Assembly (NCBI GenBank): GCA_016180815.1
Contig: JACPAN010000002.1
Coordinates: 1 to 64,000, forward strand
Length of the DNA: 64,000 nucleotides
Origin: Elusimicrobiota bacterium
GTDB taxonomy: Bacteria > Elusimicrobiota > Elusimicrobia > JACQPE01
Direction: 5' to 3'
Numbering within the stretch: the stretch's first letter is position 1; the number at the start of each line of letters is the position of its first letter. The notes under the pieces are model-generated. The model saw nothing but the letters and a program-made list of their open reading frames with translations. It was not told the origin of the DNA and did not search any database. Shown here in pieces: positions 1 through 64,000 of this stretch. Made by a program: the position numbers and the translations under genes.

Positions 1-5
1 AAGGC

Positions 6-49
6 GCCGCGAGGCGCGGCGTGCCCACAGGGCACGTAAGCCTCGCGGC
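6..49. repeat. Nested GC-rich inverted repeat
   Basis: Arms GCCGCGAGGC (6-15) and GCCTCGCGGC (40-49) are perfect reverse complements. Inside them lies a second stem, GTGCCC (21-26) and GGGCAC (30-35), with loop ACA. It sits in the non-coding leader before the DUF58 operon. There is no T-run, so a simple terminator is unlikely; an intergenic palindromic repeat is the safer label. Confidence 0.5.
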
Positions 50-89
50 AACGCAGCCGCAGCCCAAAAGCGCCCCGGCCCTTCGGGGA

Positions 90-186
90 GGCCCATCTTC
101 GCACCGACTGCGTCGTTGCTCCTCCTCAACGTACCGCAAGGGTACGCCATCGTCGTCGCGCCTAGCATTCGGTGCAAATCTGGGCC
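90..186. repeat. Long imperfect hairpin or intergenic palindromic repeat
   Basis: The outer arms are GGCCCATCTTCGCACCGA (90-107) and an imperfect complement ending at 186. The apex is GTACC (131-135), loop GCAAG, GGTAC (141-145). The flanks of the apex (CGTCGTTGC and GTCGTCGCG) are also partly complementary, so about 97 bases can fold on themselves. No gene was found in bases 1-224, and this hairpin and its smaller neighbour fill most of that space. Its design resembles dispersed chromosomal palindromes, but no second copy was found in the window. Confidence 0.45.
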
Positions 187-224
187 TCCAAATTGATCAT
201 TAATTTATTAACGGACCCTAAAGC

Positions 225-1157
225 GTGAATGTGGCGGAATCTCTGCTCGATCCCGAAGTTCTTTCCAGGCTCCAGGGCCTGAGGCTTCTGCCGCGTTTCG
301 CGGAACGAAACGCGGTCACCGGCTCCAACGTCACGTCGATGTCCCGGGGCGCCAGCACCGAATTCGTGGATTTCAAGATGTACACGCCGGGCGACGATCC
401 CCGCCGCATCGATTGGAAAATTTACGGCCGCAAGGACCGTTATTTTTTGCGTTCTTATGAAGGCGAGACCAATTGCACCATGCTCATCGCCGTGGATGCG
501 AGCCGGTCCATGAGGTTTAAGGGCCCAGGCGCCGTCATCGACAAATGGACGTGGGCCGCCAAGGGCGCGCTGGGCTTGATTTATCTTGCCCTGGCCAATC
601 GCGACGCCTGCGGCTTGGCGCTGTTCGCCCGGGGTTTGATCGGCGTTCACTCGCCTAAAGCATCCTGGGCGACGCTGGCGTCCTGCGTGCATCAAATGGA
701 GGCGTTCGCGGATTTCGGCGCCCGCACCGATTTCCCTAAAAGTTTATCCGGTTTGGCCGAGATCACGCGCAAGCGTTCGCTCATCATCGTTATTTCGGAT
801 TTTTTGGGGGATGATCCCGGCAATATGGCGGCGGCGTTCGAGGCCCTGTCGTCCGCGGGCCACGAAGTCGCGGCTTTGCGCGTGTTGGATCCCATCGAGG
901 AGGATTTGACGCGCGCGCCCGCGGGCACTCTTGTGATCGAGCCGGCCGAAGAGGACAATAATTCCGCGCCCCGCTTGAATATGGCTGAAATCGCGGCGGA
1001 TTACCGGCAGCGCTGGCAGCAAGAGGAGCGTTTGTTCAAGAGCCGGTTGTTCGAGCGTTGGATCGACTATCAGGTGTTCCGAACGAACGAAAATATCGGC
1101 GAGTCCATCGCCCGTTACCTTCACAGCCGCAGCTTCCGTGGCGCCGACATTTCTTAA
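225..1157 (+). CDS. DUF58 domain protein (VWA-like)
   Basis: This 310-residue protein has the DUF58 signature: YTPGDDPRRIDWKIYGRKD at about residues 53-71, then RSYEGETN, then a VWA-like MIDAS start DASRSM near residue 91. DUF58 proteins normally sit beside MoxR ATPases and BatA-like VWA proteins and are thought to act in chaperone-like or envelope stress modules. The start is GTG at 225, which gives the N-terminus LLDPEVLSRL usual in the family. It opens a tightly overlapping operon: the next gene starts 20 bases before its end. No MoxR gene lies between here and the left window edge. The family call is firm; the cellular role is inferred. Confidence 0.9.
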   Translation: MNVAESLLDPEVLSRLQGLRLLPRFAERNAVTGSNVTSMSRGASTEFVDFKMYTPGDDPRRIDWKIYGRKDRYFLRSYEGETNCTMLIAVDASRSMRFKGPGAVIDKWTWAAKGALGLIYLALANRDACGLALFARGLIGVHSPKASWATLASCVHQMEAFADFGARTDFPKSLSGLAEITRKRSLIIVISDFLGDDPGNMAAAFEALSSAGHEVAALRVLDPIEEDLTRAPAGTLVIEPAEEDNNSAPRLNMAEIAADYRQRWQQEERLFKSRLFERWIDYQVFRTNENIGESIARYLHSRSFRGADIS

Positions 1158-3306
1158 TCCAATCTTCGCCTGGGCCGCTTTATTCGCGGCTGCGGGCGTT
1201 ATTGTCATTCATTTTTATCAGCGCCGCCAAACGGGCCGCAAATTTGTCTTCACTAATATGCGCCTGCTGCGGGATATCTTGGAGGAACGCCTCCCTCAGC
1301 GGCGTTTAAGGGACGTCCTTTTGGCTTTGCTGCGCGCTTTGGCGCTGGCGTTGGCGCTGGCGGCCTTGGGGCGGCCCATCCTTAAGGGTTTGTTCGAGGC
1401 CGAATCCCCCGGCGCCAGCGGGCGGCGTGAATTTTGGATGGTGATGGATCAATCTTTTTCCATGGCTTATAAAGACGCGGGCGGTTCATCCATGCTTTCG
1501 CGCAGCCAGCAGGCGGCCGAACTCGTCGGCCGGACCATCGAGGAATCCTTCCCCGGAGCGTCCATCGGCGTTTTTTCTTTTTCCCAGTCCGCAGAGGAAA
1601 GCGCGGCCCTGGCTCCCGGGCAGGGGGGATCGTGGCGCCAAGCGCTGGGATCGACGAGCGTCGTCACTCGTACCACGAGCCAGGCGGCCTGGGTGAAATA
1701 TTTAACCGGACGCGCGTCCCTGGATCGCGTCGGCGGCGTGTTTGTGTTCACGGACATGGCCCGCCATGGGTTCAACCCGTCGGCTGCGGCCGGATCGTGG
1801 CCTGGGAACGTGCCGGTTGTTTTCGTCAACGCGCATTCGGAGCCTCCGGCGAACCGGCGCTTGACGGCGCGCTACGATCAAGGCGCCGGCCACGCCGAAG
1901 TCGATATTTTTTGTTACGGGGCCCAGGCCAAGCCGCCGGAACTAGCCCTGCGCGTCGAAGACGCCGTCAATCACGCGACATTGGCGGCGAGTCGCGTCAA
2001 AAATTGCGGCCGGACGACCTTGCCGCTGGCTGCTTTGGTTAAGGAAAACGCGGAGCGACCCGTGCGTCTGGCTCTTGAAGAAGACCGGCTCGCGATTGAT
2101 GATCAGGAGTATCTGGTGCTGACCGCGCAAAGCGAAGGATCGATCTTGATCATCGACGGCGAGCCGGGCCGCCGCGCCGCGGAAAGCGAAAGTTTTTATA
2201 TCCGGGAGGCGCTTCGGGTCATGCACGGCGCCTCCCGTTGGAGCTGGATCACCGAGGATGAAGCCAATCGCTTGGCGCCGTCGGGACGGCTGGCGGACGC
2301 CGTCGGGCAGATATGGCTGCTGCATCCTAAAAAACTTTCTCCTGCTTTAATCGATCTGCTGCGCGATTATCTTGGGCGACACAACAGCAAACTCATCGTC
2401 ACCGCCGGGGAACATGTGGATCGCGACGGACTGGCGAAGCTCTTGGGCGTCATCGCCGGTCCGGCGCAAGAAGGGGGTGATGGGAGGCTCGTGATCGCAG
2501 ACGATGAGCCCGCGCCGGTTTCCTCAGGCGCGGGCCAATCCGCGTCCGACGCCAAATGGCTGGGGACGGTTTCGCGCGGTACGGTCCGGGCCTTTGAGCT
2601 TGACCGCGTTCATGTCAGCCGTTTCCTGCGCTTGGAACAGGGTTTAAGCAAGCAAAAATCCCTTCTGGTTTTCGAAAGTTCCGGTGTTCAAACGCCGTTG
2701 CTGGCCGAGGGGCGCGCGGGTTTGGGGCGGGTTTTTTTATTGCTGACGAGCGCGGATTTGGAATGGTCCAATTTGCCGCTGAAAGGATTTTTCGTGACCT
2801 TGATCCGGGCGTTGGTTGAGGAAACGGCCGTCGAGACCCTGCCGCGCAGGGCGGCCTTGCAGACAAGCTGGAACGCGGCTCTTCCCGACGGCGCTTTCGG
2901 GCCGCCGTCCGCCGTCGCTCCTTCGGGAGCGGCGCTCGCCGGGCGCGCTCAAGAGGGCGGCGTTTCGCTCGGGCCGCTCGATGAATTGGGGATTTATCGC
3001 TTGAGGTGGGGGCATCTTCCCTTGGCCGTCGCCCGGCAGGATGCGCCGCAATTTTTAGCGACGTATCTGGATCATTCGGCGCAGGAGTCCGACCTGGCTC
3101 AAGCGTCGAACCGGGAAATCCGTTCGCTCCTCGGGCCTGAGGCCGCGTGGGTTTCAGTGACTGTTTCCGAAATCCTGAGGAATCCCAAAAAAGCGGCCGC
3201 GCTGTTGGGCGCCAAGGAATTGACGCGGCCTTTTCTTGTCGCGGTGTTGTGCCTGTTGGCCGCGGAATCGGCCGCCGGACTGTTTTTTTCGGGGAAGCCC
3301 AAATGA
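1138..3306 (+). CDS. BatA-like membrane protein with VWA domain
   Basis: This 722-residue protein begins with the BatA N-terminal module: FLNPIFAWAALFAAAGVIVIH forms the first membrane helix, followed by QRRQTGRKFVFTNMRLLRDI and a second Leu/Ala-rich helix at about residues 58-78. A VWA domain follows with MIDAS-like MDQSFSM near residue 100. The long extracytoplasmic middle has no recognised catalytic motif, and a C-terminal helix lies near residues 700-715. The start is GTG at 1138, inside the DUF58 gene. It shares ATGA with the next gene. It is probably a membrane scaffold working with the DUF58 and DUF4159 products. Confidence 0.85.
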   Translation: MAPTFLNPIFAWAALFAAAGVIVIHFYQRRQTGRKFVFTNMRLLRDILEERLPQRRLRDVLLALLRALALALALAALGRPILKGLFEAESPGASGRREFWMVMDQSFSMAYKDAGGSSMLSRSQQAAELVGRTIEESFPGASIGVFSFSQSAEESAALAPGQGGSWRQALGSTSVVTRTTSQAAWVKYLTGRASLDRVGGVFVFTDMARHGFNPSAAAGSWPGNVPVVFVNAHSEPPANRRLTARYDQGAGHAEVDIFCYGAQAKPPELALRVEDAVNHATLAASRVKNCGRTTLPLAALVKENAERPVRLALEEDRLAIDDQEYLVLTAQSEGSILIIDGEPGRRAAESESFYIREALRVMHGASRWSWITEDEANRLAPSGRLADAVGQIWLLHPKKLSPALIDLLRDYLGRHNSKLIVTAGEHVDRDGLAKLLGVIAGPAQEGGDGRLVIADDEPAPVSSGAGQSASDAKWLGTVSRGTVRAFELDRVHVSRFLRLEQGLSKQKSLLVFESSGVQTPLLAEGRAGLGRVFLLLTSADLEWSNLPLKGFFVTLIRALVEETAVETLPRRAALQTSWNAALPDGAFGPPSAVAPSGAALAGRAQEGGVSLGPLDELGIYRLRWGHLPLAVARQDAPQFLATYLDHSAQESDLAQASNREIRSLLGPEAAWVSVTVSEILRNPKKAAALLGAKELTRPFLVAVLCLLAAESAAGLFFSGKPK

Positions 3307-4079
3307 AAAATTGTTTGGCGGCCGTTCTCGTTTTGATTGCGGCCCTTCCATCCTGGGCCTTTCGTCCGGATCAGGTGCGCCTCGGCGTGTTGCGCTACGG
3401 CGACGCGTCGGATTTCGATCCTTATCCCACGGTTTGGCGGGAGGTGGCGCGCGCTCTCGAGGAAGCGACCAGCGTTGAATTTGACCCTTTGGTCAAGGAG
3501 CCGGTGCGCCCCACGGCCCAGGAGCTCCAATCTCACGCTCTGGTGTTTTTGCTGGCGACCCCGGCTTTCAAGGGATGGAGTCCGTCCGAGCGGGCGGCGC
3601 TCGCCAATTGGGTCAAGTTGGGCGGCGGAACCATCGTGGTGTTGGGGGCCGAAGGCTTGGGCGCCGCCGCGGCGCGAGGGAGCCGGGGCGCGGATAGCGA
3701 CGGCCTCGACGCCAGAATCCGCCGGGAGATGGAGCTGATTTTCGAGGGAGCCAAGCTTGAAGCGATTTCTCCCAAGCACGCGCTGTTTAAATCTTTTTAT
3801 TTGGTCCGCGGGACGGGCGGCGTGCTTGAACGCAGCCGCGTGGTTGAAGGCATTAGAATCGGCGAACGCTACGGATTGATTTTCAGCCGCAATGATCTTT
3901 TAGGGGCTCTGCTCAAGGACGCCGAGGGGCGCTATCTGTTCGGGTGCTATCCCGGCGGCGAAGAGCAGCGCAAAGAAAGCTTCAAACTGGTCGTCAATAT
4001 TTTTCTCTATGCGCTGACGGGGACATATAAGGAAGACATTATTCATCTGCCCTATATCCTTCAGAAACTCAAACGATGA
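3303..4079 (+). CDS. DUF4159 domain protein, exported
   Basis: The start is ATG at 3303, which overlaps the previous stop as ATGA and exposes a signal peptide (MKNCLAAVLVLIAALPSWAF). The mature part matches DUF4159: FRPDQVRLGVLRYGDASDF at its start, then a flavodoxin-like or amidotransferase-like fold with a hydrophobic strand plus GGGTIVVLG near residue 110. The product is 258 residues. A frame extended upstream to 3147 is open, but it would hide the signal peptide and overlap the BatA gene extensively. DUF4159 genes routinely accompany DUF58/BatA/VWA operons. No enzymatic function is established. Confidence 0.85.
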   Translation: MKNCLAAVLVLIAALPSWAFRPDQVRLGVLRYGDASDFDPYPTVWREVARALEEATSVEFDPLVKEPVRPTAQELQSHALVFLLATPAFKGWSPSERAALANWVKLGGGTIVVLGAEGLGAAAARGSRGADSDGLDARIRREMELIFEGAKLEAISPKHALFKSFYLVRGTGGVLERSRVVEGIRIGERYGLIFSRNDLLGALLKDAEGRYLFGCYPGGEEQRKESFKLVVNIFLYALTGTYKEDIIHLPYILQKLKR

Positions 4080-6298
4080 TGATTGAACTGGGAATGAAAG
4101 ACGCTTATTGGGTCGCGGGACTCATGGCCATGGCCGCGGGGTTGGGATTTTCTTTTTATCATTTCCGGCGCCGCGCCCCGATGAAGTCCGGGACCGGTTA
4201 TGCTTTGTTGGCCATGCGTTTGACGGCTCTGGCTTTAATCGCCGCGGCTTTGGGAGGCTTGCGCCAGGCGCGGCGCCCGCCGGAGAAAATCGGCAAAACG
4301 ATTCATTGCCTGATCGATCGATCCCGCTCGATGGCGGACAATGAACGTTCCTTGAAATCGGTTTTGGAGCAGTTGGGGCGTTGGGCGCGGGAACAAAACG
4401 TGCAGTTGGCGGCTCATGCGTTTAGTTCGGACCTTGCCGCGGCGAAATCACCGGCCGCGGCCCTGGAATTTCCGGCGGGCCCGGAAACACGCCTCTCATC
4501 GGCGGTTGAAAAGCTCGGCGCCGAGCTTGCGAGCGCTTCGGTCGTCATCGTTTTATCCGACGGGGTCGCGACCGAGAGTTCGCCGCCGCCCTCCACGAGG
4601 CTGAAAATTTACCCCATCGCTTTCGGGGGGGAACCGGAAAGCGATTTGGAGTTGGCGGATTTGCGCTTTCCATCCGCGATTTTCGCCCGCGGGGAGGCTC
4701 CTTTCCGGTTGAAGGTGATTTACCCGGCGGGCTTAAGGGATACGGTCCGGCTTAACTTAAAGGATTTGGACACCGGCGAGACGCTGTGGCGGGCGAGCAT
4801 GACCTTGTCGGGATTCCCTCCGCAGGACATGGAATTGACGTTGCCGGTGCCGCGTCAGGTGGGGGAAAAAAATTGGGAGTTAAGAGCCCTGCCCGGCCCT
4901 TGGGACGCCAACGCCGCCAACAACGCGATTGTTTTGCGCACCGAGGTTCTGCGGGAAAAGCTGCGCGTGCTTTACGTCTGCGGACGTCCGGCCTTCGATT
5001 ACGCCTATTTGCGCGAGTTGATCCGTTCGCGATCATCCCGCGAACTGGTCAGCTTCGTCATCTTGAGGAATCCCGAAGACATTCCTCCTTACGGCGAACA
5101 GGAACTCTCGTTGATTCCGTTCCCGCACCAGGACATTTTTACTCAGAATTTGTCGGAATTCGACGTGCTCATCCTGCATGATTTTTCTTTCGCCCGCTTC
5201 GCCCTGCCGCCGGCGTATTTGGATAACGTGCGCGCGTTCGCGGCCGGCGGCGGCGGCGTCATTTTTATCAGCGGTTCGAACGCCCTCATCCCCCAGGACC
5301 GTCAGGGCGTTTTTTTGGCGGAAACGTTCGGCCTTGTTCCCGATGCGCAAGAGGGGCTTTCCATCGGGCCTCATGAGCTTTCGGTCAAGGATGCCGGGCT
5401 TTGGAATCGCCTCTTCGGGCTTCATCATGATCCTGCCCGCAATCTTGACTCTTGGACCGCGGCTCTGCGTTCGCGCTACACGGCGTATCCGCACGGCATT
5501 ACCGCCGCTTCATCGGGGCCTCTTGGGCAGTCTGAAGGCCGGCATCCGTTGATGATCGCCGCGCTTAAAAATTCGGAAACAGGCCGGTCGAACCCGGCCG
5601 TTGCCCTGCGTTCTTGGGGCAAGGGCCGGGCCGCATGGGTCGGATTCGCCGGGTCTTGGCTTTGGAAGGCGAATTACGGGGCGCAGGGCCGCGGCGTCGA
5701 TCTCTATGACGCGTTCTGGGAGGGGCTCTTGGGCTGGGTCAGCCGTGAGAACGCCTTGAATGAGGGCCTGAGGGTTTACATTGAACGCGGGCCTGACGGC
5801 CGAGCCAAGGTCACCGCCCGATTGGACGGCGGCCCCAAAGGCCAGTTGACGCTGGAATCATGGCCGCAGAAACAAAAAATTGCTTTGACCGAGCGTGCCG
5901 AGGGAAGCGGCATCTACGAAGGCTCCGCCGACCTTTCGTTGGGCGATGAGGCCTTGCGTTTTCGCGCCCGCTCCGGCGCTCAGACATTGGAGGCTAAAGC
6001 CTTGCTGCGCTTGGATGAGTCGCTGGCTGAGGAACGCCGCTCCCAGGATTTGGCCCATTTGGAGGCTTTGGCTCGAGGCAACGCCGGCATTTTATTGGGC
6101 CAATCTTCCGAGTGGCTCGGCGGGATGCCCGAGGCTTATGCGGCGCATTTGCTGGAAGCCCTCAAACGTTCTGAGGAAGTGCCCCTGGCCGCGTCATCGC
6201 GGCTGGATCGTCTGTTGCCGGTTTTTTGTTTGCTGTTGGCTTCGGCGCTGCTCTTGGCTGAATGGATTTGGCGGCGCTGGGGCGCTCTTACGGGCTAG
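4076..6298 (+). CDS. Large membrane VWA / glutamine-amidotransferase-like protein
   Basis: This 740-residue protein has two N-terminal membrane helices (about residues 10-28 and 42-62), then a VWA-like domain with DRSRSM near residue 82 and VIVLSDG near 160. The central region contains LRVLYVCGRPAFDYAYLREL and a GGGGVIFISGSNAL strand, typical of the glutamine-amidotransferase-like fold in these operons; the catalytic Cys of true amidotransferases is not evident. A last helix (LLPVFCLLLASALLLAEWIW) lies at the C-terminus. It starts by ATGA overlap with the DUF4159 gene and ends 11 bases into the convergent metallopeptidase gene. Confidence 0.8.
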   Translation: MMIELGMKDAYWVAGLMAMAAGLGFSFYHFRRRAPMKSGTGYALLAMRLTALALIAAALGGLRQARRPPEKIGKTIHCLIDRSRSMADNERSLKSVLEQLGRWAREQNVQLAAHAFSSDLAAAKSPAAALEFPAGPETRLSSAVEKLGAELASASVVIVLSDGVATESSPPPSTRLKIYPIAFGGEPESDLELADLRFPSAIFARGEAPFRLKVIYPAGLRDTVRLNLKDLDTGETLWRASMTLSGFPPQDMELTLPVPRQVGEKNWELRALPGPWDANAANNAIVLRTEVLREKLRVLYVCGRPAFDYAYLRELIRSRSSRELVSFVILRNPEDIPPYGEQELSLIPFPHQDIFTQNLSEFDVLILHDFSFARFALPPAYLDNVRAFAAGGGGVIFISGSNALIPQDRQGVFLAETFGLVPDAQEGLSIGPHELSVKDAGLWNRLFGLHHDPARNLDSWTAALRSRYTAYPHGITAASSGPLGQSEGRHPLMIAALKNSETGRSNPAVALRSWGKGRAAWVGFAGSWLWKANYGAQGRGVDLYDAFWEGLLGWVSRENALNEGLRVYIERGPDGRAKVTARLDGGPKGQLTLESWPQKQKIALTERAEGSGIYEGSADLSLGDEALRFRARSGAQTLEAKALLRLDESLAEERRSQDLAHLEALARGNAGILLGQSSEWLGGMPEAYAAHLLEALKRSEEVPLAASSRLDRLLPVFCLLLASALLLAEWIWRRWGALTG

Positions 6299-7562
6299 TC
6301 GTTGACGCTTCCGCCGGAGGGGCCGGCGTTTCTCCGGCAATCGTGCAGGCAGGTTCGGCAGCGATGGGCGGCTCGCAGCCCGCAATCCTCCGTAGGTTCG
6401 GATTTCTTCCAATGAATGTGTTGAGACGGATGATCACGGCCGGATGTTTGCCGTCGTCATCGCCTAGGCAAATAATGTTGAACGAGCGGGTCAAAAAGTT
6501 GCGGATTTCTTCCTGATCGCCGTTGTTGTTTAAGTGTTGGAACAGGGCTTCGGCGCTCCAGTAATCCGCTGAAATCTCTCTCATGTAATTCGACGGCGAG
6601 GGAACGAATTCATTGGCCACGCAGCCGCTCATTCTATCGAATGCCCCTGCATGCTCCCTGGTGTCGATGATATGGCCGATCTCATGGCCGATGACGAACG
6701 CTAAATACTCAAAACGCGCGGACAAGGACATGGGAACGCCTTCAAGCCCGGGCGTGACCGCGGCCAGCAGGGTGCCGGGGCATAAAACCATATACGTTTT
6801 GTTATTACGGACATTGAAATAAGCATCCCTGTAGTTCATGCCGTCAAAACCGCAAAACATTTTAAATTCATCTCTCTCTTCTTTGGAGATTTCGTTGCCC
6901 TCAAGGAAAAATTGGTCGGGCCAGATGAATTCGAGATCGCCGACTTTGCCCTTCATGGTTCCTTTCGTTTCATCGGGCAAATCCTGGGCGTCGATCGCAG
7001 CCCCCATGGCGCGGCGCATTTTGTAGTAATCGTTCATGCGCATGAATTGGCTGGTTAAATCCTCGTCGTGCAGCAGGCGATGCAGTTCGCGGCCGATATT
7101 GCGGATATAGTGATCGTAAATTCGTTCTTCAAGCGCGCTGTTTTCAGCTTTGATTTCAGCCAATCGTCCCCAGAAATTTTCCGGATTTATGCGATAGGTT
7201 CGAGCCGTTCGCCGCGCGGCTTTATCTTTGATGGCATCCTTGCGCTCCTCGAATCGCCGCATATAGTCTTGATGCCCGATGGTTCCGCAGACCGCGCTAT
7301 GAAGATCCTCGCAGGTTAAGCGATGAAGTTCCCGCCGCGCTTCTTCGGCCAAATCTTCAATAGCCGCACCCATGGGATCTACGGCGCGATGGATTTCATC
7401 ATCCCGCGAAATTTTTGACTTTTCGCCTTTCTGCTGGGAGCCCTCCAGAAATCGCGCTTGGACGCTAGCGCCGGATATCAGCAGAGGGATTAACAGAAAG
7501 CCAATATTCGTTTTCAATTCTTTTATAGTGTAAGAGTAAATCAGGTTTTTAGCATGGATCAA
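6288..7562 (-). CDS. Putative secreted zinc metallopeptidase (HExxH)
   Basis: This 424-residue protein carries FVIGHEIGHIIDT (HEIGH zinc-binding motif) at about residue 290 and MREISADYWSAEAL about 40 residues later, where the Glu/Asp would supply the third zinc ligand as in gluzincins. A hydrophobic stretch, NIGFLLIPLLISGASVQA, near residues 19-36 looks like a signal peptide; the true start could lie closer to it at a TTG codon. The middle is helical and charged. It converges on the VWA gene with an 11-base overlap. It does not resolve into a named peptidase family by eye. Substrate unknown. Confidence 0.65.
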   Translation of the reverse strand: MIHAKNLIYSYTIKELKTNIGFLLIPLLISGASVQARFLEGSQQKGEKSKISRDDEIHRAVDPMGAAIEDLAEEARRELHRLTCEDLHSAVCGTIGHQDYMRRFEERKDAIKDKAARRTARTYRINPENFWGRLAEIKAENSALEERIYDHYIRNIGRELHRLLHDEDLTSQFMRMNDYYKMRRAMGAAIDAQDLPDETKGTMKGKVGDLEFIWPDQFFLEGNEISKEERDEFKMFCGFDGMNYRDAYFNVRNNKTYMVLCPGTLLAAVTPGLEGVPMSLSARFEYLAFVIGHEIGHIIDTREHAGAFDRMSGCVANEFVPSPSNYMREISADYWSAEALFQHLNNNGDQEEIRNFLTRSFNIICLGDDDGKHPAVIIRLNTFIGRNPNLRRIAGCEPPIAAEPACTIAGETPAPPAEASTTSP

Positions 7563-7567
7563 GTCAA

Positions 7568-9640
7568 ATGAGGCGCTGGGAGATGTTCGCCGTTTGTTGG
7601 GCTTCCTTCGCCTGGTTTCTTTGGCGCATGGCGCCGTCCTTGACCGTGGGCGATGCCGGAGAATTCGCGGCTGCCGGCGCGACTTTGGGCGTGGCCCATG
7701 CGCCGGGGTATCCTTTCTACCTTCTTTTGGGCAAAGCCGCTTTAGCCGTTTTCCCCGGCTCCCTTGCTTATCGGTTGAATTTGCTCAGCGTCATGTTGAT
7801 GGCCGCGGGTTCGTCCGTTCTATGGCTGCTGTGCCGGCGGCAATTCGGACTTTCGATTTGGGCGGCTTTGGCTCTGTGGGCGCTTTTCATCTCGGAACCT
7901 CATGCCCTGACCGTGGGCACGGAAATCGAAGTGTTCGCGCTTTTAGTTTTCGGCGCTTTGCTTATTTTTTGGCTGCTTTGGGAGCGGCGATTTTTGGCGG
8001 CGGCTTTTGCGTTAGGGCTTTTCATGGGCAATCACCACACATTGATTCTTCTGGCTCCGGCTTACGCGATCCTGGCTTTTTCCGGCCAAACCCGGCGCCA
8101 TGTGTTGAACATTTTGGCGGGCGGCGCTTTGGCGTTTTTTTTGGGCCTTTCCGTTTACGCCTATCTGCCCGTGGCCGCGGCCCGGCAACCGGCTTTAAAT
8201 TGGGGCAACCCCAGCAATTGGCCGCGCTTTTGGCATGTGCTCACGCGTAAGGATTACGGAAGCACCAAGCTGACCGTTGAAGCGGCTGAATCGAAGACCG
8301 CGGGCAATTACCGGCGTCAGGCCAAGAGATTCGCCCAAGGACTCGGGCATGAGCCCGCCGGCGCCGTCTTAAGCGTGCTGGGCCTTCTTGGTTTGGCTGT
8401 CGGGTTTTTTTCGAAAGAACGCCGGGCATGGACTTGGTCTTTGGCCGCAGGATTTTTCTTCTCCGGCCCGTTCTTTTTGTTTTTAGGCAATCCTCCGTTC
8501 GATCCGCAAACGTCGGGAGCCTTGGAGCGCTTCTATCTGTTGCCGTTGATTTGCCTGGCCCTGGCCGCGCCCATGGGCATGGAGAAAGCGTTCGAGGCCG
8601 TGCGCATCCGCCGGGGAGAAAAAGCGGCGGCGGGAGTTTCGGCGGCGCTCGGCGCGCTTGCGTTTTTTTTGTCGATGACCCAGCCGTTGTTATCCAGACG
8701 CGGCAATTATCTCGTCTACGACTATGGCAAGAATCTTTTGAAAAGCATCGCTCCGAACGCGTATTTTTTCATGGAAGGCGGCGACGACACCATGTACTCG
8801 CTGGCGTATTTGATCCTGGCCGAACGCCGCCGTCCGGATTTGGGATCGGCCGCCGATCCTAAGAGTTTGCGCGTGCGCGACCGGGCCGGTTTGGTTTATC
8901 CGAGCATTTACGGCTTCGAGTTCCGTTCGACGCCGCGCGATGTCCGGGAGAACATGCGCGCGGCTTTTGAAAACAATCTGGCCCGCACGGAAACTCTTTT
9001 TTATCAAACGCTCAGTCTGGATTTGATCGAGCCCGCCCGTCTGCTTCCCGCGGGCCTTGTTCAGCTCAGGCGGGAAAAACCGCCGGCGATGAATTCCTTC
9101 GTTCCTTTATGGCCGTTCTATTCTTTGCGCGGCCTCGAGGGGGGACCCAGCCCCCATTATCGAGAGCGATCATTGATTCCTTATTATTATTTCGCCCGGG
9201 GCCAAACCGCAGCGCATTTGTTCAAGCCCGCCGACGCGTTGATTGATTTCAGGGCGGCCGTTCATAAAGGCGGAGACGCTCTCTGGCTTTACGGCAACGT
9301 GTCGCGCGCCGCCGGCCTGTTGGGAGCTCAAGCCGGCGAGCGCCGGTTGTGGGCCGAGGCGCTGCCTTTATTTGAATTCGCCGCGCGGCAGGAACCGGGG
9401 GAAGCGACTCATCTGCTCAACGCCTGCGTGGTTTTAGACCGCATGAACCGTTTGGAGGAATCGTTGGCTTGCTATCTTCAGGTGAGCCGGGTCCATTCTG
9501 ATTTTGCCCCTGTGTATAAAAATTGGGGCGCAACGCTCTTGGCGGCGCGCCGTTTCAGCGAAGCCGGGCGGGTATTCGGCCGTTACTATGAATTGACCCG
9601 CGATCCGCAGGCGTTGGTTTGGATCAGGCAAGCGAAATAA
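7568..9640 (+). CDS. DUF2723 membrane glycosyltransferase-like protein with TPR tail
   Basis: This 690-residue polytopic protein has the DUF2723 hallmark near its N-terminus: TVGDAGEFAAAGATLGVAH followed by APGYPFY, and about ten membrane helices up to residue 380. DUF2723 proteins belong to the GT-C fold (protein O-mannosyltransferase-like), with the Asp of GDAGE as probable catalytic residue. The C-terminal 150 residues are soluble and TPR-like (ALPLFEFAARQEPGEATHLL, ESLACYLQVSRV). A paralogue lies at 18356. It probably transfers a sugar from a lipid carrier outside the cytoplasmic membrane; the acceptor is not known. Confidence 0.8.
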   Translation: MRRWEMFAVCWASFAWFLWRMAPSLTVGDAGEFAAAGATLGVAHAPGYPFYLLLGKAALAVFPGSLAYRLNLLSVMLMAAGSSVLWLLCRRQFGLSIWAALALWALFISEPHALTVGTEIEVFALLVFGALLIFWLLWERRFLAAAFALGLFMGNHHTLILLAPAYAILAFSGQTRRHVLNILAGGALAFFLGLSVYAYLPVAAARQPALNWGNPSNWPRFWHVLTRKDYGSTKLTVEAAESKTAGNYRRQAKRFAQGLGHEPAGAVLSVLGLLGLAVGFFSKERRAWTWSLAAGFFFSGPFFLFLGNPPFDPQTSGALERFYLLPLICLALAAPMGMEKAFEAVRIRRGEKAAAGVSAALGALAFFLSMTQPLLSRRGNYLVYDYGKNLLKSIAPNAYFFMEGGDDTMYSLAYLILAERRRPDLGSAADPKSLRVRDRAGLVYPSIYGFEFRSTPRDVRENMRAAFENNLARTETLFYQTLSLDLIEPARLLPAGLVQLRREKPPAMNSFVPLWPFYSLRGLEGGPSPHYRERSLIPYYYFARGQTAAHLFKPADALIDFRAAVHKGGDALWLYGNVSRAAGLLGAQAGERRLWAEALPLFEFAARQEPGEATHLLNACVVLDRMNRLEESLACYLQVSRVHSDFAPVYKNWGATLLAARRFSEAGRVFGRYYELTRDPQALVWIRQAK

Positions 9641-9642
9641 AT

Positions 9643-10698
9643 TTAGTCGATTTCGCTATCGCAGTCGTCGTCAATTTCGTTGCAAGGCTCGGGGAGGGGG
9701 ACCGGCACATATCCGGCGGCGCGCTCATCGCGCAAGTCGGACAAAAATCCTGAGAATTCCGCGTACGTTCCGGACAGGCTTCCGAAATTGGGGACTTCAT
9801 ACTCATAAGAATTGTACCCGCCGCCGGAGAGGGAAGAGAGACCGTGGTAAATCAGGGCGGCCTTTTCCCATTCGCCGAGGCGGATCGCGGCGCCGTCCGT
9901 GTTGGGGTTGTCATAACGGCCCGTTCTGGCGCCGTCAAGAATCGCCAGCGTGTCCACAAGCATGGACCTGGCTCGTTCTCCCCGGCCTTCTTGGCGCAGT
10001 TGATCGATGGTCAGGGCAAAATCGGTAAACCGCCGGGTTTCGAGATTATAAAACCAGCTCAACGGCGCTTCGACGCAGCGGGAATCCGCGCCGCGGAAAA
10101 CGCATTCCCTGTTGATATTGATGGCCGCCAAATTGGCGTTGAGTTGCTGCAGGCGCCGGTTATGCGCGGTATTCTCCGCGGCAATGGCGGTCATCGCGTT
10201 TCTGATTTGTGATGAGAAATTACGGTTGCTGCGGCTCGAGGCGATTTCCCCGATGCGGCGCTCATAGGTTTCCCTGGCCATGGCGCGAACATTAGCCTGA
10301 TTGCTGTTGGCGATGCTGGCATAGTCCCTTGAGGCGTTAAGCAAGTCGTCTAAAAGGACGATGGCGGCGGCATCGCCTGAGTACAGCGGGATTTCCAGAT
10401 CCTGATACAACTCCCTGGGGGCTTGGTTTTCGTAGCTCCAAAGAAAATGAAGAAAGTTGGCATAGCCGACGTCATTGTCGCCTTGAGGCGTCAATCCGAT
10501 GTTGCTTAAGGTCGTTCTAATCGTCGGCAGCGTGGTCGGCTCGGCGACGCAAGCGTTCGCATTAGGGCATTCGCTATGGCAGACTTGCGAGCAATCGTAT
10601 TCGCGACCGTCCGAAGCGATAATGATTTGGGCCCGGGCATCGGGTCCTAACAGAAGCAAAACGCCGATAAAAATAACGGCTGTCTTGGGGTTCATCAT
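9643..10698 (-). CDS. Secreted protein with C-terminal MopE-like Cys/Asp motif
   Basis: This 351-residue protein has a clear signal peptide (TAVIFIGVLLLLGPDARA). The mature N-terminus is Cys-rich (CSQVCHSECPNANAC). The chain ends with CNEIDDDCDSEID directly before the stop. This resembles the CNGIDDDCDGxxDE repeat of the MopE-type putative metal-binding family, here as a single terminal copy. The middle is helical without recognised catalytic motifs. It is convergent with the DUF2723 gene (two bases apart) and divergent from the oxidoreductase gene. Metal binding is inference from the motif. Confidence 0.6.
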   Translation of the reverse strand: MMNPKTAVIFIGVLLLLGPDARAQIIIASDGREYDCSQVCHSECPNANACVAEPTTLPTIRTTLSNIGLTPQGDNDVGYANFLHFLWSYENQAPRELYQDLEIPLYSGDAAAIVLLDDLLNASRDYASIANSNQANVRAMARETYERRIGEIASSRSNRNFSSQIRNAMTAIAAENTAHNRRLQQLNANLAAININRECVFRGADSRCVEAPLSWFYNLETRRFTDFALTIDQLRQEGRGERARSMLVDTLAILDGARTGRYDNPNTDGAAIRLGEWEKAALIYHGLSSLSGGGYNSYEYEVPNFGSLSGTYAEFSGFLSDLRDERAAGYVPVPLPEPCNEIDDDCDSEID

Positions 10699-10731
10699 TA
10701 AATAGCTTAAGTGAAAAAAGCGTTATATTCC

Positions 10732-10747
10732 TGGGACTTAAGTCCCA
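10732..10747. repeat. Perfect palindrome, dispersed family copy A
   Basis: TGGGACTTAAGTCCCA is a perfect 16-base palindrome in the divergent gap between the MopE-motif gene and the oxidoreductase gene. It shares the GGACTT/AAGTCC core with palindromes at 26872 and 29882. It could be an operator for the divergent pair or a dispersed repeat. Confidence 0.5.
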
Positions 10748-10811
10748 TCTGATAGTTCCCCGGAGGGCCTAAGGGAGGAGCCGCCGTCAAAAAACTAAAA
10801 TAGTCGGGCTC

Positions 10812-11861
10812 ATGGAAAAAATCGTCATTCATCGTCCCGGGGGTTTCGGCGAACTGCGGCTGGAAACTCATCCTGACCCGGCCCCGGGTCCGGGCGAGGT
10901 GTTGGTGCGCACCAAGGCCGTGGGCGTCAATTTTGCGGATTGCGTAGTGCGCCGGGGGCTTTACGCCTCGGCTAAAAAATATGTGGGCTGGCCCATCACC
11001 CCGGGCTTCGATATCGCCGGGCATGTGGCTGCCGCGGGCCCGGATGTGGATCATTTCAACAAGGGCGACGCTGTTTTCGGGATCACCCGCTTCGGTGGTT
11101 ATGCGACTCATGTGGCTGTTCCCGCGCGGCAGTTGAGGCCGTTGCCCAAAGCATTGAGCATGGAGGAGGCCGCCGCTTTCCCCGCTGTTTTTTTGACCGC
11201 CTATCATGCGCTCCATCAAAATATCCGTTTGCGCCCGGGCATGACGGCTTTGGTTCATTCGGCCGCGGGCGGAGTTGGGGGCGCGCTTTGTCAAATTTTG
11301 AAAATCGCGAAATGCGAGGTGGTCGGGGTCGTGGGTTCCGCCGCCAAAACCGGCTTTGCGCTCGCCGGCGGCGCGCACGCGGTCATCGACAAAAGCGCCG
11401 GGAATTTTTGGGCGAAGGCCCGGCAACTGGCGCCTCAAGGCTATGATTTGATCTTGGACGCCAACGGCGCCGACACGCTCAAGGAAAGCTACCGGCATTT
11501 GGGCCCCAGCGGCAAGCTCATCGTTTATGGATTTCATTCCATGTTCCCTAAAGCGGGCGGCGGCACCAATTGGCTGCACATCATCCGTGACGTGATCCGC
11601 ATGCCGCGTTTCAACCCGCTGCGCATGACTCAAGAAAACAAAAGCGTGATCGCGTTTAATCTGTCGTTCCTTTTTTCGCGCACGGACCTCTATGACGAGG
11701 CCATGGACGAGTTGATCCGCTGGCTCGGCGAAGGGCGTCTGAAACCGCCTCAAGTGACCGTGTATCCTTTGAGCGAAGCGGCCCGCGCCCAAGAGGTCTT
11801 GGAATCCGGCCGCACCACGGGCAAGCTTGTCCTCTCGACGTCCGGCGGGTCGTTGAATTGA
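10812..11861 (+). CDS. Zinc-independent MDR oxidoreductase (VAT1-like / quinone oxidoreductase)
   Basis: This 349-residue protein is a complete medium-chain reductase. It has the N-terminal GroES-like part (GPGEVLVRTKAVGVNFADCV, TPGFDIAGHV), then the nucleotide-binding Rossmann motif HSAAGGVGGALCQ near residue 150, which is the NADPH-binding AAGGVG signature. The zinc-ligand pattern of alcohol dehydrogenases is missing, as in quinone oxidoreductases. YGFHSMFP and the following region are typical of synaptic-vesicle VAT1-like members. It probably reduces enones or quinones with NADPH. It ends in the start of the amidase gene (TGATG). Confidence 0.85.
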   Translation: MEKIVIHRPGGFGELRLETHPDPAPGPGEVLVRTKAVGVNFADCVVRRGLYASAKKYVGWPITPGFDIAGHVAAAGPDVDHFNKGDAVFGITRFGGYATHVAVPARQLRPLPKALSMEEAAAFPAVFLTAYHALHQNIRLRPGMTALVHSAAGGVGGALCQILKIAKCEVVGVVGSAAKTGFALAGGAHAVIDKSAGNFWAKARQLAPQGYDLILDANGADTLKESYRHLGPSGKLIVYGFHSMFPKAGGGTNWLHIIRDVIRMPRFNPLRMTQENKSVIAFNLSFLFSRTDLYDEAMDELIRWLGEGRLKPPQVTVYPLSEAARAQEVLESGRTTGKLVLSTSGGSLN

Positions 11862-13807
11862 TGCGGATGAACCGAGGGGTTTTGCTGAGCGGGTTGTGGT
11901 TTACGTCCGTTGCTTTTGCCTGGGCTCAACCGGCCCCGGTCGTTTTTTCCACGCCCTCGATTAAAGTCAATTATCCGGAGTTTGACCGCAAGGTCGGCGC
12001 GCAGCGCGCGGTGTTTATTTTGGGCAATGTCCAGCCGCCCGAATCAAATTTCCGCATCAACGGTTCCAGCGTCCCTCTTTATCATAACGGAGGATTCCTG
12101 GCGTACCTGCCGGTCGCCCACGGAACATTCACGTTTGTTTGCGAGGCCGAGTTTTCCGGGTCCACCAGCACGCTTGATCACAGAATTTACGTGAGCAAGT
12201 CCTTGGAGCCGGGTGTCGCGGATGAGCGCACGATCGAGGAGGAGTTTACCTGGCCCAGAAAAGACGTCGAGCTTAAGCCCGGCGACTGGCTGCGCGTTCA
12301 AATCAAGGCCGCTCCGCGCATGAAAGGGTATTTCCAAATTAAAGGCGTCGACGGCGAATGGCCTCTTGCCGAGGGCGCGGGTTCCGGACTTTACAGCGGC
12401 GCTTATCAAATTCAGCCTGAGGATAAACTTAAGCGCGCCGCAATACGTTTTTTCCTTAAGGGCAAGAAAGGGAAGGTCAAAGCCAAGGCCTCCGGCCTTG
12501 TGACGGTCCTTCGTGGGCCCTGGGCCGTGGCCGTGGTTGCGCCCGGCAAATCGGATTCGGCTGTGGTGCGCACAGGGCCGTTGACCGGCTATATGATGTT
12601 CCTTCCCGGCGGCGTCAAGGTTTTAGTCGACGGCAAAATGGGCGATGAGTCGCGGCTCTGGCTTTCCGACGCGGAATCCGGATGGATCGAAACATCCAAG
12701 CTTGAATTTTTGCCCCGGGCGACGCCCCAGCCGCGCGCGGTGTTAAGCAGTGCGGGGACTCAGGCGTCGAGCTCCGCTACGTACGCGCTTTTAGGCATGA
12801 GCGACAAGGTGCCTTTCCAGGCCGAACTCCTCGAGGATGATTTTTTGCGGTTGAAGCTTTACCATACTTACGCCTATCTTAATTGGATCGTTTATGACTC
12901 ATCGGACACGTTCGTGGATTGGATCCGTTGGCGTCAGGAGGCGACCCAGGTCGCGGCCGTTGAAATCAAGACAAAAAAGCCCATGTTGGGTTATGACGCG
13001 TATTACGAAAACGGAATCCTGAAGGTTGAAATACGGCATCCGCCCGTTTTCGCGCCGCCGCCCAAAAGCGCTTTGGATGAGCGGCTCATCGTTCTGGACC
13101 CGGGCCATTCGCCCTCGGATCCGGGGCGCATCGGCCCGATGGGCTTGACCGAACGGGAATTGAATCTCAGAACGGCTCTTCTGCTTAAACCGTTGCTGGA
13201 AAAAGAAGGCGCGCGCGTGTTGTTGACCCGGGACGCGGATATCGAGGTTTCCCTGCAGGATCGCGTGCGCTTGGCGCAGTCCGTGAAGGCCGACGCCTTC
13301 CTGAGCCTGCACAACAATGCTTTAGGCGACGGGGAAAATCCGTTTCTTCTGCCTCATGGGTTTTCGCTTTTTTATTATCACCCGCACAGCATGCCCTTGG
13401 CCCAGAAAATCCGCGAAGCGTACAAGAGGAACGTCCCTCTTTATGACGAGGGATTGCGCTACGGCAATATCATGGTGGCGCGCATGAGCTTGATGCCCGC
13501 GGCGCTGGTGGAGTCGGCCTATTTTATTTTTCCGGACCAGGAGGCTATGCTCAATGACCCTGTTTTTCAGGAAAAATTGGCGCGTTCGCTTCTGGAGGGC
13601 CTCAAAGGTTTTTTCGAAGACATGAGGAAGCGCGTCGGTCCGCCGCCCGCCGTTCGAGCGCCGGCCGTCGCCCAACCTCAAGAGAACAAAACGCTTCCGT
13701 CCGGGCTTGAAACCATGCCGGTTCAAAACAAGAAAAAAGAGCCGTCCAAACCTGCCTCCAAATCAAAAAAATCCGCCCCTAAATCTCGGGGCAAACGCAA
13801 CCCGTAA
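11861..13807 (+). CDS. N-acetylmuramoyl-L-alanine amidase (Amidase_3)
   Basis: The protein is about 648 residues from ATG 11861; TTG 11858 and ATG 11867 are alternatives. A signal peptide (GLWFTSVAFAWAQ) leads into about 390 residues of N-terminal beta-rich domain. The C-terminal catalytic domain shows the family's zinc ligands: His in LDPGHSPSDPG, Glu in GLTERELNLR, His in LSLHNNA, and the catalytic Glu in ALVESAYFIFPD. It cleaves the amide between MurNAc and the stem peptide, outside the cytoplasmic membrane. The tail is Lys/Pro/Ser-rich. The start overlaps the stop of the oxidoreductase gene. Confidence 0.9.
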   Translation: MRMNRGVLLSGLWFTSVAFAWAQPAPVVFSTPSIKVNYPEFDRKVGAQRAVFILGNVQPPESNFRINGSSVPLYHNGGFLAYLPVAHGTFTFVCEAEFSGSTSTLDHRIYVSKSLEPGVADERTIEEEFTWPRKDVELKPGDWLRVQIKAAPRMKGYFQIKGVDGEWPLAEGAGSGLYSGAYQIQPEDKLKRAAIRFFLKGKKGKVKAKASGLVTVLRGPWAVAVVAPGKSDSAVVRTGPLTGYMMFLPGGVKVLVDGKMGDESRLWLSDAESGWIETSKLEFLPRATPQPRAVLSSAGTQASSSATYALLGMSDKVPFQAELLEDDFLRLKLYHTYAYLNWIVYDSSDTFVDWIRWRQEATQVAAVEIKTKKPMLGYDAYYENGILKVEIRHPPVFAPPPKSALDERLIVLDPGHSPSDPGRIGPMGLTERELNLRTALLLKPLLEKEGARVLLTRDADIEVSLQDRVRLAQSVKADAFLSLHNNALGDGENPFLLPHGFSLFYYHPHSMPLAQKIREAYKRNVPLYDEGLRYGNIMVARMSLMPAALVESAYFIFPDQEAMLNDPVFQEKLARSLLEGLKGFFEDMRKRVGPPPAVRAPAVAQPQENKTLPSGLETMPVQNKKKEPSKPASKSKKSAPKSRGKRNP

Positions 13808-13846
13808 AAATTAACCTTGCGTCGAGGGGTTTTCGCTGGTAATCTA

Positions 13847-15748
13847 ATGCTGCCGGCGCCCATGAAAACCCTTGAATTGGCCTCGAAAGAAATTTTGACT
13901 TTTCTGGCCCGCGCTTTTTCCCAGGCTCAAGTGTATACCCCGGCGCATCCGGTCGTGCGCAAGTCCTTGTCCGAAGCTTTGGCCTTGCTGGCTGAGATAT
14001 TCGACGGCGATGCCCATGAAGAAATCGTTTTTTATCTGGATCACGACCGTTTGTTGGTCAACGGACGCTTTGTGGGCAATCTCAAGGAACAGGGAAGCGG
14101 CATCAGGAATCTTTTTCTAGGGTTCAATCTTCACAGCGTTAGTTTTCTCAAGGGCATCGAGTTCGATGAATTAGCCGGTTTTTGCGAATTATTCCGGGAA
14201 AATATCAAAGACAAGAAAGAATTTCACGCCGAGAATTGGCTGCAAGAAAGAAAGATTGTTCATATTCGCGCCAACGAGGCGTTTTACGTGAAGATGGATA
14301 AAAATGAAGACATCGTTGTTAAGGAGACCGGCGCTGCGGCGGGCGGAGAGGGCCTTGGTCAAGGAATCGGATACGGGGGCTTGTCCGGCAATGGCGGCCA
14401 GGGCATGGGCGCAGGCTCCGGCCAAGAGTCCGGCGACGGCAGCCCTTCTTTGAAAGCGATTCTGTCCAAATTGCCCGGCTCCAAAGAGCCTGGCGGCTCA
14501 GGCGGACCCGGCCAATCCGGGCAAGGGGCGGGGGAAGATAAGGAAAAAATTGAAGTCAATGAAGCCACAAGGGTTCTGTTGGGCGAAATCGTTCGTTTTG
14601 AAAATGAGATCAAACGTATTTACGGAATTTTAGGCAGGTTTTTTTCAGGCTTCGCCACCATAGACCGCGATGGCCGCATTCTAAGCGTTGATTCGGTCAC
14701 CGAGGCGTTATTTAATCGTAAGCAAAAAGATTTATCCGGCCAAACGCTCGCGGAGGTTATTGAACCGGCGTTGCACCTGCTGGCCTTGTCCAAGGAACTG
14801 GGAACCCTGCCTTCCCAGCCGGTTTCCCTTGCGGCCACCTATCGAGCGGATGAGCAGTTGGAGCACGCCATGAGCGCCAGCGGCTCCCTCATTTACAATG
14901 AAGACGAACGAATTGTGGGCCTGCTGGTATCGCCGCCCCAGGAAACGCTGTTGAGACAATACAATCAGCTTAAGAAAGATATGTTGGCCACGGTGATTGA
15001 TACCTTGAGCGCCCCTCTTGAAACCTTATCCCAGCATTTAGCTCGGTTTGATTCCGGCATGTCCAGTCGCATGGATGCCGATCATCGAGAGCTCTTTAAA
15101 CAGATTAAGATTCAACAGGAACGGCTCGCCTCTTCGGTTAAGAGCCTCAAGACTTATTCGGATATCGCCGCAGCTCAGCTTAAAGTCTTTAACGTATCCT
15201 ACTCGGTCTACACCCTGATTCATGACGCCACCGAGCAAACGGCTTCATGGGCGCAAGAAAGGAAAATTCGCATTGAAACCCAATTGGAAAAAAGTTTGCC
15301 CTTGGCGCAATGCGATCCCAAGCGCTCTCTTGAAATGCTGCGTCATTTGATCGCCATCGCCATCAAGAGTTCTCCGGAGGGGTCGATCGTCACTGTCTGG
15401 GCCCAGAAGGGCGCCCAGGAGCATGAGGGTTTTATTGTGTTCGGCATCGCCAATGCGCCCGGCGCCCTAAAGCAGTCCGGCTTAGAGAAGGCCTTGGACG
15501 AATTCAAAAAGGCGCAGGGTGTTTCCGATGAGCAAAAATTTGACCTGGGTCTTGAGCTCGTCAATGCCCTGGCGCAGGCCCAAAAAGGCAAATTTTGGAT
15601 AACCCGGGAGGAGGGCCGGCCCAGAACGGCATGCTTTAGACTGCCCGTCTTCATCGCTCCCCCGGATTACAAGCCCCCTGAGGCAAAAAAAGAGACGCAG
15701 GTTGAATTAACTTGGTGGCAGAAACTGCTTAAGCTTATCGGTCTTTGA
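13847..15748 (+). CDS. PAS / histidine-kinase-like protein without phospho-acceptor His
   Basis: The protein is about 633 residues. The N-terminal 150 residues (YTPAHPVVRKSL, LLVNGRF, FLKGIEFDELAGF) form a helical domain seen in large sensor proteins. A Gly-rich linker follows at about residues 165-235, then a PAS-like domain, then a dimerisation-like helix where the usual SHELRTPL is replaced by IDTLSAPLETL, so the phospho-accepting His is absent. The C-terminal ATPase-like region is degenerate: LRHLIAIAIKSSPEG takes the N-box place and GLELVNALAQAQKGKFW the end. It is probably a pseudokinase or scaffold. ATG 13862 or TTG 13817 are other starts. No response regulator is adjacent. Confidence 0.6.
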   Translation: MLPAPMKTLELASKEILTFLARAFSQAQVYTPAHPVVRKSLSEALALLAEIFDGDAHEEIVFYLDHDRLLVNGRFVGNLKEQGSGIRNLFLGFNLHSVSFLKGIEFDELAGFCELFRENIKDKKEFHAENWLQERKIVHIRANEAFYVKMDKNEDIVVKETGAAAGGEGLGQGIGYGGLSGNGGQGMGAGSGQESGDGSPSLKAILSKLPGSKEPGGSGGPGQSGQGAGEDKEKIEVNEATRVLLGEIVRFENEIKRIYGILGRFFSGFATIDRDGRILSVDSVTEALFNRKQKDLSGQTLAEVIEPALHLLALSKELGTLPSQPVSLAATYRADEQLEHAMSASGSLIYNEDERIVGLLVSPPQETLLRQYNQLKKDMLATVIDTLSAPLETLSQHLARFDSGMSSRMDADHRELFKQIKIQQERLASSVKSLKTYSDIAAAQLKVFNVSYSVYTLIHDATEQTASWAQERKIRIETQLEKSLPLAQCDPKRSLEMLRHLIAIAIKSSPEGSIVTVWAQKGAQEHEGFIVFGIANAPGALKQSGLEKALDEFKKAQGVSDEQKFDLGLELVNALAQAQKGKFWITREEGRPRTACFRLPVFIAPPDYKPPEAKKETQVELTWWQKLLKLIGL

Positions 15749-15793
15749 GTCTCCCCGTTCCTGCGGTAGTTGTGCTAAATAAACCAATATAAA

Positions 15794-15832
15794 TTGAAAT
15801 AACATTTCAAAAAGACGATATTTATTTATAAT
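15794..15832 (+). promoter_or_regulatory. Candidate promoter with palindromic operator for the iron-permease operon
   Basis: The gap before the FTR1 gene is AT-rich. TTGAAAT (15794-15800) and ATTTCAA (15804-15810) form a perfect 7-base inverted repeat with spacer AAC, just upstream of a TATAAT box (15827-15832). A metal-responsive repressor of the Fur or DtxR type would fit the iron genes behind it, but the match to the canonical Fur box is only partial. Confidence 0.45.
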
Positions 15833-15860
15833 AAAGCTGTTTTTAGCTATCTAGGATGAA

Positions 15861-17645
15861 ATGGCATTTCAAGTAAGAGTCATTGCCGCGGCCTTGGCGT
15901 TGTCCGCCGCCGGCGTTTTAAACGCGGGCGGCGAAGCCATGGGCGAGCGGGTCAAGCGCATCGCCTTCACCTTCAATATCGCCTCGTTGGAATACGCCGA
16001 GGGCGTGGCCGAAGGCCGGATCATCAACCCCGTCGAATATCAGGAAGCCTCGGAATTCATCGCCCAAGCCCGCGAGCAATTGGCGCGCGCGGTCGTGGAC
16101 GCCGGCTTGTCCGATTTTGAAAGCTCCTCGTTGCTGAAGGACGCCGCTAAATTGCAGGACATGATCCGGACCAAAGCCTCCCCGGCGGCGGTGCGCGGTT
16201 TGACCGAGGCCGTTAATTTGAATTTGAGCCGGGTTTTCGGTATCGATGTCCGGCCCTTGCCGCAGAAAAGCCCGTCCTTAGCCGGCGGGAAGAAAATTTT
16301 TCATCTTCAGTGCGCGATCTGCCACGGCGACCAAGGCGACGGACGCGGGCCGGCCGCTCCCGGCGTCGAACCCAAGCCAGCGGATTTCGGCGGTGATAGG
16401 TTGCGCAGCCTCACGCCGTCGGCGCTTTGGCAGGTGACGACATTGGGCGTGGAAGGCACGGCCATGATTTCCTGGGCGGATCGATTGAACGAGCAGGAGC
16501 GCTGGGATGTGGTTTCTTATCTTTGGCAGTTGACCGCTCAGCCCGCGCTTTTAGCCCGCGGCCGGGAAATTGTTTCATCCCTCAACACCCGCTTACCGGA
16601 TAAATTCGCGGATAAGGATTTTTGGGCTCAAACCAGCGATGAGGAAGCGGCTAAACTTTTCGCGAATTTTATTCCCGGCGCAAAAGAGGGAAACGATGCC
16701 CTTGCTTTGGCGCGGTATTTGCGCTTGGGTTCGGCGGGGCATGGCGAAGCCGCTGCGCTAGCCGCCGGCTCCGCCGGTGAGACGCAGACCCCGCCCTGGG
16801 CCCTGTTCGTGCAGTCGTTGACTATTATTTTGCGTGAAGGCATGGAAGCTATCCTGATTCTGGCCGCCATCATCGCCTACCTGCGCCGGTCGGGGAATGC
16901 GGGCAAAGTCAGGCACGTCGTTCATGGAGCTCTGCTGGCGGTGGCCGCGTCCGTGGCAACCGCATGGGTCATGGAGCAAGTGTTCGGAGCGTCGAAGCTC
17001 GATCAAGAAGCCTTGGAAGGCATCACCATGCTGGTCGCCGTGGCCGTGCTTTTTTACGTTTCCAACTGGTTGATTTCCAAAATAGAAACCCGGCGTTGGC
17101 AGAATTTCATTCAGGATAAAGTGGCCGGCGCCTTGTCGTCGAGAAATATCACGGCTCTTTCGCTCGCCGCGTTTCTGGCGGTGTATCGGGAGGGTTTTGA
17201 AACCGTTCTTTTTTACAAAGCCCTGCACGGCTTGAGCGCCCAAGCCGGACCGGCGCCCCTATGGAGCGGTTTTTTGGCCGGCTGCGCCTTGTTGGCCGTC
17301 CTGTTTTTGATCATCGAACGCCTTGGCTACCGCCTTGCGTTGAAACAATTTTTCATGGGCACCAGCGCGTTCCTTTTCCTGATGGCTTTTTCTTTCATGG
17401 GCCGGGGCATCGCCGAGCTTCAGGAAGCCGGATGGCTGCCGTCTTCATCGGGAGCGTGGCTTCCTAAAATTCCTTTTTTGGGGATTTATCCGACTTTGGA
17501 AACCACGATGGGGCAGTTGTTGGTATTGGCGGCGTTGGCCGCTTCCGTCATTTACGTCTTTTACATCGAGCCGAATCGCCGTTTTCGGCATTTGGCGTCG
17601 CGGGAGCCCGTCGCCAAGGAATTGGAGCCCTCGGTCAAGGCATGA
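15861..17645 (+). CDS. Cytochrome c-FTR1 family iron permease
   Basis: This 594-residue exported or membrane protein has a signal-like N-terminus, a helical region, then a class I cytochrome c domain with the heme motif CAICH at about residue 151 and a distal Met candidate in TAMISWADRL. From about residue 315 there is an FTR1 permease with seven hydrophobic helices. The two iron-translocation motifs are REGMEAILIL and REGFETVLFY, matching the REGLE-type signature. It should oxidise Fe(II) or couple to an oxidase and move iron inward across the cytoplasmic membrane. The Bfd-like gene overlaps its stop by ATGA. Confidence 0.9.
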   Translation: MAFQVRVIAAALALSAAGVLNAGGEAMGERVKRIAFTFNIASLEYAEGVAEGRIINPVEYQEASEFIAQAREQLARAVVDAGLSDFESSSLLKDAAKLQDMIRTKASPAAVRGLTEAVNLNLSRVFGIDVRPLPQKSPSLAGGKKIFHLQCAICHGDQGDGRGPAAPGVEPKPADFGGDRLRSLTPSALWQVTTLGVEGTAMISWADRLNEQERWDVVSYLWQLTAQPALLARGREIVSSLNTRLPDKFADKDFWAQTSDEEAAKLFANFIPGAKEGNDALALARYLRLGSAGHGEAAALAAGSAGETQTPPWALFVQSLTIILREGMEAILILAAIIAYLRRSGNAGKVRHVVHGALLAVAASVATAWVMEQVFGASKLDQEALEGITMLVAVAVLFYVSNWLISKIETRRWQNFIQDKVAGALSSRNITALSLAAFLAVYREGFETVLFYKALHGLSAQAGPAPLWSGFLAGCALLAVLFLIIERLGYRLALKQFFMGTSAFLFLMAFSFMGRGIAELQEAGWLPSSSGAWLPKIPFLGIYPTLETTMGQLLVLAALAASVIYVFYIEPNRRFRHLASREPVAKELEPSVKA

Positions 17646-17866
17646 GCCCGGCCCAACAGGCGGCGTTGGCAAGATTCGCGTGTTATTGTTTGCGCGTCAG
17701 CCATGAGCAGGTTTTGGCGGCCATCGAAACCAAGCAAATCAACAGCATTCAGGATATTATCCGCTACACCCAGGCTGGCGACGGCTGCACCGCCTGCCAC
17801 CCGCTGCTGAAGCGCTATTTACGGAAGAAGGGTTATTGCTCCGACCCGATCTGTTCGGCTAAATAA
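17642..17866 (+). CDS. Bfd-like [2Fe-2S] ferredoxin
   Basis: This 74-residue protein has the BFD-like iron-sulfur pattern: CYC near residues 14-16 and CTACH near residue 50, separated by VSHEQVLAAIE and the IQDIIRYT segment typical of the fold. In the studied system Bfd reduces the ferric core of bacterioferritin so that iron can leave. It starts by ATGA overlap with the permease gene and its last 34 bases overlap the convergent bacterioferritin gene. This places import, storage and mobilisation of iron together. Confidence 0.85.
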   Translation: MSPAQQAALARFACYCLRVSHEQVLAAIETKQINSIQDIIRYTQAGDGCTACHPLLKRYLRKKGYCSDPICSAK

Positions 17867-18309
17867 GCTTCCAGCCCGACCTCTTTAATGACGTTGAGCT
17901 GGGATTCCAGCCAATCCACGTGCCCTTCGGAGTCGGTCAGGATATGCTCCATGATTTCGCGGCTGCCCGCGTCATTGACGTTTAAGCACAGCGCGATGGC
18001 TTCGTTGTAGGTTTTGACTCCGTTGGTTTCCAGCTTCAAATCGTTTTCAAACTGCGTTTTGACGTCCGTGCCCACGCGGATCACGTCATAGCGTGAAATC
18101 ATGGGCGTGCCTTCCAAAAACAGGATTCGATCCACCAGCGCCTCGGCGTGCTTCATCTCGCCGACGGATTCCTCGAAATGTTTTTTAGCCAGTTTGTTAT
18201 AGCCCCAGTTTTTGCACATTTTGGCCTGCACGAAATACTGGTTGATGGCCGTCAGCTCGATGGTCAACGCTTTATTGAGCGCTTCGATGATTTTGTTGTT
18301 TCCTTTCAT
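17833..18309 (-). CDS. bfr: Bacterioferritin
   Basis: From ATG 18309 the protein is 158 residues, the usual bacterioferritin length. Ferroxidase residues are visible: Glu in TIELTAINQ, Glu and His in EESVGEMKHAE, Glu in LKLETNG, and Glu plus His in DSEGHVDW. The Met in GEMKH is the expected axial heme ligand (Met52). It forms a 24-subunit cage storing ferric iron. An upstream in-frame start at 18318 or 18357 is less likely because family members begin MKGNxKII. Its 3' end overlaps the Bfd-like gene on the other strand. Confidence 0.95.
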   Translation of the reverse strand: MKGNNKIIEALNKALTIELTAINQYFVQAKMCKNWGYNKLAKKHFEESVGEMKHAEALVDRILFLEGTPMISRYDVIRVGTDVKTQFENDLKLETNGVKTYNEAIALCLNVNDAGSREIMEHILTDSEGHVDWLESQLNVIKEVGLEAYLAEQIGSEQ

Positions 18310-18355
18310 GGGCACCATTATACACAAGGCCCCCCATGGGTTATAGAATGGACTC

Positions 18356-20518
18356 ATGCGGAGGGAGGGAGCCTTGGCTCTTGCGGCTGCGGCCTTGGGG
18401 GCGCTGTTGATTTATCATGCCTGCGGCACGGTCGCGCCTTTTCGCGACGCCGGGGAATTCGCGGTCGCGGCCCGGTTCCTCAACGTGCCCCACCCGCCGG
18501 GGTACCCATTCTACACGCTGCTGGCCAAATGTTGGATCGGCCTTATTCCCTTCGGCAACATCGCCTACCGGCTCAATATTCTCTCCGCGTTGGCCGCGGC
18601 CGGGGCTTTTTACGTCCTGTCCTTATGGCTTGTTCGTTTTTTTGGGATTCCTCGTTTTTGGGCGGCGTTGGCGGCCCTTTGCCTGATCTCAACACGGTTT
18701 ATTCTGGGCCTCTCCTTCGTCTCCGAGATGTATACGCTCGGATTATTATGGCTGGCCGTTCTTCTGTATTTAATTCATGACGCCGAAGAAAACCCGCGCT
18801 CGTTGGCGCTGGCGGGATTTCTTTTCCCGCTCGCCTTGGGCACCAGATTGGATTTGGCGTTGGCCGCGGTTTATGCCCTGCCTTTTTTTCCGTCTTGGTT
18901 GAGCCGGCCCGCGCAGCGCAAAGCGCTGCTGTGCTCGTTGCCCATGCTGGCCTTGGGTTCGACTGTTTTTTTGTACTTGCCCGTGCGCGCCGCGGCCGGG
19001 CCTCTGGTCAATTGGGGCGATCCGTCTTCTTTGGGGAGGTTGATCAACAGCCTCATCCGCAAAAGCCACGGCTCCACCGTTGATTTGCTGTCCGCGGAAT
19101 ACGCCAGAGGGGAGCTGTTCTGGCCGGATTTCCGGCATTGGCTCAACGTTTGTTGGGCAACGTTCGGCCCGTTGGCTTTATTGGCGCCGCTTGGATTGTT
19201 TGCGTTGTGGCGGCAAAAGCGCGCTTGGCCCGGCATTATTTGCTGGCTGGCGACGGTTCCGATGTTTTGCTATCTGGCCAATCTGCCGCCGAATCCTCAT
19301 GCCATCAAGATACTGGAGGATCATTTCATCCCCGGCCTGCTGATGGCCATGCTTTGGGCGGCCGCGGGTTTAAGCCGCCTTGGCGAATGGGCGCCGGCCA
19401 AGGCGGGCGTTGACCGGGCGCGTTTTGCCTGGGCGAACGGGGGGATGATAACGGTCGCCGCCGCCGTCGCCCTCGCGTCATTGGCCGCGGTCCGCGCCCG
19501 GCCGTGGAGCCTGAGGCGGAATTTTTACGCCCATGATTACGCCGTGAATATTTTCCGCAGCGCGCCGCCTGATTCCATCGTGGTGCTGCATGAGGACGTC
19601 CAGTTGTTTTCGTCCTGGGAGGCTCATCTCAATCGGGGGCGGCGGCCGGATTTAAGGCTGGTGGCCCAGGGCCTTTCCGCCAGCCCATGGTATCAGGAGG
19701 GATTGAGGCGGCGCTGGGGTTACGCGGACCTTGCGTTCGCGGGCAAGCTCGTTGAGCCCGGCGCCTGGGAACATTTCGCGCGGGCGAATGCCCGCCGCAA
19801 GCTGTTGGCCGGTTTTGAAACCGACGTCGCATCGGCGTTGTTGCGGCGCCGGCCGCAGGGTCTTTTGGTCCGTCTCTGCTTTGACGAGGATCGCGATTGC
19901 TCCGGAGCCCTTGATCCATGGCCTTTTTTTATTTTCAGGGGTTCTTACCGGCAGGACGCCGAGCGGTTCTTTTTCAATCAGGACTTGATCGAAGATTACG
20001 GCCGCGCCGCTTTGGAAGCCGGCGGGGCCTTGGCGCGCGCGGGAAATAAAGAGAACGGGCTCGCGTTTTTCAAGCGCTCCCTGTTTTTCAGTCCGTTGTC
20101 GGTTCAAGCCGCGATTCACAGCGCCTATTACTTGGCTGAGCGTTCCGATTGGCCGGATTCGTATTTTTGGTGGGGTAGAAGCCGGGAAAAACTGGAAACG
20201 CTGCTTGGCTTGGCCCGCCGTTACAGAAGCTTGGACCGAGTGGTCGCTCCGATCAAAAGGGATTTGGCGTATGTGCTGACATCGCTGGGCGTGGCCTCTG
20301 AGAAATTGGGGGAGCCGTTGCAACGGTCTGCGTCCTGGCATCAGCGCGCGGCTGACACGGATCCCTACAGCGTCACGGCCCGCTACAATTTAGCCGCCGC
20401 TTATTGGAAGTTAAAGAACGCGCCCGCGGCGCGCCGGGAATTTGAGGCGGTGCTCAGGCTCGATCCCAATCATGGGGAAGCCAAAAAATTTTTGGCTTTG
20501 CTCACGAGCGGGCGCTAA
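18356..20518 (+). CDS. DUF2723 membrane glycosyltransferase-like protein with TPR tail
   Basis: This 720-residue protein is a paralogue of the one at 7568. The N-terminus has FRDAGEFAVAARFLNVPH followed by PPGYPFY, then about ten membrane helices, and a TPR-like C-terminus (ARYNLAAAYWKLKNAPAARR). The GT-C fold and the Asp of DAGEF suggest lipid-linked sugar transfer at the outer face of the membrane. Its stop is immediately followed by the GTG of another GT-C gene. It sits divergent from bacterioferritin, 46 bases away. Confidence 0.8.
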   Translation: MRREGALALAAAALGALLIYHACGTVAPFRDAGEFAVAARFLNVPHPPGYPFYTLLAKCWIGLIPFGNIAYRLNILSALAAAGAFYVLSLWLVRFFGIPRFWAALAALCLISTRFILGLSFVSEMYTLGLLWLAVLLYLIHDAEENPRSLALAGFLFPLALGTRLDLALAAVYALPFFPSWLSRPAQRKALLCSLPMLALGSTVFLYLPVRAAAGPLVNWGDPSSLGRLINSLIRKSHGSTVDLLSAEYARGELFWPDFRHWLNVCWATFGPLALLAPLGLFALWRQKRAWPGIICWLATVPMFCYLANLPPNPHAIKILEDHFIPGLLMAMLWAAAGLSRLGEWAPAKAGVDRARFAWANGGMITVAAAVALASLAAVRARPWSLRRNFYAHDYAVNIFRSAPPDSIVVLHEDVQLFSSWEAHLNRGRRPDLRLVAQGLSASPWYQEGLRRRWGYADLAFAGKLVEPGAWEHFARANARRKLLAGFETDVASALLRRRPQGLLVRLCFDEDRDCSGALDPWPFFIFRGSYRQDAERFFFNQDLIEDYGRAALEAGGALARAGNKENGLAFFKRSLFFSPLSVQAAIHSAYYLAERSDWPDSYFWWGRSREKLETLLGLARRYRSLDRVVAPIKRDLAYVLTSLGVASEKLGEPLQRSASWHQRAADTDPYSVTARYNLAAAYWKLKNAPAARREFEAVLRLDPNHGEAKKFLALLTSGR

Positions 20519-22213
20519 GTGGCGGCCGTCGCAAAGATATTCGGGGCGAATTGGCGGCGCGTCGCGCTCGCGGCCCTAGCCGTGTTTTACTGTTACCACG
20601 GCCATCGCGCCGTTGTAACGCTCTCGCCGACCTATGACGAGCCCTTTCACATCACCAACGGCTATGTGATTCTCAAAAACGCGGATTATGAGTTCGGGAC
20701 GGTTTGGGCCGCGCCTTTGGCTGAGATGGCGGCCGCGGCGCCTCTTCTTTTTTTGCCCAAGGGCGAGCGGCCCATCCTGCAAGTCGCTCATCCCGATTAC
20801 CGGGGGAGCCGGGATTACCCATTCGCGGATTTTTTCTTCTACAAGAATAGGACAAGCCCTGAGCGCATGCTTGTTTTGGCCCGGCGGGCTTGTTGGTGGG
20901 CGTTTTTGCCTTTGCTGATCGTCGCCCTGAATTATCTGGGAGCGGCATTGGGAGGGAGCGTCGCGTTCTGGAGCCTGTGCCTTTTTTTCACGGAGCCCAA
21001 TCTTTTGGCTCACGCGGCCTTGGCCAACGCGGATTTTGCCTCGGCCGCGCTTTATTGCCTGAGTTTCGCGGCCGCGGTCCTGGCCGTGCGCCGTCCCTCG
21101 TCCTGGGCGGCCGCCGGGTTGGGCGTCTCATTGGCCTTGGCGCTCACCGTAAAATACCCGAACGCGCTTTTGTGTTTTTCCATCGCCGTTTATTTGTGGC
21201 TTGAGCGCGCGGCCATCAGGCGAAATTCCCTGCGGGCGAGGCATTTGGTCTTGGCGCTGGCGGGCTTTGTTGCGGCTTTTTGCCTCGTTTATCGCGGTGT
21301 CAATGTCGGCGCGTATTGGGATGGGATTAAGTACACGTTAACCCAAGCCCGCGAACTCGGCCGCTCCAGTTTTTTTTGGGGCCGCCATTCCACCGAAGGC
21401 CGGCTCGCTTATTTCCCCGCGCTTGTTTTGTTGAAAACGAATCTTCCCCATCTGGCGGCTGCAATGGCGGGCCTGTTCTTGCTCATTCTTCGCTGGCGGC
21501 GCGAGAAAGAGCCGTTGGTGTTGGCCGCGATTGTCGTGCCCGGTTTGCATTTCGCTTTGGCGATGACGTCGAAAGTGCAGTTGGGCTTGCGCTACATTCT
21601 TCCCGTTTATCCGTTTTTCATTCTTTGGGCAGGGGAGGCCCTGTCCCGGTTGGAGAAGAAAAAACCGGCGCTCGTTTGGCTTTGCGCAGGCGGCATCGGC
21701 CTGGGCGCGTTGAGCATGCACCGCGTTTCTCCCTGGCTGATCGCTTATTTCAACGAAGCCGCGGGCGGCCCCGCTCAAAGCCACCGGTATTTCACCGATT
21801 CAAACAACGACTGGGGCCAGGCGTTGGGCGATTTGGCCCGTTATGTGCGCGGGCAAGGCGTGGGCTCGATTTATTTTTCTTATTTCGGATTCGCGGACCC
21901 CAATCATTACGGCCTAAATTACATCCCCGTGGGCTTCGTCAGCACCGTGGCGCGCCCCGGCAATCCGCAACACAGCCCTCTGAAGGAATCGAAAATTTAT
22001 TTGGCGGTTTCCGCGACCAATTACCGGGCCACGTATTTTGCCGACCGGGATATTTTCCGCTGGCTCGACGCCGTCGAGCCTGAAGCCGTTTTCGGCTACT
22101 CGATTTTTCTCTACGATTTGACGAACAAGCCGGAAGCATTGAGCCGGTTGTCCGGTTTGGTGCAAGCCGCCGGTTTTCCCGATGAAGCGCGGCGATTAAG
22201 GGCGGGCCGCTGA
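20519..22213 (+). CDS. GT39-like (GT-C) glycosyltransferase
   Basis: This 564-residue polytopic protein starts at GTG directly after the preceding TAA. Its first extracytoplasmic loop has PTYDEPFHITNGY; the Asp-Glu pair is the catalytic signature position in GT39/ArnT-like GT-C enzymes. About ten hydrophobic helices follow, and then a soluble C-terminal part with YFNEAAGGP and TDSNNDWGQALGDLA, which recurs in related membrane glycosyltransferases. It probably uses a polyprenyl-phosphate sugar donor. Pairing with a DUF2723 gene suggests a shared envelope glycan or glycoprotein pathway. Confidence 0.75.
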   Translation: MAAVAKIFGANWRRVALAALAVFYCYHGHRAVVTLSPTYDEPFHITNGYVILKNADYEFGTVWAAPLAEMAAAAPLLFLPKGERPILQVAHPDYRGSRDYPFADFFFYKNRTSPERMLVLARRACWWAFLPLLIVALNYLGAALGGSVAFWSLCLFFTEPNLLAHAALANADFASAALYCLSFAAAVLAVRRPSSWAAAGLGVSLALALTVKYPNALLCFSIAVYLWLERAAIRRNSLRARHLVLALAGFVAAFCLVYRGVNVGAYWDGIKYTLTQARELGRSSFFWGRHSTEGRLAYFPALVLLKTNLPHLAAAMAGLFLLILRWRREKEPLVLAAIVVPGLHFALAMTSKVQLGLRYILPVYPFFILWAGEALSRLEKKKPALVWLCAGGIGLGALSMHRVSPWLIAYFNEAAGGPAQSHRYFTDSNNDWGQALGDLARYVRGQGVGSIYFSYFGFADPNHYGLNYIPVGFVSTVARPGNPQHSPLKESKIYLAVSATNYRATYFADRDIFRWLDAVEPEAVFGYSIFLYDLTNKPEALSRLSGLVQAAGFPDEARRLRAGR

Positions 22214-22219
22214 CGATTT

Positions 22220-25200
22220 ATGAGCTACACTATCGAAAGGCCTATGCCGCCCTCTGAAAACGCCATCATTCATCCCTGGATTCGGCGTTTGCGCGCGAAA
22301 CGCGCCGTTTACCTGACATGTTTATTTTTGGGCGAAGCGTTGGTTTTAGGCTCGTTGTTGTTGTCCGCGGCTTTGTTGATCGACGGTTTTTGGGGCGCGC
22401 CGGCTTTATGGCGTGATGCGTTGAGGTGGGTGTTAATTGCGGGCACGGCCGGCCGCGCGGCTTGGATTTTTTTTAAACGGCGCGATGATTTTTTTCTCCC
22501 CCGCGTGCTCGAAGCCGCGGAGGCCCGCCTTGAATTTCAAGGCGACCCCTTAAGAAACGCCTGGAGTTTCAGCCGGCCGTCCGCCTCGGCGCCGCAATCC
22601 GCGAGCGATTTCCAGCGGCTGCTGCGCCGGCGCGAGATCGAGCGCGCGGGCGATCTGTTGCGGCGGGGAGGAATCGCCGGCGCGTTCGGCTTTCGCGAAT
22701 TTTTCCGGGAGTTCGGACGCCGCCGCGCGGCGGCAGTGTTAGCGCCGGTTGCCGCGGCCGTGGTCTTGGCGTTGTTGACCGGCGGCGGTCCGGGCCGTTA
22801 TTTTTTGAGGATTTTCAATCCTTACCGCGAAATCACCTTGATCTCCAAAAAGATTTCCTTCGATCCTGCGCCCGGAACGTATCAACGCCCGTGGGGATCG
22901 GCGGTTTCTGTGCGGCTTGGATTCGACGGGGAATTTCCGCGCCGGTGGGGGGCGCCCGTCATCATGGTCAACGGGGAAACGCAGCGCATGGTGCCCATCG
23001 AGTCCTCGGTCCGCTCCACGGCGTACCTTTACACCATCGTGGGTTTGCAGGAAACAGTGCGCTTGTCCGTTCATTGGGGGGAGTATCGCGCCGGGGGCTG
23101 GGTCTTCGAGCCCGTGTCCCCGCCGCAGGTCCGCAGCTTGAGCGTGGGCGTGAGCCCGCCCGCTTACACCGGGTTGAAACCCGCGCGTCATGACAATCCT
23201 TCTTTTCTTCAAGCCTTGGCGGGCAGCCGTTTGTCCTGGTCGCTGGAAGCCGACCAGGAGCTCGAAGAAGCGCAACTGATGTTGGAGACGGAAGGCTCCG
23301 CGCCCCGCGCGCTCGGGCGCTTCCCCGCCGACAAGTCCCGTTTGTCGTTCGATCATCAGCCGGCGGGCGGTGGACGCTTGATGCTGTCCTTGCGCGACCG
23401 GCGCGGCTTGGTTAATCCCGAAGCCTGGGTTTTGTCGTTGGAGCTGGCCGAGGACGCTCCGCCCGAAGTTTCCATCATCGAGCCCGTTTTTCCGGAAGTG
23501 TACATGGATGAGGCCGAGGAACTGGCCGTGTCCTGGCAGGCTAAAGACGACGTGCGCCTGAGCGAAGTCGCCGGCGTTGTGCGCGGCGTGAGCCCGCCCT
23601 CCGGCGACGCCCGTCGCGTGATTTGGAAGGAGAACGCTAAGCAGTCGGCCCAGGCGCAGGGTCTTTTCGTGTTCCGGCCCAAGGCCTGGAAGCTCAAGCC
23701 CGGCGACCAAGCCATCCTTTATTTCGAGGCCAAGGATAATAATCCCGGTTCCGATCCGGCCCGAAGCCGGGAAGCGCTGCTCATCACCATCCAGGATTTC
23801 GCGCGCCAGCATAAAGCCAATCTTGAAGAAAAAAGCGCGGCGATGAAGGAAAAATTCATGGATCATTTGGAGAAGGGCTTGGATGTCGCGGCCAAATTGG
23901 CCGAAGCCTCGAGCGCCACCTTCACCGCGGACCTGGAGCGCCTGATGAATTACAGCCAGGCCTCCGGCGAATTAAGCAGGACGATGGAAAATTATGCGGA
24001 TGAGTTGGGCAAAGATCCCCTGGCTTCGCCCAAATGGGCCTGGGGCCTGCGCCAAGTCGCCCGGCAGCTTAAAATCGCCCGCTCGGCCCATCTTGAGAAC
24101 GCGGCCGGGGAATTGATCAACCGCAATGAAGCGGCGGCGAACGAACGTTTCAGCCGTTACATGGAAGAATTGGAAAAAGCCTCCTCCGCCTTCGATGAGC
24201 TCAAAAAAGAGGAGAAGATGAGCGACGCCTTGGCTTCGGCCCAGCGATTGGAACACATGGCCGATCGCTTGAGCCGGAGCCTGGAAAATCCCCAGGATTT
24301 AAAAGAGCTGGAGGAAGCCTTGAAAGATTTGGACCGGGAGTTTCAGGAATTGGCCCAGGCGCTCTCGAAGCTTCCCGCTGAGGAATTTCCGCAGGAATTT
24401 ATTAATCAAATTCAGAAAGAGGATATGCCGCTGGCTCAGGTGGCGGACGCGCGTTCGCGCCTCGAGGAGGCGCTGCGCCGGGGCGACATTAAGGCCGCGC
24501 TCGACGCCGCGCGGCAAATGGCCGCCAATTTAAAGAAGCTGCGCGAGGAGGTCTCTGAGGCGGCCCAGGCCCATCGCTCCAAGCCCCAGCAGATGTTGTC
24601 GGGATCCGGCGAGGGCCAGGAGAAGCAGCCCGCGATTCTTGACGATTTGAAAAAAATCCGCGAGCGCCAGGAGGAGCTGTTGTGGAAAACATCGGGGGTG
24701 GAGCGTTCGGTCAAGGGGCGCCGGGAAAAGGCTCCCAGCGAAGCGCAGGCTCTCAACGATGAAGAATCGAAAATTTTGCGCGGGCTTTCCGGCGACCAAA
24801 AAAATACGGCCGCGGCGACCAACAACCTGCTTCAAAAGCTTTCTGAAATCGACCGGGAGTATCCGTCCTTGGTTCTGGGTTCCCAGGTGACGCAGCTCGA
24901 ATCCGCTTGGCAGGATCAATTAAACGCGCAACAGTCGTTGGACCGGCCGCATCTTCCCGGCGCGCTGGAGTCCGAGAGCGCGGCGCTTAAAAAATTGACC
25001 CAGGTGGAGAACGAATTGGCCGAACTCGCCCGGCAAATGGAGTCTCAGTCCGGGGGCTCCGCCCAAGGCGAGGGAGGGCGCCGTTCCGTCATGGTCGTGC
25101 CTTCGGGATCGGGTTTCGGCCAGGAGCAGGGCGGCTTGGATGGTTTTCGCTTCGGCCGCGTGGCCATCCCCAAACCGGACGATTATCGCGTGCCTTCTCA

Positions 25201-25294
25201 GGGCCGCAAAGAAATCATGCGTTCGCTTCAGGAGAAGCGCCCTAAAGACCTTGATGATGAGATCGGGGAATATTTAAGGAACCTGCTCAAATAG
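22220..25294 (+). CDS. DUF4175-like large membrane protein with coiled coil
   Basis: This 1024-residue protein has two or three N-terminal membrane helices (about residues 35-55, 65-80 and 170-187) and then Ig-like beta domains including YREITLISKKISFDPAPGTY and VRSLSVGVSPPAYTG. The segment from about residue 530 to 900 is highly charged and helical, likely coiled coil. The C-terminus has YRVPSQGRKEIMRSLQEKRP, a common ending in DUF4175 proteins. These proteins are usually encoded near DUF58/BatA/VWA operons; here that operon is about 16 kb away. It is followed two bases later by a peptidase-MA gene. Role unknown. Confidence 0.65.
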   Translation: MSYTIERPMPPSENAIIHPWIRRLRAKRAVYLTCLFLGEALVLGSLLLSAALLIDGFWGAPALWRDALRWVLIAGTAGRAAWIFFKRRDDFFLPRVLEAAEARLEFQGDPLRNAWSFSRPSASAPQSASDFQRLLRRREIERAGDLLRRGGIAGAFGFREFFREFGRRRAAAVLAPVAAAVVLALLTGGGPGRYFLRIFNPYREITLISKKISFDPAPGTYQRPWGSAVSVRLGFDGEFPRRWGAPVIMVNGETQRMVPIESSVRSTAYLYTIVGLQETVRLSVHWGEYRAGGWVFEPVSPPQVRSLSVGVSPPAYTGLKPARHDNPSFLQALAGSRLSWSLEADQELEEAQLMLETEGSAPRALGRFPADKSRLSFDHQPAGGGRLMLSLRDRRGLVNPEAWVLSLELAEDAPPEVSIIEPVFPEVYMDEAEELAVSWQAKDDVRLSEVAGVVRGVSPPSGDARRVIWKENAKQSAQAQGLFVFRPKAWKLKPGDQAILYFEAKDNNPGSDPARSREALLITIQDFARQHKANLEEKSAAMKEKFMDHLEKGLDVAAKLAEASSATFTADLERLMNYSQASGELSRTMENYADELGKDPLASPKWAWGLRQVARQLKIARSAHLENAAGELINRNEAAANERFSRYMEELEKASSAFDELKKEEKMSDALASAQRLEHMADRLSRSLENPQDLKELEEALKDLDREFQELAQALSKLPAEEFPQEFINQIQKEDMPLAQVADARSRLEEALRRGDIKAALDAARQMAANLKKLREEVSEAAQAHRSKPQQMLSGSGEGQEKQPAILDDLKKIRERQEELLWKTSGVERSVKGRREKAPSEAQALNDEESKILRGLSGDQKNTAAATNNLLQKLSEIDREYPSLVLGSQVTQLESAWQDQLNAQQSLDRPHLPGALESESAALKKLTQVENELAELARQMESQSGGSAQGEGGRRSVMVVPSGSGFGQEQGGLDGFRFGRVAIPKPDDYRVPSQGRKEIMRSLQEKRPKDLDDEIGEYLRNLLK

Positions 25295-25296
25295 CG

Positions 25297-26847
25297 ATGA
25301 GAATCGGGTTTATTTTTTTAGCGATCGCGGCCCTGGCCTTGGAATCGGACCGTTTTCTTTTTCATCCCCTTGAGGATGAACTGGAACGGGGCCGTTTCAG
25401 CGAGGCCCAAAAGACGGGCGAACGCGACAAGGACCCGGTCGTGGCGCCGCTGGCGGCCATGTTTCAGGGCGATTACGCCCGGGCCAAACAATTGATCCGC
25501 AAATCAAAGCCCCCTCTCGACCCGTTGAAAAGTTTGGGATGGGAGCGTTTAACCCATTATGTCGATCTTATGTTTTATCTTGAGAAACGCTTCGCCGAAG
25601 AGGAGGTTCACGGCGCGATGCGCTGGCGGGCTCCGGCGCGCGATCAGGTGTTAAAAGGCGGCGCCCGCCGGGCGTTCGAGGGCTGCCGCAAGGAAGTGGC
25701 GGCGTGGCTCGGCGTGGAACCGGCCCAATCCACGTTGATCGAGATTTACCGCACGAAAAATGATTTCGCCTCGGCGTCGACGTTGGGCGACGAGTTGTTG
25801 AAGAAAAGCGGCGTCATCGGCATCGCGAAATTTTACCGCGTCATGATGATCACGCCCGAGGCCCTGCCTTTCGGCTACTCCTGGCAAGATACGCTTTGCC
25901 ATGAGTATATCCACCATGCCCTGAAAGTCAGGACCGGATTGGCGCTGCCGTTGTGGTTCCAGGAGGGGATGGCCCGCGCCCATGAAGCTCTTTGGCGGGG
26001 CCAAGGGCTTGAGCTTTCTCCGGGCGACCGGGAGGCCTTGCTCTTCGCCGCGAAGGAGGGGCGTTTGGTTGAATTCGTTCGCATGGAGCCGTCCTTGGTT
26101 TATTTGAAAGACGAAGAGGAAATTTCCCTGGCCTTCACCCAAGTGGCGTTGGCTGTGGACCAATTGAAGCCGAAACTCAAAGCCCTCGTGGATTCCGTGG
26201 CCGGGGGCAAGACCTTCGCTCAGTCATTCAAGGCGGTTTACGGGCGGCCGCTGGAGGATTTTGAGAAGGAGCTTCATGCCTCCTGGCGCGAACAGGCCCA
26301 AGAGAAGAATCTTACCAAGAGAAGCGGCGCGCTAAGAACGGTGTTGATGATGGGCGAGGCCGAATCCGCGGAAAAGCTTTTTCTGGGCCCGCAGATCAAG
26401 CATTTGTTGACCTTGGGCGACCGTTTGCGCGTGCGCGGCAACGGCGCCGCTGCCCTGCGCCTCTATCAGCAGGCGCGCGAGCAGGAGCCCGCCAATCCGT
26501 ATGTGCTCTCAAGAATAGCCAGAGCCGAATCCGCTCTGGGCAAGCGCGAGGAAGCGCTGATCACGGCCAAGGAATTGGCGCGCAGCAATCCCAGCTGGCC
26601 CCCTGTTTACGAAATTTTGGGGGAGATTTATGAAAGCCGGGGGCTCTATAAAGACGCCGTCGGCAGTTACCGGCGTTATTTTGATTTTAATCCCTACCAT
26701 AAAGAGCTGTATAAAAAAGTCGCGTTCCTGCATATTGACCTGGGCGAGCCGCGCCTGGCCCTTCCTTTATTTGAGGCTGCGTTGATCCTCGATCCCAAAG
26801 ATGCGGAAGCCGTCGAGGCCCAAAAAGCCATCAAGGAAAAGAAGTAA
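25297..26847 (+). CDS. Peptidase MA-like (HExxH) protein with TPR repeats
   Basis: This 516-residue protein has a short hydrophobic N-terminus (IGFIFLAIAALALES) that could export it. The zinc motif HEYIHH lies near residue 206 in SWQDTLCHEYIHHALKVR and is followed by PLWFQEGMARAHE, where the Glu of FQEG is the expected third ligand in peptidase-MA/M1-like gluzincins. The C-terminal 160 residues are TPR units (AALRLYQQAREQEPANPYVL, PLFEAALILDPKDAEAVEAQ). It is translationally coupled to the DUF4175 gene. Substrate unknown. Confidence 0.7.
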   Translation: MRIGFIFLAIAALALESDRFLFHPLEDELERGRFSEAQKTGERDKDPVVAPLAAMFQGDYARAKQLIRKSKPPLDPLKSLGWERLTHYVDLMFYLEKRFAEEEVHGAMRWRAPARDQVLKGGARRAFEGCRKEVAAWLGVEPAQSTLIEIYRTKNDFASASTLGDELLKKSGVIGIAKFYRVMMITPEALPFGYSWQDTLCHEYIHHALKVRTGLALPLWFQEGMARAHEALWRGQGLELSPGDREALLFAAKEGRLVEFVRMEPSLVYLKDEEEISLAFTQVALAVDQLKPKLKALVDSVAGGKTFAQSFKAVYGRPLEDFEKELHASWREQAQEKNLTKRSGALRTVLMMGEAESAEKLFLGPQIKHLLTLGDRLRVRGNGAAALRLYQQAREQEPANPYVLSRIARAESALGKREEALITAKELARSNPSWPPVYEILGEIYESRGLYKDAVGSYRRYFDFNPYHKELYKKVAFLHIDLGEPRLALPLFEAALILDPKDAEAVEAQKAIKEKK

Positions 26848-26869
26848 GGGGTCTTTTGGGCCATTGATA

Positions 26870-26890
26870 CCTAGGACTTTGGACCCTAGG
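26870..26890. repeat. Palindrome, dispersed family copy B
   Basis: CCTAGG (26870-26875) and CCTAGG (26885-26890) flank ACTTTGGAC, giving an imperfect hairpin related to copies at 10732, 29882 and 33906. It is in a 222-base gap with no gene (26848-27069); nothing else was recognised there. Confidence 0.4.
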
Positions 26891-27069
26891 CCGTGTTCAG
26901 GGGGCTCTGATATTATGGAATCCTGTGACCGGACATCAGCAGTCGGTTTGGCCCCGCTTCCTCCATCAATCCATTGCCCTGGGCATGATCGCCTGGCTCA
27001 AAACCAAAGGCGTCCGCCGGTCCCAAAAGCCGAAAAAAGCCGTCCCGCGTCTTGCTTCAGGAGGTTGAC

Positions 27070-27729
27070 ATGACATCCCGAAAACCGTTTTCTTTATTCG
27101 CCGTGATTTTATCGTTGATCGTCGCTTTTCTGGCGGCGATTGTTTTTAACGTCAACGCGGATGATGAAACCCTGCGCCTGCAAACCACGCTGAGCGGACG
27201 TTTGGACGGGTTCTCATCGCAGGGCTTGGCGGCCCCCGAACGGGATGCCCTGCGCCTGATCGCGGGCTTGCGCAATAGCGAGGATTACCCCGGCTCACCG
27301 CAAGTTAAAAGAACCGGTCTGTTTGCTTTCGGCGCAGGCGGCGCGGCCGGCGCCATCGTGGGCGCCAGGATCGAGCCTCGCTTTCTCTCCAATTACGCGC
27401 AATTGCTGGAAGAAGCGAAGGATTCGCGTTATCCCTATGAAACCGATGCCCGCGTGACCGGCAAAATTATCGGTTTCATGGGCGGCGGAACCGGCGCTAT
27501 GGCGGCTGTGGCCGGCGATCATTTAGCCGGCGGAGGAATGCGCGGTTTGGGCGCGGGTATGGCTGCCGGCACCGGGGTGCTGGCCGGTATCGGCGCTTTC
27601 GAATCCATTATCGTCGCCGATTCTTTTAAAGGGTTCGCCCTGCGTACGGCACGCTATGGCGCTTTTGGGGTCATGGCCTCGGCCGCAGGTTTGGGCGCCT
27701 CGCGCCTGGTGCGTTACTTTCGAGAATAG
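27070..27729 (+). CDS. Hypothetical Gly-rich membrane protein
   Basis: Start ATG 27070 is chosen because a perfect AGGAGG lies at 27059-27064 with ideal spacing; the frame is open further upstream to 27052. The product is 219 residues. The N-terminal hydrophobic helix (LFAVILSLIVAFLAAIVFNV) is a signal anchor. From about residue 85 there are alternating Gly/Ala-rich hydrophobic stretches (GAGGAAGAIVGA, FMGGGTGAMAAVAG, GMAAGTGVLAGIGAF) like glycine-zipper membrane helices. No family recognised. Confidence 0.6.
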   Translation: MTSRKPFSLFAVILSLIVAFLAAIVFNVNADDETLRLQTTLSGRLDGFSSQGLAAPERDALRLIAGLRNSEDYPGSPQVKRTGLFAFGAGGAAGAIVGARIEPRFLSNYAQLLEEAKDSRYPYETDARVTGKIIGFMGGGTGAMAAVAGDHLAGGGMRGLGAGMAAGTGVLAGIGAFESIIVADSFKGFALRTARYGAFGVMASAAGLGASRLVRYFRE

Positions 27730-27791
27730 GGCAACGGCTCCCTTTTAGCCCTAAAAATTTTCATAATAAAAAGGCCGCTTTTGGTTGGCCC

Positions 27792-28334
27792 ATGAATATC
27801 AGATTTTGTCTGACTGTCATCATTCTTGCCCTCGGCCCCGGCTGCTCCTCCATCCGCCGCAAAATTTACGAGCCCCCGCCTCAGCTTTCCGAACACGAAC
27901 TCGAACAGCTCGGCAATTACCTGATTCAAAGAGAAGCCAAAACTATCGAGAGCGCGCCGGAGCCCAAAGAGGTTCCGGTTCAGGAAAAGACGGATGCCCA
28001 GGTGGAACCGGCCGCGAATCTTGAGCCTGAGAAAGAAACCCCAAAGCCTATTTTAGGGCCTGACCGCGGCGTTTCCGGTTTGCGCCCGTTCTCCGGCTTT
28101 CAGCAGCCGACGAACGAGGATTTGGTCGAGGAAAAGAAAATCATCCAAGCCACCGAAGGTTTGAAAGAGGCGACTCCCGATATTCTGTTGGTTCCTGTGG
28201 CCGTACCGGCGGCCGGCGGGGGAACCGCCGGCATCGCTTCGCCGCCCGCCCGCGCCTTTGAGGAAGAACCTAAGAAAAAGAAGAAAAGGCGTTCCGGCTC
28301 CTATCGCTGCCGCAAATACGATCTTTGCGATTAA
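27792..28334 (+). CDS. Hypothetical lipoprotein
   Basis: This 180-residue protein has a signal peptide ending in a lipobox (ALGPGCSS), so it should be lipidated at the Cys and membrane anchored. The rest is low-complexity and Glu/Pro/Lys-rich, with a basic run before the end and a Cys pair in SYRCRKYDLCD. No recognised domain. Its end is four bases from the convergent DUF799-like lipoprotein gene. Confidence 0.6.
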   Translation: MNIRFCLTVIILALGPGCSSIRRKIYEPPPQLSEHELEQLGNYLIQREAKTIESAPEPKEVPVQEKTDAQVEPAANLEPEKETPKPILGPDRGVSGLRPFSGFQQPTNEDLVEEKKIIQATEGLKEATPDILLVPVAVPAAGGGTAGIASPPARAFEEEPKKKKKRRSGSYRCRKYDLCD

Positions 28335-28337
28335 CCC

Positions 28338-28949
28338 TCATCTGCCCCTCGGCAAAAATTCGATCGCGTTCCAAACCATATCCCAGATTTCCGTCCTGAG
28401 CGGGCTCTGCATCGCCTTTTCCGTCAGTTGAGCGCTCAGATGCTTTATTCCCGCTTGCAGCGCGGCTGACGAGGAAACAGCTCCCTCCGAATTAGCCCCC
28501 AGCCCCTCGTTTTCCCAAAGAGTTTCGCCCGTCGTGCAATTGACCATTTTGAATCGGGCGCGCACTTTGCGCACGTTGAGAAATCCCGTGGTCTGATACT
28601 GAAATTCAAGAAGGTCGCAGTAAATCACGGCGTCGACGCCGAGGCGGCGGCCGAGTTCCTGCGGCGTGGTCCCGGCCAATTGACCGCCGTCCGTGATGCC
28701 CATGGCGCGCAGTGATTCATCCATCTGGTCGAGATTTTTCGTTTGATAGCCCTTTCGTTCAGTCAGCCGCTGGTCGAACCAATACCGGACCGCGACGGGC
28801 CCATCCAAGTCCGTTGTGTGATTGTTCATGGGCAGGACCGCCAATAAACGCGGCGGCTGATAGCCGGGCTTGATGAAATGGCTGCCCGTGGCGCAGGCCG
28901 CTAAAAGACCCGCTCCGAGAAACGGTTTTACGATCCTCGGAAATGCCAA
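28338..28949 (-). CDS. DUF799/GNA1162-like lipoprotein
   Basis: This 203-residue protein has a lipobox (GLLAACATGS). The mature part reads like the GNA1162/DUF799 family: PRLLAVLPMNNHTTDLDGP, then RRLGVDAVIYCDLLEFQYQ and FKMVNCTTGETLWENEG. Family members are outer-envelope lipoproteins with a TolB-N-like fold. It overlaps the upstream beta-rich protein gene by 22 bases on the same strand, so the two are probably co-transcribed. Confidence 0.7.
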   Translation of the reverse strand: MAFPRIVKPFLGAGLLAACATGSHFIKPGYQPPRLLAVLPMNNHTTDLDGPVAVRYWFDQRLTERKGYQTKNLDQMDESLRAMGITDGGQLAGTTPQELGRRLGVDAVIYCDLLEFQYQTTGFLNVRKVRARFKMVNCTTGETLWENEGLGANSEGAVSSSAALQAGIKHLSAQLTEKAMQSPLRTEIWDMVWNAIEFLPRGR

Positions 28950-29797
28950 GAGAGTTGGAAAATCGTGGTTTTGACGCCTTGCTGGTCTTTTTCAGCCGAC
29001 ATTTGTTGAATCAGTGTGCCGATGGACAGATTCCAGGGGATGATAATGATGTCCGCGCCGAATGAATTGACCGTGAAGGGCTCAATGTCCACGACCGAAC
29101 TCGTCACCAGGGAACGCACGCCGGAATAGCCGTGTTTGAACGAAAACGAGGCTGAGCCCGATTGGGTCATGGTCATGAAAAAGGGAACCACTTTGACTTG
29201 CCCCATGCGCACCGAGCCTTGCGCGCCGCCCTGCACCCCGCCCAGGAATGTGGTCATTTCCGCGGTGAAATTGGTTTTCGCGGCGTTCGTCACGCCCGAT
29301 TGGGCGTGGTAAGGCGTAACCATGGAGAGCAAGGCCAGGGCCATGTTGGGCCCCGCAAAAAACAGCAGGCTTCCTCCCGGCCTATTGAGCGCCTGGATTT
29401 CCAAGTTGAAGCTTAGGGGAAAACTGACGCCGCTTAAGGAGGCTTTGCCGTCAATCACCGGCGTCCACAGGGCGTTGCTGTAAACGAAGGGCAAGGCGAA
29501 TCCCGGCAACTCGCCGCCCAAGCCGAACAGGCCCAATTGCGCGTCGAAGGCCGCGGTTTCGTTCATGGACCGGCGGAAATTTCCGTTGATACCGCCGCCT
29601 TTGATGGAGATGTCCGTGGCTTTGATGCCGAAATACACGCCGGTCAGCTTGATATCCGTCCGCCTGGGCTCGAAATAGGGGTAAGCGATGGGCGCCGGAG
29701 CGATTTGAAAATTCGATTGCTGCGCGCGGCCCAATACCGCGGAAACCATGATCATGGAAAGCATCAGAGAAATACGGAGGATGGATCGTTTGTTCAT
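28928..29797 (-). CDS. Hypothetical exported, likely outer-membrane protein
   Basis: Start ATG 29797 is chosen because GGAGA precedes it by a few bases and it gives a signal peptide (RISLMLSMIMVSAVLGRAQ). The product is 289 residues, with alternating hydrophobic/polar strands and a C-terminal IFQLSWHFRGS resembling a beta-barrel terminal strand with an aromatic near the end. No named family recognised. It is followed by the overlapping lipoprotein gene, which may be a functional partner. Confidence 0.55.
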   Translation of the reverse strand: MNKRSILRISLMLSMIMVSAVLGRAQQSNFQIAPAPIAYPYFEPRRTDIKLTGVYFGIKATDISIKGGGINGNFRRSMNETAAFDAQLGLFGLGGELPGFALPFVYSNALWTPVIDGKASLSGVSFPLSFNLEIQALNRPGGSLLFFAGPNMALALLSMVTPYHAQSGVTNAAKTNFTAEMTTFLGGVQGGAQGSVRMGQVKVVPFFMTMTQSGSASFSFKHGYSGVRSLVTSSVVDIEPFTVNSFGADIIIIPWNLSIGTLIQQMSAEKDQQGVKTTIFQLSWHFRGS

Positions 29798-29880
29798 GTT
29801 CGGTTCTCCTTTTTTATGCCGTTGCCTGATTTTGAGATGCAACAAATATACCATCTCTCTTGCCGTTCATAAAATTTTTT

Positions 29881-29902
29881 ATAGGACTTTAGTCCTATTT
29901 TT
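29881..29902. repeat. Palindrome with T-run, dispersed family copy C
   Basis: ATAGGACT (29881-29888) and AGTCCTAT (29891-29898) form a perfect 8-base stem with loop TT, followed by TTTTT. On its own it looks like an intrinsic terminator for the + strand, but it lies in the divergent gap between two gene starts where no + strand gene ends. It shares its core with copies at 10732 and 26872, and CCTATTTTT with the copy at 33906. Confidence 0.5.
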
Positions 29903-29981
29903 AACTGGGCCCAATAGGGACCCATCGCTTCCCCTTAGACCCTTGGGCAGGGCTTTAAATTCGAGCAAAATTGAATTTGAG

Positions 29982-30560
29982 ATGATGATCAGGGCCGTTT
30001 TATTCATGGCGGCGTGCGCCGCCTTTTCTGCGGACGCCGCTCCCAGGCCGGGCGAGGATTTGTTCAGGACCTTGGCGCGCCTGGAAGATACCGTTGCTTC
30101 CTACGGCCATAGCGACGCCCAGGAATTCAAAATTTTGGAGGAAAAGGTCGAGACCATGTCCGGGCACCACGTCGAAACGTCCGCCGACCGCACCGCGCGG
30201 CGTTGCCTGCACGCTTTAAATCCGGCCGGAGAGGCCAAGTTGCTTCACAAGGACATCGAGGCGCTCATCGAACAAGCCTGGCAGTTGCGCCAATCCGTGC
30301 GCCGCCGCCTGCGCTTGAAAACCAACGCCCTGGCGAGCTTGATCGTCGGCTCGGCGCGCGCTAATGACGAGCGGCGGCAACTGGAAGGGGCGTGGGAACG
30401 GGCCGTGATCGTGCTGCGCAAGCTCAGCATGCGCCAGCGCGCGCTGGAAAATATTTTATTGTCCAACGGCTGGGCCGTGACCAACGGCCAGGAAGTCTCC
30501 TATGATTTGGAGTCTGAAACCGATTTTACCCGGGTGGATCATTACGAGCGCCGGTCCTAA
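29982..30560 (+). CDS. Hypothetical exported protein
   Basis: From ATG 29982 the product is 192 residues with a short signal peptide (MMIRAVLFMAACAAFSADA). The body is helical and charged (LARLEDTVASYGHSD, LIEQAWQLRQSVRRRLRL, RQRALENILL). No family recognised. The open frame extends upstream to 29748, but that part contains the palindrome and no plausible signal. It is followed 16 bases later by a GT-C gene. Confidence 0.5.
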   Translation: MMIRAVLFMAACAAFSADAAPRPGEDLFRTLARLEDTVASYGHSDAQEFKILEEKVETMSGHHVETSADRTARRCLHALNPAGEAKLLHKDIEALIEQAWQLRQSVRRRLRLKTNALASLIVGSARANDERRQLEGAWERAVIVLRKLSMRQRALENILLSNGWAVTNGQEVSYDLESETDFTRVDHYERRS

Positions 30561-30576
30561 ATGAAATAATGGGCCC

Positions 30577-32397
30577 GTGAGGCCCAAGTTTTTTGCACCT
30601 GCCGCTGTTCTGGCCGCGGCCGGGCTGATCGTTTCCTACCCCGTCTCCTGGGCTAATCTCTTCAAGCCCAATCCCATCAAAACCGTTCAGCTTGTTTCCG
30701 GAGAAAATGCCTTGCCGGAGAATGCCTTGACCCGGGGCGTTTATCAATCCAAGGACGGATTCGCCTTGTCATCGAGCGAAGGGGGGCGGCTCATCCTGAA
30801 TTACCCGGCCTTGGGTCCGTCGCCGGCAACCTATGATTTTTCTTTTTGGAGCAAAGACCCTGTCCGCGGCCAAGTCCTGCTGATTCAAGACAATCGCACG
30901 ATTTACGCCAAAACCATCACTCATCGCTACAATCACGGCCGCCTGCCCCCGGCCATCGATACGGACAAGCCTTTGAGTGTGGCCTTTTTAACCGAGCCCT
31001 CTCCTGAGAAATACTATTGGTTTTTGGAAATTTTCACTCTGTCGCAAGCCCAGCGCGACTTGCCCCTTCCCAATGTTCCGTTGGGGTGCTTGGCATTTTG
31101 CTTCGGGGTTTTGCTTTACCGTTACGCGTCGTGGCGGCGCATTCCGGGTCCGGTCCGCCTCGTGGCTTTTTTTGCGCCCGTGGCCGCCGGGCTGTTCATC
31201 GACGTCCTGCAGCCGTTTCCATTCGACGCGGTGACGTTGGGGTTGATGTTTTTGTCCGTGCTCGCGGCTTACGCCTATGAGCGCCGTGGCCGCCGGCAGC
31301 AACTCCCTTGGCTTTGGTTCCTGGCCGCGGCGACGTTGGCCGGATTTGTTTTGCGATGGCAGGAACTCTTGGCCGTCCAATACCTGCCTCTTCAAGGCGA
31401 TGCGCCGGGGTTTTTCCAATTGGCCCGTGATCTTCAGTGGTCGCGCCCATTGGACACCGGCATCCGCGAGCCGTTTTTTGTCTGGGCCGCGCGTTTGGGC
31501 CTGGCGTTGGCGCCGGATACTGATTTTCATTTCCGCCTGATCACCTTGGACTTGGGCCTGGCCCTGATCCCCATGGTTTTTTTCGTTTTTCGCCGCGCGT
31601 TGGGCGAGCCCACGGCATTGCTGGCCGCTTCGCTCATGGCCATCAATCCGTTTTCCGCGCAGATGGCTTGCAAGGGTTTGCGTCTGGAAATCTACACCCT
31701 GGAGATTTTGGCGTTGACTTGGGTTCTGCTGGGATCGCCGACCCTGCGCCGCGCGATGTTGGCCGGCGTTATCGCAGCGGCCATCTGCCTGACGCGCGTC
31801 AATTCGTTGATTGCCGTGATCCCGTTGATTCTTTTTTGGGCCCTACGGCCTAGGCGATGGCGCGAAGGTCTGTTGACGCTGGGCGTGCTGGCGTCGGCGA
31901 TGGCGCCTTATTTTTGGCATACGCATCGGCAATGGGGTTCGCCGTTGGGCCAATTAAACGCGCATACCGCCTTCTATCGGAACATTGAAAAAACCGGGCG
32001 GCCCTCGTATGAAGGGGGAACCGTCTCCGCGTTCCATTATTTGTTCGGAGAGCGCGGGTGTTGGCCGTTGATCAAGCAGACGGCGTCAGGCTACGGGCGC
32101 ATTTTTTTCAACCCCAAGAACAGGTTCAACAAAATTTTTCTGGGCGTGCGAAAAAGCGCGGCGAATTGGATCCTCTTCCCGTTTTTTCTCATCGGGCTGG
32201 TCCTGTCTCTGCGGCGTTGGCCCCAGCGATGGTATTTGTTGATTTGCATGGTTTTTTTAAACGGTTTGCCGTTTTTGGAGAGTTATTTCTACGAAATGCG
32301 TCTGCTTTTTCACGTGGCGCCGTTTTTTGCGGCGTTCACGGCCCTGGGCCTGATTTGGGCCTTCGAACGATTAAAAGAGAGGAGGCGTTATGCCTAA
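30577..32397 (+). CDS. GT39-like membrane glycosyltransferase
   Basis: This 606-residue protein starts at GTG 30577. An N-terminal helix is followed by a 130-residue extracytoplasmic beta domain, then about ten membrane helices. The loop LQGDAPGFFQLARDL provides the Asp expected at the catalytic position in GT39-like GT-C enzymes, and GLRLEIYTLEILALTW is a typical later helix. The last eight bases overlap the methyltransferase gene. The acceptor is unknown; it is the fourth GT-C-type gene in the window. Confidence 0.7.
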   Translation: MRPKFFAPAAVLAAAGLIVSYPVSWANLFKPNPIKTVQLVSGENALPENALTRGVYQSKDGFALSSSEGGRLILNYPALGPSPATYDFSFWSKDPVRGQVLLIQDNRTIYAKTITHRYNHGRLPPAIDTDKPLSVAFLTEPSPEKYYWFLEIFTLSQAQRDLPLPNVPLGCLAFCFGVLLYRYASWRRIPGPVRLVAFFAPVAAGLFIDVLQPFPFDAVTLGLMFLSVLAAYAYERRGRRQQLPWLWFLAAATLAGFVLRWQELLAVQYLPLQGDAPGFFQLARDLQWSRPLDTGIREPFFVWAARLGLALAPDTDFHFRLITLDLGLALIPMVFFVFRRALGEPTALLAASLMAINPFSAQMACKGLRLEIYTLEILALTWVLLGSPTLRRAMLAGVIAAAICLTRVNSLIAVIPLILFWALRPRRWREGLLTLGVLASAMAPYFWHTHRQWGSPLGQLNAHTAFYRNIEKTGRPSYEGGTVSAFHYLFGERGCWPLIKQTASGYGRIFFNPKNRFNKIFLGVRKSAANWILFPFFLIGLVLSLRRWPQRWYLLICMVFLNGLPFLESYFYEMRLLFHVAPFFAAFTALGLIWAFERLKERRRYA

Positions 32398-33277
32398 ACA
32401 AACATTCCTGCGCGATTTGGGCGACACCTTAAGCCTGGTTAAACTTTTGCTGCGTCCCGGCAAGAACCGGCCGGATTTGGTTTATGACTTGCTGTCGGAT
32501 CGCAGCCATTTAGGGGACCGGACTCTTTATTTGAATCTCGGCTATTGGGACGGCGCCCGGGATTACGATCATGCTTGCGAGCTGTTGGCCCGCGAATTAG
32601 CCCAAGCCGCGCACATGGGCCCCGATGACGAGGTTCTCGACGTGGGTTTCGGCTTCGCGGATCAAGATATGTATTGGGCCCAGGCGTTCAAGCCTAAACG
32701 CATCGCCGGTTTAAACATCACCGCTTCGCAAGTGCGCGCGGCCCGCGAACGCGTGCGCGAACGGGGGCTTGAAAACCGCATCGCGCTTCACGTGGGCTCG
32801 GCGATGCAAATGCCCTTTGCCTCAGGCTCCTTCGACAAGGTGACGGCCCTGGAAACGGCGTTTCATTACAACACCAGAGAGGATTTTTTCCGCGAGGCTT
32901 TCCGCGTGCTTAAGCCCGGCGGATTGCTCGCGACCGCGGACATTATCCCCAGAGAGGGCATCCCCGTCTTAGGGTTCGCTTGGCGGCTGGGGGAATATTT
33001 TGGGCGCTCCTTCTGGCAAATCCCCAAAGACAATATGTACACGGCCGATGTGTACGCCGATAAGCTGCGCGGCGCGGGTTTTTCGCAGGTCAATATCCGC
33101 TCGATCAGAGAGCAGGTGTTCGAGCCTTTCGTGAGCTATTCCCGGCGGCGTTTGGACGATCCCGTGCTCATTAAACGCATCAGTCCGGCCATGCGCGCTT
33201 GTTGGAAAGCCAGCGTGTGGGACAACAAGCCTTGGAGCCGCTACGACTATATTATCGCGACGGCGAGGAAGAATTAA
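32390..33277 (+). CDS. SAM-dependent methyltransferase (class I)
   Basis: This 295-residue protein has motif I VLDVGFGFADQD near residue 83, then GLNITASQVRAARERV, motif II/III RIALHVGSAMQMPFASGSFD, and the post-motif FRVLKPGGLLATADI. This is the Methyltransf_11 layout shared with small-molecule C/O-methyltransferases. Its start overlaps the GT-C gene by eight bases, so it may modify a sugar- or lipid-linked product of that enzyme. Its end overlaps the convergent glycine-zipper gene by four bases. Confidence 0.8.
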   Translation: MPKQTFLRDLGDTLSLVKLLLRPGKNRPDLVYDLLSDRSHLGDRTLYLNLGYWDGARDYDHACELLARELAQAAHMGPDDEVLDVGFGFADQDMYWAQAFKPKRIAGLNITASQVRAARERVRERGLENRIALHVGSAMQMPFASGSFDKVTALETAFHYNTREDFFREAFRVLKPGGLLATADIIPREGIPVLGFAWRLGEYFGRSFWQIPKDNMYTADVYADKLRGAGFSQVNIRSIREQVFEPFVSYSRRRLDDPVLIKRISPAMRACWKASVWDNKPWSRYDYIIATARKN

Positions 33278-33843
33278 TCCTTTTTAATGCCGTCGATGAG
33301 GAAGCCGACGGCCAAACCGATCACGGCGCCGGCCAATCCGCCGCCTAAGGCCCCGGCAAAAAATCCGCCGACCGCGGCCAAAATGCCGATCGGGCCGGTG
33401 CCCAGCAGCGCCAAGGGGACCGCGATCCCGGCGATCATGCCGCCGACGATGCCGACACCCGCTCCGATTTTCCAGCCTCTCGAAACAGGCCCGTTTTCCG
33501 AATCGCTGTTGGACTGATTATTGTTGATGGTTTGCTGAAGCCCCTGTTGAGGAGCCTGCTGGGGGGCGGCCTGAGGCTGGCTGATTGGATAAGGGATGAT
33601 AATCGGGTAGGGGATGGGAACGTATTGAGGCGGCGGATTTGACGGCGCAGTTTGCTGCGCGGGCGCCGGATTCACGATCACGGTTTGGTTTTGCGTCGGC
33701 GCCGAGTCAAAAGTGTTTTGCAGCTGCCGATGTTGTTGAGGGGGACGAGGCTGGGCCCAAGCATGGGGGGCGGCGAAACACGTAACTGCCGCCAGCGTGT
33801 AAATGGCGGTCTTGCCGTCGGCGAGCCGCAACAGTCGCCTCAT
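33274..33843 (-). CDS. Hypothetical exported glycine-zipper protein
   Basis: Start ATG 33843 gives MRRLLRLADGKTAIYTLAAV and a signal cleavage near HAWAQ. A Gln/Pro-rich linker follows (about residues 35-125), then a C-terminal double glycine-zipper-like hydrophobic region (IGAGVGIVGGMIAGIAVPL, GGFFAGALGGGLAGAVIGL). The product is 189 residues. Such zippers oligomerise in membranes. No specific family recognised. Confidence 0.55.
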   Translation of the reverse strand: MRRLLRLADGKTAIYTLAAVTCFAAPHAWAQPRPPQQHRQLQNTFDSAPTQNQTVIVNPAPAQQTAPSNPPPQYVPIPYPIIIPYPISQPQAAPQQAPQQGLQQTINNNQSNSDSENGPVSRGWKIGAGVGIVGGMIAGIAVPLALLGTGPIGILAAVGGFFAGALGGGLAGAVIGLAVGFLIDGIKKD

Positions 33844-33905
33844 TGAACAAGTATACCTTTTCATTTGCATGAGTATGATTATAGGCGGCCCCCTTGGAAC
33901 AGCCC

Positions 33906-33926
33906 TAGGCCTTAGGGCCTATTTTT
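33906..33926. repeat. Palindrome with T-run, dispersed family copy D
   Basis: TAGGCC (33906-33911) and GGCCTA (33916-33921) form a stem around TTAG, and the segment CCTATTTTT (33918-33926) matches copy C. It lies between two minus-strand genes, where the T-run is on the wrong strand to end them. Confidence 0.4.
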
Positions 33927-33943
33927 GATTTGGGAGTTTAAGC

Positions 33944-34795
33944 CTATGTTTTTTCAATGCCTGCCGGTTTCTTTCGTTGTCCCTCCAGCCCCAGCCAGAA
34001 TGTGTGGATGGAATCCAATGCCTTGCGCCCTCCTTCCAGGAAGCGCCCGGCGTCAAAGCCCGGCTCTCCGAATGTTTCTTCCAACTCATGCCAGACATTG
34101 GCCCCGTGCCCGGATTCGATTTCAAAGTGGTATTGGAAGAAGGCCAAGGGCAATGGAGGCAGGCCGTTGTTGATGCGCCGCCGCTCATTGAAGAGCTCTA
34201 GGCCGGTGATGAGTTCTTTCCAGAAATTATCCGGTTCCGCCTCGCTCCCGATGCCGAACGCGGCCCAGTTTTCAATGGCAAAGCTCGCGCCCGCGCCCGT
34301 CATCCCGTCGTGACTTCCGTATGTTTCATCGAGCCCGTTTAAGAACCGGTGGGTAGACGGCCGCCCGGTTTCCCATCGGCCCAGCCGTCTGCGCTCGATG
34401 CCCAGCATGTCCCCGATTTGCCTGAGCCAATTTAAATGCGCGTTTTTGGTGGCGAAGGTTTTGCCCTCGGTGCTGCCGGTGGTCACGTCCAGGCCCACGC
34501 CCAATTCATTCGTCAAAATGAAGCGCGCCCCCCGCTCGCCTTCCTCGGTCGCGGCATTAACCATGCGCTTGGCCTGAATCACGATGAAGTGATTGGAAAA
34601 CACCGAGAATTGCTCGATCAGGTCAATGACCTGGGCTTCATCGGCTAAACCCTGCCTGAACCATCGGGTGTAGGCATTGTTCGTGATGACGGGATGGTTG
34701 AAGAATTCCCGTTCGATCGTTCGTTCAAAACGCTCCAGGGCGTTTTGCGTTGAGTTTGCGGTTCGCGCATTCGCCGCTATGACGCTTGTCGACAT
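33944..34795 (-). CDS. Heme-oxygenase-like diiron oxidase candidate
   Basis: From ATG 34795, preceded by AGGAGGA, the product is 283 residues. It has an all-helical pattern with the metal-ligand spacing of heme-oxygenase-like diiron oxidases: Glu and His in IEQFSVFSNHF (helix 1), Glu in FILTNELGVGLD (helix 2), and H-x3-E-x2-H in YHFEIESGHGANVW (helix 3). Chlamydial CADD, UndA and BesC belong to this superfamily and use O2 for oxidative cleavage or N-oxygenation; PqqC and TenA are related folds without iron. Substrate cannot be read from sequence. A terminator-like hairpin and a 29-codon ORF lie directly upstream. Confidence 0.7.
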   Translation of the reverse strand: MSTSVIAANARTANSTQNALERFERTIEREFFNHPVITNNAYTRWFRQGLADEAQVIDLIEQFSVFSNHFIVIQAKRMVNAATEEGERGARFILTNELGVGLDVTTGSTEGKTFATKNAHLNWLRQIGDMLGIERRRLGRWETGRPSTHRFLNGLDETYGSHDGMTGAGASFAIENWAAFGIGSEAEPDNFWKELITGLELFNERRRINNGLPPLPLAFFQYHFEIESGHGANVWHELEETFGEPGFDAGRFLEGGRKALDSIHTFWLGLEGQRKKPAGIEKT

Positions 34796-34818
34796 AGAGT
34801 CCTCCTTGTTTTTGAACA

Positions 34819-34861
34819 ATAAAAAACCCACTTGGGAATCTTTGGGATTCTCAAGTGGGTT
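34819..34861 (-). terminator. Attenuator-like intrinsic terminator before the diiron oxidase gene
   Basis: Arms at 34825-34840 and 34846-34861 pair over 16 bases with one G-U, around a five-base loop. Read on the minus strand the stem runs straight into a six-T tract. It ends about 25 bases before the oxidase start codon and lies after the 29-codon ORF, so it can stop transcription between them. Partial read-through or an antiterminator would set the peptide-to-enzyme ratio. Confidence 0.8.
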
Positions 34862-34893
34862 CTAAGTCTGTTTTTTCTTAAAGATCGGTCAGC

Positions 34894-34983
34894 TTAGGCG
34901 AAGGCCACCCGAGAACGCCCGCCGGCACGGTAATAATACCGCCCGTCAAGCATCTCGCAGTAATAATGCCTTCGCATCTGCAT
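34894..34983 (-). CDS. 29-residue Tyr/Arg-rich leader peptide ORF
   Basis: ATG at 34983 (or 34977) to TAA at 34894-34896 encodes 29 residues. The composition is striking: five Tyr, seven Arg, one Cys, with segments RRHYYCEMLDG and RYYYRAGGRSR that look like two related halves ending in Gly. It lies about 30 bases after the end of the upstream His-rich repeat gene, on the same strand, and before the terminator that precedes the diiron oxidase. No strong ribosome site is visible (GAGTG only). It may be a substrate peptide for the oxidase or a regulatory leader. Coding status is unproven. Confidence 0.4.
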   Translation of the reverse strand: MQMRRHYYCEMLDGRYYYRAGGRSRVAFA

Positions 34984-35012
34984 CGCACTCAATATATCAC
35001 AATTTCCATTGC

Positions 35013-35717
35013 TCAAAAACTTCTAAACAAAGGGCCGTCCGGCGCTTTTTTCTTCGTTGGCGCTGCTTCCGGGGGACTAACCGGATCGGCTGTTTTTTGG
35101 GCGCCGCCGGCGCCGGCATCTTTTTTGACCGGGGCCGAATCCCTCAGATAGTTTTCACCGTCGCTCCAGGCGCCGTCATTCTTTTTAAATTTTTTGATTT
35201 GGTATTCCCTGACGGCTTGTTGCCTTTCTTCGGGCGGGAGCTTTTTGATTTGTTCGTAAGCGGCTTTGTCTTGTGGCGTCATATGTTTTTTGTTGGGGGC
35301 GCTGTATTGCTCCGTTTGATGTTCGGCTTTAAATTCGCGCATGGCCTGTTCTCTTTGCTCGGGAGGCAATCGCTGGATTCGTTCAAATTCGGCCTTGTCT
35401 TTAGGCTGCATGTGTTTTTTCTCATGGGCGCTGTTTTGCCCCATGCCGTGCTTCATTTTAAATTCCCGGATCGCCTGCTTTTGTTGTTCCGGGGGGAGTT
35501 GTTTGATGCGTTCCATTTCGGCCTTTTTAGCCGGGTCCATTTGATGCCATTGGCCTTGTTGCCCCTGTTTCCCGTATTGCCCGGGGTGGCTTTGATGCCC
35601 TTGGTGTGACGCCTGATCGTGTTTCTTGTGGTCCTGTTGTTGATCTTCGTATTCTTCATAGGCCGAGCAAATAGAAATCCCGATAACCGAAATCAGAATA
35701 AAAGTGATTGTTTTCAT
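35013..35717 (-). CDS. Exported protein with three tandem 43-residue repeats
   Basis: This 234-residue protein has a signal peptide (TITFILISVIGISICSA) and a His/Gln-rich N-terminal region. Three tandem units follow, each about 43 residues, built on xxPxxKAxxExIxxLPPEQ then an xQAxREF-type helix; units are joined by a KKH motif. The repeats resemble DUF3106-like or envelope metal/stress sensor helices, but no family is assigned. The C-terminus is Lys/Pro-rich. The tiny peptide ORF and the oxidase follow on the same strand. Confidence 0.55.
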   Translation of the reverse strand: MKTITFILISVIGISICSAYEEYEDQQQDHKKHDQASHQGHQSHPGQYGKQGQQGQWHQMDPAKKAEMERIKQLPPEQQKQAIREFKMKHGMGQNSAHEKKHMQPKDKAEFERIQRLPPEQREQAMREFKAEHQTEQYSAPNKKHMTPQDKAAYEQIKKLPPEERQQAVREYQIKKFKKNDGAWSDGENYLRDSAPVKKDAGAGGAQKTADPVSPPEAAPTKKKAPDGPLFRSF

Positions 35718-35797
35718 GTGTACCCCCGTTCTTAGTTAAGCCTAGCAGGCGCGCGCCGCGCCCGCCATGTGAGCGGGGCCACAAGAATGGTGGAGGC

Positions 35798-36859
35798 TTA
35801 CAGCGGTGGGCGGATGTAACCGGGGCGCACAATCAGGCGGCCAAACGCAGCCAATGTGTTAGGCCGTCCGGCCCTGATCCAGGCGTGCTCGATCAAGCGG
35901 GCCAAGGCCACGGAGCCCAGAGCCATGCGCTCTTCTATGATGGGCGCGAAATGCGGCGCGACGATACTGGGCGAAACCCGGCGCAAATAACCCCTCGCAT
36001 TGGGCGCTTTTCCGGGGATAATGGCGTAGCGGCTGTCGAGCTCGTAAATTTTATCGATGGATTTGTAGCTGTCCATTAAAACCCTCAGCGCGGTGCGCGC
36101 CGGATCCACCGGGTCCGTGATGTGAGACCACTCGCCCATTCTGGCTTTGGCCACGGCCAGCGAGCGCGAGCGCAGTTGATGATTGCGCGAGAGTTCATTG
36201 ACTAGTTTGGTTTCAAAATAGGAATGGATGCCCGCATGTCCGGAGCTGCGTCCGTTGTGATCATAAGTTGCATGGAACGGCTGCGCCGCATCCCCGACAT
36301 AATGGCCCATCAGTCCCGCGTTCAAACCAATGGTCGTGGACCGCCCGCGCCCCGGGGCCGCGGACGCCTCGAAGTCCGACGTTAATTGATTGTGAAGCTG
36401 GCGCACGCGCCACGGCGCGATGCCGTTTTCCCGAAACGTCATTTCCGGCCTGTCCGGCGGCGGGCGAAAGAGCCCTCTGGCCTGGTTCGGGTTGACGGGG
36501 AAGTGATCGCTGCCCGGCGACACCGAGTAGTTTTCCGAGTTGAGGTAATGCGTCGGGCCTTCCAATTCGTCGACCCCGATGCGCCGCCAGACAACGTCCG
36601 GTACCGTGCTGTAGTAGGCGAAATCTTCACTATGGCCGATGAAAAGGCGCCGCAATTCTTTGGGCAGCAGTTTGACGGCGTTGGTGGCGATGATGCGATG
36701 GCCCTCGGTGCCCCAGGGCCAGGCGGGCGCAACCGTTAATTGCAGAGTCAGGCCGAAGGCGACCAGGCGTTTGATGCTCGATGGTGATGGGATCAAGGCT
36801 TTATTATAGCTGGTCCTTTTCTGCTTTAATGGCCTTAATGCCCGTGGAAACAGCTTCAT
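35798..36859 (-). CDS. S1/P1 nuclease or zinc phospholipase C-like secreted protein
   Basis: The family signature is WGTEGHRIIATNAVKLLP just after the signal peptide; in S1/P1 nucleases the mature N-terminal Trp itself binds zinc. A second block, GHYVGDAAQPFHATYDHNG, followed by GIHSYFE, gives the His/Asp zinc ligands. It therefore probably cuts single-stranded nucleic acids or phospholipids outside the cell. From ATG 36859 the product is 353 residues, but TTG 36796 would give a shorter, more normal signal peptide and avoid overlapping the divergent hydratase gene; a TATAAT sits at 36803-36808 on the minus strand. Confidence 0.7.
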   Translation of the reverse strand: MKLFPRALRPLKQKRTSYNKALIPSPSSIKRLVAFGLTLQLTVAPAWPWGTEGHRIIATNAVKLLPKELRRLFIGHSEDFAYYSTVPDVVWRRIGVDELEGPTHYLNSENYSVSPGSDHFPVNPNQARGLFRPPPDRPEMTFRENGIAPWRVRQLHNQLTSDFEASAAPGRGRSTTIGLNAGLMGHYVGDAAQPFHATYDHNGRSSGHAGIHSYFETKLVNELSRNHQLRSRSLAVAKARMGEWSHITDPVDPARTALRVLMDSYKSIDKIYELDSRYAIIPGKAPNARGYLRRVSPSIVAPHFAPIIEERMALGSVALARLIEHAWIRAGRPNTLAAFGRLIVRPGYIRPPL

Positions 36860-37626
36860 TCGTCGGCAAGGAAAAAATCGGAACCGTCTGCGTTTTGCGC
36901 ATGAACCGGCCCCCATCGAACAACCTCAACGTTGATTTTCTGCGCCAGTTAAGAGGTCTTTTTCGCGAGGCCGCCCAGGATCGCGACACGCGCTGCTTGT
37001 TGCTCGCCAGCGCCTTGCCCAAATATTTTTCCGCGGGCATGGATATCGACGCCATCATCAACCTTCCTTTGGAGCGCCGCTTCGAACCCTTCGGCGAGCT
37101 TTTGGATTTATATCGGGAGATTACTTTGTTTCCTAAACCCAGCATCGCGGCCATCAACGGGTACGCTTTTTTGGGCGGCTGGATCATGGCCATGGGTTTT
37201 GATTTCCGCTATTTGGCCCAGGAAAACGGCAAAATCGCTTTAAGCGAGATCAAAATGGGCATTTCGCCGACGACCATGCTGATCCGGGCCATGACCGCCA
37301 TGGCCGCCAAACAGAGCTTGGTCAAGGAAATGGTGTTCACCGGCAAAACCCTGCTGGCCCAAGAAGCTCTGGATGGGGGATTCGTGGACAAACTGATTCC
37401 TAAAGATTCTCTTCACGAAGAAAGTTTAAGGGAGGCCCAGCGTCTGGCCGAGCTTCCCATGCACGCCTACGCCATGGTCAAGAAAAGCTACAAAGAAGCG
37501 CTGCTGGGCAACCTTGAGGCCGACATCAAAAAATCCAAGGAAGAATTTCTAAGCCTTATTTCCGGCCCTGAAGCTCAGGAAGGCTTCAAGGCCATGCAAG
37601 AAAAACGCCGCCCGAAATTTATTTAG
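36838..37626 (+). CDS. Enoyl-CoA hydratase/isomerase family (crotonase) protein
   Basis: From ATG 36838 the product is 262 residues with the crotonase layout: MNRPPSNNLNVDFLRQL, oxyanion-hole SAGMDIDAI, then INGYAFLGGWIMAMGFDFR and IALSEIKMGI. In classical hydratases the second block reads GGGCELA with a catalytic Glu; here that position is Met, while the later Glu (LSEIKMG) is kept. So the reaction may be isomerisation or another crotonase chemistry rather than simple hydration. A duplicate of its last residues lies at 38296. Confidence 0.8.
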   Translation: MPVETASFVGKEKIGTVCVLRMNRPPSNNLNVDFLRQLRGLFREAAQDRDTRCLLLASALPKYFSAGMDIDAIINLPLERRFEPFGELLDLYREITLFPKPSIAAINGYAFLGGWIMAMGFDFRYLAQENGKIALSEIKMGISPTTMLIRAMTAMAAKQSLVKEMVFTGKTLLAQEALDGGFVDKLIPKDSLHEESLREAQRLAELPMHAYAMVKKSYKEALLGNLEADIKKSKEEFLSLISGPEAQEGFKAMQEKRRPKFI

Positions 37627-37637
37627 GCCGGACGATT

Positions 37638-38234
37638 TCACGGCGCGATTGTTTGCGGCGGGTCGGATTTTTCTCCGCGATTAAGCCATTCCAAGCGGCG
37701 GAACGAACAGGTCCAGAGCCTGGGGTCGATATCCTTCATCAGGGCTCGGGCCATGCCCCTGACGCCTTGGCAGGCAGCGGCGAAGTAAGGCCTGGGGTTT
37801 TCAGGGAAATCAGAGGCTTCCCGGCTCTCCGGCAAAAGGCCCAGACGCCGCAATTCATTTCCCAGCCGCTCGTGCTGGCGCTTAAATTCATCCCACTCGC
37901 TGACGGCGATTTGCCTGGTGAAGCTTTCGGTCAGGTAGCGGACCGTATTGGAGCAAAGCTCATCCGTCGTCTCGTGGATGGTTTTCGTGGCTGATCTCCC
38001 TTCGCCCGCATCTTTTGCGGCTCGACGCTCCAGTAAGCTCTCCTCGGCTTCGGGTTCCGGCGGCGCGTAAACCGTCAACGCCTCATTGAGCAGTTCGCAG
38101 TTCCGCCTTAACGAATCGGCGTATCGCTGAACGGTCTCGGCAGGAAGGTTGACGCTGAGTTTGACGCCGGCTTCAGGCGCGGCCAACGGTAGGGAAATCA
38201 AAAAAACGCCGATCGCGGGCCGTTTTAAAGACAT
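37638..38234 (-). CDS. Hypothetical exported helical protein
   Basis: This 198-residue protein has a signal peptide (AIGVFLISLPLAAPEAG). The mature part is helical and charged with three Cys (NCELL, LCSN, ACQGV) plus one in WTCSFRRLEW. No family recognised. It converges on the hydratase gene 11 bases away. Confidence 0.5.
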   Translation of the reverse strand: MSLKRPAIGVFLISLPLAAPEAGVKLSVNLPAETVQRYADSLRRNCELLNEALTVYAPPEPEAEESLLERRAAKDAGEGRSATKTIHETTDELCSNTVRYLTESFTRQIAVSEWDEFKRQHERLGNELRRLGLLPESREASDFPENPRPYFAAACQGVRGMARALMKDIDPRLWTCSFRRLEWLNRGEKSDPPQTIAP

Positions 38235-38295
38235 TGAGTCTATGGTAACAGGAATATCCGCTCGATGCCAAGGGAGGTCCGCCGGCCATCATCAA

Positions 38296-38343
38296 CTTTT
38301 TATCGCGGCGATTCAGGAAAAACGCCGTCCAAAATTCGTTTGA
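38296..38343 (+). pseudogene. 3'-end remnant of an enoyl-CoA hydratase gene
   Basis: The frame ending at TGA 38343 encodes IAAIQEKRRPKFV. It matches the C-terminus of the complete hydratase about 700 bases upstream (FKAMQEKRRPKFI), also at the nucleotide level (GAAAAACGCCG shared). No catalytic part remains; the frame upstream carries no crotonase motif. It is probably the scar of a tandem duplication largely deleted by the gene now at 37638-38234. Confidence 0.55.
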
Positions 38344-38390
38344 ATCCCCGGCCTATGGCCGTTGCCGCAAATCTCTGTTAGACTTTCGTT

Positions 38391-39413
38391 ATGAAATTCC
38401 CTTATTTTTCGGCGCCTGTCATCGCTTTTGGATTTGTATGTTTTTTGGGATTCGACGCCGTCGCCCACGGCACGGGGGAGAAGAGCAAAGTGATGGAAAC
38501 CAGCTGTCCGGGCAGGGACGCCGAAGATAGAAACGCCTGGAATCTTAGAAGGCTTAATGTCCCCGATGCCTGGAGCGCGGCTCCGGGCGAGGGCGAAGGC
38601 GTCAAGGTCGGCATCCTCGATACCGGCATCCGGGAAGACCCGGACGTTGAGGGCATCGAGGTGGAGGATTTGACGCCGGAGCGTGACGGCGACCCGATGC
38701 CTCGCGGATTCGACCGGGTCAATCACGGCACCGCGGTCGCGGGCATCATCGCCGGCAGAATCAACGGCGAGGGCATCGCCGGCATCGCCCCGGGCGCCAC
38801 GGTCAAAATGTACAAGGTTTTCGATGAGGGCGAAGGCAGCTTTCTAAACATCATCACGCGCGGCATTCTGGCGGCGGCCGCGGACGGGATGAATGTGTTG
38901 AACATCAGCATCGCTTCCGACGGTGAGGGAAAATCGTTTCGATTGCCCAGCGCGTTTATTTCGTCGGTTCATACGTTGAAGCAAACCCTTGCCTTGAAAA
39001 GAGCGGTGGACTTGGCCTATCGGCAAAATATGCTGATCGTGGCCGCGGCGGGTTACCGCGCCCAAGAGGAGTACCCGTGCAAGTTTCCCAAGGTTCTTTG
39101 CGTCGCGGCGCAAAATTGTTCCGGCGCGCCTTCGGTGTTTACCGCCGGGATTCCTCATATCGACGAGCGGGCGCCGGGTGAACACCTTCGGGTGGCCGGC
39201 GAATCGGGTTTTGTGGAAGGCAATTCTTACGCCGCTCCCCATGTGACGGGTTTGATCGCTTTGGCCATGTCCTGCAACCCGGACCTCAAGAACAATGTCG
39301 GGGGAATTCAGAGCTTGTTGGCGCAGAGCCGCAACGGGGATTTTATCGACGCCGCGGCGTTCCTTGATTCGGCCGGTTGTTTGTCTTCAGGACAAGAGCC
39401 TGCCCGCGAGTAG
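38391..39413 (+). CDS. Secreted S8 family (subtilisin-like) serine protease
   Basis: This 340-residue protein has a signal peptide and a complete triad: Asp in VGILDTGI, His in NHGTAVAGIIAG, Ser in GNSYAAPHVTG (the usual GTSMAAPH with N-S-Y). The oxyanion Asn region appears as IVAAAGYRAQ, where the usual AAGN is AAGY, so the oxyanion Asn may be displaced or missing. The chain is short, with little propeptide, and several Cys suggest disulfides. A non-coding gap of 65 bases separates it from the M48-like gene. Confidence 0.85.
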   Translation: MKFPYFSAPVIAFGFVCFLGFDAVAHGTGEKSKVMETSCPGRDAEDRNAWNLRRLNVPDAWSAAPGEGEGVKVGILDTGIREDPDVEGIEVEDLTPERDGDPMPRGFDRVNHGTAVAGIIAGRINGEGIAGIAPGATVKMYKVFDEGEGSFLNIITRGILAAAADGMNVLNISIASDGEGKSFRLPSAFISSVHTLKQTLALKRAVDLAYRQNMLIVAAAGYRAQEEYPCKFPKVLCVAAQNCSGAPSVFTAGIPHIDERAPGEHLRVAGESGFVEGNSYAAPHVTGLIALAMSCNPDLKNNVGGIQSLLAQSRNGDFIDAAAFLDSAGCLSSGQEPARE

Positions 39414-39478
39414 GGCGAAGATAGCGAGCGTTGAGCTTCGGACAATGGCGCAAATGACCAATATCAAATGAGGAACCG

Positions 39479-40309
39479 ATGAGATCAACCGCCCTCGCTG
39501 TTGCCGCTTTATTTTTAACGCTGAATCAAGGCGGTCTTTATTCGGCCCAAGAAGTGGGCAGAGGATGCTTCCTGGACGATTCCTTGCGTGTCCCCGCCGC
39601 GGATCGAAGAGCGCCCGTCATCGCGGTATTCACCGAGTTGTGCGAAGCGGCTGATCTCCCCGTTGATGTCGCTTTGCATTACGATTCTTGGGGATCGGTC
39701 ATCGGCGCCGCCGCCGGTCAGGATGACGATAATAACGGGCTCATTTATTTCAGCGCAAGCATTTTTGAGTTGGCCGATCATCGCGATGAGTTCGCCCAAA
39801 TTCTCGCCCATGAACTCGGGCACATTAAACATGAACACGTTGATTTGACCAAAGAGAACGCAGCCGTCAAAAAAGTCGCGGAGGATTGGTGCGACCGGCA
39901 ACCCGGCAACCAGAATGACGATCATTATTGTTCTTCCGCCATCGAGTTGACGATTCCGGATATTTTCGACAAAAGCCGGGCATTCGAGGAGGCGCCGGAG
40001 GCTCTGCAAGAGCGATTGATCGGTTTTGTCGAAGACCAAGAAACCTCGGCGGATGATTATGCCTGCGGCCTGATGATTAAAGCCGGCTATAATCCCCGCC
40101 GGGCCGCCCAAGTTTTTATCGCCGCGGGGGATTTCCTTTTTGAATTAACGCGAGGATTGTCCGGCCATCTCAAAGGCGCAGAGGATTACCACCCTGCTTC
40201 CGTGGACCGAGGCTGGAGAACTTTCACTTGCGACGGCGGGTCAGCCAGATCATCCGCCGGCAAGTCTAAAGCAAAAAGCAAAAGAAAGGCCAAAGGAAAA
40301 AAACGTTAA
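39479..40309 (+). CDS. Secreted M48-like zinc metallopeptidase
   Basis: This 276-residue protein has a signal peptide (STALAVAALFLTLNQGGLYSA). The zinc site is AQILAHELGHIKHEH near residue 115, and QETSADDYACGLMIKAGYNP supplies the third ligand Glu as in M48. HPASVDRGW near the end is the usual HPxxxxR motif. A Lys/Ser-rich tail follows. It is probably a soluble periplasmic BepA- or LoiP-like quality-control protease. No membrane helices beyond the signal. Confidence 0.85.
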   Translation: MRSTALAVAALFLTLNQGGLYSAQEVGRGCFLDDSLRVPAADRRAPVIAVFTELCEAADLPVDVALHYDSWGSVIGAAAGQDDDNNGLIYFSASIFELADHRDEFAQILAHELGHIKHEHVDLTKENAAVKKVAEDWCDRQPGNQNDDHYCSSAIELTIPDIFDKSRAFEEAPEALQERLIGFVEDQETSADDYACGLMIKAGYNPRRAAQVFIAAGDFLFELTRGLSGHLKGAEDYHPASVDRGWRTFTCDGGSARSSAGKSKAKSKRKAKGKKR

Positions 40310-40326
40310 GGCGCGGTCCGGAAAAT

Positions 40327-40752
40327 TTATCTCTCGCCGAAAATTTTCCAGTCAAACGAGAAGCGCCCGGGTCCCGCTAGAATAAACAATAGCGAGACGC
40401 AAAGATAAACCGCCGCCGGTTCATAAGAGCCGCCGGGCCCCTGAGCCACGAACGGATCGTGAAACACCATGGCGTGCATATAAACCGCTACGGCCATGGT
40501 GCAGGCCAGGCCGAAGGACGCCAACGGCGTCAACAAACCCAGTGCCCACGCCAATCCGCCCCCGAATTCCGATAACGCGGCCAAGGCTTGGAAAAACCCC
40601 GGAATGCTCGCATTGTCGCCCATCCACTCGAACGGGTTTTGAATTTTGCCCCAGCCGTGGTGCATAAACGCCAAGCCCGCCGCCAAGCGAAGAATCAGCA
40701 ATCCTGCGGACGCTCTCGCGGACAACGACGGCGGTCTGAATAATTGTTTCAT
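40327..40752 (-). CDS. DoxX family membrane protein
   Basis: This 141-residue protein has four hydrophobic helices and the DoxX pattern: LLILRLAAGLAFMHHGWGKIQNP, then IPGFFQALAALSEFGGGLAWALGLLTPLASFGL. The HHGWGK and E-GG positions are characteristic. The function of DoxX-type proteins is only loosely defined (quinone or thiosulfate redox links have been proposed). It stands alone between the convergent M48 gene and the scramblase-like gene on the same strand. Confidence 0.85.
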   Translation of the reverse strand: MKQLFRPPSLSARASAGLLILRLAAGLAFMHHGWGKIQNPFEWMGDNASIPGFFQALAALSEFGGGLAWALGLLTPLASFGLACTMAVAVYMHAMVFHDPFVAQGPGGSYEPAAVYLCVSLLFILAGPGRFSFDWKIFGER

Positions 40753-40803
40753 GCGTCAACAATAACGCGCTTGGGAGGGCTTGTCAAGCCGTTTGTTTGT
40801 TGT

Positions 40804-41445
40804 CTAATCGGAGCCTAAAATACCGATCTGAGATTGGTTGTCTTCGAAATAATCGAAATCCAAGGCAATCGCCGCTCCTAGAATCACGGCCTTGCCGCGC
40901 GATTCTTGGGGCGCGTTGCCGTCAAGGACGACGGCAAAACGATCCGCATCCGTGAACGCTTCCTTAAGGATTCCGCCCCATTTTTTGGTGATGGTCCCCA
41001 TCGCCTTTTCCGAGGCGTCCAGAAGATCGAATTTCCAAATCCTAAAGAATCCGGCATGGACATGCCCAAGAAGACCGCCGGATTCATTTTTAATATCGTA
41101 CCTGCGGCTCAACAGCCTGAAACGCCGGTGAACGGCGCCCAGCGCCGTGGCGTTGCCGTCGTCGACATAGGTTGAGGAGAAAAACCAGAACCATGGCCGG
41201 CGGATTTTTAAAATAGGTTTTTTTTCGAGATCAAGGACCAGGGCGGTGAAAGGGCGGTGGCCTCTTAAAATAAGCCTCTTTAAAAATTGAAGAACGCCCG
41301 AACCCTCCTCAACGATGTAGCCTAATTCACGGCCGTCTTCGGCATGAATCGCGTATTTGTTTTTTGTTTCCCAGCCGACCAAAATTTCGCCCCAATGTTT
41401 TTTCTGCTGGATGACCCAAAGTTTACGATCAAGCAAGTCGGACAT
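40804..41445 (-). CDS. Scramblase/LURP-one-related protein
   Basis: This 213-residue protein matches the phospholipid scramblase-related fold: LQFLKRLILRGHRPFTALVLD, KPILKIRRPWFWFFSSTYV, then GTITKKWGGILKEAFTDADRFAVVL and ILGAAIALDFDYFEDN. The KxWxGxxKEAFTDAD stretch is the most diagnostic. Bacterial members form a tubby-like beta barrel; lipid scrambling is not proven for them. The start at 41445 leaves a 51-base gap to the next gene. Confidence 0.8.
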   Translation of the reverse strand: MSDLLDRKLWVIQQKKHWGEILVGWETKNKYAIHAEDGRELGYIVEEGSGVLQFLKRLILRGHRPFTALVLDLEKKPILKIRRPWFWFFSSTYVDDGNATALGAVHRRFRLLSRRYDIKNESGGLLGHVHAGFFRIWKFDLLDASEKAMGTITKKWGGILKEAFTDADRFAVVLDGNAPQESRGKAVILGAAIALDFDYFEDNQSQIGILGSD

Positions 41446-41496
41446 GTTCGTTCCTTATTCTTTACCCCATGAAAGCGGCGAATGCAAGGGTTGGGT

Positions 41497-43860
41497 TTAA
41501 TTCGGGACCGGCTGCTTGCGCATGAAATGAAGCGCGGCGCCCGCGAGGATATAGCAGAGGCCCCCGGCCTTCATGGCTGCGTCAAAGCCCCATCCCATCG
41601 CCAGGCAAACGCTTAACACCGAGGCGATGACGGAGCCCGCGCCGTTGATCGCCCAGAACCAGGGCGCATGCGCCGGCCAGCGGGCCAAGGCCAGCTTCAT
41701 GCCGGTGGGAAACAGCATGCCCATCACAAAGCCCAGGGGGATCAGAAATCCCAGGGCCGCCAGGATTCGCGCGGCCACGCCCATGTGTTCGAAGCTCCGC
41801 AGCGCAGCCGGCTGAACGCCGATCGTCAGGGCCACCAGCGTCACAAGAATTATGGCGGGAAGAACGGATATTTTTTTCCAAACCATCGCGCCCAGGCCGC
41901 TGGCCAAGAGCAGGGCAAAAAGCACGACCGTGGTGCTGTACACCGGATGCCCCAGAAAAATCACCAGGCGCTGAAGCTGGGCGGTTTCAATGAGGATATA
42001 GCCGAACCCGATGGAGGCGAAAAAAACCAAGGGCGGCCAGCCTTCGGAAAAAGAAAGGGGGGTTGTCTTGGACCGAAGCAGAAGCGGCGCCGCAATCAGA
42101 GCCGAGCCCAAAAGAACGCTCAAGCCCAGCAGCACCACCAGCATCAAGGCCGCCTCAAAATTAAACGCCTGCTCCACGAAGCGGTCCCGCCAGTTGCCGA
42201 ACACATCTTTGAGCCTGAGCATTTGGAAAAAATAGGGGCGGTTGTCCGTGGGTGGCGATAAATCCAGCGGCAGGCTTTCGTAATACGCGGGGTTGTCCGC
42301 ATTGGCCATCATGTCGCGAAACAGCTCGGTTTTCGCGAGTTCCGGCTCCTGCACGATTTCAAATTCCAGTTTTTTGGCCGCTGCGCGCAGATTGCGCAAG
42401 TCCTCTTTATCGAACGGCCGCTTGGAAACCAAAATGGTTCCCGCGGGCGGCTGGGTCCGGGTTCCCATGCTTTTAATCACGGCCACATGCGCCTGAGGAT
42501 TCCTGACGCCCTCTTTTTTAAGCGTGGCCCCGGCCAAAGCCGCGAGCCGCAGCAACTGGGCCGGATACCCGGGTTCATACCATCGGTTGAAGGACAAAAT
42601 GCCGTCCGGGTTTAACCGGTCCCAGAATATTTTCCACGCTTCCACCGTGTACAAGCTGTTTTCCGCCAAGGTGAAGGCCCCGGCCGATGTCGCGGACCAT
42701 GTGGCGATGCAGGACGCCTGAATAATGCCGAAGGTTTTTTTTGTTCCGGCCAAAACGCTTCTGGCGTCGTCGTTGATGACGGTGACGCCGGGCATCCGGT
42801 CCAGGTGTCCGGTGAAATCTCCGTATTCGCCGTTGACGAATTTCAAAATTTTATCGTTGATTTCCGCGCCGGTGACGGAGGCCTGGCCGAATACCTTGGC
42901 GGTCAGGATATCGCGTCCGCCGCCCACGCCGATGACGAACACGTCGGTATTTTTGCGCACGTGATGCGCGATGGCCGTGACATCGTATTTCAGATGCTCC
43001 AGGGCCTCCAACCGGCCGTCGTTCTTCGTCATCACCGTGCCGGAAACCCCATCGATATCGATTTCAATTTCGCCGATGGGCTCTTTGGCGCGATAGGCGT
43101 TGCTGATGCCCCAGTTATACGGCTGCTCCGTCCATCGAAAGCCCACGACCGCGATCCGGGAAAACGCGTTCCAGGCTTCCTCCATGGGTTGGGAATGCCT
43201 GTTTTTAACCCATTCCACCCTCACCGGACGGTAAAACAAATTGCCCATCATGACCAGCGTCAGCAGAAAAAACGCGGTCGCCGAGCGCCGGTAATGAAGT
43301 CGGCTGCCCGCGGCTTTAGCGAAGCAAATGCCCGCCGCAGCGGCCAAGGCTCCGGCTAAAAAAACAGCGGTGGGCCCGTCCAAATTATTGAGCACGGGAA
43401 AAACCAGAAACGCGCCCAAGGCCGCGCCCGCTAAATCCGCGCCGTAGAGCGTATTGAGTTTGCCTGGAAAACGCGTCAGGCAAAGGCAGATGATGATGCC
43501 GCTGATGAAAAACGGGGCCGCGATGGCCAGATAAATGAGCAAGGTGGAGAAAATGCCCACCCCGCTTAAGCGCGGGTGGAAGGGAATGGACAGGTAAGTC
43601 AGAAGCGCCAGGTCAACGGCCAGGCCCATCACCATGGCCAAGCCGGCCATGCGCTTGGACAGATTCGCTTCCTGGAAATGATGGCCCCATAAAAATACCG
43701 CGATCGCGCCCGCGGTCAGCCCGAACATGGTGACCGAGATCGCGAAAAAGGCGAAGTAGTACCAGGTTGAAACGCTGAACAGCCGGGTCCAAAGAATTTC
43801 GAGCATCAATGTGCTCAGGCTGGTGAGGAACAGGCCGCAATACAGATGGGGAAATTTCAA
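41497..43860 (-). CDS. Membrane-fused spermidine synthase-like protein
   Basis: This 787-residue protein has about six N-terminal helices beginning SLSTLMLEILWTRLFS, a central spermidine-synthase-like Rossmann domain, and a C-terminal bundle of about six to seven helices. The SAM/dcSAM site is VFVIGVGGGRDILTAKV, followed by ASVTGAEINDKIL and VINDDARSVL. The later block reads QASCIATWSATSAGAFTLAEN, where polyamine synthases have a conserved Asp-containing motif, so the substrate may not be putrescine. Such fusions are widespread and poorly characterised. Confidence 0.75.
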   Translation of the reverse strand: MKFPHLYCGLFLTSLSTLMLEILWTRLFSVSTWYYFAFFAISVTMFGLTAGAIAVFLWGHHFQEANLSKRMAGLAMVMGLAVDLALLTYLSIPFHPRLSGVGIFSTLLIYLAIAAPFFISGIIICLCLTRFPGKLNTLYGADLAGAALGAFLVFPVLNNLDGPTAVFLAGALAAAAGICFAKAAGSRLHYRRSATAFFLLTLVMMGNLFYRPVRVEWVKNRHSQPMEEAWNAFSRIAVVGFRWTEQPYNWGISNAYRAKEPIGEIEIDIDGVSGTVMTKNDGRLEALEHLKYDVTAIAHHVRKNTDVFVIGVGGGRDILTAKVFGQASVTGAEINDKILKFVNGEYGDFTGHLDRMPGVTVINDDARSVLAGTKKTFGIIQASCIATWSATSAGAFTLAENSLYTVEAWKIFWDRLNPDGILSFNRWYEPGYPAQLLRLAALAGATLKKEGVRNPQAHVAVIKSMGTRTQPPAGTILVSKRPFDKEDLRNLRAAAKKLEFEIVQEPELAKTELFRDMMANADNPAYYESLPLDLSPPTDNRPYFFQMLRLKDVFGNWRDRFVEQAFNFEAALMLVVLLGLSVLLGSALIAAPLLLRSKTTPLSFSEGWPPLVFFASIGFGYILIETAQLQRLVIFLGHPVYSTTVVLFALLLASGLGAMVWKKISVLPAIILVTLVALTIGVQPAALRSFEHMGVAARILAALGFLIPLGFVMGMLFPTGMKLALARWPAHAPWFWAINGAGSVIASVLSVCLAMGWGFDAAMKAGGLCYILAGAALHFMRKQPVPN

Positions 43861-43912
43861 AGTGGCTTGACTATATAAAATCCGATTTTAACCGGACTTT
43901 TTGCGGCCTGAT

Positions 43913-44875
43913 TTAGCGCGGCGCTCTAACCAGGCGAAAGCCCGTGTCGTTGCCTTTGTAGCCGGGCTCGCTTTCGAGGCGGCCGGCCGAGCGCAGGGAG
44001 CCGGCCGGCGTGTTCCAGGCGCCGCCGCGGATCACCCGCGTGCGTCCGGCGGCGGGGCCCGTGGGATCGGCGGCGACGGCTTCAAAATCCGTCAAGCCGT
44101 AATTGGCGTCATAAAAATCCTGGGTCCATTCCCAAACATGGCCGTGCATGCCGTAGAGGCGAAAGGGGTTGGCTCTTTTGGAGATGACGGAGTGGGTCCG
44201 GCCCCCGGCATTGTATTCATGCCAGGCGTGGCGGTCGAGCAAATCGGTTTCGTTGAACCCGAACGAATAGGGAAAATGCGCGGGCCGCTGGGCGCGCGCC
44301 GCGTATTCCCACTCGGCTTCGGTGGGCAGCCGGTAGGTGTATCGGCTTTGGCTGTTGTTGAGCGCGTTGATGAATTCCTGCGCTTCATCCCAGGAAACCG
44401 TTTCCACGGGCTGATGCGCGCATAAAGCGACGCCGTACAAGGCCCTGAAGCCGCCGCTATCGCAATCATTTCTTTGCCTGAACCCTGAGGGATTTTTCCC
44501 CGTGGCCAGGAAATATTGAATCTGCGTCACTTCCGTGGCCTGCATCTCAAAATCCGCGCTGAGCCGGACCGGATGCCGGGTTTCATTGGGCCCCCGGCCT
44601 TCTTCGTTGGCCGGGCTGCCCATTTGAAATTCTCCGGCCGGAATCCGGATGAATCGCGCGGCCAGGCCCACTTTTTTTCTGTTTAAGGCGTCGGCCGGGT
44701 TCGGGACATTCGTTTGACCGGCCTGAGGCCGGACGCTGCGGCTTTTGGCAGCCGCCGGTTCAAAAGCCTTTTGCGCTTGCCCGGCGGCTGAATCCGGACT
44801 TTTGGCGTCGCTCGCCCCGGCCAAAGCGCCGAATATCAGCGCCGCTGAAATGACGGTTAAACCGGTTATTTTCAT
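43913..44875 (-). CDS. FGE-sulfatase (SUMF1-like) domain exported protein
   Basis: This 320-residue protein has a signal peptide (LTVISAALIFGALAGASDA). The domain begins FIRIPAGEFQMGSPANEEGR, continues EMQATEVTQIQYF, and has PVETVSWDEAQEFINALN, YRLPTEAEWEYAAR and TRVIRGGAWNTPAGSLR, all standard FGE-sulfatase landmarks. True formylglycine-generating enzymes need a Cys pair in the C-terminal region, which is not seen, so this is likely a structural or binding relative rather than a sulfatase activator. No sulfatase is nearby. Confidence 0.8.
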   Translation of the reverse strand: MKITGLTVISAALIFGALAGASDAKSPDSAAGQAQKAFEPAAAKSRSVRPQAGQTNVPNPADALNRKKVGLAARFIRIPAGEFQMGSPANEEGRGPNETRHPVRLSADFEMQATEVTQIQYFLATGKNPSGFRQRNDCDSGGFRALYGVALCAHQPVETVSWDEAQEFINALNNSQSRYTYRLPTEAEWEYAARAQRPAHFPYSFGFNETDLLDRHAWHEYNAGGRTHSVISKRANPFRLYGMHGHVWEWTQDFYDANYGLTDFEAVAADPTGPAAGRTRVIRGGAWNTPAGSLRSAGRLESEPGYKGNDTGFRLVRAPR

Positions 44876-44926
44876 GACAACGGTTATTTTACCAACTCCC
44901 CGCGCCGGGAACAGGAACCCATCCGA

Positions 44927-45436
44927 TCATTGACCATTCCCACGGCCTGGATTTTGGCCCGGTTCCTTCGTTAGAGTTTTTTCCATGGGAAAAGCCTTGA
45001 TGCCAGGGCAAGCCGAACATGATTCTTTTGGCCCCTGCTTGTACCCGTTTCTTAAATAAAAATCCTTGGCCGTGATGGTAGATTCAAGCTTGATGGTTTT
45101 TATGCCTTTTGTTTTGGCTTCGGTTTCCATGAATTGAAGAATCGCCTTGCCCAGCCCTTTGCCCAAAGCCTCCGGGGACACATAACAGAGCTTGATCCAG
45201 CCGTCATGTTTTAACAGACCCACCCCGTGAATTTTTCCGTCCAGCAAGCCCGTGACCACGGTTTTATCGCTATCGCCCTCCCATTTGCGGAAATTTTCAG
45301 GCGTTTTATTCTCGACCCATGCGCTCAAATCCACCCCGGGATAGTCCTTGGCGCAGATTTCCAAAATGGATCGCCGGTTCACCCGCGCCAAATCCGCAGC
45401 ATCCTTAGGCGAAGCCACCCGAACTTCAACCGCCAT
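44927..45436 (-). CDS. GNAT family N-acetyltransferase
   Basis: This 169-residue protein is a complete GNAT domain: VRVASPKDAADLARVN at the start, GLLDGKIHGVGLL in the middle, LCYVSPEALGKGLGKAILQFM with the acetyl-CoA pyrophosphate loop (GKGLGKA), and DFYLRNGYKQG near the end. Substrate unknown. The C-terminal tail is polar. It is divergent from the Bax-inhibitor gene across a 71-base gap. Confidence 0.85.
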   Translation of the reverse strand: MAVEVRVASPKDAADLARVNRRSILEICAKDYPGVDLSAWVENKTPENFRKWEGDSDKTVVTGLLDGKIHGVGLLKHDGWIKLCYVSPEALGKGLGKAILQFMETEAKTKGIKTIKLESTITAKDFYLRNGYKQGPKESCSACPGIKAFPMEKTLTKEPGQNPGRGNGQ

Positions 45437-45507
45437 GGCTCTATTTTAACCGGCCCGGACCAAAAACAACCATTGCAATAACCGCGGTCAAGACTAATAC
45501 TTGGAGT

Positions 45508-46251
45508 ATGCGATCCGCCAATCCCGCGCTCAGCGACAAAACCTTCACCGGCTTTGAAACGGTGCAGCGAACCGATGTCATGACCGTGGACGGATGCGTC
45601 AATAAAACCGCGGTGCTTCTGGGGCTAGTTTCGATTTCCGCGGTTTACACCTGGAATATTTACACCGACACCAAAAGTTTGGCCGCCGTCACTCCCTATC
45701 TGTGGACCGGCGCGATCGGGGGCTTTGTCATGGCCCTCATCACCATCTTCAATCAACGCTTGGCCGGCATCACCTCCCCGATCTACGCTTTGCTGGAAGG
45801 CTTGGTCCTGGGGGGAATTTCCGCGGTCACCGAAGCCCGGTTCCCCGGCATCGTTATGCAAGCCGTGTGCCTGACCTTCGGCACTTTGTTTTGCCTGCTG
45901 ATGGCTTATAAATCCGGGCTAATCAAGGCCACGGAGAATTTCAAGCTGGGCATTGTCGCGGCCACGGGCGCCGTGGCCCTGGTTTATCTGGCCGGATTTA
46001 TCTTGGGTTTTTTCGGCATCGAAATCCCTTATATCCACGGCAGCGGAATCATCGGCATTGGATTCAGCCTTTTCGTGGTGGCCATCGCCGCGCTGAATCT
46101 GGTGCTTGATTTCGATTTCATCGAGAAGGGGGCGGAATCCGGGGCGCCCAAATACATGGAATGGTACGGCGCCTTCGGCCTGATGGTAACTCTTGTTTGG
46201 CTTTATTTGGAAATCCTGCGCCTGCTGGCTAAATCCCGCAGCCGTAAATGA
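45508..46251 (+). CDS. Bax inhibitor-1/YccA family membrane protein
   Basis: This 247-residue protein has seven hydrophobic helices and the BI-1/YccA-type landmarks: RTDVMTVDGCVNKTAVLLGLV at the first helix, SPIYALLEGLVLGGISAV, and NLVLDFDFIEKGAESGAPKY before the last helix, whose Asp pair is the pH-sensing calcium-leak position in the studied relatives. The variant with MTVDG is the larger uncharacterised bacterial branch. A 28-residue ORF overlaps its stop by ATGA. Confidence 0.85.
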   Translation: MRSANPALSDKTFTGFETVQRTDVMTVDGCVNKTAVLLGLVSISAVYTWNIYTDTKSLAAVTPYLWTGAIGGFVMALITIFNQRLAGITSPIYALLEGLVLGGISAVTEARFPGIVMQAVCLTFGTLFCLLMAYKSGLIKATENFKLGIVAATGAVALVYLAGFILGFFGIEIPYIHGSGIIGIGFSLFVVAIAALNLVLDFDFIEKGAESGAPKYMEWYGAFGLMVTLVWLYLEILRLLAKSRSRK

Positions 46252-46334
46252 AAGACCCCTCCGGAACCTATATCCTGAAAGTTCTTTTTATTTTTATTCT
46301 GCCGGTCGTGTGTCTGATCAGCGCGTTCCGGTGA
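46248..46334 (+). CDS. 28-residue single-helix membrane peptide
   Basis: ATG 46248 overlaps the preceding TGA as ATGA and the frame ends at TGA 46332-46334. The product has a charged N-terminus (MKDPSGTYILK) and a hydrophobic helix (VLFIFILPVVCLISAF). Translational coupling to the BI-1-like gene suggests a small membrane partner. It is too short to assign to a family and could still be chance, but start placement and composition support coding. Confidence 0.45.
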   Translation: MKDPSGTYILKVLFIFILPVVCLISAFR

Positions 46335-46478
46335 TCTTTTGTTTATAACTCCCTGACACCCATCGTTCGCGCCATTTCCGCTCGATCAATTTAAACCAAG
46401 CGGGATAAACGAATTGATGCCGGAAGGGTTTGATCAAATGTTAGACCCTGTGGGCTGATGAGGTAAAATATCCCCGTG

Positions 46479-46877
46479 ATGGGAAAAATGCCGGACGTTA
46501 AAATGGACGCCGCCAACCTTTGGCGCGAGGAGACGTTTTCCGACCGCGCCGCGGGGACCATCCGCCGCTTAACCCCGGTCAAGGCCGACGGCTCCCCTGA
46601 CCCCACCCGCAAAACCGTTTTTATCGGAGAGGCGGCCTTGTTGACCCCGGCCGGATCCCTGCCTTTGACCTTTGAGATTCCGGCCAATGATCTCGCCGTC
46701 GCCGTGGCCGCCTATGGCGAGGCTCTGCAAAAAGGATTCGCCGAGGCCATGAAGGAGCTCCAGGAAATGCGCCGCCGCGCCGCTTCCCAAATCGTCATCC
46801 CCAAAACCGGCGCCACTTCCGACCTGCTGGGCGCGGGGCCCTTGCCCAACAAACCCGGCAAACTCCACCTTTCGTAA
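46479..46877 (+). CDS. Hypothetical protein, possibly truncated by a stop codon
   Basis: The product is about 132 residues (GTG 46476, ATG 46479 or 46488 possible). No family recognised. The helical region IPANDLAVAVAAYGEALQKGFAEAM is the most regular part. After the TAA at 46875-46877 the same frame continues for 19 codons (TFATGALSDPAQVLKKTGD) to a second TAA at 46937. A close copy of that continuation occurs at 50017, so this tail may once have been coding and the gene may now be truncated. It opens the accessory island. Confidence 0.4.
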   Translation: MGKMPDVKMDAANLWREETFSDRAAGTIRRLTPVKADGSPDPTRKTVFIGEAALLTPAGSLPLTFEIPANDLAVAVAAYGEALQKGFAEAMKELQEMRRRAASQIVIPKTGATSDLLGAGPLPNKPGKLHLS

Positions 46878-46892
46878 ACTTTCGCCACCGGC

Positions 46893-46957
46893 GCCCTCAG
46901 CGACCCGGCCCAAGTCCTGAAGAAAACCGGCGATTAACACGATAACCGCCGGAAGCA
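46893..46957 (+). repeat. Island direct repeat, copy 1
   Basis: Bases 46917-46957 match 49540-49580 with four differences in 41, and bases 46893-46933 match 50017-50057 with five differences in 41. The shared core is CTGAARAAAAMCGGCGA followed in two copies by GATAACCGCCGGAAGCA. CCGGCG and CGCCGG within it can pair. It bounds the left side of the toxin-antitoxin segment. It may be a cassette boundary or a coding relic. Confidence 0.6.
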
Positions 46958-47041
46958 AAAACATGAACCCCGTGGCAGGATAACCCAGTAGCTGCTATAC
47001 TAAAAGAGTGGAAGTACAGAAGTAGGGAATAGAGGTTAAAT

Positions 47042-47317
47042 ATGTCTAATTTGCTAGTAGCGCCAATTACTAAAAAGGGGCAGGTGACGCTGCCCAAAGC
47101 TATTCGGACCGTGCTTCGACTCAATAAGGGGCCAGACATGGTGGCTTTTCATATTGAAAAAAATGGCAAGGTTCGCATTGTGGGGGTCGAGGTCAAAGAG
47201 AAAAAGACCTCTCCCTACACCGCTTCGGAATGGGCCAAAATTGAAAAGCTGACCGCTCAAAAGGGAAAATCCTTTCAATCAGCCAAAGCCGCCAGAGAAC
47301 ACCTCAAGAACCTTTAA
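47042..47317 (+). CDS. AbrB/MazE-type antitoxin
   Basis: This 91-residue protein begins with a SpoVT-AbrB swapped-hairpin domain: LVAPITKKGQVTLPKAIRTVLRL, the standard TKKGQVTLPKxIR pattern, followed by a strand ending VRIVGVEV. The C-terminal half is a Lys-rich helical tail that would wrap the toxin. A TATACT element at 46996-47001 could be its -10. The toxin gene follows 12 bases later, so this is a type II toxin-antitoxin pair with antitoxin first. Confidence 0.8.
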   Translation: MSNLLVAPITKKGQVTLPKAIRTVLRLNKGPDMVAFHIEKNGKVRIVGVEVKEKKTSPYTASEWAKIEKLTAQKGKSFQSAKAAREHLKNL

Positions 47318-47329
47318 TAGAATCCCTTC

Positions 47330-47605
47330 GTGCGCATCGAATATAAGCCTGCCTTCGGCCGGTCTCTTAAGACTCTTGATTTCCAAGAACGAGAGCGAGC
47401 CAAAAGTACCACGGGAAAAGTTATTGATTTTTATACCACCGGCGAGAAGACTCCTGGCTTGGGATTGGTCCATTTGCGAGGAGATTTTTGGGAAGCTAGG
47501 GCTGGGATTAAGACGAGGATTCTTTATCGCTGGAGGACTGATTTAATTGAGTTTGTTCTGGCCGGCAACCATGACGACGTCCGACGTTTTCTTAAGCGAC
47601 TTTAA
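47330..47605 (+). CDS. RelE/ParE-family toxin
   Basis: This 91-residue protein starts at GTG 47330. The RelE/ParE fold is indicated by YKPAFGRSLKTLDF, then VHLRGDFWEARAGIKTRILYRW and EFVLAGNHDDVRRFL. The basic residues in RAGIKTRILYRW lie where mRNA-interferase RelE toxins carry catalytic positions; target not determined. It forms an operon with the AbrB-type antitoxin. Confidence 0.8.
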   Translation: MRIEYKPAFGRSLKTLDFQERERAKSTTGKVIDFYTTGEKTPGLGLVHLRGDFWEARAGIKTRILYRWRTDLIEFVLAGNHDDVRRFLKRL

Positions 47606-47705
47606 CATCGAATAGAATTATTCTGAAGTTGCAATACCCCCGGCGTGTTAAAATCTTTCCCGTCAAAAAAATTTCCTTTTGCCCGCCCTCTTGCTCCTTT
47701 TATCC

Positions 47706-48014
47706 ATGAGCAGGGCCAATAGCCAAATCTTTCCCGCCACCCTAGCCGCCGGTCAATGGCCCGTCAATGCCTGGGGCGTGGCCTCCATTACCAGAGATCA
47801 GCCCGTGACCCGGACAAAGACCTGACCATCGTGCGTTTTGACAAGCCCGTTGAGGGCATGGTTTCCGTTCCCCCCGGCGGCCCAGGACCCCAAACCCGGC
47901 GATCCGGTCAGGGCCGGGGGATTTTTGGAGGGAATTTCAGCCAATGTTTCCTGGGGCGCCGACGAAAAAATCGTCATTAAAAACATCAAGCCCAAACCGG
48001 AAGCGAAAACATGA
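47706..48014 (+). pseudogene. Double-frameshifted hypothetical gene
   Basis: A coherent protein can be read only by switching frame twice: MSRANSQIFPATLAAGQ from ATG 47706, then LTIVRFDKPVEGMVSVP in the next frame, then back to the first frame for GFLEGISANVSWGADEKIVI to TGA 48014. The shifts fall near 47805-47815 and 47870-47885, the second in a C/G homopolymer run. Composition in the correct frames is protein-like. Function unknown. Sequencing error is possible, but the region is full of decayed genes. Confidence 0.45.
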
Positions 48015-48032
48015 GCCCCTGGAAGCCATTAG

Positions 48033-48047
48033 GTATAACTGTTATAC
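48033..48047. promoter_or_regulatory. Candidate toxin-antitoxin operator
   Basis: GTATAAC and GTTATAC form a perfect 7-base inverted repeat around a single T, ten bases before the BrnT-like start codon, overlapping a TATACT -10-like box (48043-48048). Type II toxin-antitoxin operons are usually self-repressed through such palindromes, so BrnA is the likely ligand. Confidence 0.5.
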
Positions 48048-48056
48048 TATTGGTAG

Positions 48057-48341
48057 ATGGAACGCTTCGAGTTCGACCCCAAAAAAAGTTAGCTTAATAA
48101 GGAACGCCACGGGGTCGATCTTAAGTGGGCCCAAGGGCTGTGGGATGTCACGCACGTTATGATCCCGGCCAAGAACGTTATCGGCGAGAGCCGCTTCTTG
48201 ATCCTCGCTAAGGTGGGCGGCAAGTGTTATGCCGCCATCTTTACAAGAAGGGTTGAAGCGATCAGGCTGATCAGTTGCCATAGGGCGGATCGCCGACTGG
48301 AGAGAATTTATGAAAACAAAGTCCACGGCCAGGAAGACTAA
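48057..48341 (+). pseudogene. brnT: BrnT-like toxin with internal stop codon
   Basis: From ATG 48057 the frame begins MERFEFDPKKS, meets TAG at 48090-48092, then continues LNKERHGVDLKWAQGLWDV and later ISCHRADRRLERIYEN to TAA 48341. BrnT toxins read DPxKxxxNxxKHGVxF then ISxRxAxxxERxxYE, so the stop replaces one residue at a normally variable position. The rest is intact. The toxin is therefore probably inactive unless the stop is read through. The antitoxin gene overlaps its end by 32 bases. Confidence 0.75.
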
Positions 48342-48573
48342 GAAGAGGATTGCCGCTGCGGAATTTGACGAGAAATTTGGCCGCGGGGAGGATGTCTCTA
48401 AATTTTTGGATTTGAAAGAGGCCACGGTCGTCCAACGGGTCAACGTCGATTTTCCCGCTTGGATGGTCGACATGCTGGATCGCGAGGCCGTCAAACTCAA
48501 TGTTTCCCGCCAGGCGATCATCAAAATGTGGATCAGAGAGCGGCTGGACCCTGCTCGTCACATTACGCTTTAA
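48310..48573 (+). CDS. brnA: BrnA-like antitoxin
   Basis: This 87-residue protein has a basic N-terminus and a ribbon-helix-helix DNA-binding C-terminus: VQRVNVDFPAWMVDMLDREA then KLNVSRQAIIKMWIRERL, the usual BrnA ending. BrnA neutralises BrnT and represses the operon. The start lies inside the toxin frame, as usual in this family. It appears intact although the partner toxin has a stop codon, so it may survive as a plain regulator. Confidence 0.8.
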   Translation: MKTKSTARKTKKRIAAAEFDEKFGRGEDVSKFLDLKEATVVQRVNVDFPAWMVDMLDREAVKLNVSRQAIIKMWIRERLDPARHITL

Positions 48574-48621
48574 GGATCCGAGCGAATCAGCTAACGCCCC
48601 CGTCTTCGTCAAATTTTAATA

Positions 48622-48650
48622 TTGCAAATACAATGCATATGCACTATCCT
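48622..48650 (+). promoter_or_regulatory. Promoter with internal palindrome for the HTH/nucleotidyltransferase pair
   Basis: TTGCAA (48622-48627) and TATCCT (48645-48650) are 17 bases apart. TGCATATGCA (48634-48643), a perfect 10-base palindrome, lies in the spacer, as expected of an operator for the HTH protein encoded 15 bases downstream. Confidence 0.5.
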
Positions 48651-48664
48651 AATACTAAGAACAG

Positions 48665-49072
48665 ATGAAAAACCTCGAAGAATTCGTGCGCGAATCCGGC
48701 GGCCGCGCCAAGGCCGCGATCGCCATCGGCATCGCGGAAACGACCCTTTGGCGCTGGCTTGAGAACAGGGCCAAGCCGCGGGGCCTGGCGCGGCGGCGTT
48801 TGAGTGAGCTCGGCATTAAATTCGATCAACCGGCCGGCATTAATAAAATCGCGCAGGTGCTCCGGATTAGGCCGGCGGCTGAAGCTTTTGAAAAGAGCGA
48901 TCAGGAGATGTTATTGGGAATGCTATCTATGCCTCCCGGCAAGCGCGTCGCCGACGTTGATGCCTTGCGGGTTCGCTTATGGGGCCTTGGGCACGCCGCG
49001 AGCCAATCACGAAGAATTGAGAAAGTAGCCCGAATCCTACGGAGGTCTGATGCCCAAAACCGAGCGGAATGA
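48665..49072 (+). CDS. HTH protein, likely antitoxin of a nucleotidyltransferase pair
   Basis: This 135-residue protein has an N-terminal helix-turn-helix (GRAKAAIAIGIAETTLWRWLENRAKPR), resembling XRE-like antitoxin domains, and a helical C-terminus. The nucleotidyltransferase gene starts 23 bases before its end, so the two are translationally coupled, as in MNT/HEPN-type or AbiE-like modules. No exact family assigned. Autoregulation through the upstream palindrome is inferred. Confidence 0.6.
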   Translation: MKNLEEFVRESGGRAKAAIAIGIAETTLWRWLENRAKPRGLARRRLSELGIKFDQPAGINKIAQVLRIRPAAEAFEKSDQEMLLGMLSMPPGKRVADVDALRVRLWGLGHAASQSRRIEKVARILRRSDAQNRAE

Positions 49073-49559
49073 TTTCGCCGATCTGGTGGCTGCTCTCAAT
49101 AAAAACAAAGCGGAGTTCGTGATTGTCGGGGCGCATGCCGTGGCGTTTCACGGGTACGTGCGCGGCACAAAAGACTTTGACATCCTGATTCGGCACACGC
49201 CGGAGAACGTCCCAAGGGTGGTGGCCGCGCTTAAAGATTTTGGGTTCGGTTCCCTGGGTCTTAAAGAGGCCGACTTCACTCCGGAGTACGTCGTCCAACT
49301 GGGGGTTCCTCCCAACCGGGTTGATTTGATGTGCAAAATCACGGCGGTTGACACGGAAGCCGTTTGGCGGACGCGTGTTCGGGGGCAATACGAAAGCCAT
49401 CCGGCGCCGTATATTTCCCTCGAATGTTTGCTTGTGAACAAAAAAGCCGTCAACCGCGAGCAAGACCGGCTTGACGTGCATAAGCTGCAGGAACAGGCGC
49501 GTCTCGCCCGGCGGCGTAAAGGCCGCGAGGGTGATCTCCCTGAAAAAAAACGGCGATGA
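49050..49559 (+). CDS. Nucleotidyltransferase-fold protein (DUF6036/MNT-like)
   Basis: This 169-residue protein has the NTase core: EFVIVGAHAVAFHGYVRGTKDFDILI, where GxHA and the DxD of KDFDIL are the nucleotide- and metal-binding positions. A later block, VPPNRVDLMCKI, carries the third Asp. SLECLLVNKKAVNREQDRLD resembles the usual LxxLIxxKxAxxRxxDxxD ending. It is likely a toxin or abortive-infection type enzyme adding nucleotides to RNA, by analogy. Its last codons run into repeat copy 2, so the native C-terminus may have changed. Confidence 0.7.
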   Translation: MPKTERNDFADLVAALNKNKAEFVIVGAHAVAFHGYVRGTKDFDILIRHTPENVPRVVAALKDFGFGSLGLKEADFTPEYVVQLGVPPNRVDLMCKITAVDTEAVWRTRVRGQYESHPAPYISLECLLVNKKAVNREQDRLDVHKLQEQARLARRRKGREGDLPEKKRR

Positions 49560-49580
49560 ACGCGATAACCGCCGGAAGCA
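49540..49580 (+). repeat. Island direct repeat, copy 2
   Basis: These 41 bases match 46917-46957 with four differences. The copy overlaps the 3' end of the nucleotidyltransferase gene. Together with copy 1 it brackets a 2.6-kb segment holding two toxin-antitoxin loci, a decayed gene and the HTH/NTase pair. Confidence 0.6.
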
Positions 49581-49686
49581 GTGTCCTTCTGCGGTTGCAT
49601 TGGTTCGTAAGAGGATGTTGATACAATAAACACGCTCATGGGCAAGCGAACAGTTTCTCAAAAGACAGGCCGCCCGGAACCGAGGC

Positions 49687-49809
49687 GTCACCATCTCCTT
49701 GACGGCCTTAGATGATCTGGTAACCTTAAAGAAGCTGGCCGCAAGGCCTGTGGACAAGGCGGATATAGAGGTTTTAAAACGGTTGTCTTGCAGGAAAAGC
49801 AAAGAATGA
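49687..49809 (+). pseudogene. C-terminal remnant of a nucleotidyltransferase gene
   Basis: The frame ending at TGA 49809 encodes VTISLTALDDLVTLKKLAAR followed by PVDKADIEVLKRLS. That is the standard C-terminal segment of DUF6036-like nucleotidyltransferases (SLxDLIxLKxxAxRPxDxADIExL). The catalytic N-terminus is missing; upstream an ATG at 49638 opens only a 25-codon frame. The stop overlaps the start of the next small gene by ATGA, so the pair was once an operon. Confidence 0.6.
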
Positions 49810-49979
49810 AAAAGCAGCCTCCGAAATTTTTTCTTTATGATATTCAAGATGAGGATTTAAAAGCCGGCCTTTGCGCCACCCCGGAACAGGTTCTGATTTG
49901 GCTCACCAGAGCCAATCGCCTTGTCTGGACAACCGGCACCAAAAAAATACGCCGCCAAACCAAAAAATATTTGCATTAA
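49806..49979 (+). CDS. 57-residue hypothetical protein
   Basis: ATG 49806 overlaps the stop of the nucleotidyltransferase remnant as ATGA. The product has KFFLYDIQDEDLKAGLCATP and a basic end (KKIRRQTKKYLH). No family recognised. Coupling to the remnant suggests it was its partner and may now be an orphan. Confidence 0.45.
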   Translation: MKKQPPKFFLYDIQDEDLKAGLCATPEQVLIWLTRANRLVWTTGTKKIRRQTKKYLH

Positions 49980-50016
49980 AAGCCAGAGGGGTTAAGCTCT
50001 TGCAAAAATCGTCACC

Positions 50017-50057
50017 GCCGTCAGCGAACCGGCCCAACTCCTGAAAAAAAACGGCGA
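50017..50057 (+). repeat. Island direct repeat, copy 3
   Basis: These bases match 46893-46933 with five differences in 41. In one frame the copy encodes AVSEPAQLLKKNGE, related to ALSDPAQVLKKTGD of copy 1, which suggests a shared coding origin. It marks the left edge of the AT-rich segment. Otherwise bases 49980-50179 hold nothing recognised. Confidence 0.5.
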
Positions 50058-50179
50058 GCGATTTTTTTCGTTTCATTTTCTTGAATTAATACGAAAATCG
50101 CCGGAATCTTTCTATAATCACCGTCAACGATTCCCTTCGTGGCGGTATTAATCCTCGCCGGGGAAAAGACGAAATAGCC

Positions 50180-50458
50180 ATGAGAAAATCGATTCACGTT
50201 GTTATTGTTTTTGCTGTGTGTTTTTTGACTTTCTCGTTTTCAGGCTATTCCTCAATTCGTCGTTTGTTTGGCGTTGATCGAGAGCTGTCCGAGGAGAAGG
50301 ATGAAGAAGATGTTGAACCCATTGGGCTTAGCCGCGCGAGCGAATATCCTCGCGATCCAACTGAGAAAAGCGTGCCACAGAAAAATTTATCTCAAAAGCA
50401 GGATAGTCGTATCCCAAGGTTTTTAGGAAATCGTTTGTCTAGCAAAATCGATAATTGA
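50180..50458 (+). CDS. Small exported hypothetical protein
   Basis: This 92-residue protein has a signal peptide (MRKSIHVVIVFAVCFLTFSF) and a polar, Glu/Lys/Ser-rich remainder. Codon use is AT-rich compared with the neighbouring core genes, in line with recent acquisition. No family recognised. It precedes the DUF4062 gene by 72 bases. Confidence 0.45.
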   Translation: MRKSIHVVIVFAVCFLTFSFSGYSSIRRLFGVDRELSEEKDEEDVEPIGLSRASEYPRDPTEKSVPQKNLSQKQDSRIPRFLGNRLSSKIDN

Positions 50459-50530
50459 GAAAAGAGTAAGGTCCGTGAAGAACACGAAAAAAGATTCATT
50501 GGTAGGCCAGTAAATAGGAGAAAAGTTCAG

Positions 50531-51565
50531 ATGCGATCCGGAGATGGCAATTCAAGAGTTGTGGTTAATTTTATTGATGAAGCTGGAATTCAATGGCTGA
50601 TTGAAGTTTTGACTGAGTACCGGGCGTATCTAGAAGGTGAGAAACGAAAAATTCGGAATCGATTTGGTTACAAGGTTCAATTAGACAAGGAATTGTTGGA
50701 TGAGATTGGGTATGTTGATTGGTGCATAAAACATGCTCAGCAAGAAAGACCATTGGCCTATGGTGGGGAAGCTCTTGGAATAATCAGATCAACCTATGAG
50801 TTCAAATTCAAGAATTTGAATGAAGAGATTGCAGATTTGGAGGAAAAGGGCGCTACGGAGGAAATGCTGGGACCCTATCGAAGAGAAGTTCGTGATATTT
50901 TAGATAGCGGTATTTATAAGAATGTGCCAAGTCGCGAACCCTACAAAAGCGACTTAACATTCAATGAAGAATTGATAGCGGCGGCTCAATCGTCTTTATT
51001 GAGTCCGTTGACCGTTCTTACTAATGGGAAAAAATTGGCAAAAACACCTCCTTCAGATGCTTTGAAAATTATGATTAGCTCAACGGTAAAAGACTTGTCT
51101 CCCGAACGTGATGCCCTTGATGCTGTAATTGAAAGTATGAATTTTATTCGATTGCGTTCGGAAAAAATGGCTCCCGAAGCAAGTCCTTCTAAGGGAGTAT
51201 GCCGGAAGATGGCAGAAGAATGCGACATCCTATGTTTGATCATTGGCGAACGATACGGTTTTAAGGTGGCTGGAACAAATGTTTCTGTCACGGAATTTGA
51301 ATTTCAGATTGCCAAGAAACATGATCCAAAAAAAATATTAGTTTTTGTAAAAAAGTTGTCATCCGGTGAGAGAGAAAAAGAAGCCGAGGATTTTTTGAGT
51401 CGAGTCGGCGATTTCGAAAACGGATACTTTTATGGGCAGCGTTTTGCCACCGTTGAACAGCTAATTGAACTAGCTTCTAGCGCGATTACTAGATGGGTTA
51501 GTGAACGGGCGCGTCTCGGTACTCACCGTCTGGGCGTCGCAGTTGCAAACAAAGTTGAAGACTGA
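50531..51565 (+). CDS. DUF4062 domain protein, possible defence effector or sensor
   Basis: This 344-residue protein has an N-terminal helical domain of about 170 residues with no recognised family (LIEVLTEYRAYLEGEKRKIR, IGYVDWCIKHAQQE). The C-terminal DUF4062 domain follows: KIMISSTVKDLSPERDALDA, then AEECDILCLIIGERYGFKV, SVTEFEFQIAKKHDPKKILVFVK. DUF4062 is TIR/SEFIR-like and usually occurs at the N-terminus of STAND NTPases; here it is terminal and no NTPase domain is attached. The gene is clearly AT-rich, so probably transferred. An antiphage role is inference. Confidence 0.7.
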   Translation: MRSGDGNSRVVVNFIDEAGIQWLIEVLTEYRAYLEGEKRKIRNRFGYKVQLDKELLDEIGYVDWCIKHAQQERPLAYGGEALGIIRSTYEFKFKNLNEEIADLEEKGATEEMLGPYRREVRDILDSGIYKNVPSREPYKSDLTFNEELIAAAQSSLLSPLTVLTNGKKLAKTPPSDALKIMISSTVKDLSPERDALDAVIESMNFIRLRSEKMAPEASPSKGVCRKMAEECDILCLIIGERYGFKVAGTNVSVTEFEFQIAKKHDPKKILVFVKKLSSGEREKEAEDFLSRVGDFENGYFYGQRFATVEQLIELASSAITRWVSERARLGTHRLGVAVANKVED

Positions 51566-51664
51566 ATAAGAGCGGTCTCCTTCCCGCCAGTTTTTAGATG
51601 TGCCCTGAACGATACCTTATAATTATTAAGTTGATCATCTTATACCAACGGAGGCAGTCGAACT

Positions 51665-52003
51665 ATGAATCCAGATGAAATAGCAAGAAGTTACTCACTC
51701 CTTAGCTCTTTGAAAAATAATATTCCTAATGCGTTCGAGGTTGAGGAGCGATGGGTCAGTCAGTACAATGCAGCTATTGAAAAGATAGAAAAGGTGATAG
51801 GGGCTGATTTATCCGAATTCAAGATACTGTCGAGTGATTTGTACAGATCCGTTTCTTCAAGTAGTTTTAATGGTGACGTTAGCTATAGCCCAGGGTTGTG
51901 GTGTGAAAAAAGCGTCTTGATGCATAAGCTAGATGCAATTTTGACATATTTTTCATTTCACCAAACATCTCAAAAAAGACAAATTGGATTTGATTTGCCT
52001 TAA
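51665..52003 (+). CDS. 112-residue hypothetical protein in the AT-rich segment
   Basis: The product is a soluble helical protein (NAFEVEERWVSQYNAAIEKI, VLMHKLDAILTYFSFHQ) with no signal peptide or membrane helix. The AT-rich codon use resembles the DUF4062 gene 99 bases upstream. No family recognised. It could be a partner of the DUF4062 protein or an independent cassette. Confidence 0.5.
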   Translation: MNPDEIARSYSLLSSLKNNIPNAFEVEERWVSQYNAAIEKIEKVIGADLSEFKILSSDLYRSVSSSSFNGDVSYSPGLWCEKSVLMHKLDAILTYFSFHQTSQKRQIGFDLP

Positions 52004-52028
52004 TCTTTTTAATTCACTTTTCCAAAAC

Positions 52029-52140
52029 TAGACAAATCCTGGTAGTTGATGGTATAATGGAACCACAATAGGTTGTGGTTTTGGGGGTTCTCCGACGGAG
52101 AACGGCTACAACCATCTGTAGGGGAGGGGGGCCTGGGTCC
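52029..52140 (+). ncRNA. Candidate structured RNA upstream of nrdR
   Basis: A promoter-like TAGACA (52029-52034) and TATAAT (52053-52058), 18 bases apart, precede two perfect stems: ACCACAA/TTGTGGT (52062-52079) and GTTCTCC/GGAGAAC (52087-52103). GGTTGTGG (52071-52078) can alternatively pair with CTACAACC (52106-52113), enclosing the second stem, so two exclusive folds exist. A G-rich run follows. No AdoCbl riboswitch core was recognised. It could be a small RNA or an nrd leader. Confidence 0.35.
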
Positions 52141-52207
52141 CACAAAATATTGGGTCTTGACAAAATCAGGAACTCACCCTATACTTAAACTGTGCTAGAT
52201 ATAGTGG
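52140..52207 (+). promoter_or_regulatory. nrdR promoter with two candidate NrdR boxes
   Basis: TTGACA (52157-52162) and TATACT (52180-52185) are exactly 17 bases apart. CCACAAAATATTGGGT (52140-52155) matches the NrdR consensus at 13 of 16 positions. GTGCTAGATATAGTGG (52192-52207) matches at about 11, with a strong CTAgATATAGTG core. The boxes are 52 bases apart start to start, close to five helical turns, and bracket the promoter. Autorepression by NrdR is the likely consequence. Confidence 0.65.
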
Positions 52208-52217
52208 TTCAAAAACG

Positions 52218-52931
52218 ATGAGATGTCCATATTGTAGTGGTCCTGACAGCAAGGTTATTGATTCTAGGGCCGGGGAAGAAAACAAGGTTATCCGGCGCCG
52301 TCGGGAGTGTTTTGTCTGCAGGAAGCGGTTTTCGACTTATGAGCGGCTGGAGCCCTTGCCGTTGATGGTCATTAAGTCCAACGGCACCCGGGAGCCCTTT
52401 GATACCACGAAATTGCGCGAGGGCCTGATCAAGGCCTGCGAAAAGCGCCCGATTTCCATTGATACCATCGAGAAAATCGTCGCTGAGGTGGAATACGCCA
52501 TCTCCAATTATGTGATGGAAGTGCCGAGCAAGATTATCGGGGAGATGGTTCTGGAGAAATTAGAGAAACTCGACCCGGTATCGTATCTTAGGTTCGCCTC
52601 GGTGCACAAAGGTTTTAAGTCCGTGGATGACTTCATTGAGCTGGCCACGTTGTTGAGAAGCCGGTCTGATGGGAGGCCTTCCGATGCCGAGAAGAAGGCG
52701 CATCCCGAGCGTTCCCCGTCGCGGCGGGGGCGCCAGGCTGTTCCTGATCATGCTGCTGGTGAATCTGCTCTCGAAGAAGCGAACGGAGCCCAGGGCCAAG
52801 TCCCTGAGGCGCCGGCTCCGGCGCCTGCGACGGGCGCAGGGGCGGCCGGCGAAAATATTCAAGCTGAGACGGGAGGCGGGGATGCAAACAGAGTTGAACG
52901 GGGGAAACGGCGCGGCGAGCGTGAAGAATAA
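52218..52931 (+). CDS. nrdR: Transcriptional repressor NrdR with long C-terminal tail
   Basis: NrdR is recognised by the zinc ribbon MRCPYCSGPDSKVIDSRAGE, the second Cys pair in CFVCRKRFSTYER, and the ATP-cone domain (VIKSNGTREPFDTTKLREGL, LRFASVHKGFKSVDDF). Family members are about 150-165 residues; this one is 237. Residues after about 153 are a low-complexity Glu/Ala/Pro/Arg tail that overlaps the start of the ribonucleotide reductase frame by 50 bases or more. NrdR senses ATP/dATP and represses nrd genes; candidate boxes lie upstream. Confidence 0.9.
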   Translation: MRCPYCSGPDSKVIDSRAGEENKVIRRRRECFVCRKRFSTYERLEPLPLMVIKSNGTREPFDTTKLREGLIKACEKRPISIDTIEKIVAEVEYAISNYVMEVPSKIIGEMVLEKLEKLDPVSYLRFASVHKGFKSVDDFIELATLLRSRSDGRPSDAEKKAHPERSPSRRGRQAVPDHAAGESALEEANGAQGQVPEAPAPAPATGAGAAGENIQAETGGGDANRVERGKRRGEREE

Positions 52932-55900
52932 CGAGAATGGGTGGGGGACGGCGGTTATGAGTCGAATTAATTTCAAAAAACGTCAGGAGCAGAGCGAAGG
53001 CATTGCTTTGACGGAAAATCAATTGAAAGTCATCCGGGACAAGTATTTAAGGGATTCCAAAAGCGTTGAGGAATGGTTGAGAGGCATTGCCCGCAATTTG
53101 GCCTTAGCCGAGCTGTTTCATCACCCCCGTTTCGAGCAATGGGGCGCGCTGGAAGGCGTGGCTTGCCGCGTTGTAGAGACCGAGACCAAACCCGGTTTGC
53201 CCAAGACCAAAACCTGGATGTTTCACGCCGGGATGCATCAGGCCAATGAGCGGGATAAAAACTTCGTCAAGTTCATGGCCAATCTCTACAAAATTTACAA
53301 CGAGGTGCCGGAGGCCAAAGAACTGGTCACGGAGTGGGAGGACCGCTTCTACGATTTGATGGCCAAATTTGAGTTTTTGCCCAATTCGCCGACCTTGATG
53401 AACGCCGGGCGGGAGCTTCAACAGTTGTCCGCCTGCTATGTTTTGCCTGTGCCGGATTCCATGGAGGGCATCACCTATGCCTTGCAGGCCCAGGCGCTCA
53501 TTCAAAAATCAGGCGGGGGCACCGGGTTTTCCTTCGGCAGGCTTCGCCCGGCCGGGGACACGGTCAAATCAACCAAGGGCATTGCCAGCGGCTCCATTTC
53601 CTTCATGCAGCTCTTCGACAAGATGACGGACGTGGTCAAGCAAGGCGGCACGCGCCGGGGCGCGAATATGGGTATTTTGCCCTACTGGCACCCGGAGATT
53701 AAAGAGTTCATCACCATGAAGAACACGCCCAAGGTGATGGAGAATTTCAACGTGTCCGTGGCCGTGGATAAAACGTTCTTCGACGCGGTGGTCAATGACA
53801 AGGAAATCGACCAGTTGAACCCGCGCTCCAAAGAGCCGATTAAAAAAATCCGGGCCAGGGAGATTTTCGACTTGATCGTGGAAAACGCCTGGAAAACCGG
53901 GGACCCCGGGCTTTTCATCATCGACCGGACCAATGAATCCGCGTCCAATCCCGTGCCGCATAAGTACACCATTGAAAGCACGAACCCGTGCTTTGCCGGG
54001 GATATGCGCCTGGCGACCGACAAGGGCTTGTTGACGTTCGAGGAGCTTCATATCGAGCAGGACCCGATTTCCGTGGCCACGGATAACCGGGTTTCTTCGA
54101 TCGATGGGACTTCCTCCGGCGGCTCGGTTGCGGTCAAAGTGCGCGCCAAAACCGGAATCACTTTACGCAAAGCCGTGCCTGTTTACAAAACCAGGAAAAA
54201 TTGGCCTGTGTTTAAGATAGTGACCAGCCACGGTTACGAGGTGACGGCCACGGAAGATCACAAATTCTTCACCCCGTCCGGGCGCAAGGCCATGAAGGAC
54301 TTGAAGCCCGGTGATGAAATCTTGATTCAGTCGGGCCGGGGCGTTTGGAGCGAGAATAATACCCTGCCGCCGTTCACTGCGGAAGATAAGCTCAGGGCGC
54401 GCATCAATCGCGGGGAATGCCGCTTGCCTAAACAATGGTCACGGGAATTGGGCGAGTTTTTGGGCTGGGTGACGGGCGACGGTTATGTGAGCGCGGAAAA
54501 ACCCAAGGGCCGCAATGTTCCCAATTACACCATCGGCTTGATGTTCGGCAACGACGAGAAAAAAATCCTCGCGCCCAAATTTCAAAAGATGGTCAAAGAG
54601 TGGGTGGGTTTAGACGGCAATGTGACCGAGTGGCAAACCGGAGCGATCACGGTTTTTTACAAATCAGCCCTCTACTACTTCTTGAAAAGCCTGGGCCTCT
54701 CGGACGCTGATGGTTTGAACAAAACTGTGCCGTCGGCTCTGTGGAGTGCGCCGCGAGAAGCGGTATTGGGTTTTCTGAGGGCGTTGTTCAGCGCGGACGG
54801 GACGGTGAATATTTCAAAGAAAATTCACTACGGTTCCATCCGGTTGGCCAATAGCTCCAAAAAACTGCTTCAAGAGGTTCAAGTCTTGTTGTTGAACGAA
54901 GGGATTGTTTCGCAACTCTATCTGCGCCGCAAGGCCGGCGCAAAAATGATGCCCGGCTCCGATCGCAAGCCGAAGCTCTATCACTTTGCCGATCAATATG
55001 AGCTGGTGATTACCAGGGAAAATCGCGCGAAGTTTTTGCGCCAAATCGGTTTTCTCTTGCCGGCGAAGCAGCGCAAGGCCGAACTGTGGGAGAAGAGTTT
55101 GACCAAAGGCGCGCATGCCGAGACTTATATCACCTCGGTCAAAAATATCGAGCCTGCGGGAACTCGTGATGTGTTTTGTACGACGGAAGAGGAGACGCAT
55201 TCGTTGATCGCCAACGGATTTGTCGCAGGAAATTGTGGAGAAAAACCGCTTTTTCCGTGGGAGCCGTGCAACTTGGGCTCCATCTCTTTGGCCCGTTTCG
55301 TCAAGGGGCCCGCGATGCGCGGGGAAATCGATTGGGACCGATTGGAGAAAGCGGTCAAGCTCTCGATCCGGTTCCTGGATGATGTGATCGAGGTCAACAA
55401 TTATCCTTTGCCGGAAATCGAGGAAATGGCCAAGACTCTGCGGCGCATCGGCTTGGGCGTGATGGGCTGGGCCGAGATGCTGGTCGGGCTCGGCATCCCT
55501 TATGATTCCGAGGAAGCCGTGGAAACCGCGCGCGAAGTCATGGGATTCATCAATAAAAAGTCCTTGGAAGCGAGCGAGGAAATCGCCAAAGAGCGCGGCG
55601 CGTTCCAGCTATGGGCCGAATCCGTTTACAATCCTCAGGCGCCGACGTACCGGGGCAAAGAGGAAGTCGCCAGAAATTGCGTGCGCACCACCATCGCGCC
55701 GACCGGCACCATCGGCATTGCGGCCGGGCTTCAAGGCGGGGGCATCGAGCCGTTTTTTGCGGTGGCGTACACGCGCTACAACGCCAAGGCCTTGGATGCC
55801 ATCAGAAAGGGCATGAACCCGGACAATAACGATGTGTTTGTCGAGGTCAACCCCTTGTTCGCGCAAGTGGCCAGGGAAAACGATTACTTCGGGCTTTCCA

Positions 55901-56796
55901 AAGACGAGCTGTTTAGGAAAATCGACGGAAATCATAAATCGGTTCGCGGCATTCCTGAGATTCCGGCGGAAATCCAGGCGGTGTTCGCGACCGCGCATGA
56001 CGTGAACCCGGAATACCATGTCAAAATGCAGGCCGCGTACCAGGAGTTCACGGATGACGGAGTATCCAAAACCGTGAACATGCCCAATTCCGCCACCGTG
56101 GAAGACATCCGCTCCGCGTATTTGAAGGCGTATGAGTTGGGCTGCAAAGGCATCACCATTTACCGGGACGGGTGCAAAGCGGATCAGGTCTTAAACCTGA
56201 ATCCTTTGGACGCCAAGAAGAGAACAGAGGCTCAGCGCCGGGACGCGCCCTTCGGGGTGTCCAGCGAATACTACGTGGTGAAAACCGGTTACGGGACATT
56301 GCACGTGCACATCGATTACGATGAGAACGGGCCGTTTCAGGTGTTCACCAACCTGCCGCCTTTGGGCACGGAGATCAGCGGCTTGACCTCGATTATGGGC
56401 ATTCTGTTGTCCAAGTACCTTGAGGCGGGCGGGGACCCGGTGCGCATTTTGAAGCACTTGAACTCGGTCAAGGGCGACCGGCCCTTCGGCATCGGGGACA
56501 ATCGCATCGATTCGATTCCGCATGCCGTGGCCGTGGCCTTGAAGGCGCATTTGAAGAAAATCGAGAAAATGAACGCGGGAACGGGCGGCAATGGGATGAA
56601 CGGAGCCACCAAGCCCGCGCCCAGGCCCCAGCCCAAGGGCAATGTGCCCCCGGTTAACGGCGGGGAAGAAGGATTGGAGTTATGGGAAGTGTCCAAGGCC
56701 GTGTACTGCCCCAAATGTTTCTCCCCGAATGTTTCCTATCAATCGGGGTGCAAGGGGCCGACCTGCCACGAGTGCGGGTATTCGGAGTGCAGTTAA
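52882..56796 (+). CDS. nrdJ: Adenosylcobalamin-dependent ribonucleotide reductase with intein
   Basis: From ATG 52882 (GGGAGG at 52871-52876) the precursor is 1304 residues; ATG 52957 is another possible start, and the frame is open to 52669. It reduces ribonucleotides to deoxyribonucleotides using a B12-derived thiyl radical. Landmarks are the first redox Cys in [15 protein letters not shown], the finger-loop NPC/GE sequence interrupted by the intein, the second redox Cys in [28 protein letters not shown], and a C-terminal zinc-ribbon-like CPKC...CHECG tail for re-reduction. Without the 415-residue intein the enzyme is about 889 residues. No nrdA/nrdB genes are adjacent. Confidence 0.95.
53989..55233 (+). 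other. Intein with LAGLIDADG endonuclease inside NrdJ
   Basis: It starts at Cys (53989) in [10 protein letters not shown] and ends at Asn (55231-55233) in NGFVAGN before the +1 Cys of CGEKPLFPW. Block B is VTATEDHKF. The endonuclease blocks are [15 protein letters not shown] and [16 protein letters not shown], each with the expected acidic residue. The end block is [18 protein letters not shown]. The usual penultimate His is Gly here (GN). The +1 Cys is the catalytic thiyl-radical Cys of NrdJ, so the enzyme is inactive until spliced. Confidence 0.93.
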
Positions 56797-56812
56797 TTTA
56801 AAGGGGGATTTC

Positions 56813-57364
56813 ATGATTAAGTCGGATAAGTGGATTAAGCAAGCGGCCCTGGAGCAGGGCATGATCGAGCCGTTTGAGGAGAAATTGGTCAGAAGCGGCA
56901 ATATCTCTTACGGCGCTTCAAGCTATGGCTATGACATACGCGTTGCGGATGAGTTCCTGGTCTTCACGAATCTCTATACCACCGTGGTGGATCCCAAGAA
57001 CTTCGATGAGAAGTCCTTTGTCAGGCAGAATGGACCCCATTGCATTATTCCGCCGAATTCGTTTGCCTTGGCGCGTTCGGTCGAGTATTTTCGGATTCCG
57101 AGGAAGATAACCGCGATCTGCATGGGCAAGTCGACCTATGCGCGCTGCGGCATTGTGGTTAACGTGACGCCCTTGGAGAGCGAATGGGAAGGGCATTTGA
57201 CCATTGAGATCTCGAACACGACGCCCTTACCGGCCAAAATCTACGCGAATGAGGGGATTGCGCAGCTTCTGTTCCTGGAGTCCGATGAAGTCTGCTTCGT
57301 CTCCTATGCGGACCGGAAGGGCAAATATCAAGGCCAGAAAGGCGTGGTCCTGCCGAAAATTTAA
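56813..57364 (+). CDS. dcd: dCTP deaminase
   Basis: From ATG 56813 (AAGGGGGAT upstream) the product is 183 residues. It begins [20 protein letters not shown], typical of Dcd, and has [12 protein letters not shown], the active-site block [18 protein letters not shown] followed by [20 protein letters not shown], and the end [11 protein letters not shown]. It deaminates dCTP to dUTP, the first step toward dTTP. Sitting 16 bases after nrdJ it joins the deoxynucleotide supply genes. Confidence 0.95.
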
Positions 57365-57398
57365 GCGGGACGCGCCGGCCAAAAGGGAGGGAAAGGGA

Positions 57399-57689
57399 AT
57401 GTTCAGAACAACGCGCTGTGACTGCAAGGTGTGCGGCAAGGCGAAATTGCATGCCATTGAGTCGCTTGAGGGACGCGTGCTGAGCTATCGCTGCGATAAC
57501 TGCGGGGCCAGGTACCATGCCGAGGCCGTCGAAGGGCGGCAGGGTCTTTGGTGGGAAGGCAAGCTCCTGAATCAGGAGACCATGGCCCAGGACAATGACG
57601 GTTGGTTGAAAGGGCTCTTTGAATGGCGCCGGGAAGAGGAACCGGCTTTCATCGGCACGTTCGCGATCGAGCCGATGAGCGTTAGATAG
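57399..57689 (+). CDS. Small zinc-ribbon hypothetical protein
   Basis: ATG 57399, with GGGAGGGAAAGGG upstream, gives 96 residues. Cys pairs CDCKVCGK and CDNCGARY near residues 8-15 and 32-38 form a zinc-ribbon-like knuckle. The rest is mixed polar, with EGRQGLWWEGKLL. No family recognised. Its position between dcd and guaB suggests a regulator or adaptor in nucleotide metabolism, but that is guesswork. Confidence 0.55.
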   Translation: MFRTTRCDCKVCGKAKLHAIESLEGRVLSYRCDNCGARYHAEAVEGRQGLWWEGKLLNQETMAQDNDGWLKGLFEWRREEEPAFIGTFAIEPMSVR

Positions 57690-57769
57690 TCTTTTTTAGA
57701 AGACTCGAGACTAGATATTTGACCGAAGGGTCCTGAACGATCGGGGGACCCTGGGAAATATGCAGGGTC
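57688..57769 (+). promoter_or_regulatory. Candidate RNA switch in the guaB leader
   Basis: Three stems can form. AGTCTT (57688-57693) pairs with AAGACT (57700-57705). AGGGTCC (57727-57733) pairs with GGACCCT (57746-57752). GACCCTG (57747-57753) pairs with CAGGGTC (57763-57769). The last two share the same GACCCT strand and so exclude each other. The third lies about 37 bases before the guaB start. No known purine-riboswitch core is evident. Confidence 0.4.
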
Positions 57770-57806
57770 GAGTATTCTTTAAATGTTTAGGAAGCAGGTG
57801 AATTAA

Positions 57807-58964
57807 ATGGGCTTTTTTATCGGACGTGACCGTGAGGCGAGGCGCTCCTACAGTTTTGACGAGGTTTCCATTGTCCCCGGCGCTTTGACCGTCAATCCGG
57901 AAATCGTGGATTCATCTTCGCGCTTGGGCAGAATGAAATTGGCAATTCCGTTTATGGCCTCTTCCATGGACGGGGTCACGGACGTGGATTTTGTGGCGAC
58001 CATGTCCAAAATGGGCGGCTTGGCCGTGTTGAATTTGGACGGCGTTCAGACGCGCTACAAAAATCCCAAAGAGGCCTTGGCCAAAATCATCAAGGCGCCT
58101 CAGGACAAAGTCACGCGCGTGATGCAGGAGATTTATGCCAAACCCGTTCAGGAGCAGTTGATTGCCCAGAGAATCAAGGAAATCAAGAACAAGGGCGGCT
58201 TGGCCGCGGTTTCCACCATCCCTCAAAACGCCTCGCGCTGGGGCAAAGTCGCGGAGAAGGCGGGCGCGGATGTGTTTTTCATTCAGGCCACGGTGGTCAC
58301 GAATCGACATGAGAGCACCAACGGCACGTATTTGAATTTGAAGGATTTCTGTAAGACCATGAGAATCCCGGTTGTGCTGGGCAATTGCGTTACGTATCAG
58401 GCGGCGTTGGAACTGATGGATACGGGCTGCGCCGGGATTTTAGTGGGCGTTGGCCCGGGCTCAGCCTGCACCTCGCGCCAAGTGTTGGGCGTGGGCGTTC
58501 CGCAAATCACCGCGATTGTGGACGCGGCCACGGCCAGGGATTCGTATTTGAAGAAAACCGGGCGTCATGTGGCCATTATCGCGGACGGGGGCATGAGAAC
58601 CGGCGGGGATATTTGCAAGGCGGTTGTGGCGGGCGCGGATTTTGTGATGCTGGGCTCCACATTCGCCCGCGCCAAGGAAGCGCCGGGCAAGGGCTATCAC
58701 TGGGGCATGGCCATGCCGTCGAAGTATTTGCCGCGCGGCACGCGCATTAAAGTCGGGCAGGACGCCAGTTTGGAGCAGATTTTGTTCGGCCCGGCGTTTA
58801 AAGACGACGGTACGCAGAATCTAGTCGGCGCGCTCAAAACCTCGATGGGCTATGTGGGCGCCAAAACCATTTCGGAGTTCCAGCAGGCCGAGCTCATCAT
58901 CGCGCCGGAAATCGGCCAGGAAGGAAAAATGATCCAAAAAATTCAGGGAGTGGGCAGCGTTTAA
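57807..58964 (+). CDS. guaB: GuaB3-type IMP dehydrogenase family protein
   Basis: This 385-residue protein lacks the CBS pair of classical IMP dehydrogenases. The N-terminus FIGRDREARRSYSFDEVSIVP and MSKMGGLAVLNLDGVQTRYK match the GuaB3 branch. The catalytic loop is VGPGSACTSRQVLGVGVPQ, with Cys acting on IMP; IADGGMRTGGDICKAVVAGA and GSTFARAKEAPGKGYHWGMA complete the phosphate- and flap-binding parts. It makes XMP from IMP with NAD+. The guaA start overlaps its stop by one base. Confidence 0.9.
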   Translation: MGFFIGRDREARRSYSFDEVSIVPGALTVNPEIVDSSSRLGRMKLAIPFMASSMDGVTDVDFVATMSKMGGLAVLNLDGVQTRYKNPKEALAKIIKAPQDKVTRVMQEIYAKPVQEQLIAQRIKEIKNKGGLAAVSTIPQNASRWGKVAEKAGADVFFIQATVVTNRHESTNGTYLNLKDFCKTMRIPVVLGNCVTYQAALELMDTGCAGILVGVGPGSACTSRQVLGVGVPQITAIVDAATARDSYLKKTGRHVAIIADGGMRTGGDICKAVVAGADFVMLGSTFARAKEAPGKGYHWGMAMPSKYLPRGTRIKVGQDASLEQILFGPAFKDDGTQNLVGALKTSMGYVGAKTISEFQQAELIIAPEIGQEGKMIQKIQGVGSV

Positions 58965-60520
58965 TGATCGTTATTCTTGATTTCGGCTCCCAGTACACCC
59001 AGTTGTTAGCCCGGCGCGTCCGGGAAATGAAAGTTTATTGCGAAATTTTGCCCTACAGCACGCCGTTGGACCAGATCAGGAAGAAACATCCCATCGGCAT
59101 TATTTTATCCGGCGGCCCGGATTCCGTGGCCACGGAATCAAACGGGCACGGCGCCAACGGCAAGGACATGCCGTTGCCGCATCCGGGGATTTTTATGCTG
59201 GGCGTGCCGATTCTAGGCGTGTGCTACGGGCATCAGGTTTTGGCCAAGGTTTTGGGCGGGAAAGTCAAACGCGCGCCTAAAAAAGAATTCGGCTTGGCTA
59301 AATTGTCTTTGATCCGTTCAGGCAGTTTGTTCACCGGCGTCAAACCAAAATTCGACGTGTGGATGAGTCACGGCGATGAAGTGTCGCAATTGCCCTTCGG
59401 CTTCGTGGCTTTGGGCTCCTCGGACAATGCGCCGTACGCGGCCATCGCCAATCCGCCCAAGAAACTCTACGGGCTTCAATTTCATCCGGAGGTCAGCCAT
59501 ACCCAGCACGGCGGCGCGATTATCAAGAATTTTGTGTACGAGGTGTGCGGCGCCAAGCCCACTTGGCAGATGAAAAATTGGATCGACGCCGCCACCAAAG
59601 ATATCACCAAGGCCGTGGGCCCGTACAAGGTTTTAGTCGCGCTTTCCGGCGGCGTGGATTCCTCGGTCGTGGCCCGGCTGATTCATAAGGCCATCGGCAA
59701 GCAGATTTTGGCCGTGTTCGTGGACAACGGCATGTTGAAAGAAGGGGAAACGGACCGGATCAGAAGGATTTTCGGCAAGCTGTTCGAGGATTCGCTCATG
59801 GTCATGGACGCCAAGAACAGGTTCTTCACCGCGCTTAAAGGCGTGACCGATCCTGAGGAGAAAAGAAAAACCATCGGCTTATTGTTTGCGCGGATTTTTG
59901 AGGAAATTGCGGCGTCTCAAAAAGGGCTTTTATTCTTGGCCCAGGGCACGCTGTACCCTGATGTCATCGAAAGCGGAAAAAGCGTTTCCGGGAAAGCGCA
60001 TGTGATTAAAACGCATCATAACGTAGGCGGATTGCCCAAGGACTTGAAGTTGAAGCTTTTGGAGCCGGTCAGGAGCTTGTTTAAAGACGAGGTCCGGGAA
60101 TTAGGCCGCGAATTGGGTTTGGGCGAGGAGATTTTGGGGCGGCATCCGTTCCCGGGACCCGGCTTTGCGGTGCGCATTATCGGGGAAGTGACGCCGGGGC
60201 GCGCGGAAATTTTGCGGCGCGTGGATGCCATCGTTGATGAGGAAATCCGCCGCGCGAATTATTACGAGCGTTTATGGCAGGTGTTTCCCGTGCTCTTGGG
60301 CATCCGCACCGTGGGCGTGATGGGCGATATGAGAAGCTATCAGGAAGTCATCGCCATCCGCGCCGTGGAATCCTTCGACGGCATGACCGCGGACTGGTCA
60401 AAGCTGCCGCATGATTTGTTGGGCGCCATGAGCCGGCGCATCGTCAATGAAGTGCATGAGGTCAGCCGAGTGGTCTATGACATCACCAGCAAGCCGCCGG
60501 CCACCATTGAGTGGGAGTGA
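58964..60520 (+). CDS. guaA: GMP synthase (glutamine-hydrolysing)
   Basis: This 518-residue protein has an N-terminal class I amidotransferase domain (IVILDFGSQYTQLLARRVRE, nucleophile Cys in LGVCYGHQVLA, His/Glu in LYGLQFHPEVSHT), the ATP pyrophosphatase P-loop VLVALSGGVDSSVVARL, and the dimerisation end HPFPGPGFAVRIIGE through KPPATIEWE. It converts XMP, ATP and glutamine to GMP. It overlaps guaB by one base, so both last steps of GMP synthesis are coupled. Confidence 0.97.
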   Translation: MIVILDFGSQYTQLLARRVREMKVYCEILPYSTPLDQIRKKHPIGIILSGGPDSVATESNGHGANGKDMPLPHPGIFMLGVPILGVCYGHQVLAKVLGGKVKRAPKKEFGLAKLSLIRSGSLFTGVKPKFDVWMSHGDEVSQLPFGFVALGSSDNAPYAAIANPPKKLYGLQFHPEVSHTQHGGAIIKNFVYEVCGAKPTWQMKNWIDAATKDITKAVGPYKVLVALSGGVDSSVVARLIHKAIGKQILAVFVDNGMLKEGETDRIRRIFGKLFEDSLMVMDAKNRFFTALKGVTDPEEKRKTIGLLFARIFEEIAASQKGLLFLAQGTLYPDVIESGKSVSGKAHVIKTHHNVGGLPKDLKLKLLEPVRSLFKDEVRELGRELGLGEEILGRHPFPGPGFAVRIIGEVTPGRAEILRRVDAIVDEEIRRANYYERLWQVFPVLLGIRTVGVMGDMRSYQEVIAIRAVESFDGMTADWSKLPHDLLGAMSRRIVNEVHEVSRVVYDITSKPPATIEWE

Positions 60521-60522
60521 TT

Positions 60523-61446
60523 ATGGCCAGCACATTAAAGCCTCAAGCAAAATATTCGGTTCCGCCGAATTGGCAATCGGTTTATTCAGGCAAGGTGCGG
60601 GATATTTACGAAATCGATCCTAAAACTTGGGCGTTGGTGGCCTCCGACCGGATCAGCGCTTTCGATTGGATTTTGCCGGATTATGTTTCGGACAAGGGCA
60701 AAATTTTGACCCAACTTTCCAAATATTGGTTCGAGCGATTGCAGAATGTTTTGCCGAATCACTGGCTGGCCGCCCGCGAGATGGACCTTGTTCCGGTTGA
60801 ATTGGCGAAACGCGCCATGCTGGTTAAAAAAGTCAAAATTTTTCCCTTTGAATTCATTGTTCGGGGATATTTGGCGGGCAGCGGGTGGAAGTCCTACGTT
60901 AAAGAAGGGAAAGCGGGGGTGGATCATAAACTGCGCGAGGGGTTAAAGCGCGGGGACCAATTGCCAGAGTGTTTGCTGACGCCCACCACCAAGGCCATGG
61001 AAAAAGGCAGCCATGACGAGGATGTTTCCTGGTGGACCGTGGAAAAAGAATTGGGCAAGGCCAAGGCGGATCATATTCACGGCAGCGTGATGCAGATTTT
61101 TAAAACAGCGACCGAGCATCTCGAGGAGCGGGGCTTGATTTTGGTGGACACCAAATTCGAGCTGGGGGAAGACGAGGAGGGGCGCATTGTCCTGGCGGAT
61201 GAGGTCCTGACGCCGGATTCGTCGCGATTCTGGTGGCGGCGCGACTGGGAAAAATACCAGGCCGCGGGCGGCAAAGAAGAATTGCCGGCCTTAGACAAGC
61301 AGGTGGTGCGCGATTATTTGGAGAAGACGGCGAAATGGGACAAAAAGCCGCCTGTGCCCATTCTTCCGCCCGCGCTCATCGAAGAGACCAGGGCCACGTA
61401 CATCAAGCTCTTTAAAGCCGTCGCCGGCCGCGACCCGGATATTTAA
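60523..61446 (+). CDS. purC: SAICAR synthase
   Basis: From ATG 60523 the product is 307 residues. It starts SVYSGKVRDIYEIDPKTWAL, then ASDRISAFDWILPDYVSDKG, VKIFPFEFIVRGYLAGSGWK, ILVDTKFELG and LADEVLTPDSSRFW, all standard PurC landmarks for ATP, CAIR and Asp binding. It joins CAIR with aspartate. The length and VRGYLAGSGW variant resemble the longer PurC form. It is two bases from guaA. Confidence 0.95.
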   Translation: MASTLKPQAKYSVPPNWQSVYSGKVRDIYEIDPKTWALVASDRISAFDWILPDYVSDKGKILTQLSKYWFERLQNVLPNHWLAAREMDLVPVELAKRAMLVKKVKIFPFEFIVRGYLAGSGWKSYVKEGKAGVDHKLREGLKRGDQLPECLLTPTTKAMEKGSHDEDVSWWTVEKELGKAKADHIHGSVMQIFKTATEHLEERGLILVDTKFELGEDEEGRIVLADEVLTPDSSRFWWRRDWEKYQAAGGKEELPALDKQVVRDYLEKTAKWDKKPPVPILPPALIEETRATYIKLFKAVAGRDPDI

Positions 61447-61450
61447 AACT

Positions 61451-61822
61451 TTGCCATCCCGCGTTTTTGTTTTTTCCAAAACAAAAACAGCAACTTTTCG
61501 CGTTTACGAAATCGAAACCTCCGGCCTATCCATCGAAGAAAAACGATTGCAGGGTTTGGCCGAACTTTTGTTCGCCGATCCCGTGGCCGAGCATTATGCG
61601 TTCGACGGGGCTGAGGCGGGCCCATCCGTGATTGTTTGGTTCAAAAAAGGGGTGTATGACGCAGAGGGAGACATGGCCTTGTACGCGGCTAAGCGTTTGG
61701 GTTTGGATGAGGGCATCGAGCGCGTGCATTTTGGCCGGGGCTTTAAAAAACCGGCCAAAGCCCTACTGAAAGTCCAAGAGCTTTACAATCCCTTGATCGA
61801 AACGGTTGAAAAAATTTCATGA
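61451..61822 (+). CDS. purS: PurS-like subunit of FGAM synthase
   Basis: This 123-residue protein starts at TTG 61451, four bases after purC. The PurS pattern is in VIVWFKKGVYDAEGDMALYA then AAKRLGLDEGIERVHFGRGF, with a longer N-terminal part (ETSGLSIEEKRLQGLAELLF) resembling the N-terminal domain of archaeal-type PurL proteins. It would bridge PurL and PurQ in FGAR amidotransferase. The purL start overlaps its stop by four bases. Confidence 0.75.
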   Translation: MPSRVFVFSKTKTATFRVYEIETSGLSIEEKRLQGLAELLFADPVAEHYAFDGAEAGPSVIVWFKKGVYDAEGDMALYAAKRLGLDEGIERVHFGRGFKKPAKALLKVQELYNPLIETVEKIS

Positions 61823-64000
61823 TAACCGCCAAGATAAGAACGTTTTCAATGTCGGAATTGGATCGGCTCTCCAAGGAACGGCATTTGGCTTTGTCCGATT
61901 TGGAAAAGCGGGTCATTGTGGATTTCTTCGTCCGGTCAAAAAGGCCGCCGTCCATGGCTGAGTTGGAAATGATCGCGCAGGCCTGGAGCGAGCACACGCG
62001 GCATAAAACGTTAAGGGGCGAGTTTAGAGTCGGGGGGCAAAAACTCGGCAATGGGGCGAAAAAACCCCCCCTGCGCAGAGCTCCGGGGGACGCTGGCCCG
62101 CCGAGAGGCGGGTCCCCAGCAGAATACAGAAATTTGTTGAAAGAAACTGTTTTTGAGGCCACGCGGCGCTTGAAAAGACCCTGGGTTTGGTCCGCGTTCA
62201 AGGATAATGCCGGGATTATTGCCTTAGACGGAAAATGGGGCGTGGCCGTTAAAGTGGAAACGCATAATCATCCCTCCGCGCTTGATCCTTACGGCGGCGC
62301 GTCAACGGGTATCGGCGGGGTGATCCGCGACGTGCTGGGCACGGGATTATCCGCGCACCCCATCGCTTCGCTCGATGTTTTCTGCGTTGAGCCGGGAAAG
62401 CCGCGCGTGGTGGATGCTCTGGCCGCGGGCGTGCGCGATTACGGCAATCGCATGGGCATCCCGACCGTGGCCGGACTGATTTATTGGGATGAGGCGTATA
62501 AGGGCCTGCCCTTGGTTTTTTGCGGCACCGTGGGCTTGATCCGCCGCGACCGCGTCGAGAAACGAGGGCCCAAGCCCGGGGACCTGGTTTATTTATTGGG
62601 CGGGAAAACAGGCAGAGACGGAATTCACGGAGCCACGTTTTCTTCGCAGAAATTGACGGATGAATTGACCACCTCGGTGGTGCAGATCGGCAATCCGATT
62701 TTGGAGAAAAAAGTTTGGGATTTTTTAGTCGAAGCATCCAAAGCGGACTGCTTCAATTCCATCACGGATTTGGGCGCGGGCGGGATCGCTTGCGCGATTT
62801 GGGAATTGGCGGATTTAGGGGGCCTGGGCGTGCGCGCCAAGCTCGATGGCGTGGCGCTGAAAGAGCCGGGCATGGAAGGCTGGGAGGTGTTGGTTTCTGA
62901 ATCCCAGGAGCGCATGATGATTTCCGTGCCGCCGGGCCGCAAAGCGGATGCGGAGCGTTTGCTGGCGGCTTTTGAATTTGATTTCGCGTGTTTGGGGGAA
63001 TTCACGCGCGAGCCGTCCGTTGAGATCGGCTATCACGGCGAATCGCTGGTCAATGTGCCGATTAAGTTTTTGCGCGATGTGCCCAAGAGAAGTTTTACGG
63101 TCGAGAGCGCGCCCAAGGTTGAGAAAGCCGGGAGGCCGCGTGTGTTAAGCGTCAAGCCTCGCGATGTGAAAAAATTGGGCCTCAAAATTTTGTCCTCGCC
63201 CAATATCGCGTCGAAAGAGCGCATCATCCGCCAATACGATCATGAAGTGGGCGGGCGCACCTTGATCAAGCCCTTGACCGGAAAGCGCGGGCATGCGCCC
63301 AGCGACGCGGTGGTGCTTCGCCCGCTTTATGATTCCTGGAAAGGCGCGGCCTTGGGCTTGGGCTGGTCCGGAGCCTTGGCCAAAATCGACAGCCGGGTCA
63401 TGGCGTTGGCGGCCTTCGACGAGGCGTTGCGAAACGTGGTTGCGGTGGGCGGCGGGTTGACCCATATCGCGGCGCTGGATAATTATTGCGCGGGCTCGAC
63501 CGCGGATAAAAAAGTTTTAAGCGAATTGGTGATTGTGTCCGAGGCTTTGAAGGATGCGGCGTTGGCTTACGGCGTTCCGTTCGTCTCCGGCAAAGATAGT
63601 TTAAACAATACGACCAGCGACAATCGCAATATCCCGACCGTCATGCTGGTCACGGCGTTGGGCGTTTTAAAGGACGCGCGCCGAACGTTGAGCGTTGTGT
63701 TGAAGAAGCCGGGGAATTTTCTTTACCTTGTCGGGCGGACGCAGGAGCGATGGGGAGGCTCGGCGATCGCCGGGCTTTTGAAATTCAACGGCCCCGCGCC
63801 TGAGGTGGATTTAACGACGGCGCCCGGCATTCACAAAAGCATGAGTTGGGCTTTGGGCAAGGAATTGGCGGTTTCCTGCCATGATGTTTCGGAAGGGGGA
63901 GTGTTCGTGGCTTTGTCCGAGATGATGATGGATTCCGGCTTGGGCCTTGAAGCGGATTGTCCGGAAAACCCCGCTCTGTTGTTCGATGAATCGCCGACCA
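61819..64000 (+). CDS. purL: FGAM synthase large subunit (small type), cut at the window edge
   Basis: The frame from ATG 61819 runs to the last base without a stop, at least 727 residues. Landmarks are MIAQAWSEHTRHKTLRGEFR, KVETHNHPSALDPYGGASTG, GGKTGRDGIHGATFSS, NSITDLGAGGIACAIWELAD and LLVSESQERMMISV-type ATP-binding blocks, then SGKDSLNNTT and CHDVSEGGVFVALSEM. It converts FGAR, ATP and glutamine-derived ammonia to FGAM. A roughly 30-residue low-complexity insert with a DNA palindrome lies near residue 75. It starts inside purS (ATGA). Confidence 0.95.
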   Translation, partial: MITAKIRTFSMSELDRLSKERHLALSDLEKRVIVDFFVRSKRPPSMAELEMIAQAWSEHTRHKTLRGEFRVGGQKLGNGAKKPPLRRAPGDAGPPRGGSPAEYRNLLKETVFEATRRLKRPWVWSAFKDNAGIIALDGKWGVAVKVETHNHPSALDPYGGASTGIGGVIRDVLGTGLSAHPIASLDVFCVEPGKPRVVDALAAGVRDYGNRMGIPTVAGLIYWDEAYKGLPLVFCGTVGLIRRDRVEKRGPKPGDLVYLLGGKTGRDGIHGATFSSQKLTDELTTSVVQIGNPILEKKVWDFLVEASKADCFNSITDLGAGGIACAIWELADLGGLGVRAKLDGVALKEPGMEGWEVLVSESQERMMISVPPGRKADAERLLAAFEFDFACLGEFTREPSVEIGYHGESLVNVPIKFLRDVPKRSFTVESAPKVEKAGRPRVLSVKPRDVKKLGLKILSSPNIASKERIIRQYDHEVGGRTLIKPLTGKRGHAPSDAVVLRPLYDSWKGAALGLGWSGALAKIDSRVMALAAFDEALRNVVAVGGGLTHIAALDNYCAGSTADKKVLSELVIVSEALKDAALAYGVPFVSGKDSLNNTTSDNRNIPTVMLVTALGVLKDARRTLSVVLKKPGNFLYLVGRTQERWGGSAIAGLLKFNGPAPEVDLTTAPGIHKSMSWALGKELAVSCHDVSEGGVFVALSEMMMDSGLGLEADCPENPALLFDESPT
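62092..62120. repeat. Palindromic in-frame insertion inside purL
   Basis: CCCGCC (62097-62102) and GGCGGG (62107-62112) pair around GAGA, with outer arms GCTGG (62092-62096) and CCAGC (62116-62120) and a TCC bulge. It keeps the purL frame and codes for Gly/Pro/Arg-rich sequence between EFRVGG and EYRNLLKETV, which are adjacent or nearly so in PurL relatives. Confidence 0.5.

Follow-up and report, generated by a model that had tools for sequence, protein, structure and literature searches.

On the minus strand of the analysed window, a stretch of 64,000 nt from an Elusimicrobiota genome of 2.85 Mb (99.5% complete), a gap of 217 nt separates the gene of a secreted 234-aa repeat protein (stop 35015-35013) from the ATG of an oxidase gene at 34795. 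The gap contains a 29-codon ORF and an intrinsic terminator, the latter with a U tract that stops ~24 nt short of the oxidase start. The protein encoded directly upstream of this leader region (35013-35717, minus strand) has several internal repeats and a sub-threshold DUF3106-like match. Neither a transporter nor a partner enzyme is found near the oxidase, and the neighbouring 372-aa protein shows no synteny in genomes of the same family. In the direction of transcription, the features are:

34991..34999, minus strand: candidate extended -10 element, TGaTATATT, read from the sequence by consensus only
34894..34983, minus strand: leader ORF, 29 codons plus stop (34896-34894), with Tyr codons 7-8 and 16-18
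34898..34975, minus strand: hairpin 1:2, over codons 3-29 of the leader ORF (z = -4.6, 0/300 shuffles)
34905..34916, minus strand: region 2, GUUCUCGGGUGG, antiterminator strand and 3' arm of hairpin 1, complementary over 12 bp without gaps to the 5' arm of the terminator
34819..34861, minus strand: intrinsic terminator (3:4) with U tract, stem 34861-34825 (z = -6.4)
34847..34858, minus strand: region 3, CCACUUGAGAAU, segment of the 5' terminator arm, pairing partner of region 2
34801..34807, minus strand: Shine-Dalgarno sequence AAGGAGG of the oxidase gene
33944..34795, minus strand: diiron/dimetal oxidase of the heme-oxygenase-like diiron oxidase (HDO) superfamily, 283 aa, assigned by fold and conserved residues

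The mini-ORF product, MQMRRHYYCEMLDGRYYYRAGGRSRVAFA, comprises five Tyr, six Arg and one Cys. The original prediction, made from the sequence of the locus, had described a strong terminator followed by a well-started gene with no transporter or second modifying enzyme adjacent, all of which is borne out; it had also given the length, Tyr and Cys content of the mini-ORF correctly, counted one Arg too many (seven), and noted two related YY-containing halves, a similarity that is real and reflects a direct DNA repeat, GG(C/T)ATTATTAC, with copies 30 nt apart. ORFs of this length are common: when the intergenic sequence is dinucleotide-shuffled, 28% of the shuffles contain one. At least five Tyr residues are seen in 0.02-0.03% of shuffles (P = 0.0002-0.0003) and in only one of the window's 173 ATG-initiated ORFs with 25-40 aa. 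As far as the sequence can tell, the Tyr codons are clustered in the manner of the single-amino-acid codon runs that are a trait of class I attenuators. A sigma-70 scan of the minus strand revealed no full promoter, and the mini-ORF has neither a good -35 box nor a Shine-Dalgarno sequence; a leaderless start is assumed, and the transcript may begin at about the first base of the mini-ORF start codon, from a putative promoter at the candidate -10 element. The gene that follows the oxidase (33870, minus strand) likewise has a -10-like box, TATAATcatactcATG, 7 nt ahead of its start, and the first residues of its product, MQMKRYTCSM, are close to the mini-ORF start MQMRRHYYCEM; this likeness possibly indicates a leaderless start signal common to both, or else a small duplication.

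The leader region is predicted to fold very stably (z = -6) and matches no known RNA family in Rfam. Hairpin 1:2 (34975-34898), which had been overlooked at first reading, competes with the terminator and carries the Tyr codons in its internal and apical loops. The pairing of region 2 with region 3 comprises 12 bp, including three G-U pairs (longest-run P = 0.0003, duplex-energy P = 0.001 against shuffles), and when 27 terminator-like hairpins of Elusimicrobiota DNA were subjected to the 2:3 pairing test, only that of the window reached P ≤ 0.05. For the switch model, the transcript was folded as it would exist just before synthesis of the terminator 3' arm, with a ribosome placed codon by codon. 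In this folding model, the antiterminator value is 0.8-0.99 while the ribosome occupies any of codons 1-19, has dropped to 0 by codon 23 and stays there as far as the stop, and is 0.17 without a ribosome; none of 2000 shuffles displayed the full switch. Antiterminator and terminator ahead of the oxidase gene are thus predicted to be mutually exclusive, as expected of a class I attenuator. In the same modelling, E. coli pheL gave the same profile as the window leader, and the hisL control an imperfect, partly matching one; the trpL control was not significant in the simpler 2:3 pairing test. All five Tyr codons lie within the permissive stretch, and so do Arg codons 4-5, 15 and 19; Tyr specificity therefore rests on the YY/YYY runs and on a second leader from another phylum.

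This second leader, at the locus of Ca. Polarisedimenticola (Acidobacteriota; L019), is a Tyr-rich ORF of 27 codons, MITTRQERYLGYAYYRTVTVPAPGNLA, which together with a terminator precedes an HDO gene. Its Tyr content was compared with shuffles alongside that of the window leader (P = 0.002 and P = 0.0003, respectively), and its 2:3 pairing is an 8-bp G/C duplex. There is no sequence relationship between the two leader ORFs, and the HDO genes behind them belong to different, fully supported clades, so the Tyr-leader arrangement most likely arose twice. According to the folding model, the L019 antiterminator reaches 0.87 with ribosomes on the Tyr codons and 0.18 at the stop; the value without a ribosome is also 0.87, meaning antitermination in RNA that is not translated, and 11 of the 2000 shuffles reproduce the switch, which makes L019 the weaker case. 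A short ORF with at least four Tyr plus a terminator directly before the HDO gene was found at two of 28 loci, the window and L019 (the window terminator entered this count from a separate hairpin scan and fold, the strict pattern missing its internal mismatch). The short ORF before the HDO gene of the Kovacikia minuta plasmid (L037) has three Tyr and no terminator, and was discounted, since it probably represents the tail of the homogentisate dioxygenase gene.

What the computation shows is the set of parts and their complementarity, the switching behaviour, and an independent second case. Attenuation at the window leader is strongly favoured by the modelling, and tyrosine is likely to be its signal, the stalling being attributed to the Tyr codons. 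As a whole, a ribosome-mediated transcription attenuator with Tyr control codons probably drives an HDO of phenylalanine/tyrosine metabolism. It could operate in the following manner: Transcription would start near 34983. With ample charged tRNA-Tyr, the ribosome would travel to the stop codon and mask region 2, permitting the terminator to form ahead of the oxidase gene. A shortage of charged tRNA-Tyr would stall the ribosome at Tyr 7-8 or 16-18, and region 2 would pair with the terminator 5' arm; with regions 2 and 3 paired, polymerase would read into the oxidase gene. RNA that is not translated would adopt hairpin 1:2, leading to termination. The original prediction had spoken of an attenuator and had considered a regulatory leader as its alternative; the in-silico switching as a ribosome-mediated attenuator, together with the Tyr-rich leader and terminator of L019, endorses that alternative. 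No description of leader-peptide attenuation for tyrosine or in Elusimicrobiota was found in the literature searched, to both of which the window leader would extend this mode of control.

The same arrangement had been interpreted as a ribosomally made, oxidatively modified peptide. The placement of a short, Tyr-rich ORF immediately before an HDO gene agrees with such a RiPP-like system, in which the Tyr/Arg-rich peptide would be the oxidase substrate, and a review of HDOs lists the modification of ribosomal peptides among their roles (PMC13108848). However, the check proposed for it, a scan for short ORFs upstream of oxidase homologues, revealed a homologous ORF at none of eight Elusimicrobiota orthologues and none of 18 distant loci, 341 Elusimicrobiota genomes, searched at both peptide and DNA level, returned chance matches only, and no transporter or partner enzyme is nearby. 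Attenuation explains both the terminator and the pairing between peptide gene and enzyme, and the Tyr codons are better understood as control codons. The mini-ORF was rejected as a RiPP precursor because the peptide is not conserved with the enzyme (0/26 related loci), and the modified-peptide interpretation is very improbable.

Less remote, albeit still unlikely, is a leader that binds tRNA or protein, or an element akin to a riboswitch, with the AUUAUUAC loops being read by a factor and the ORF being incidental. The very stable fold would suit such an element, as would the position of the two Tyr-codon repeats in hairpin 1, whose internal and apical loops they occupy; yet no Rfam family matches, and the L019 leader has no such loop repeat, whereas Tyr codons, terminator and 2:3 pairing are common to both leaders. 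Slightly less probable again is a chance constellation, with the terminator ending the upstream 234-aa gene, the mini-ORF being a random frame and the HDO gene being transcribed from an unseen promoter. The leader is known from one genome only and is not conserved in the phylum, there is no other terminator between the upstream gene and 34861, and the promoter consensus is weak, all of which chance would accommodate. On the other hand, it is improbable that the Tyr content, the hairpin, 12 bp of 2:3 pairing and the switch should coincide, a second case exists in L019, and the ~24 nt between terminator and start codon are too short for a separate standard promoter. Ribosome-mediated attenuation remains the preferred reading.

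The target of this attenuator was assigned to the HDOs in the original prediction from its E...H, E, H-x3-E-x2-H spacing, an assignment that is confirmed by invariant ligands and by fold. The candidate ligands E97, H120, E175 and H223-x3-E227-x2-H230 are invariant in a 27-sequence family alignment, so that, judged from sequence, the HDO set of three His and three carboxylate ligands appears to be present. The AlphaFold model (pLDDT 91.2) adopts the heme-oxygenase-like all-helical fold, and its top Foldseek matches are HDOs (prob 1.00), the best being CtCADD and BesC. Pfam yields only a sub-threshold PF14518 match, with no family at the curated threshold and no match to PF00351 (Biopterin_H); a profile of the 27 relatives weakly detects 9pj4 (4-aminobenzoate synthase), 7twa (BesC) and 3b5o (CADD-like). 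A self-sacrificing pABA synthase of the CADD/NePabS type was rejected, there being no invariant Tyr in the family alignment.

A search of 340 other Elusimicrobiota genomes revealed orthologues of 57-67% identity in eight of them, and relatives of ~29-43% identity occur in Vampirovibrio, Planctomycetota, Acidobacteriota, Methylococcales, UBP7 and on two cyanobacterial plasmids, the only plasmid records with a match; phage records have none. A divergent LysR gene lies directly upstream, within ~11-145 nt, of all eight Elusimicrobiota orthologues, and the LysR proteins are 58-69% identical to that of locus L004; the host genome has only a paralogue of 25% identity elsewhere. The LysR-HDO intergenic regions (L004, L022, L030-L035) share AT-rich GTTAAC-type motifs, e.g. 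TAGTTAACTATAAGTTAA, which are a candidate LysR operator by sequence. At eleven other loci, an Lrp/AsnC gene of one of two subfamilies is located upstream of the HDO gene; in Xanthomonas and Mesorhizobium, the gene for phenylalanine hydroxylase (phhA) likewise has Lrp/AsnC neighbours (PMC1173090). The HDO gene is followed by HPPD at L008 and L013 (HmgA being confirmed in L008), and at L012, of which L015 is a near copy, an HPPD gene is found ~1.8 kb upstream. On the Kovacikia minuta plasmid (L037, 492-9874), FAH, HPPD, HmgA, HDO, acyl-CoA synthetase and aminotransferase genes form one stretch, apparently a tyrosine-degradation cluster with the HDO inside. In two Elusimicrobiota genomes, the HDO gene is within a few kb of trp genes: trpD, trpC and trpF in one (L030, 4315-6672), trpC and trpA in the other (L033, 4658-5446 and 10105-10896). 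Only the window gene and L019 have neither a neighbouring regulator nor an evident gene-cluster partner (L036 and L015 being counted as cluster-embedded). Taken together, the LysR, Lrp/AsnC, HPPD/HmgA, trp and phhA contexts point to aromatic amino-acid metabolism. A class V aminotransferase-family gene adjoins the HDO gene in Methylococcaceae (L012, 4592-5773) and Gloeothece (L036, 6822-8755), the latter also being beside a 2OG-Fe dioxygenase gene; these aminotransferase neighbourhoods may indicate another substrate.

The host itself is apparently a Phe/Tyr auxotroph: TyrA (PF02153), present in 14/14 control genomes, is absent, and neither PheA, by homology to E. coli PheA, nor a Biopterin_H/phenylalanine hydroxylase was detected in its genome. 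PheA was found in 0/9 HDO-bearing versus 30/64 other Elusimicrobiota (n = 73; Fisher P = 0.009) and, within one genus, in 0/5 HDO-bearing genomes versus 6/8 others (P = 0.02), P values that are optimistic because the species are related; several HDO-negative Elusimicrobiota also have neither PheA nor TyrA. Biopterin_H (PF00351) is missing from all HDO-bearing genomes and records searched, which says little since its absence is usual in bacteria (present in 1/14 controls and 1/80). HPPD is absent from the host genome, which rules out that the host oxidase feeds an HPPD pathway; weak sub-cut-off matches elsewhere in the phylum are probably other vicinal-oxygen-chelate proteins.

Overall, a role of the HDO in Phe/Tyr metabolism is somewhat favoured. 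Since the oxidase would be on at Tyr shortage in an apparent Phe/Tyr auxotroph, it most plausibly supplies tyrosine; a tyrosine consumer under such control would presumably be mis-regulated. Hydroxylation of phenylalanine is the leading guess, tentative as it is, and fits both the Tyr-shortage control and the catabolic settings. By extension, the subfamily might, speculatively, comprise phenylalanine hydroxylases of a diiron type that needs no pterin, or other oxygenases that supply tyrosine, biosynthetic in Phe/Tyr auxotrophs under Tyr-codon attenuation and catabolic beside HPPD/HmgA elsewhere. Nothing linking heme-oxygenase-like enzymes to homogentisate or phenylalanine hydroxylase was found in the literature. 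Two independent lines, Tyr-codon regulation and Tyr-catabolism neighbours, tie a cross-phylum diiron oxidase family to one amino acid and provide a concrete substrate prediction that is cheap to pursue; if Phe is indeed converted to Tyr, the enzyme would be a non-homologous replacement for the pterin-dependent phenylalanine hydroxylase.

Compared to known class I attenuators (E. coli pheL-pheA, hisL, trpL), the window leader shares an ORF rich in one amino acid, the alternative 1:2, 2:3 and 3:4 hairpins with a terminator just before the gene and, with pheL, the in-silico switch profile. It differs in its control amino acid, tyrosine (a survey from 2005 named T-boxes for Tyr and attenuators for His, Thr and Phe; PMC1262725), in its target, an oxidase rather than a classical biosynthetic operon or tRNA synthetase, in its likely leaderless start and in its phylum, Elusimicrobiota. 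With the HDO superfamily (CtCADD/NePabS, BesC, UndA, SznF, FlcD) the oxidase has in common the fold (TM 0.74-0.78 by target length) and the E...H...E...H-x3-E-x2-H ligands, whereas its identity to the best structural matches, CtCADD and BesC, is ~15%, its family has no invariant counterpart of the sacrificial Tyr of self-sacrificing CADD, and its subfamily is linked to LysR, Lrp/AsnC or tyrosine-catabolic genes. The setting resembles that of the phhA(-phhB-phhC) module, with an adjacent Lrp/AsnC gene in several lineages, or HPPD, HmgA, FAH and aminotransferase genes; the HDO, however, is an unrelated protein, and the likeness is one of gene context.
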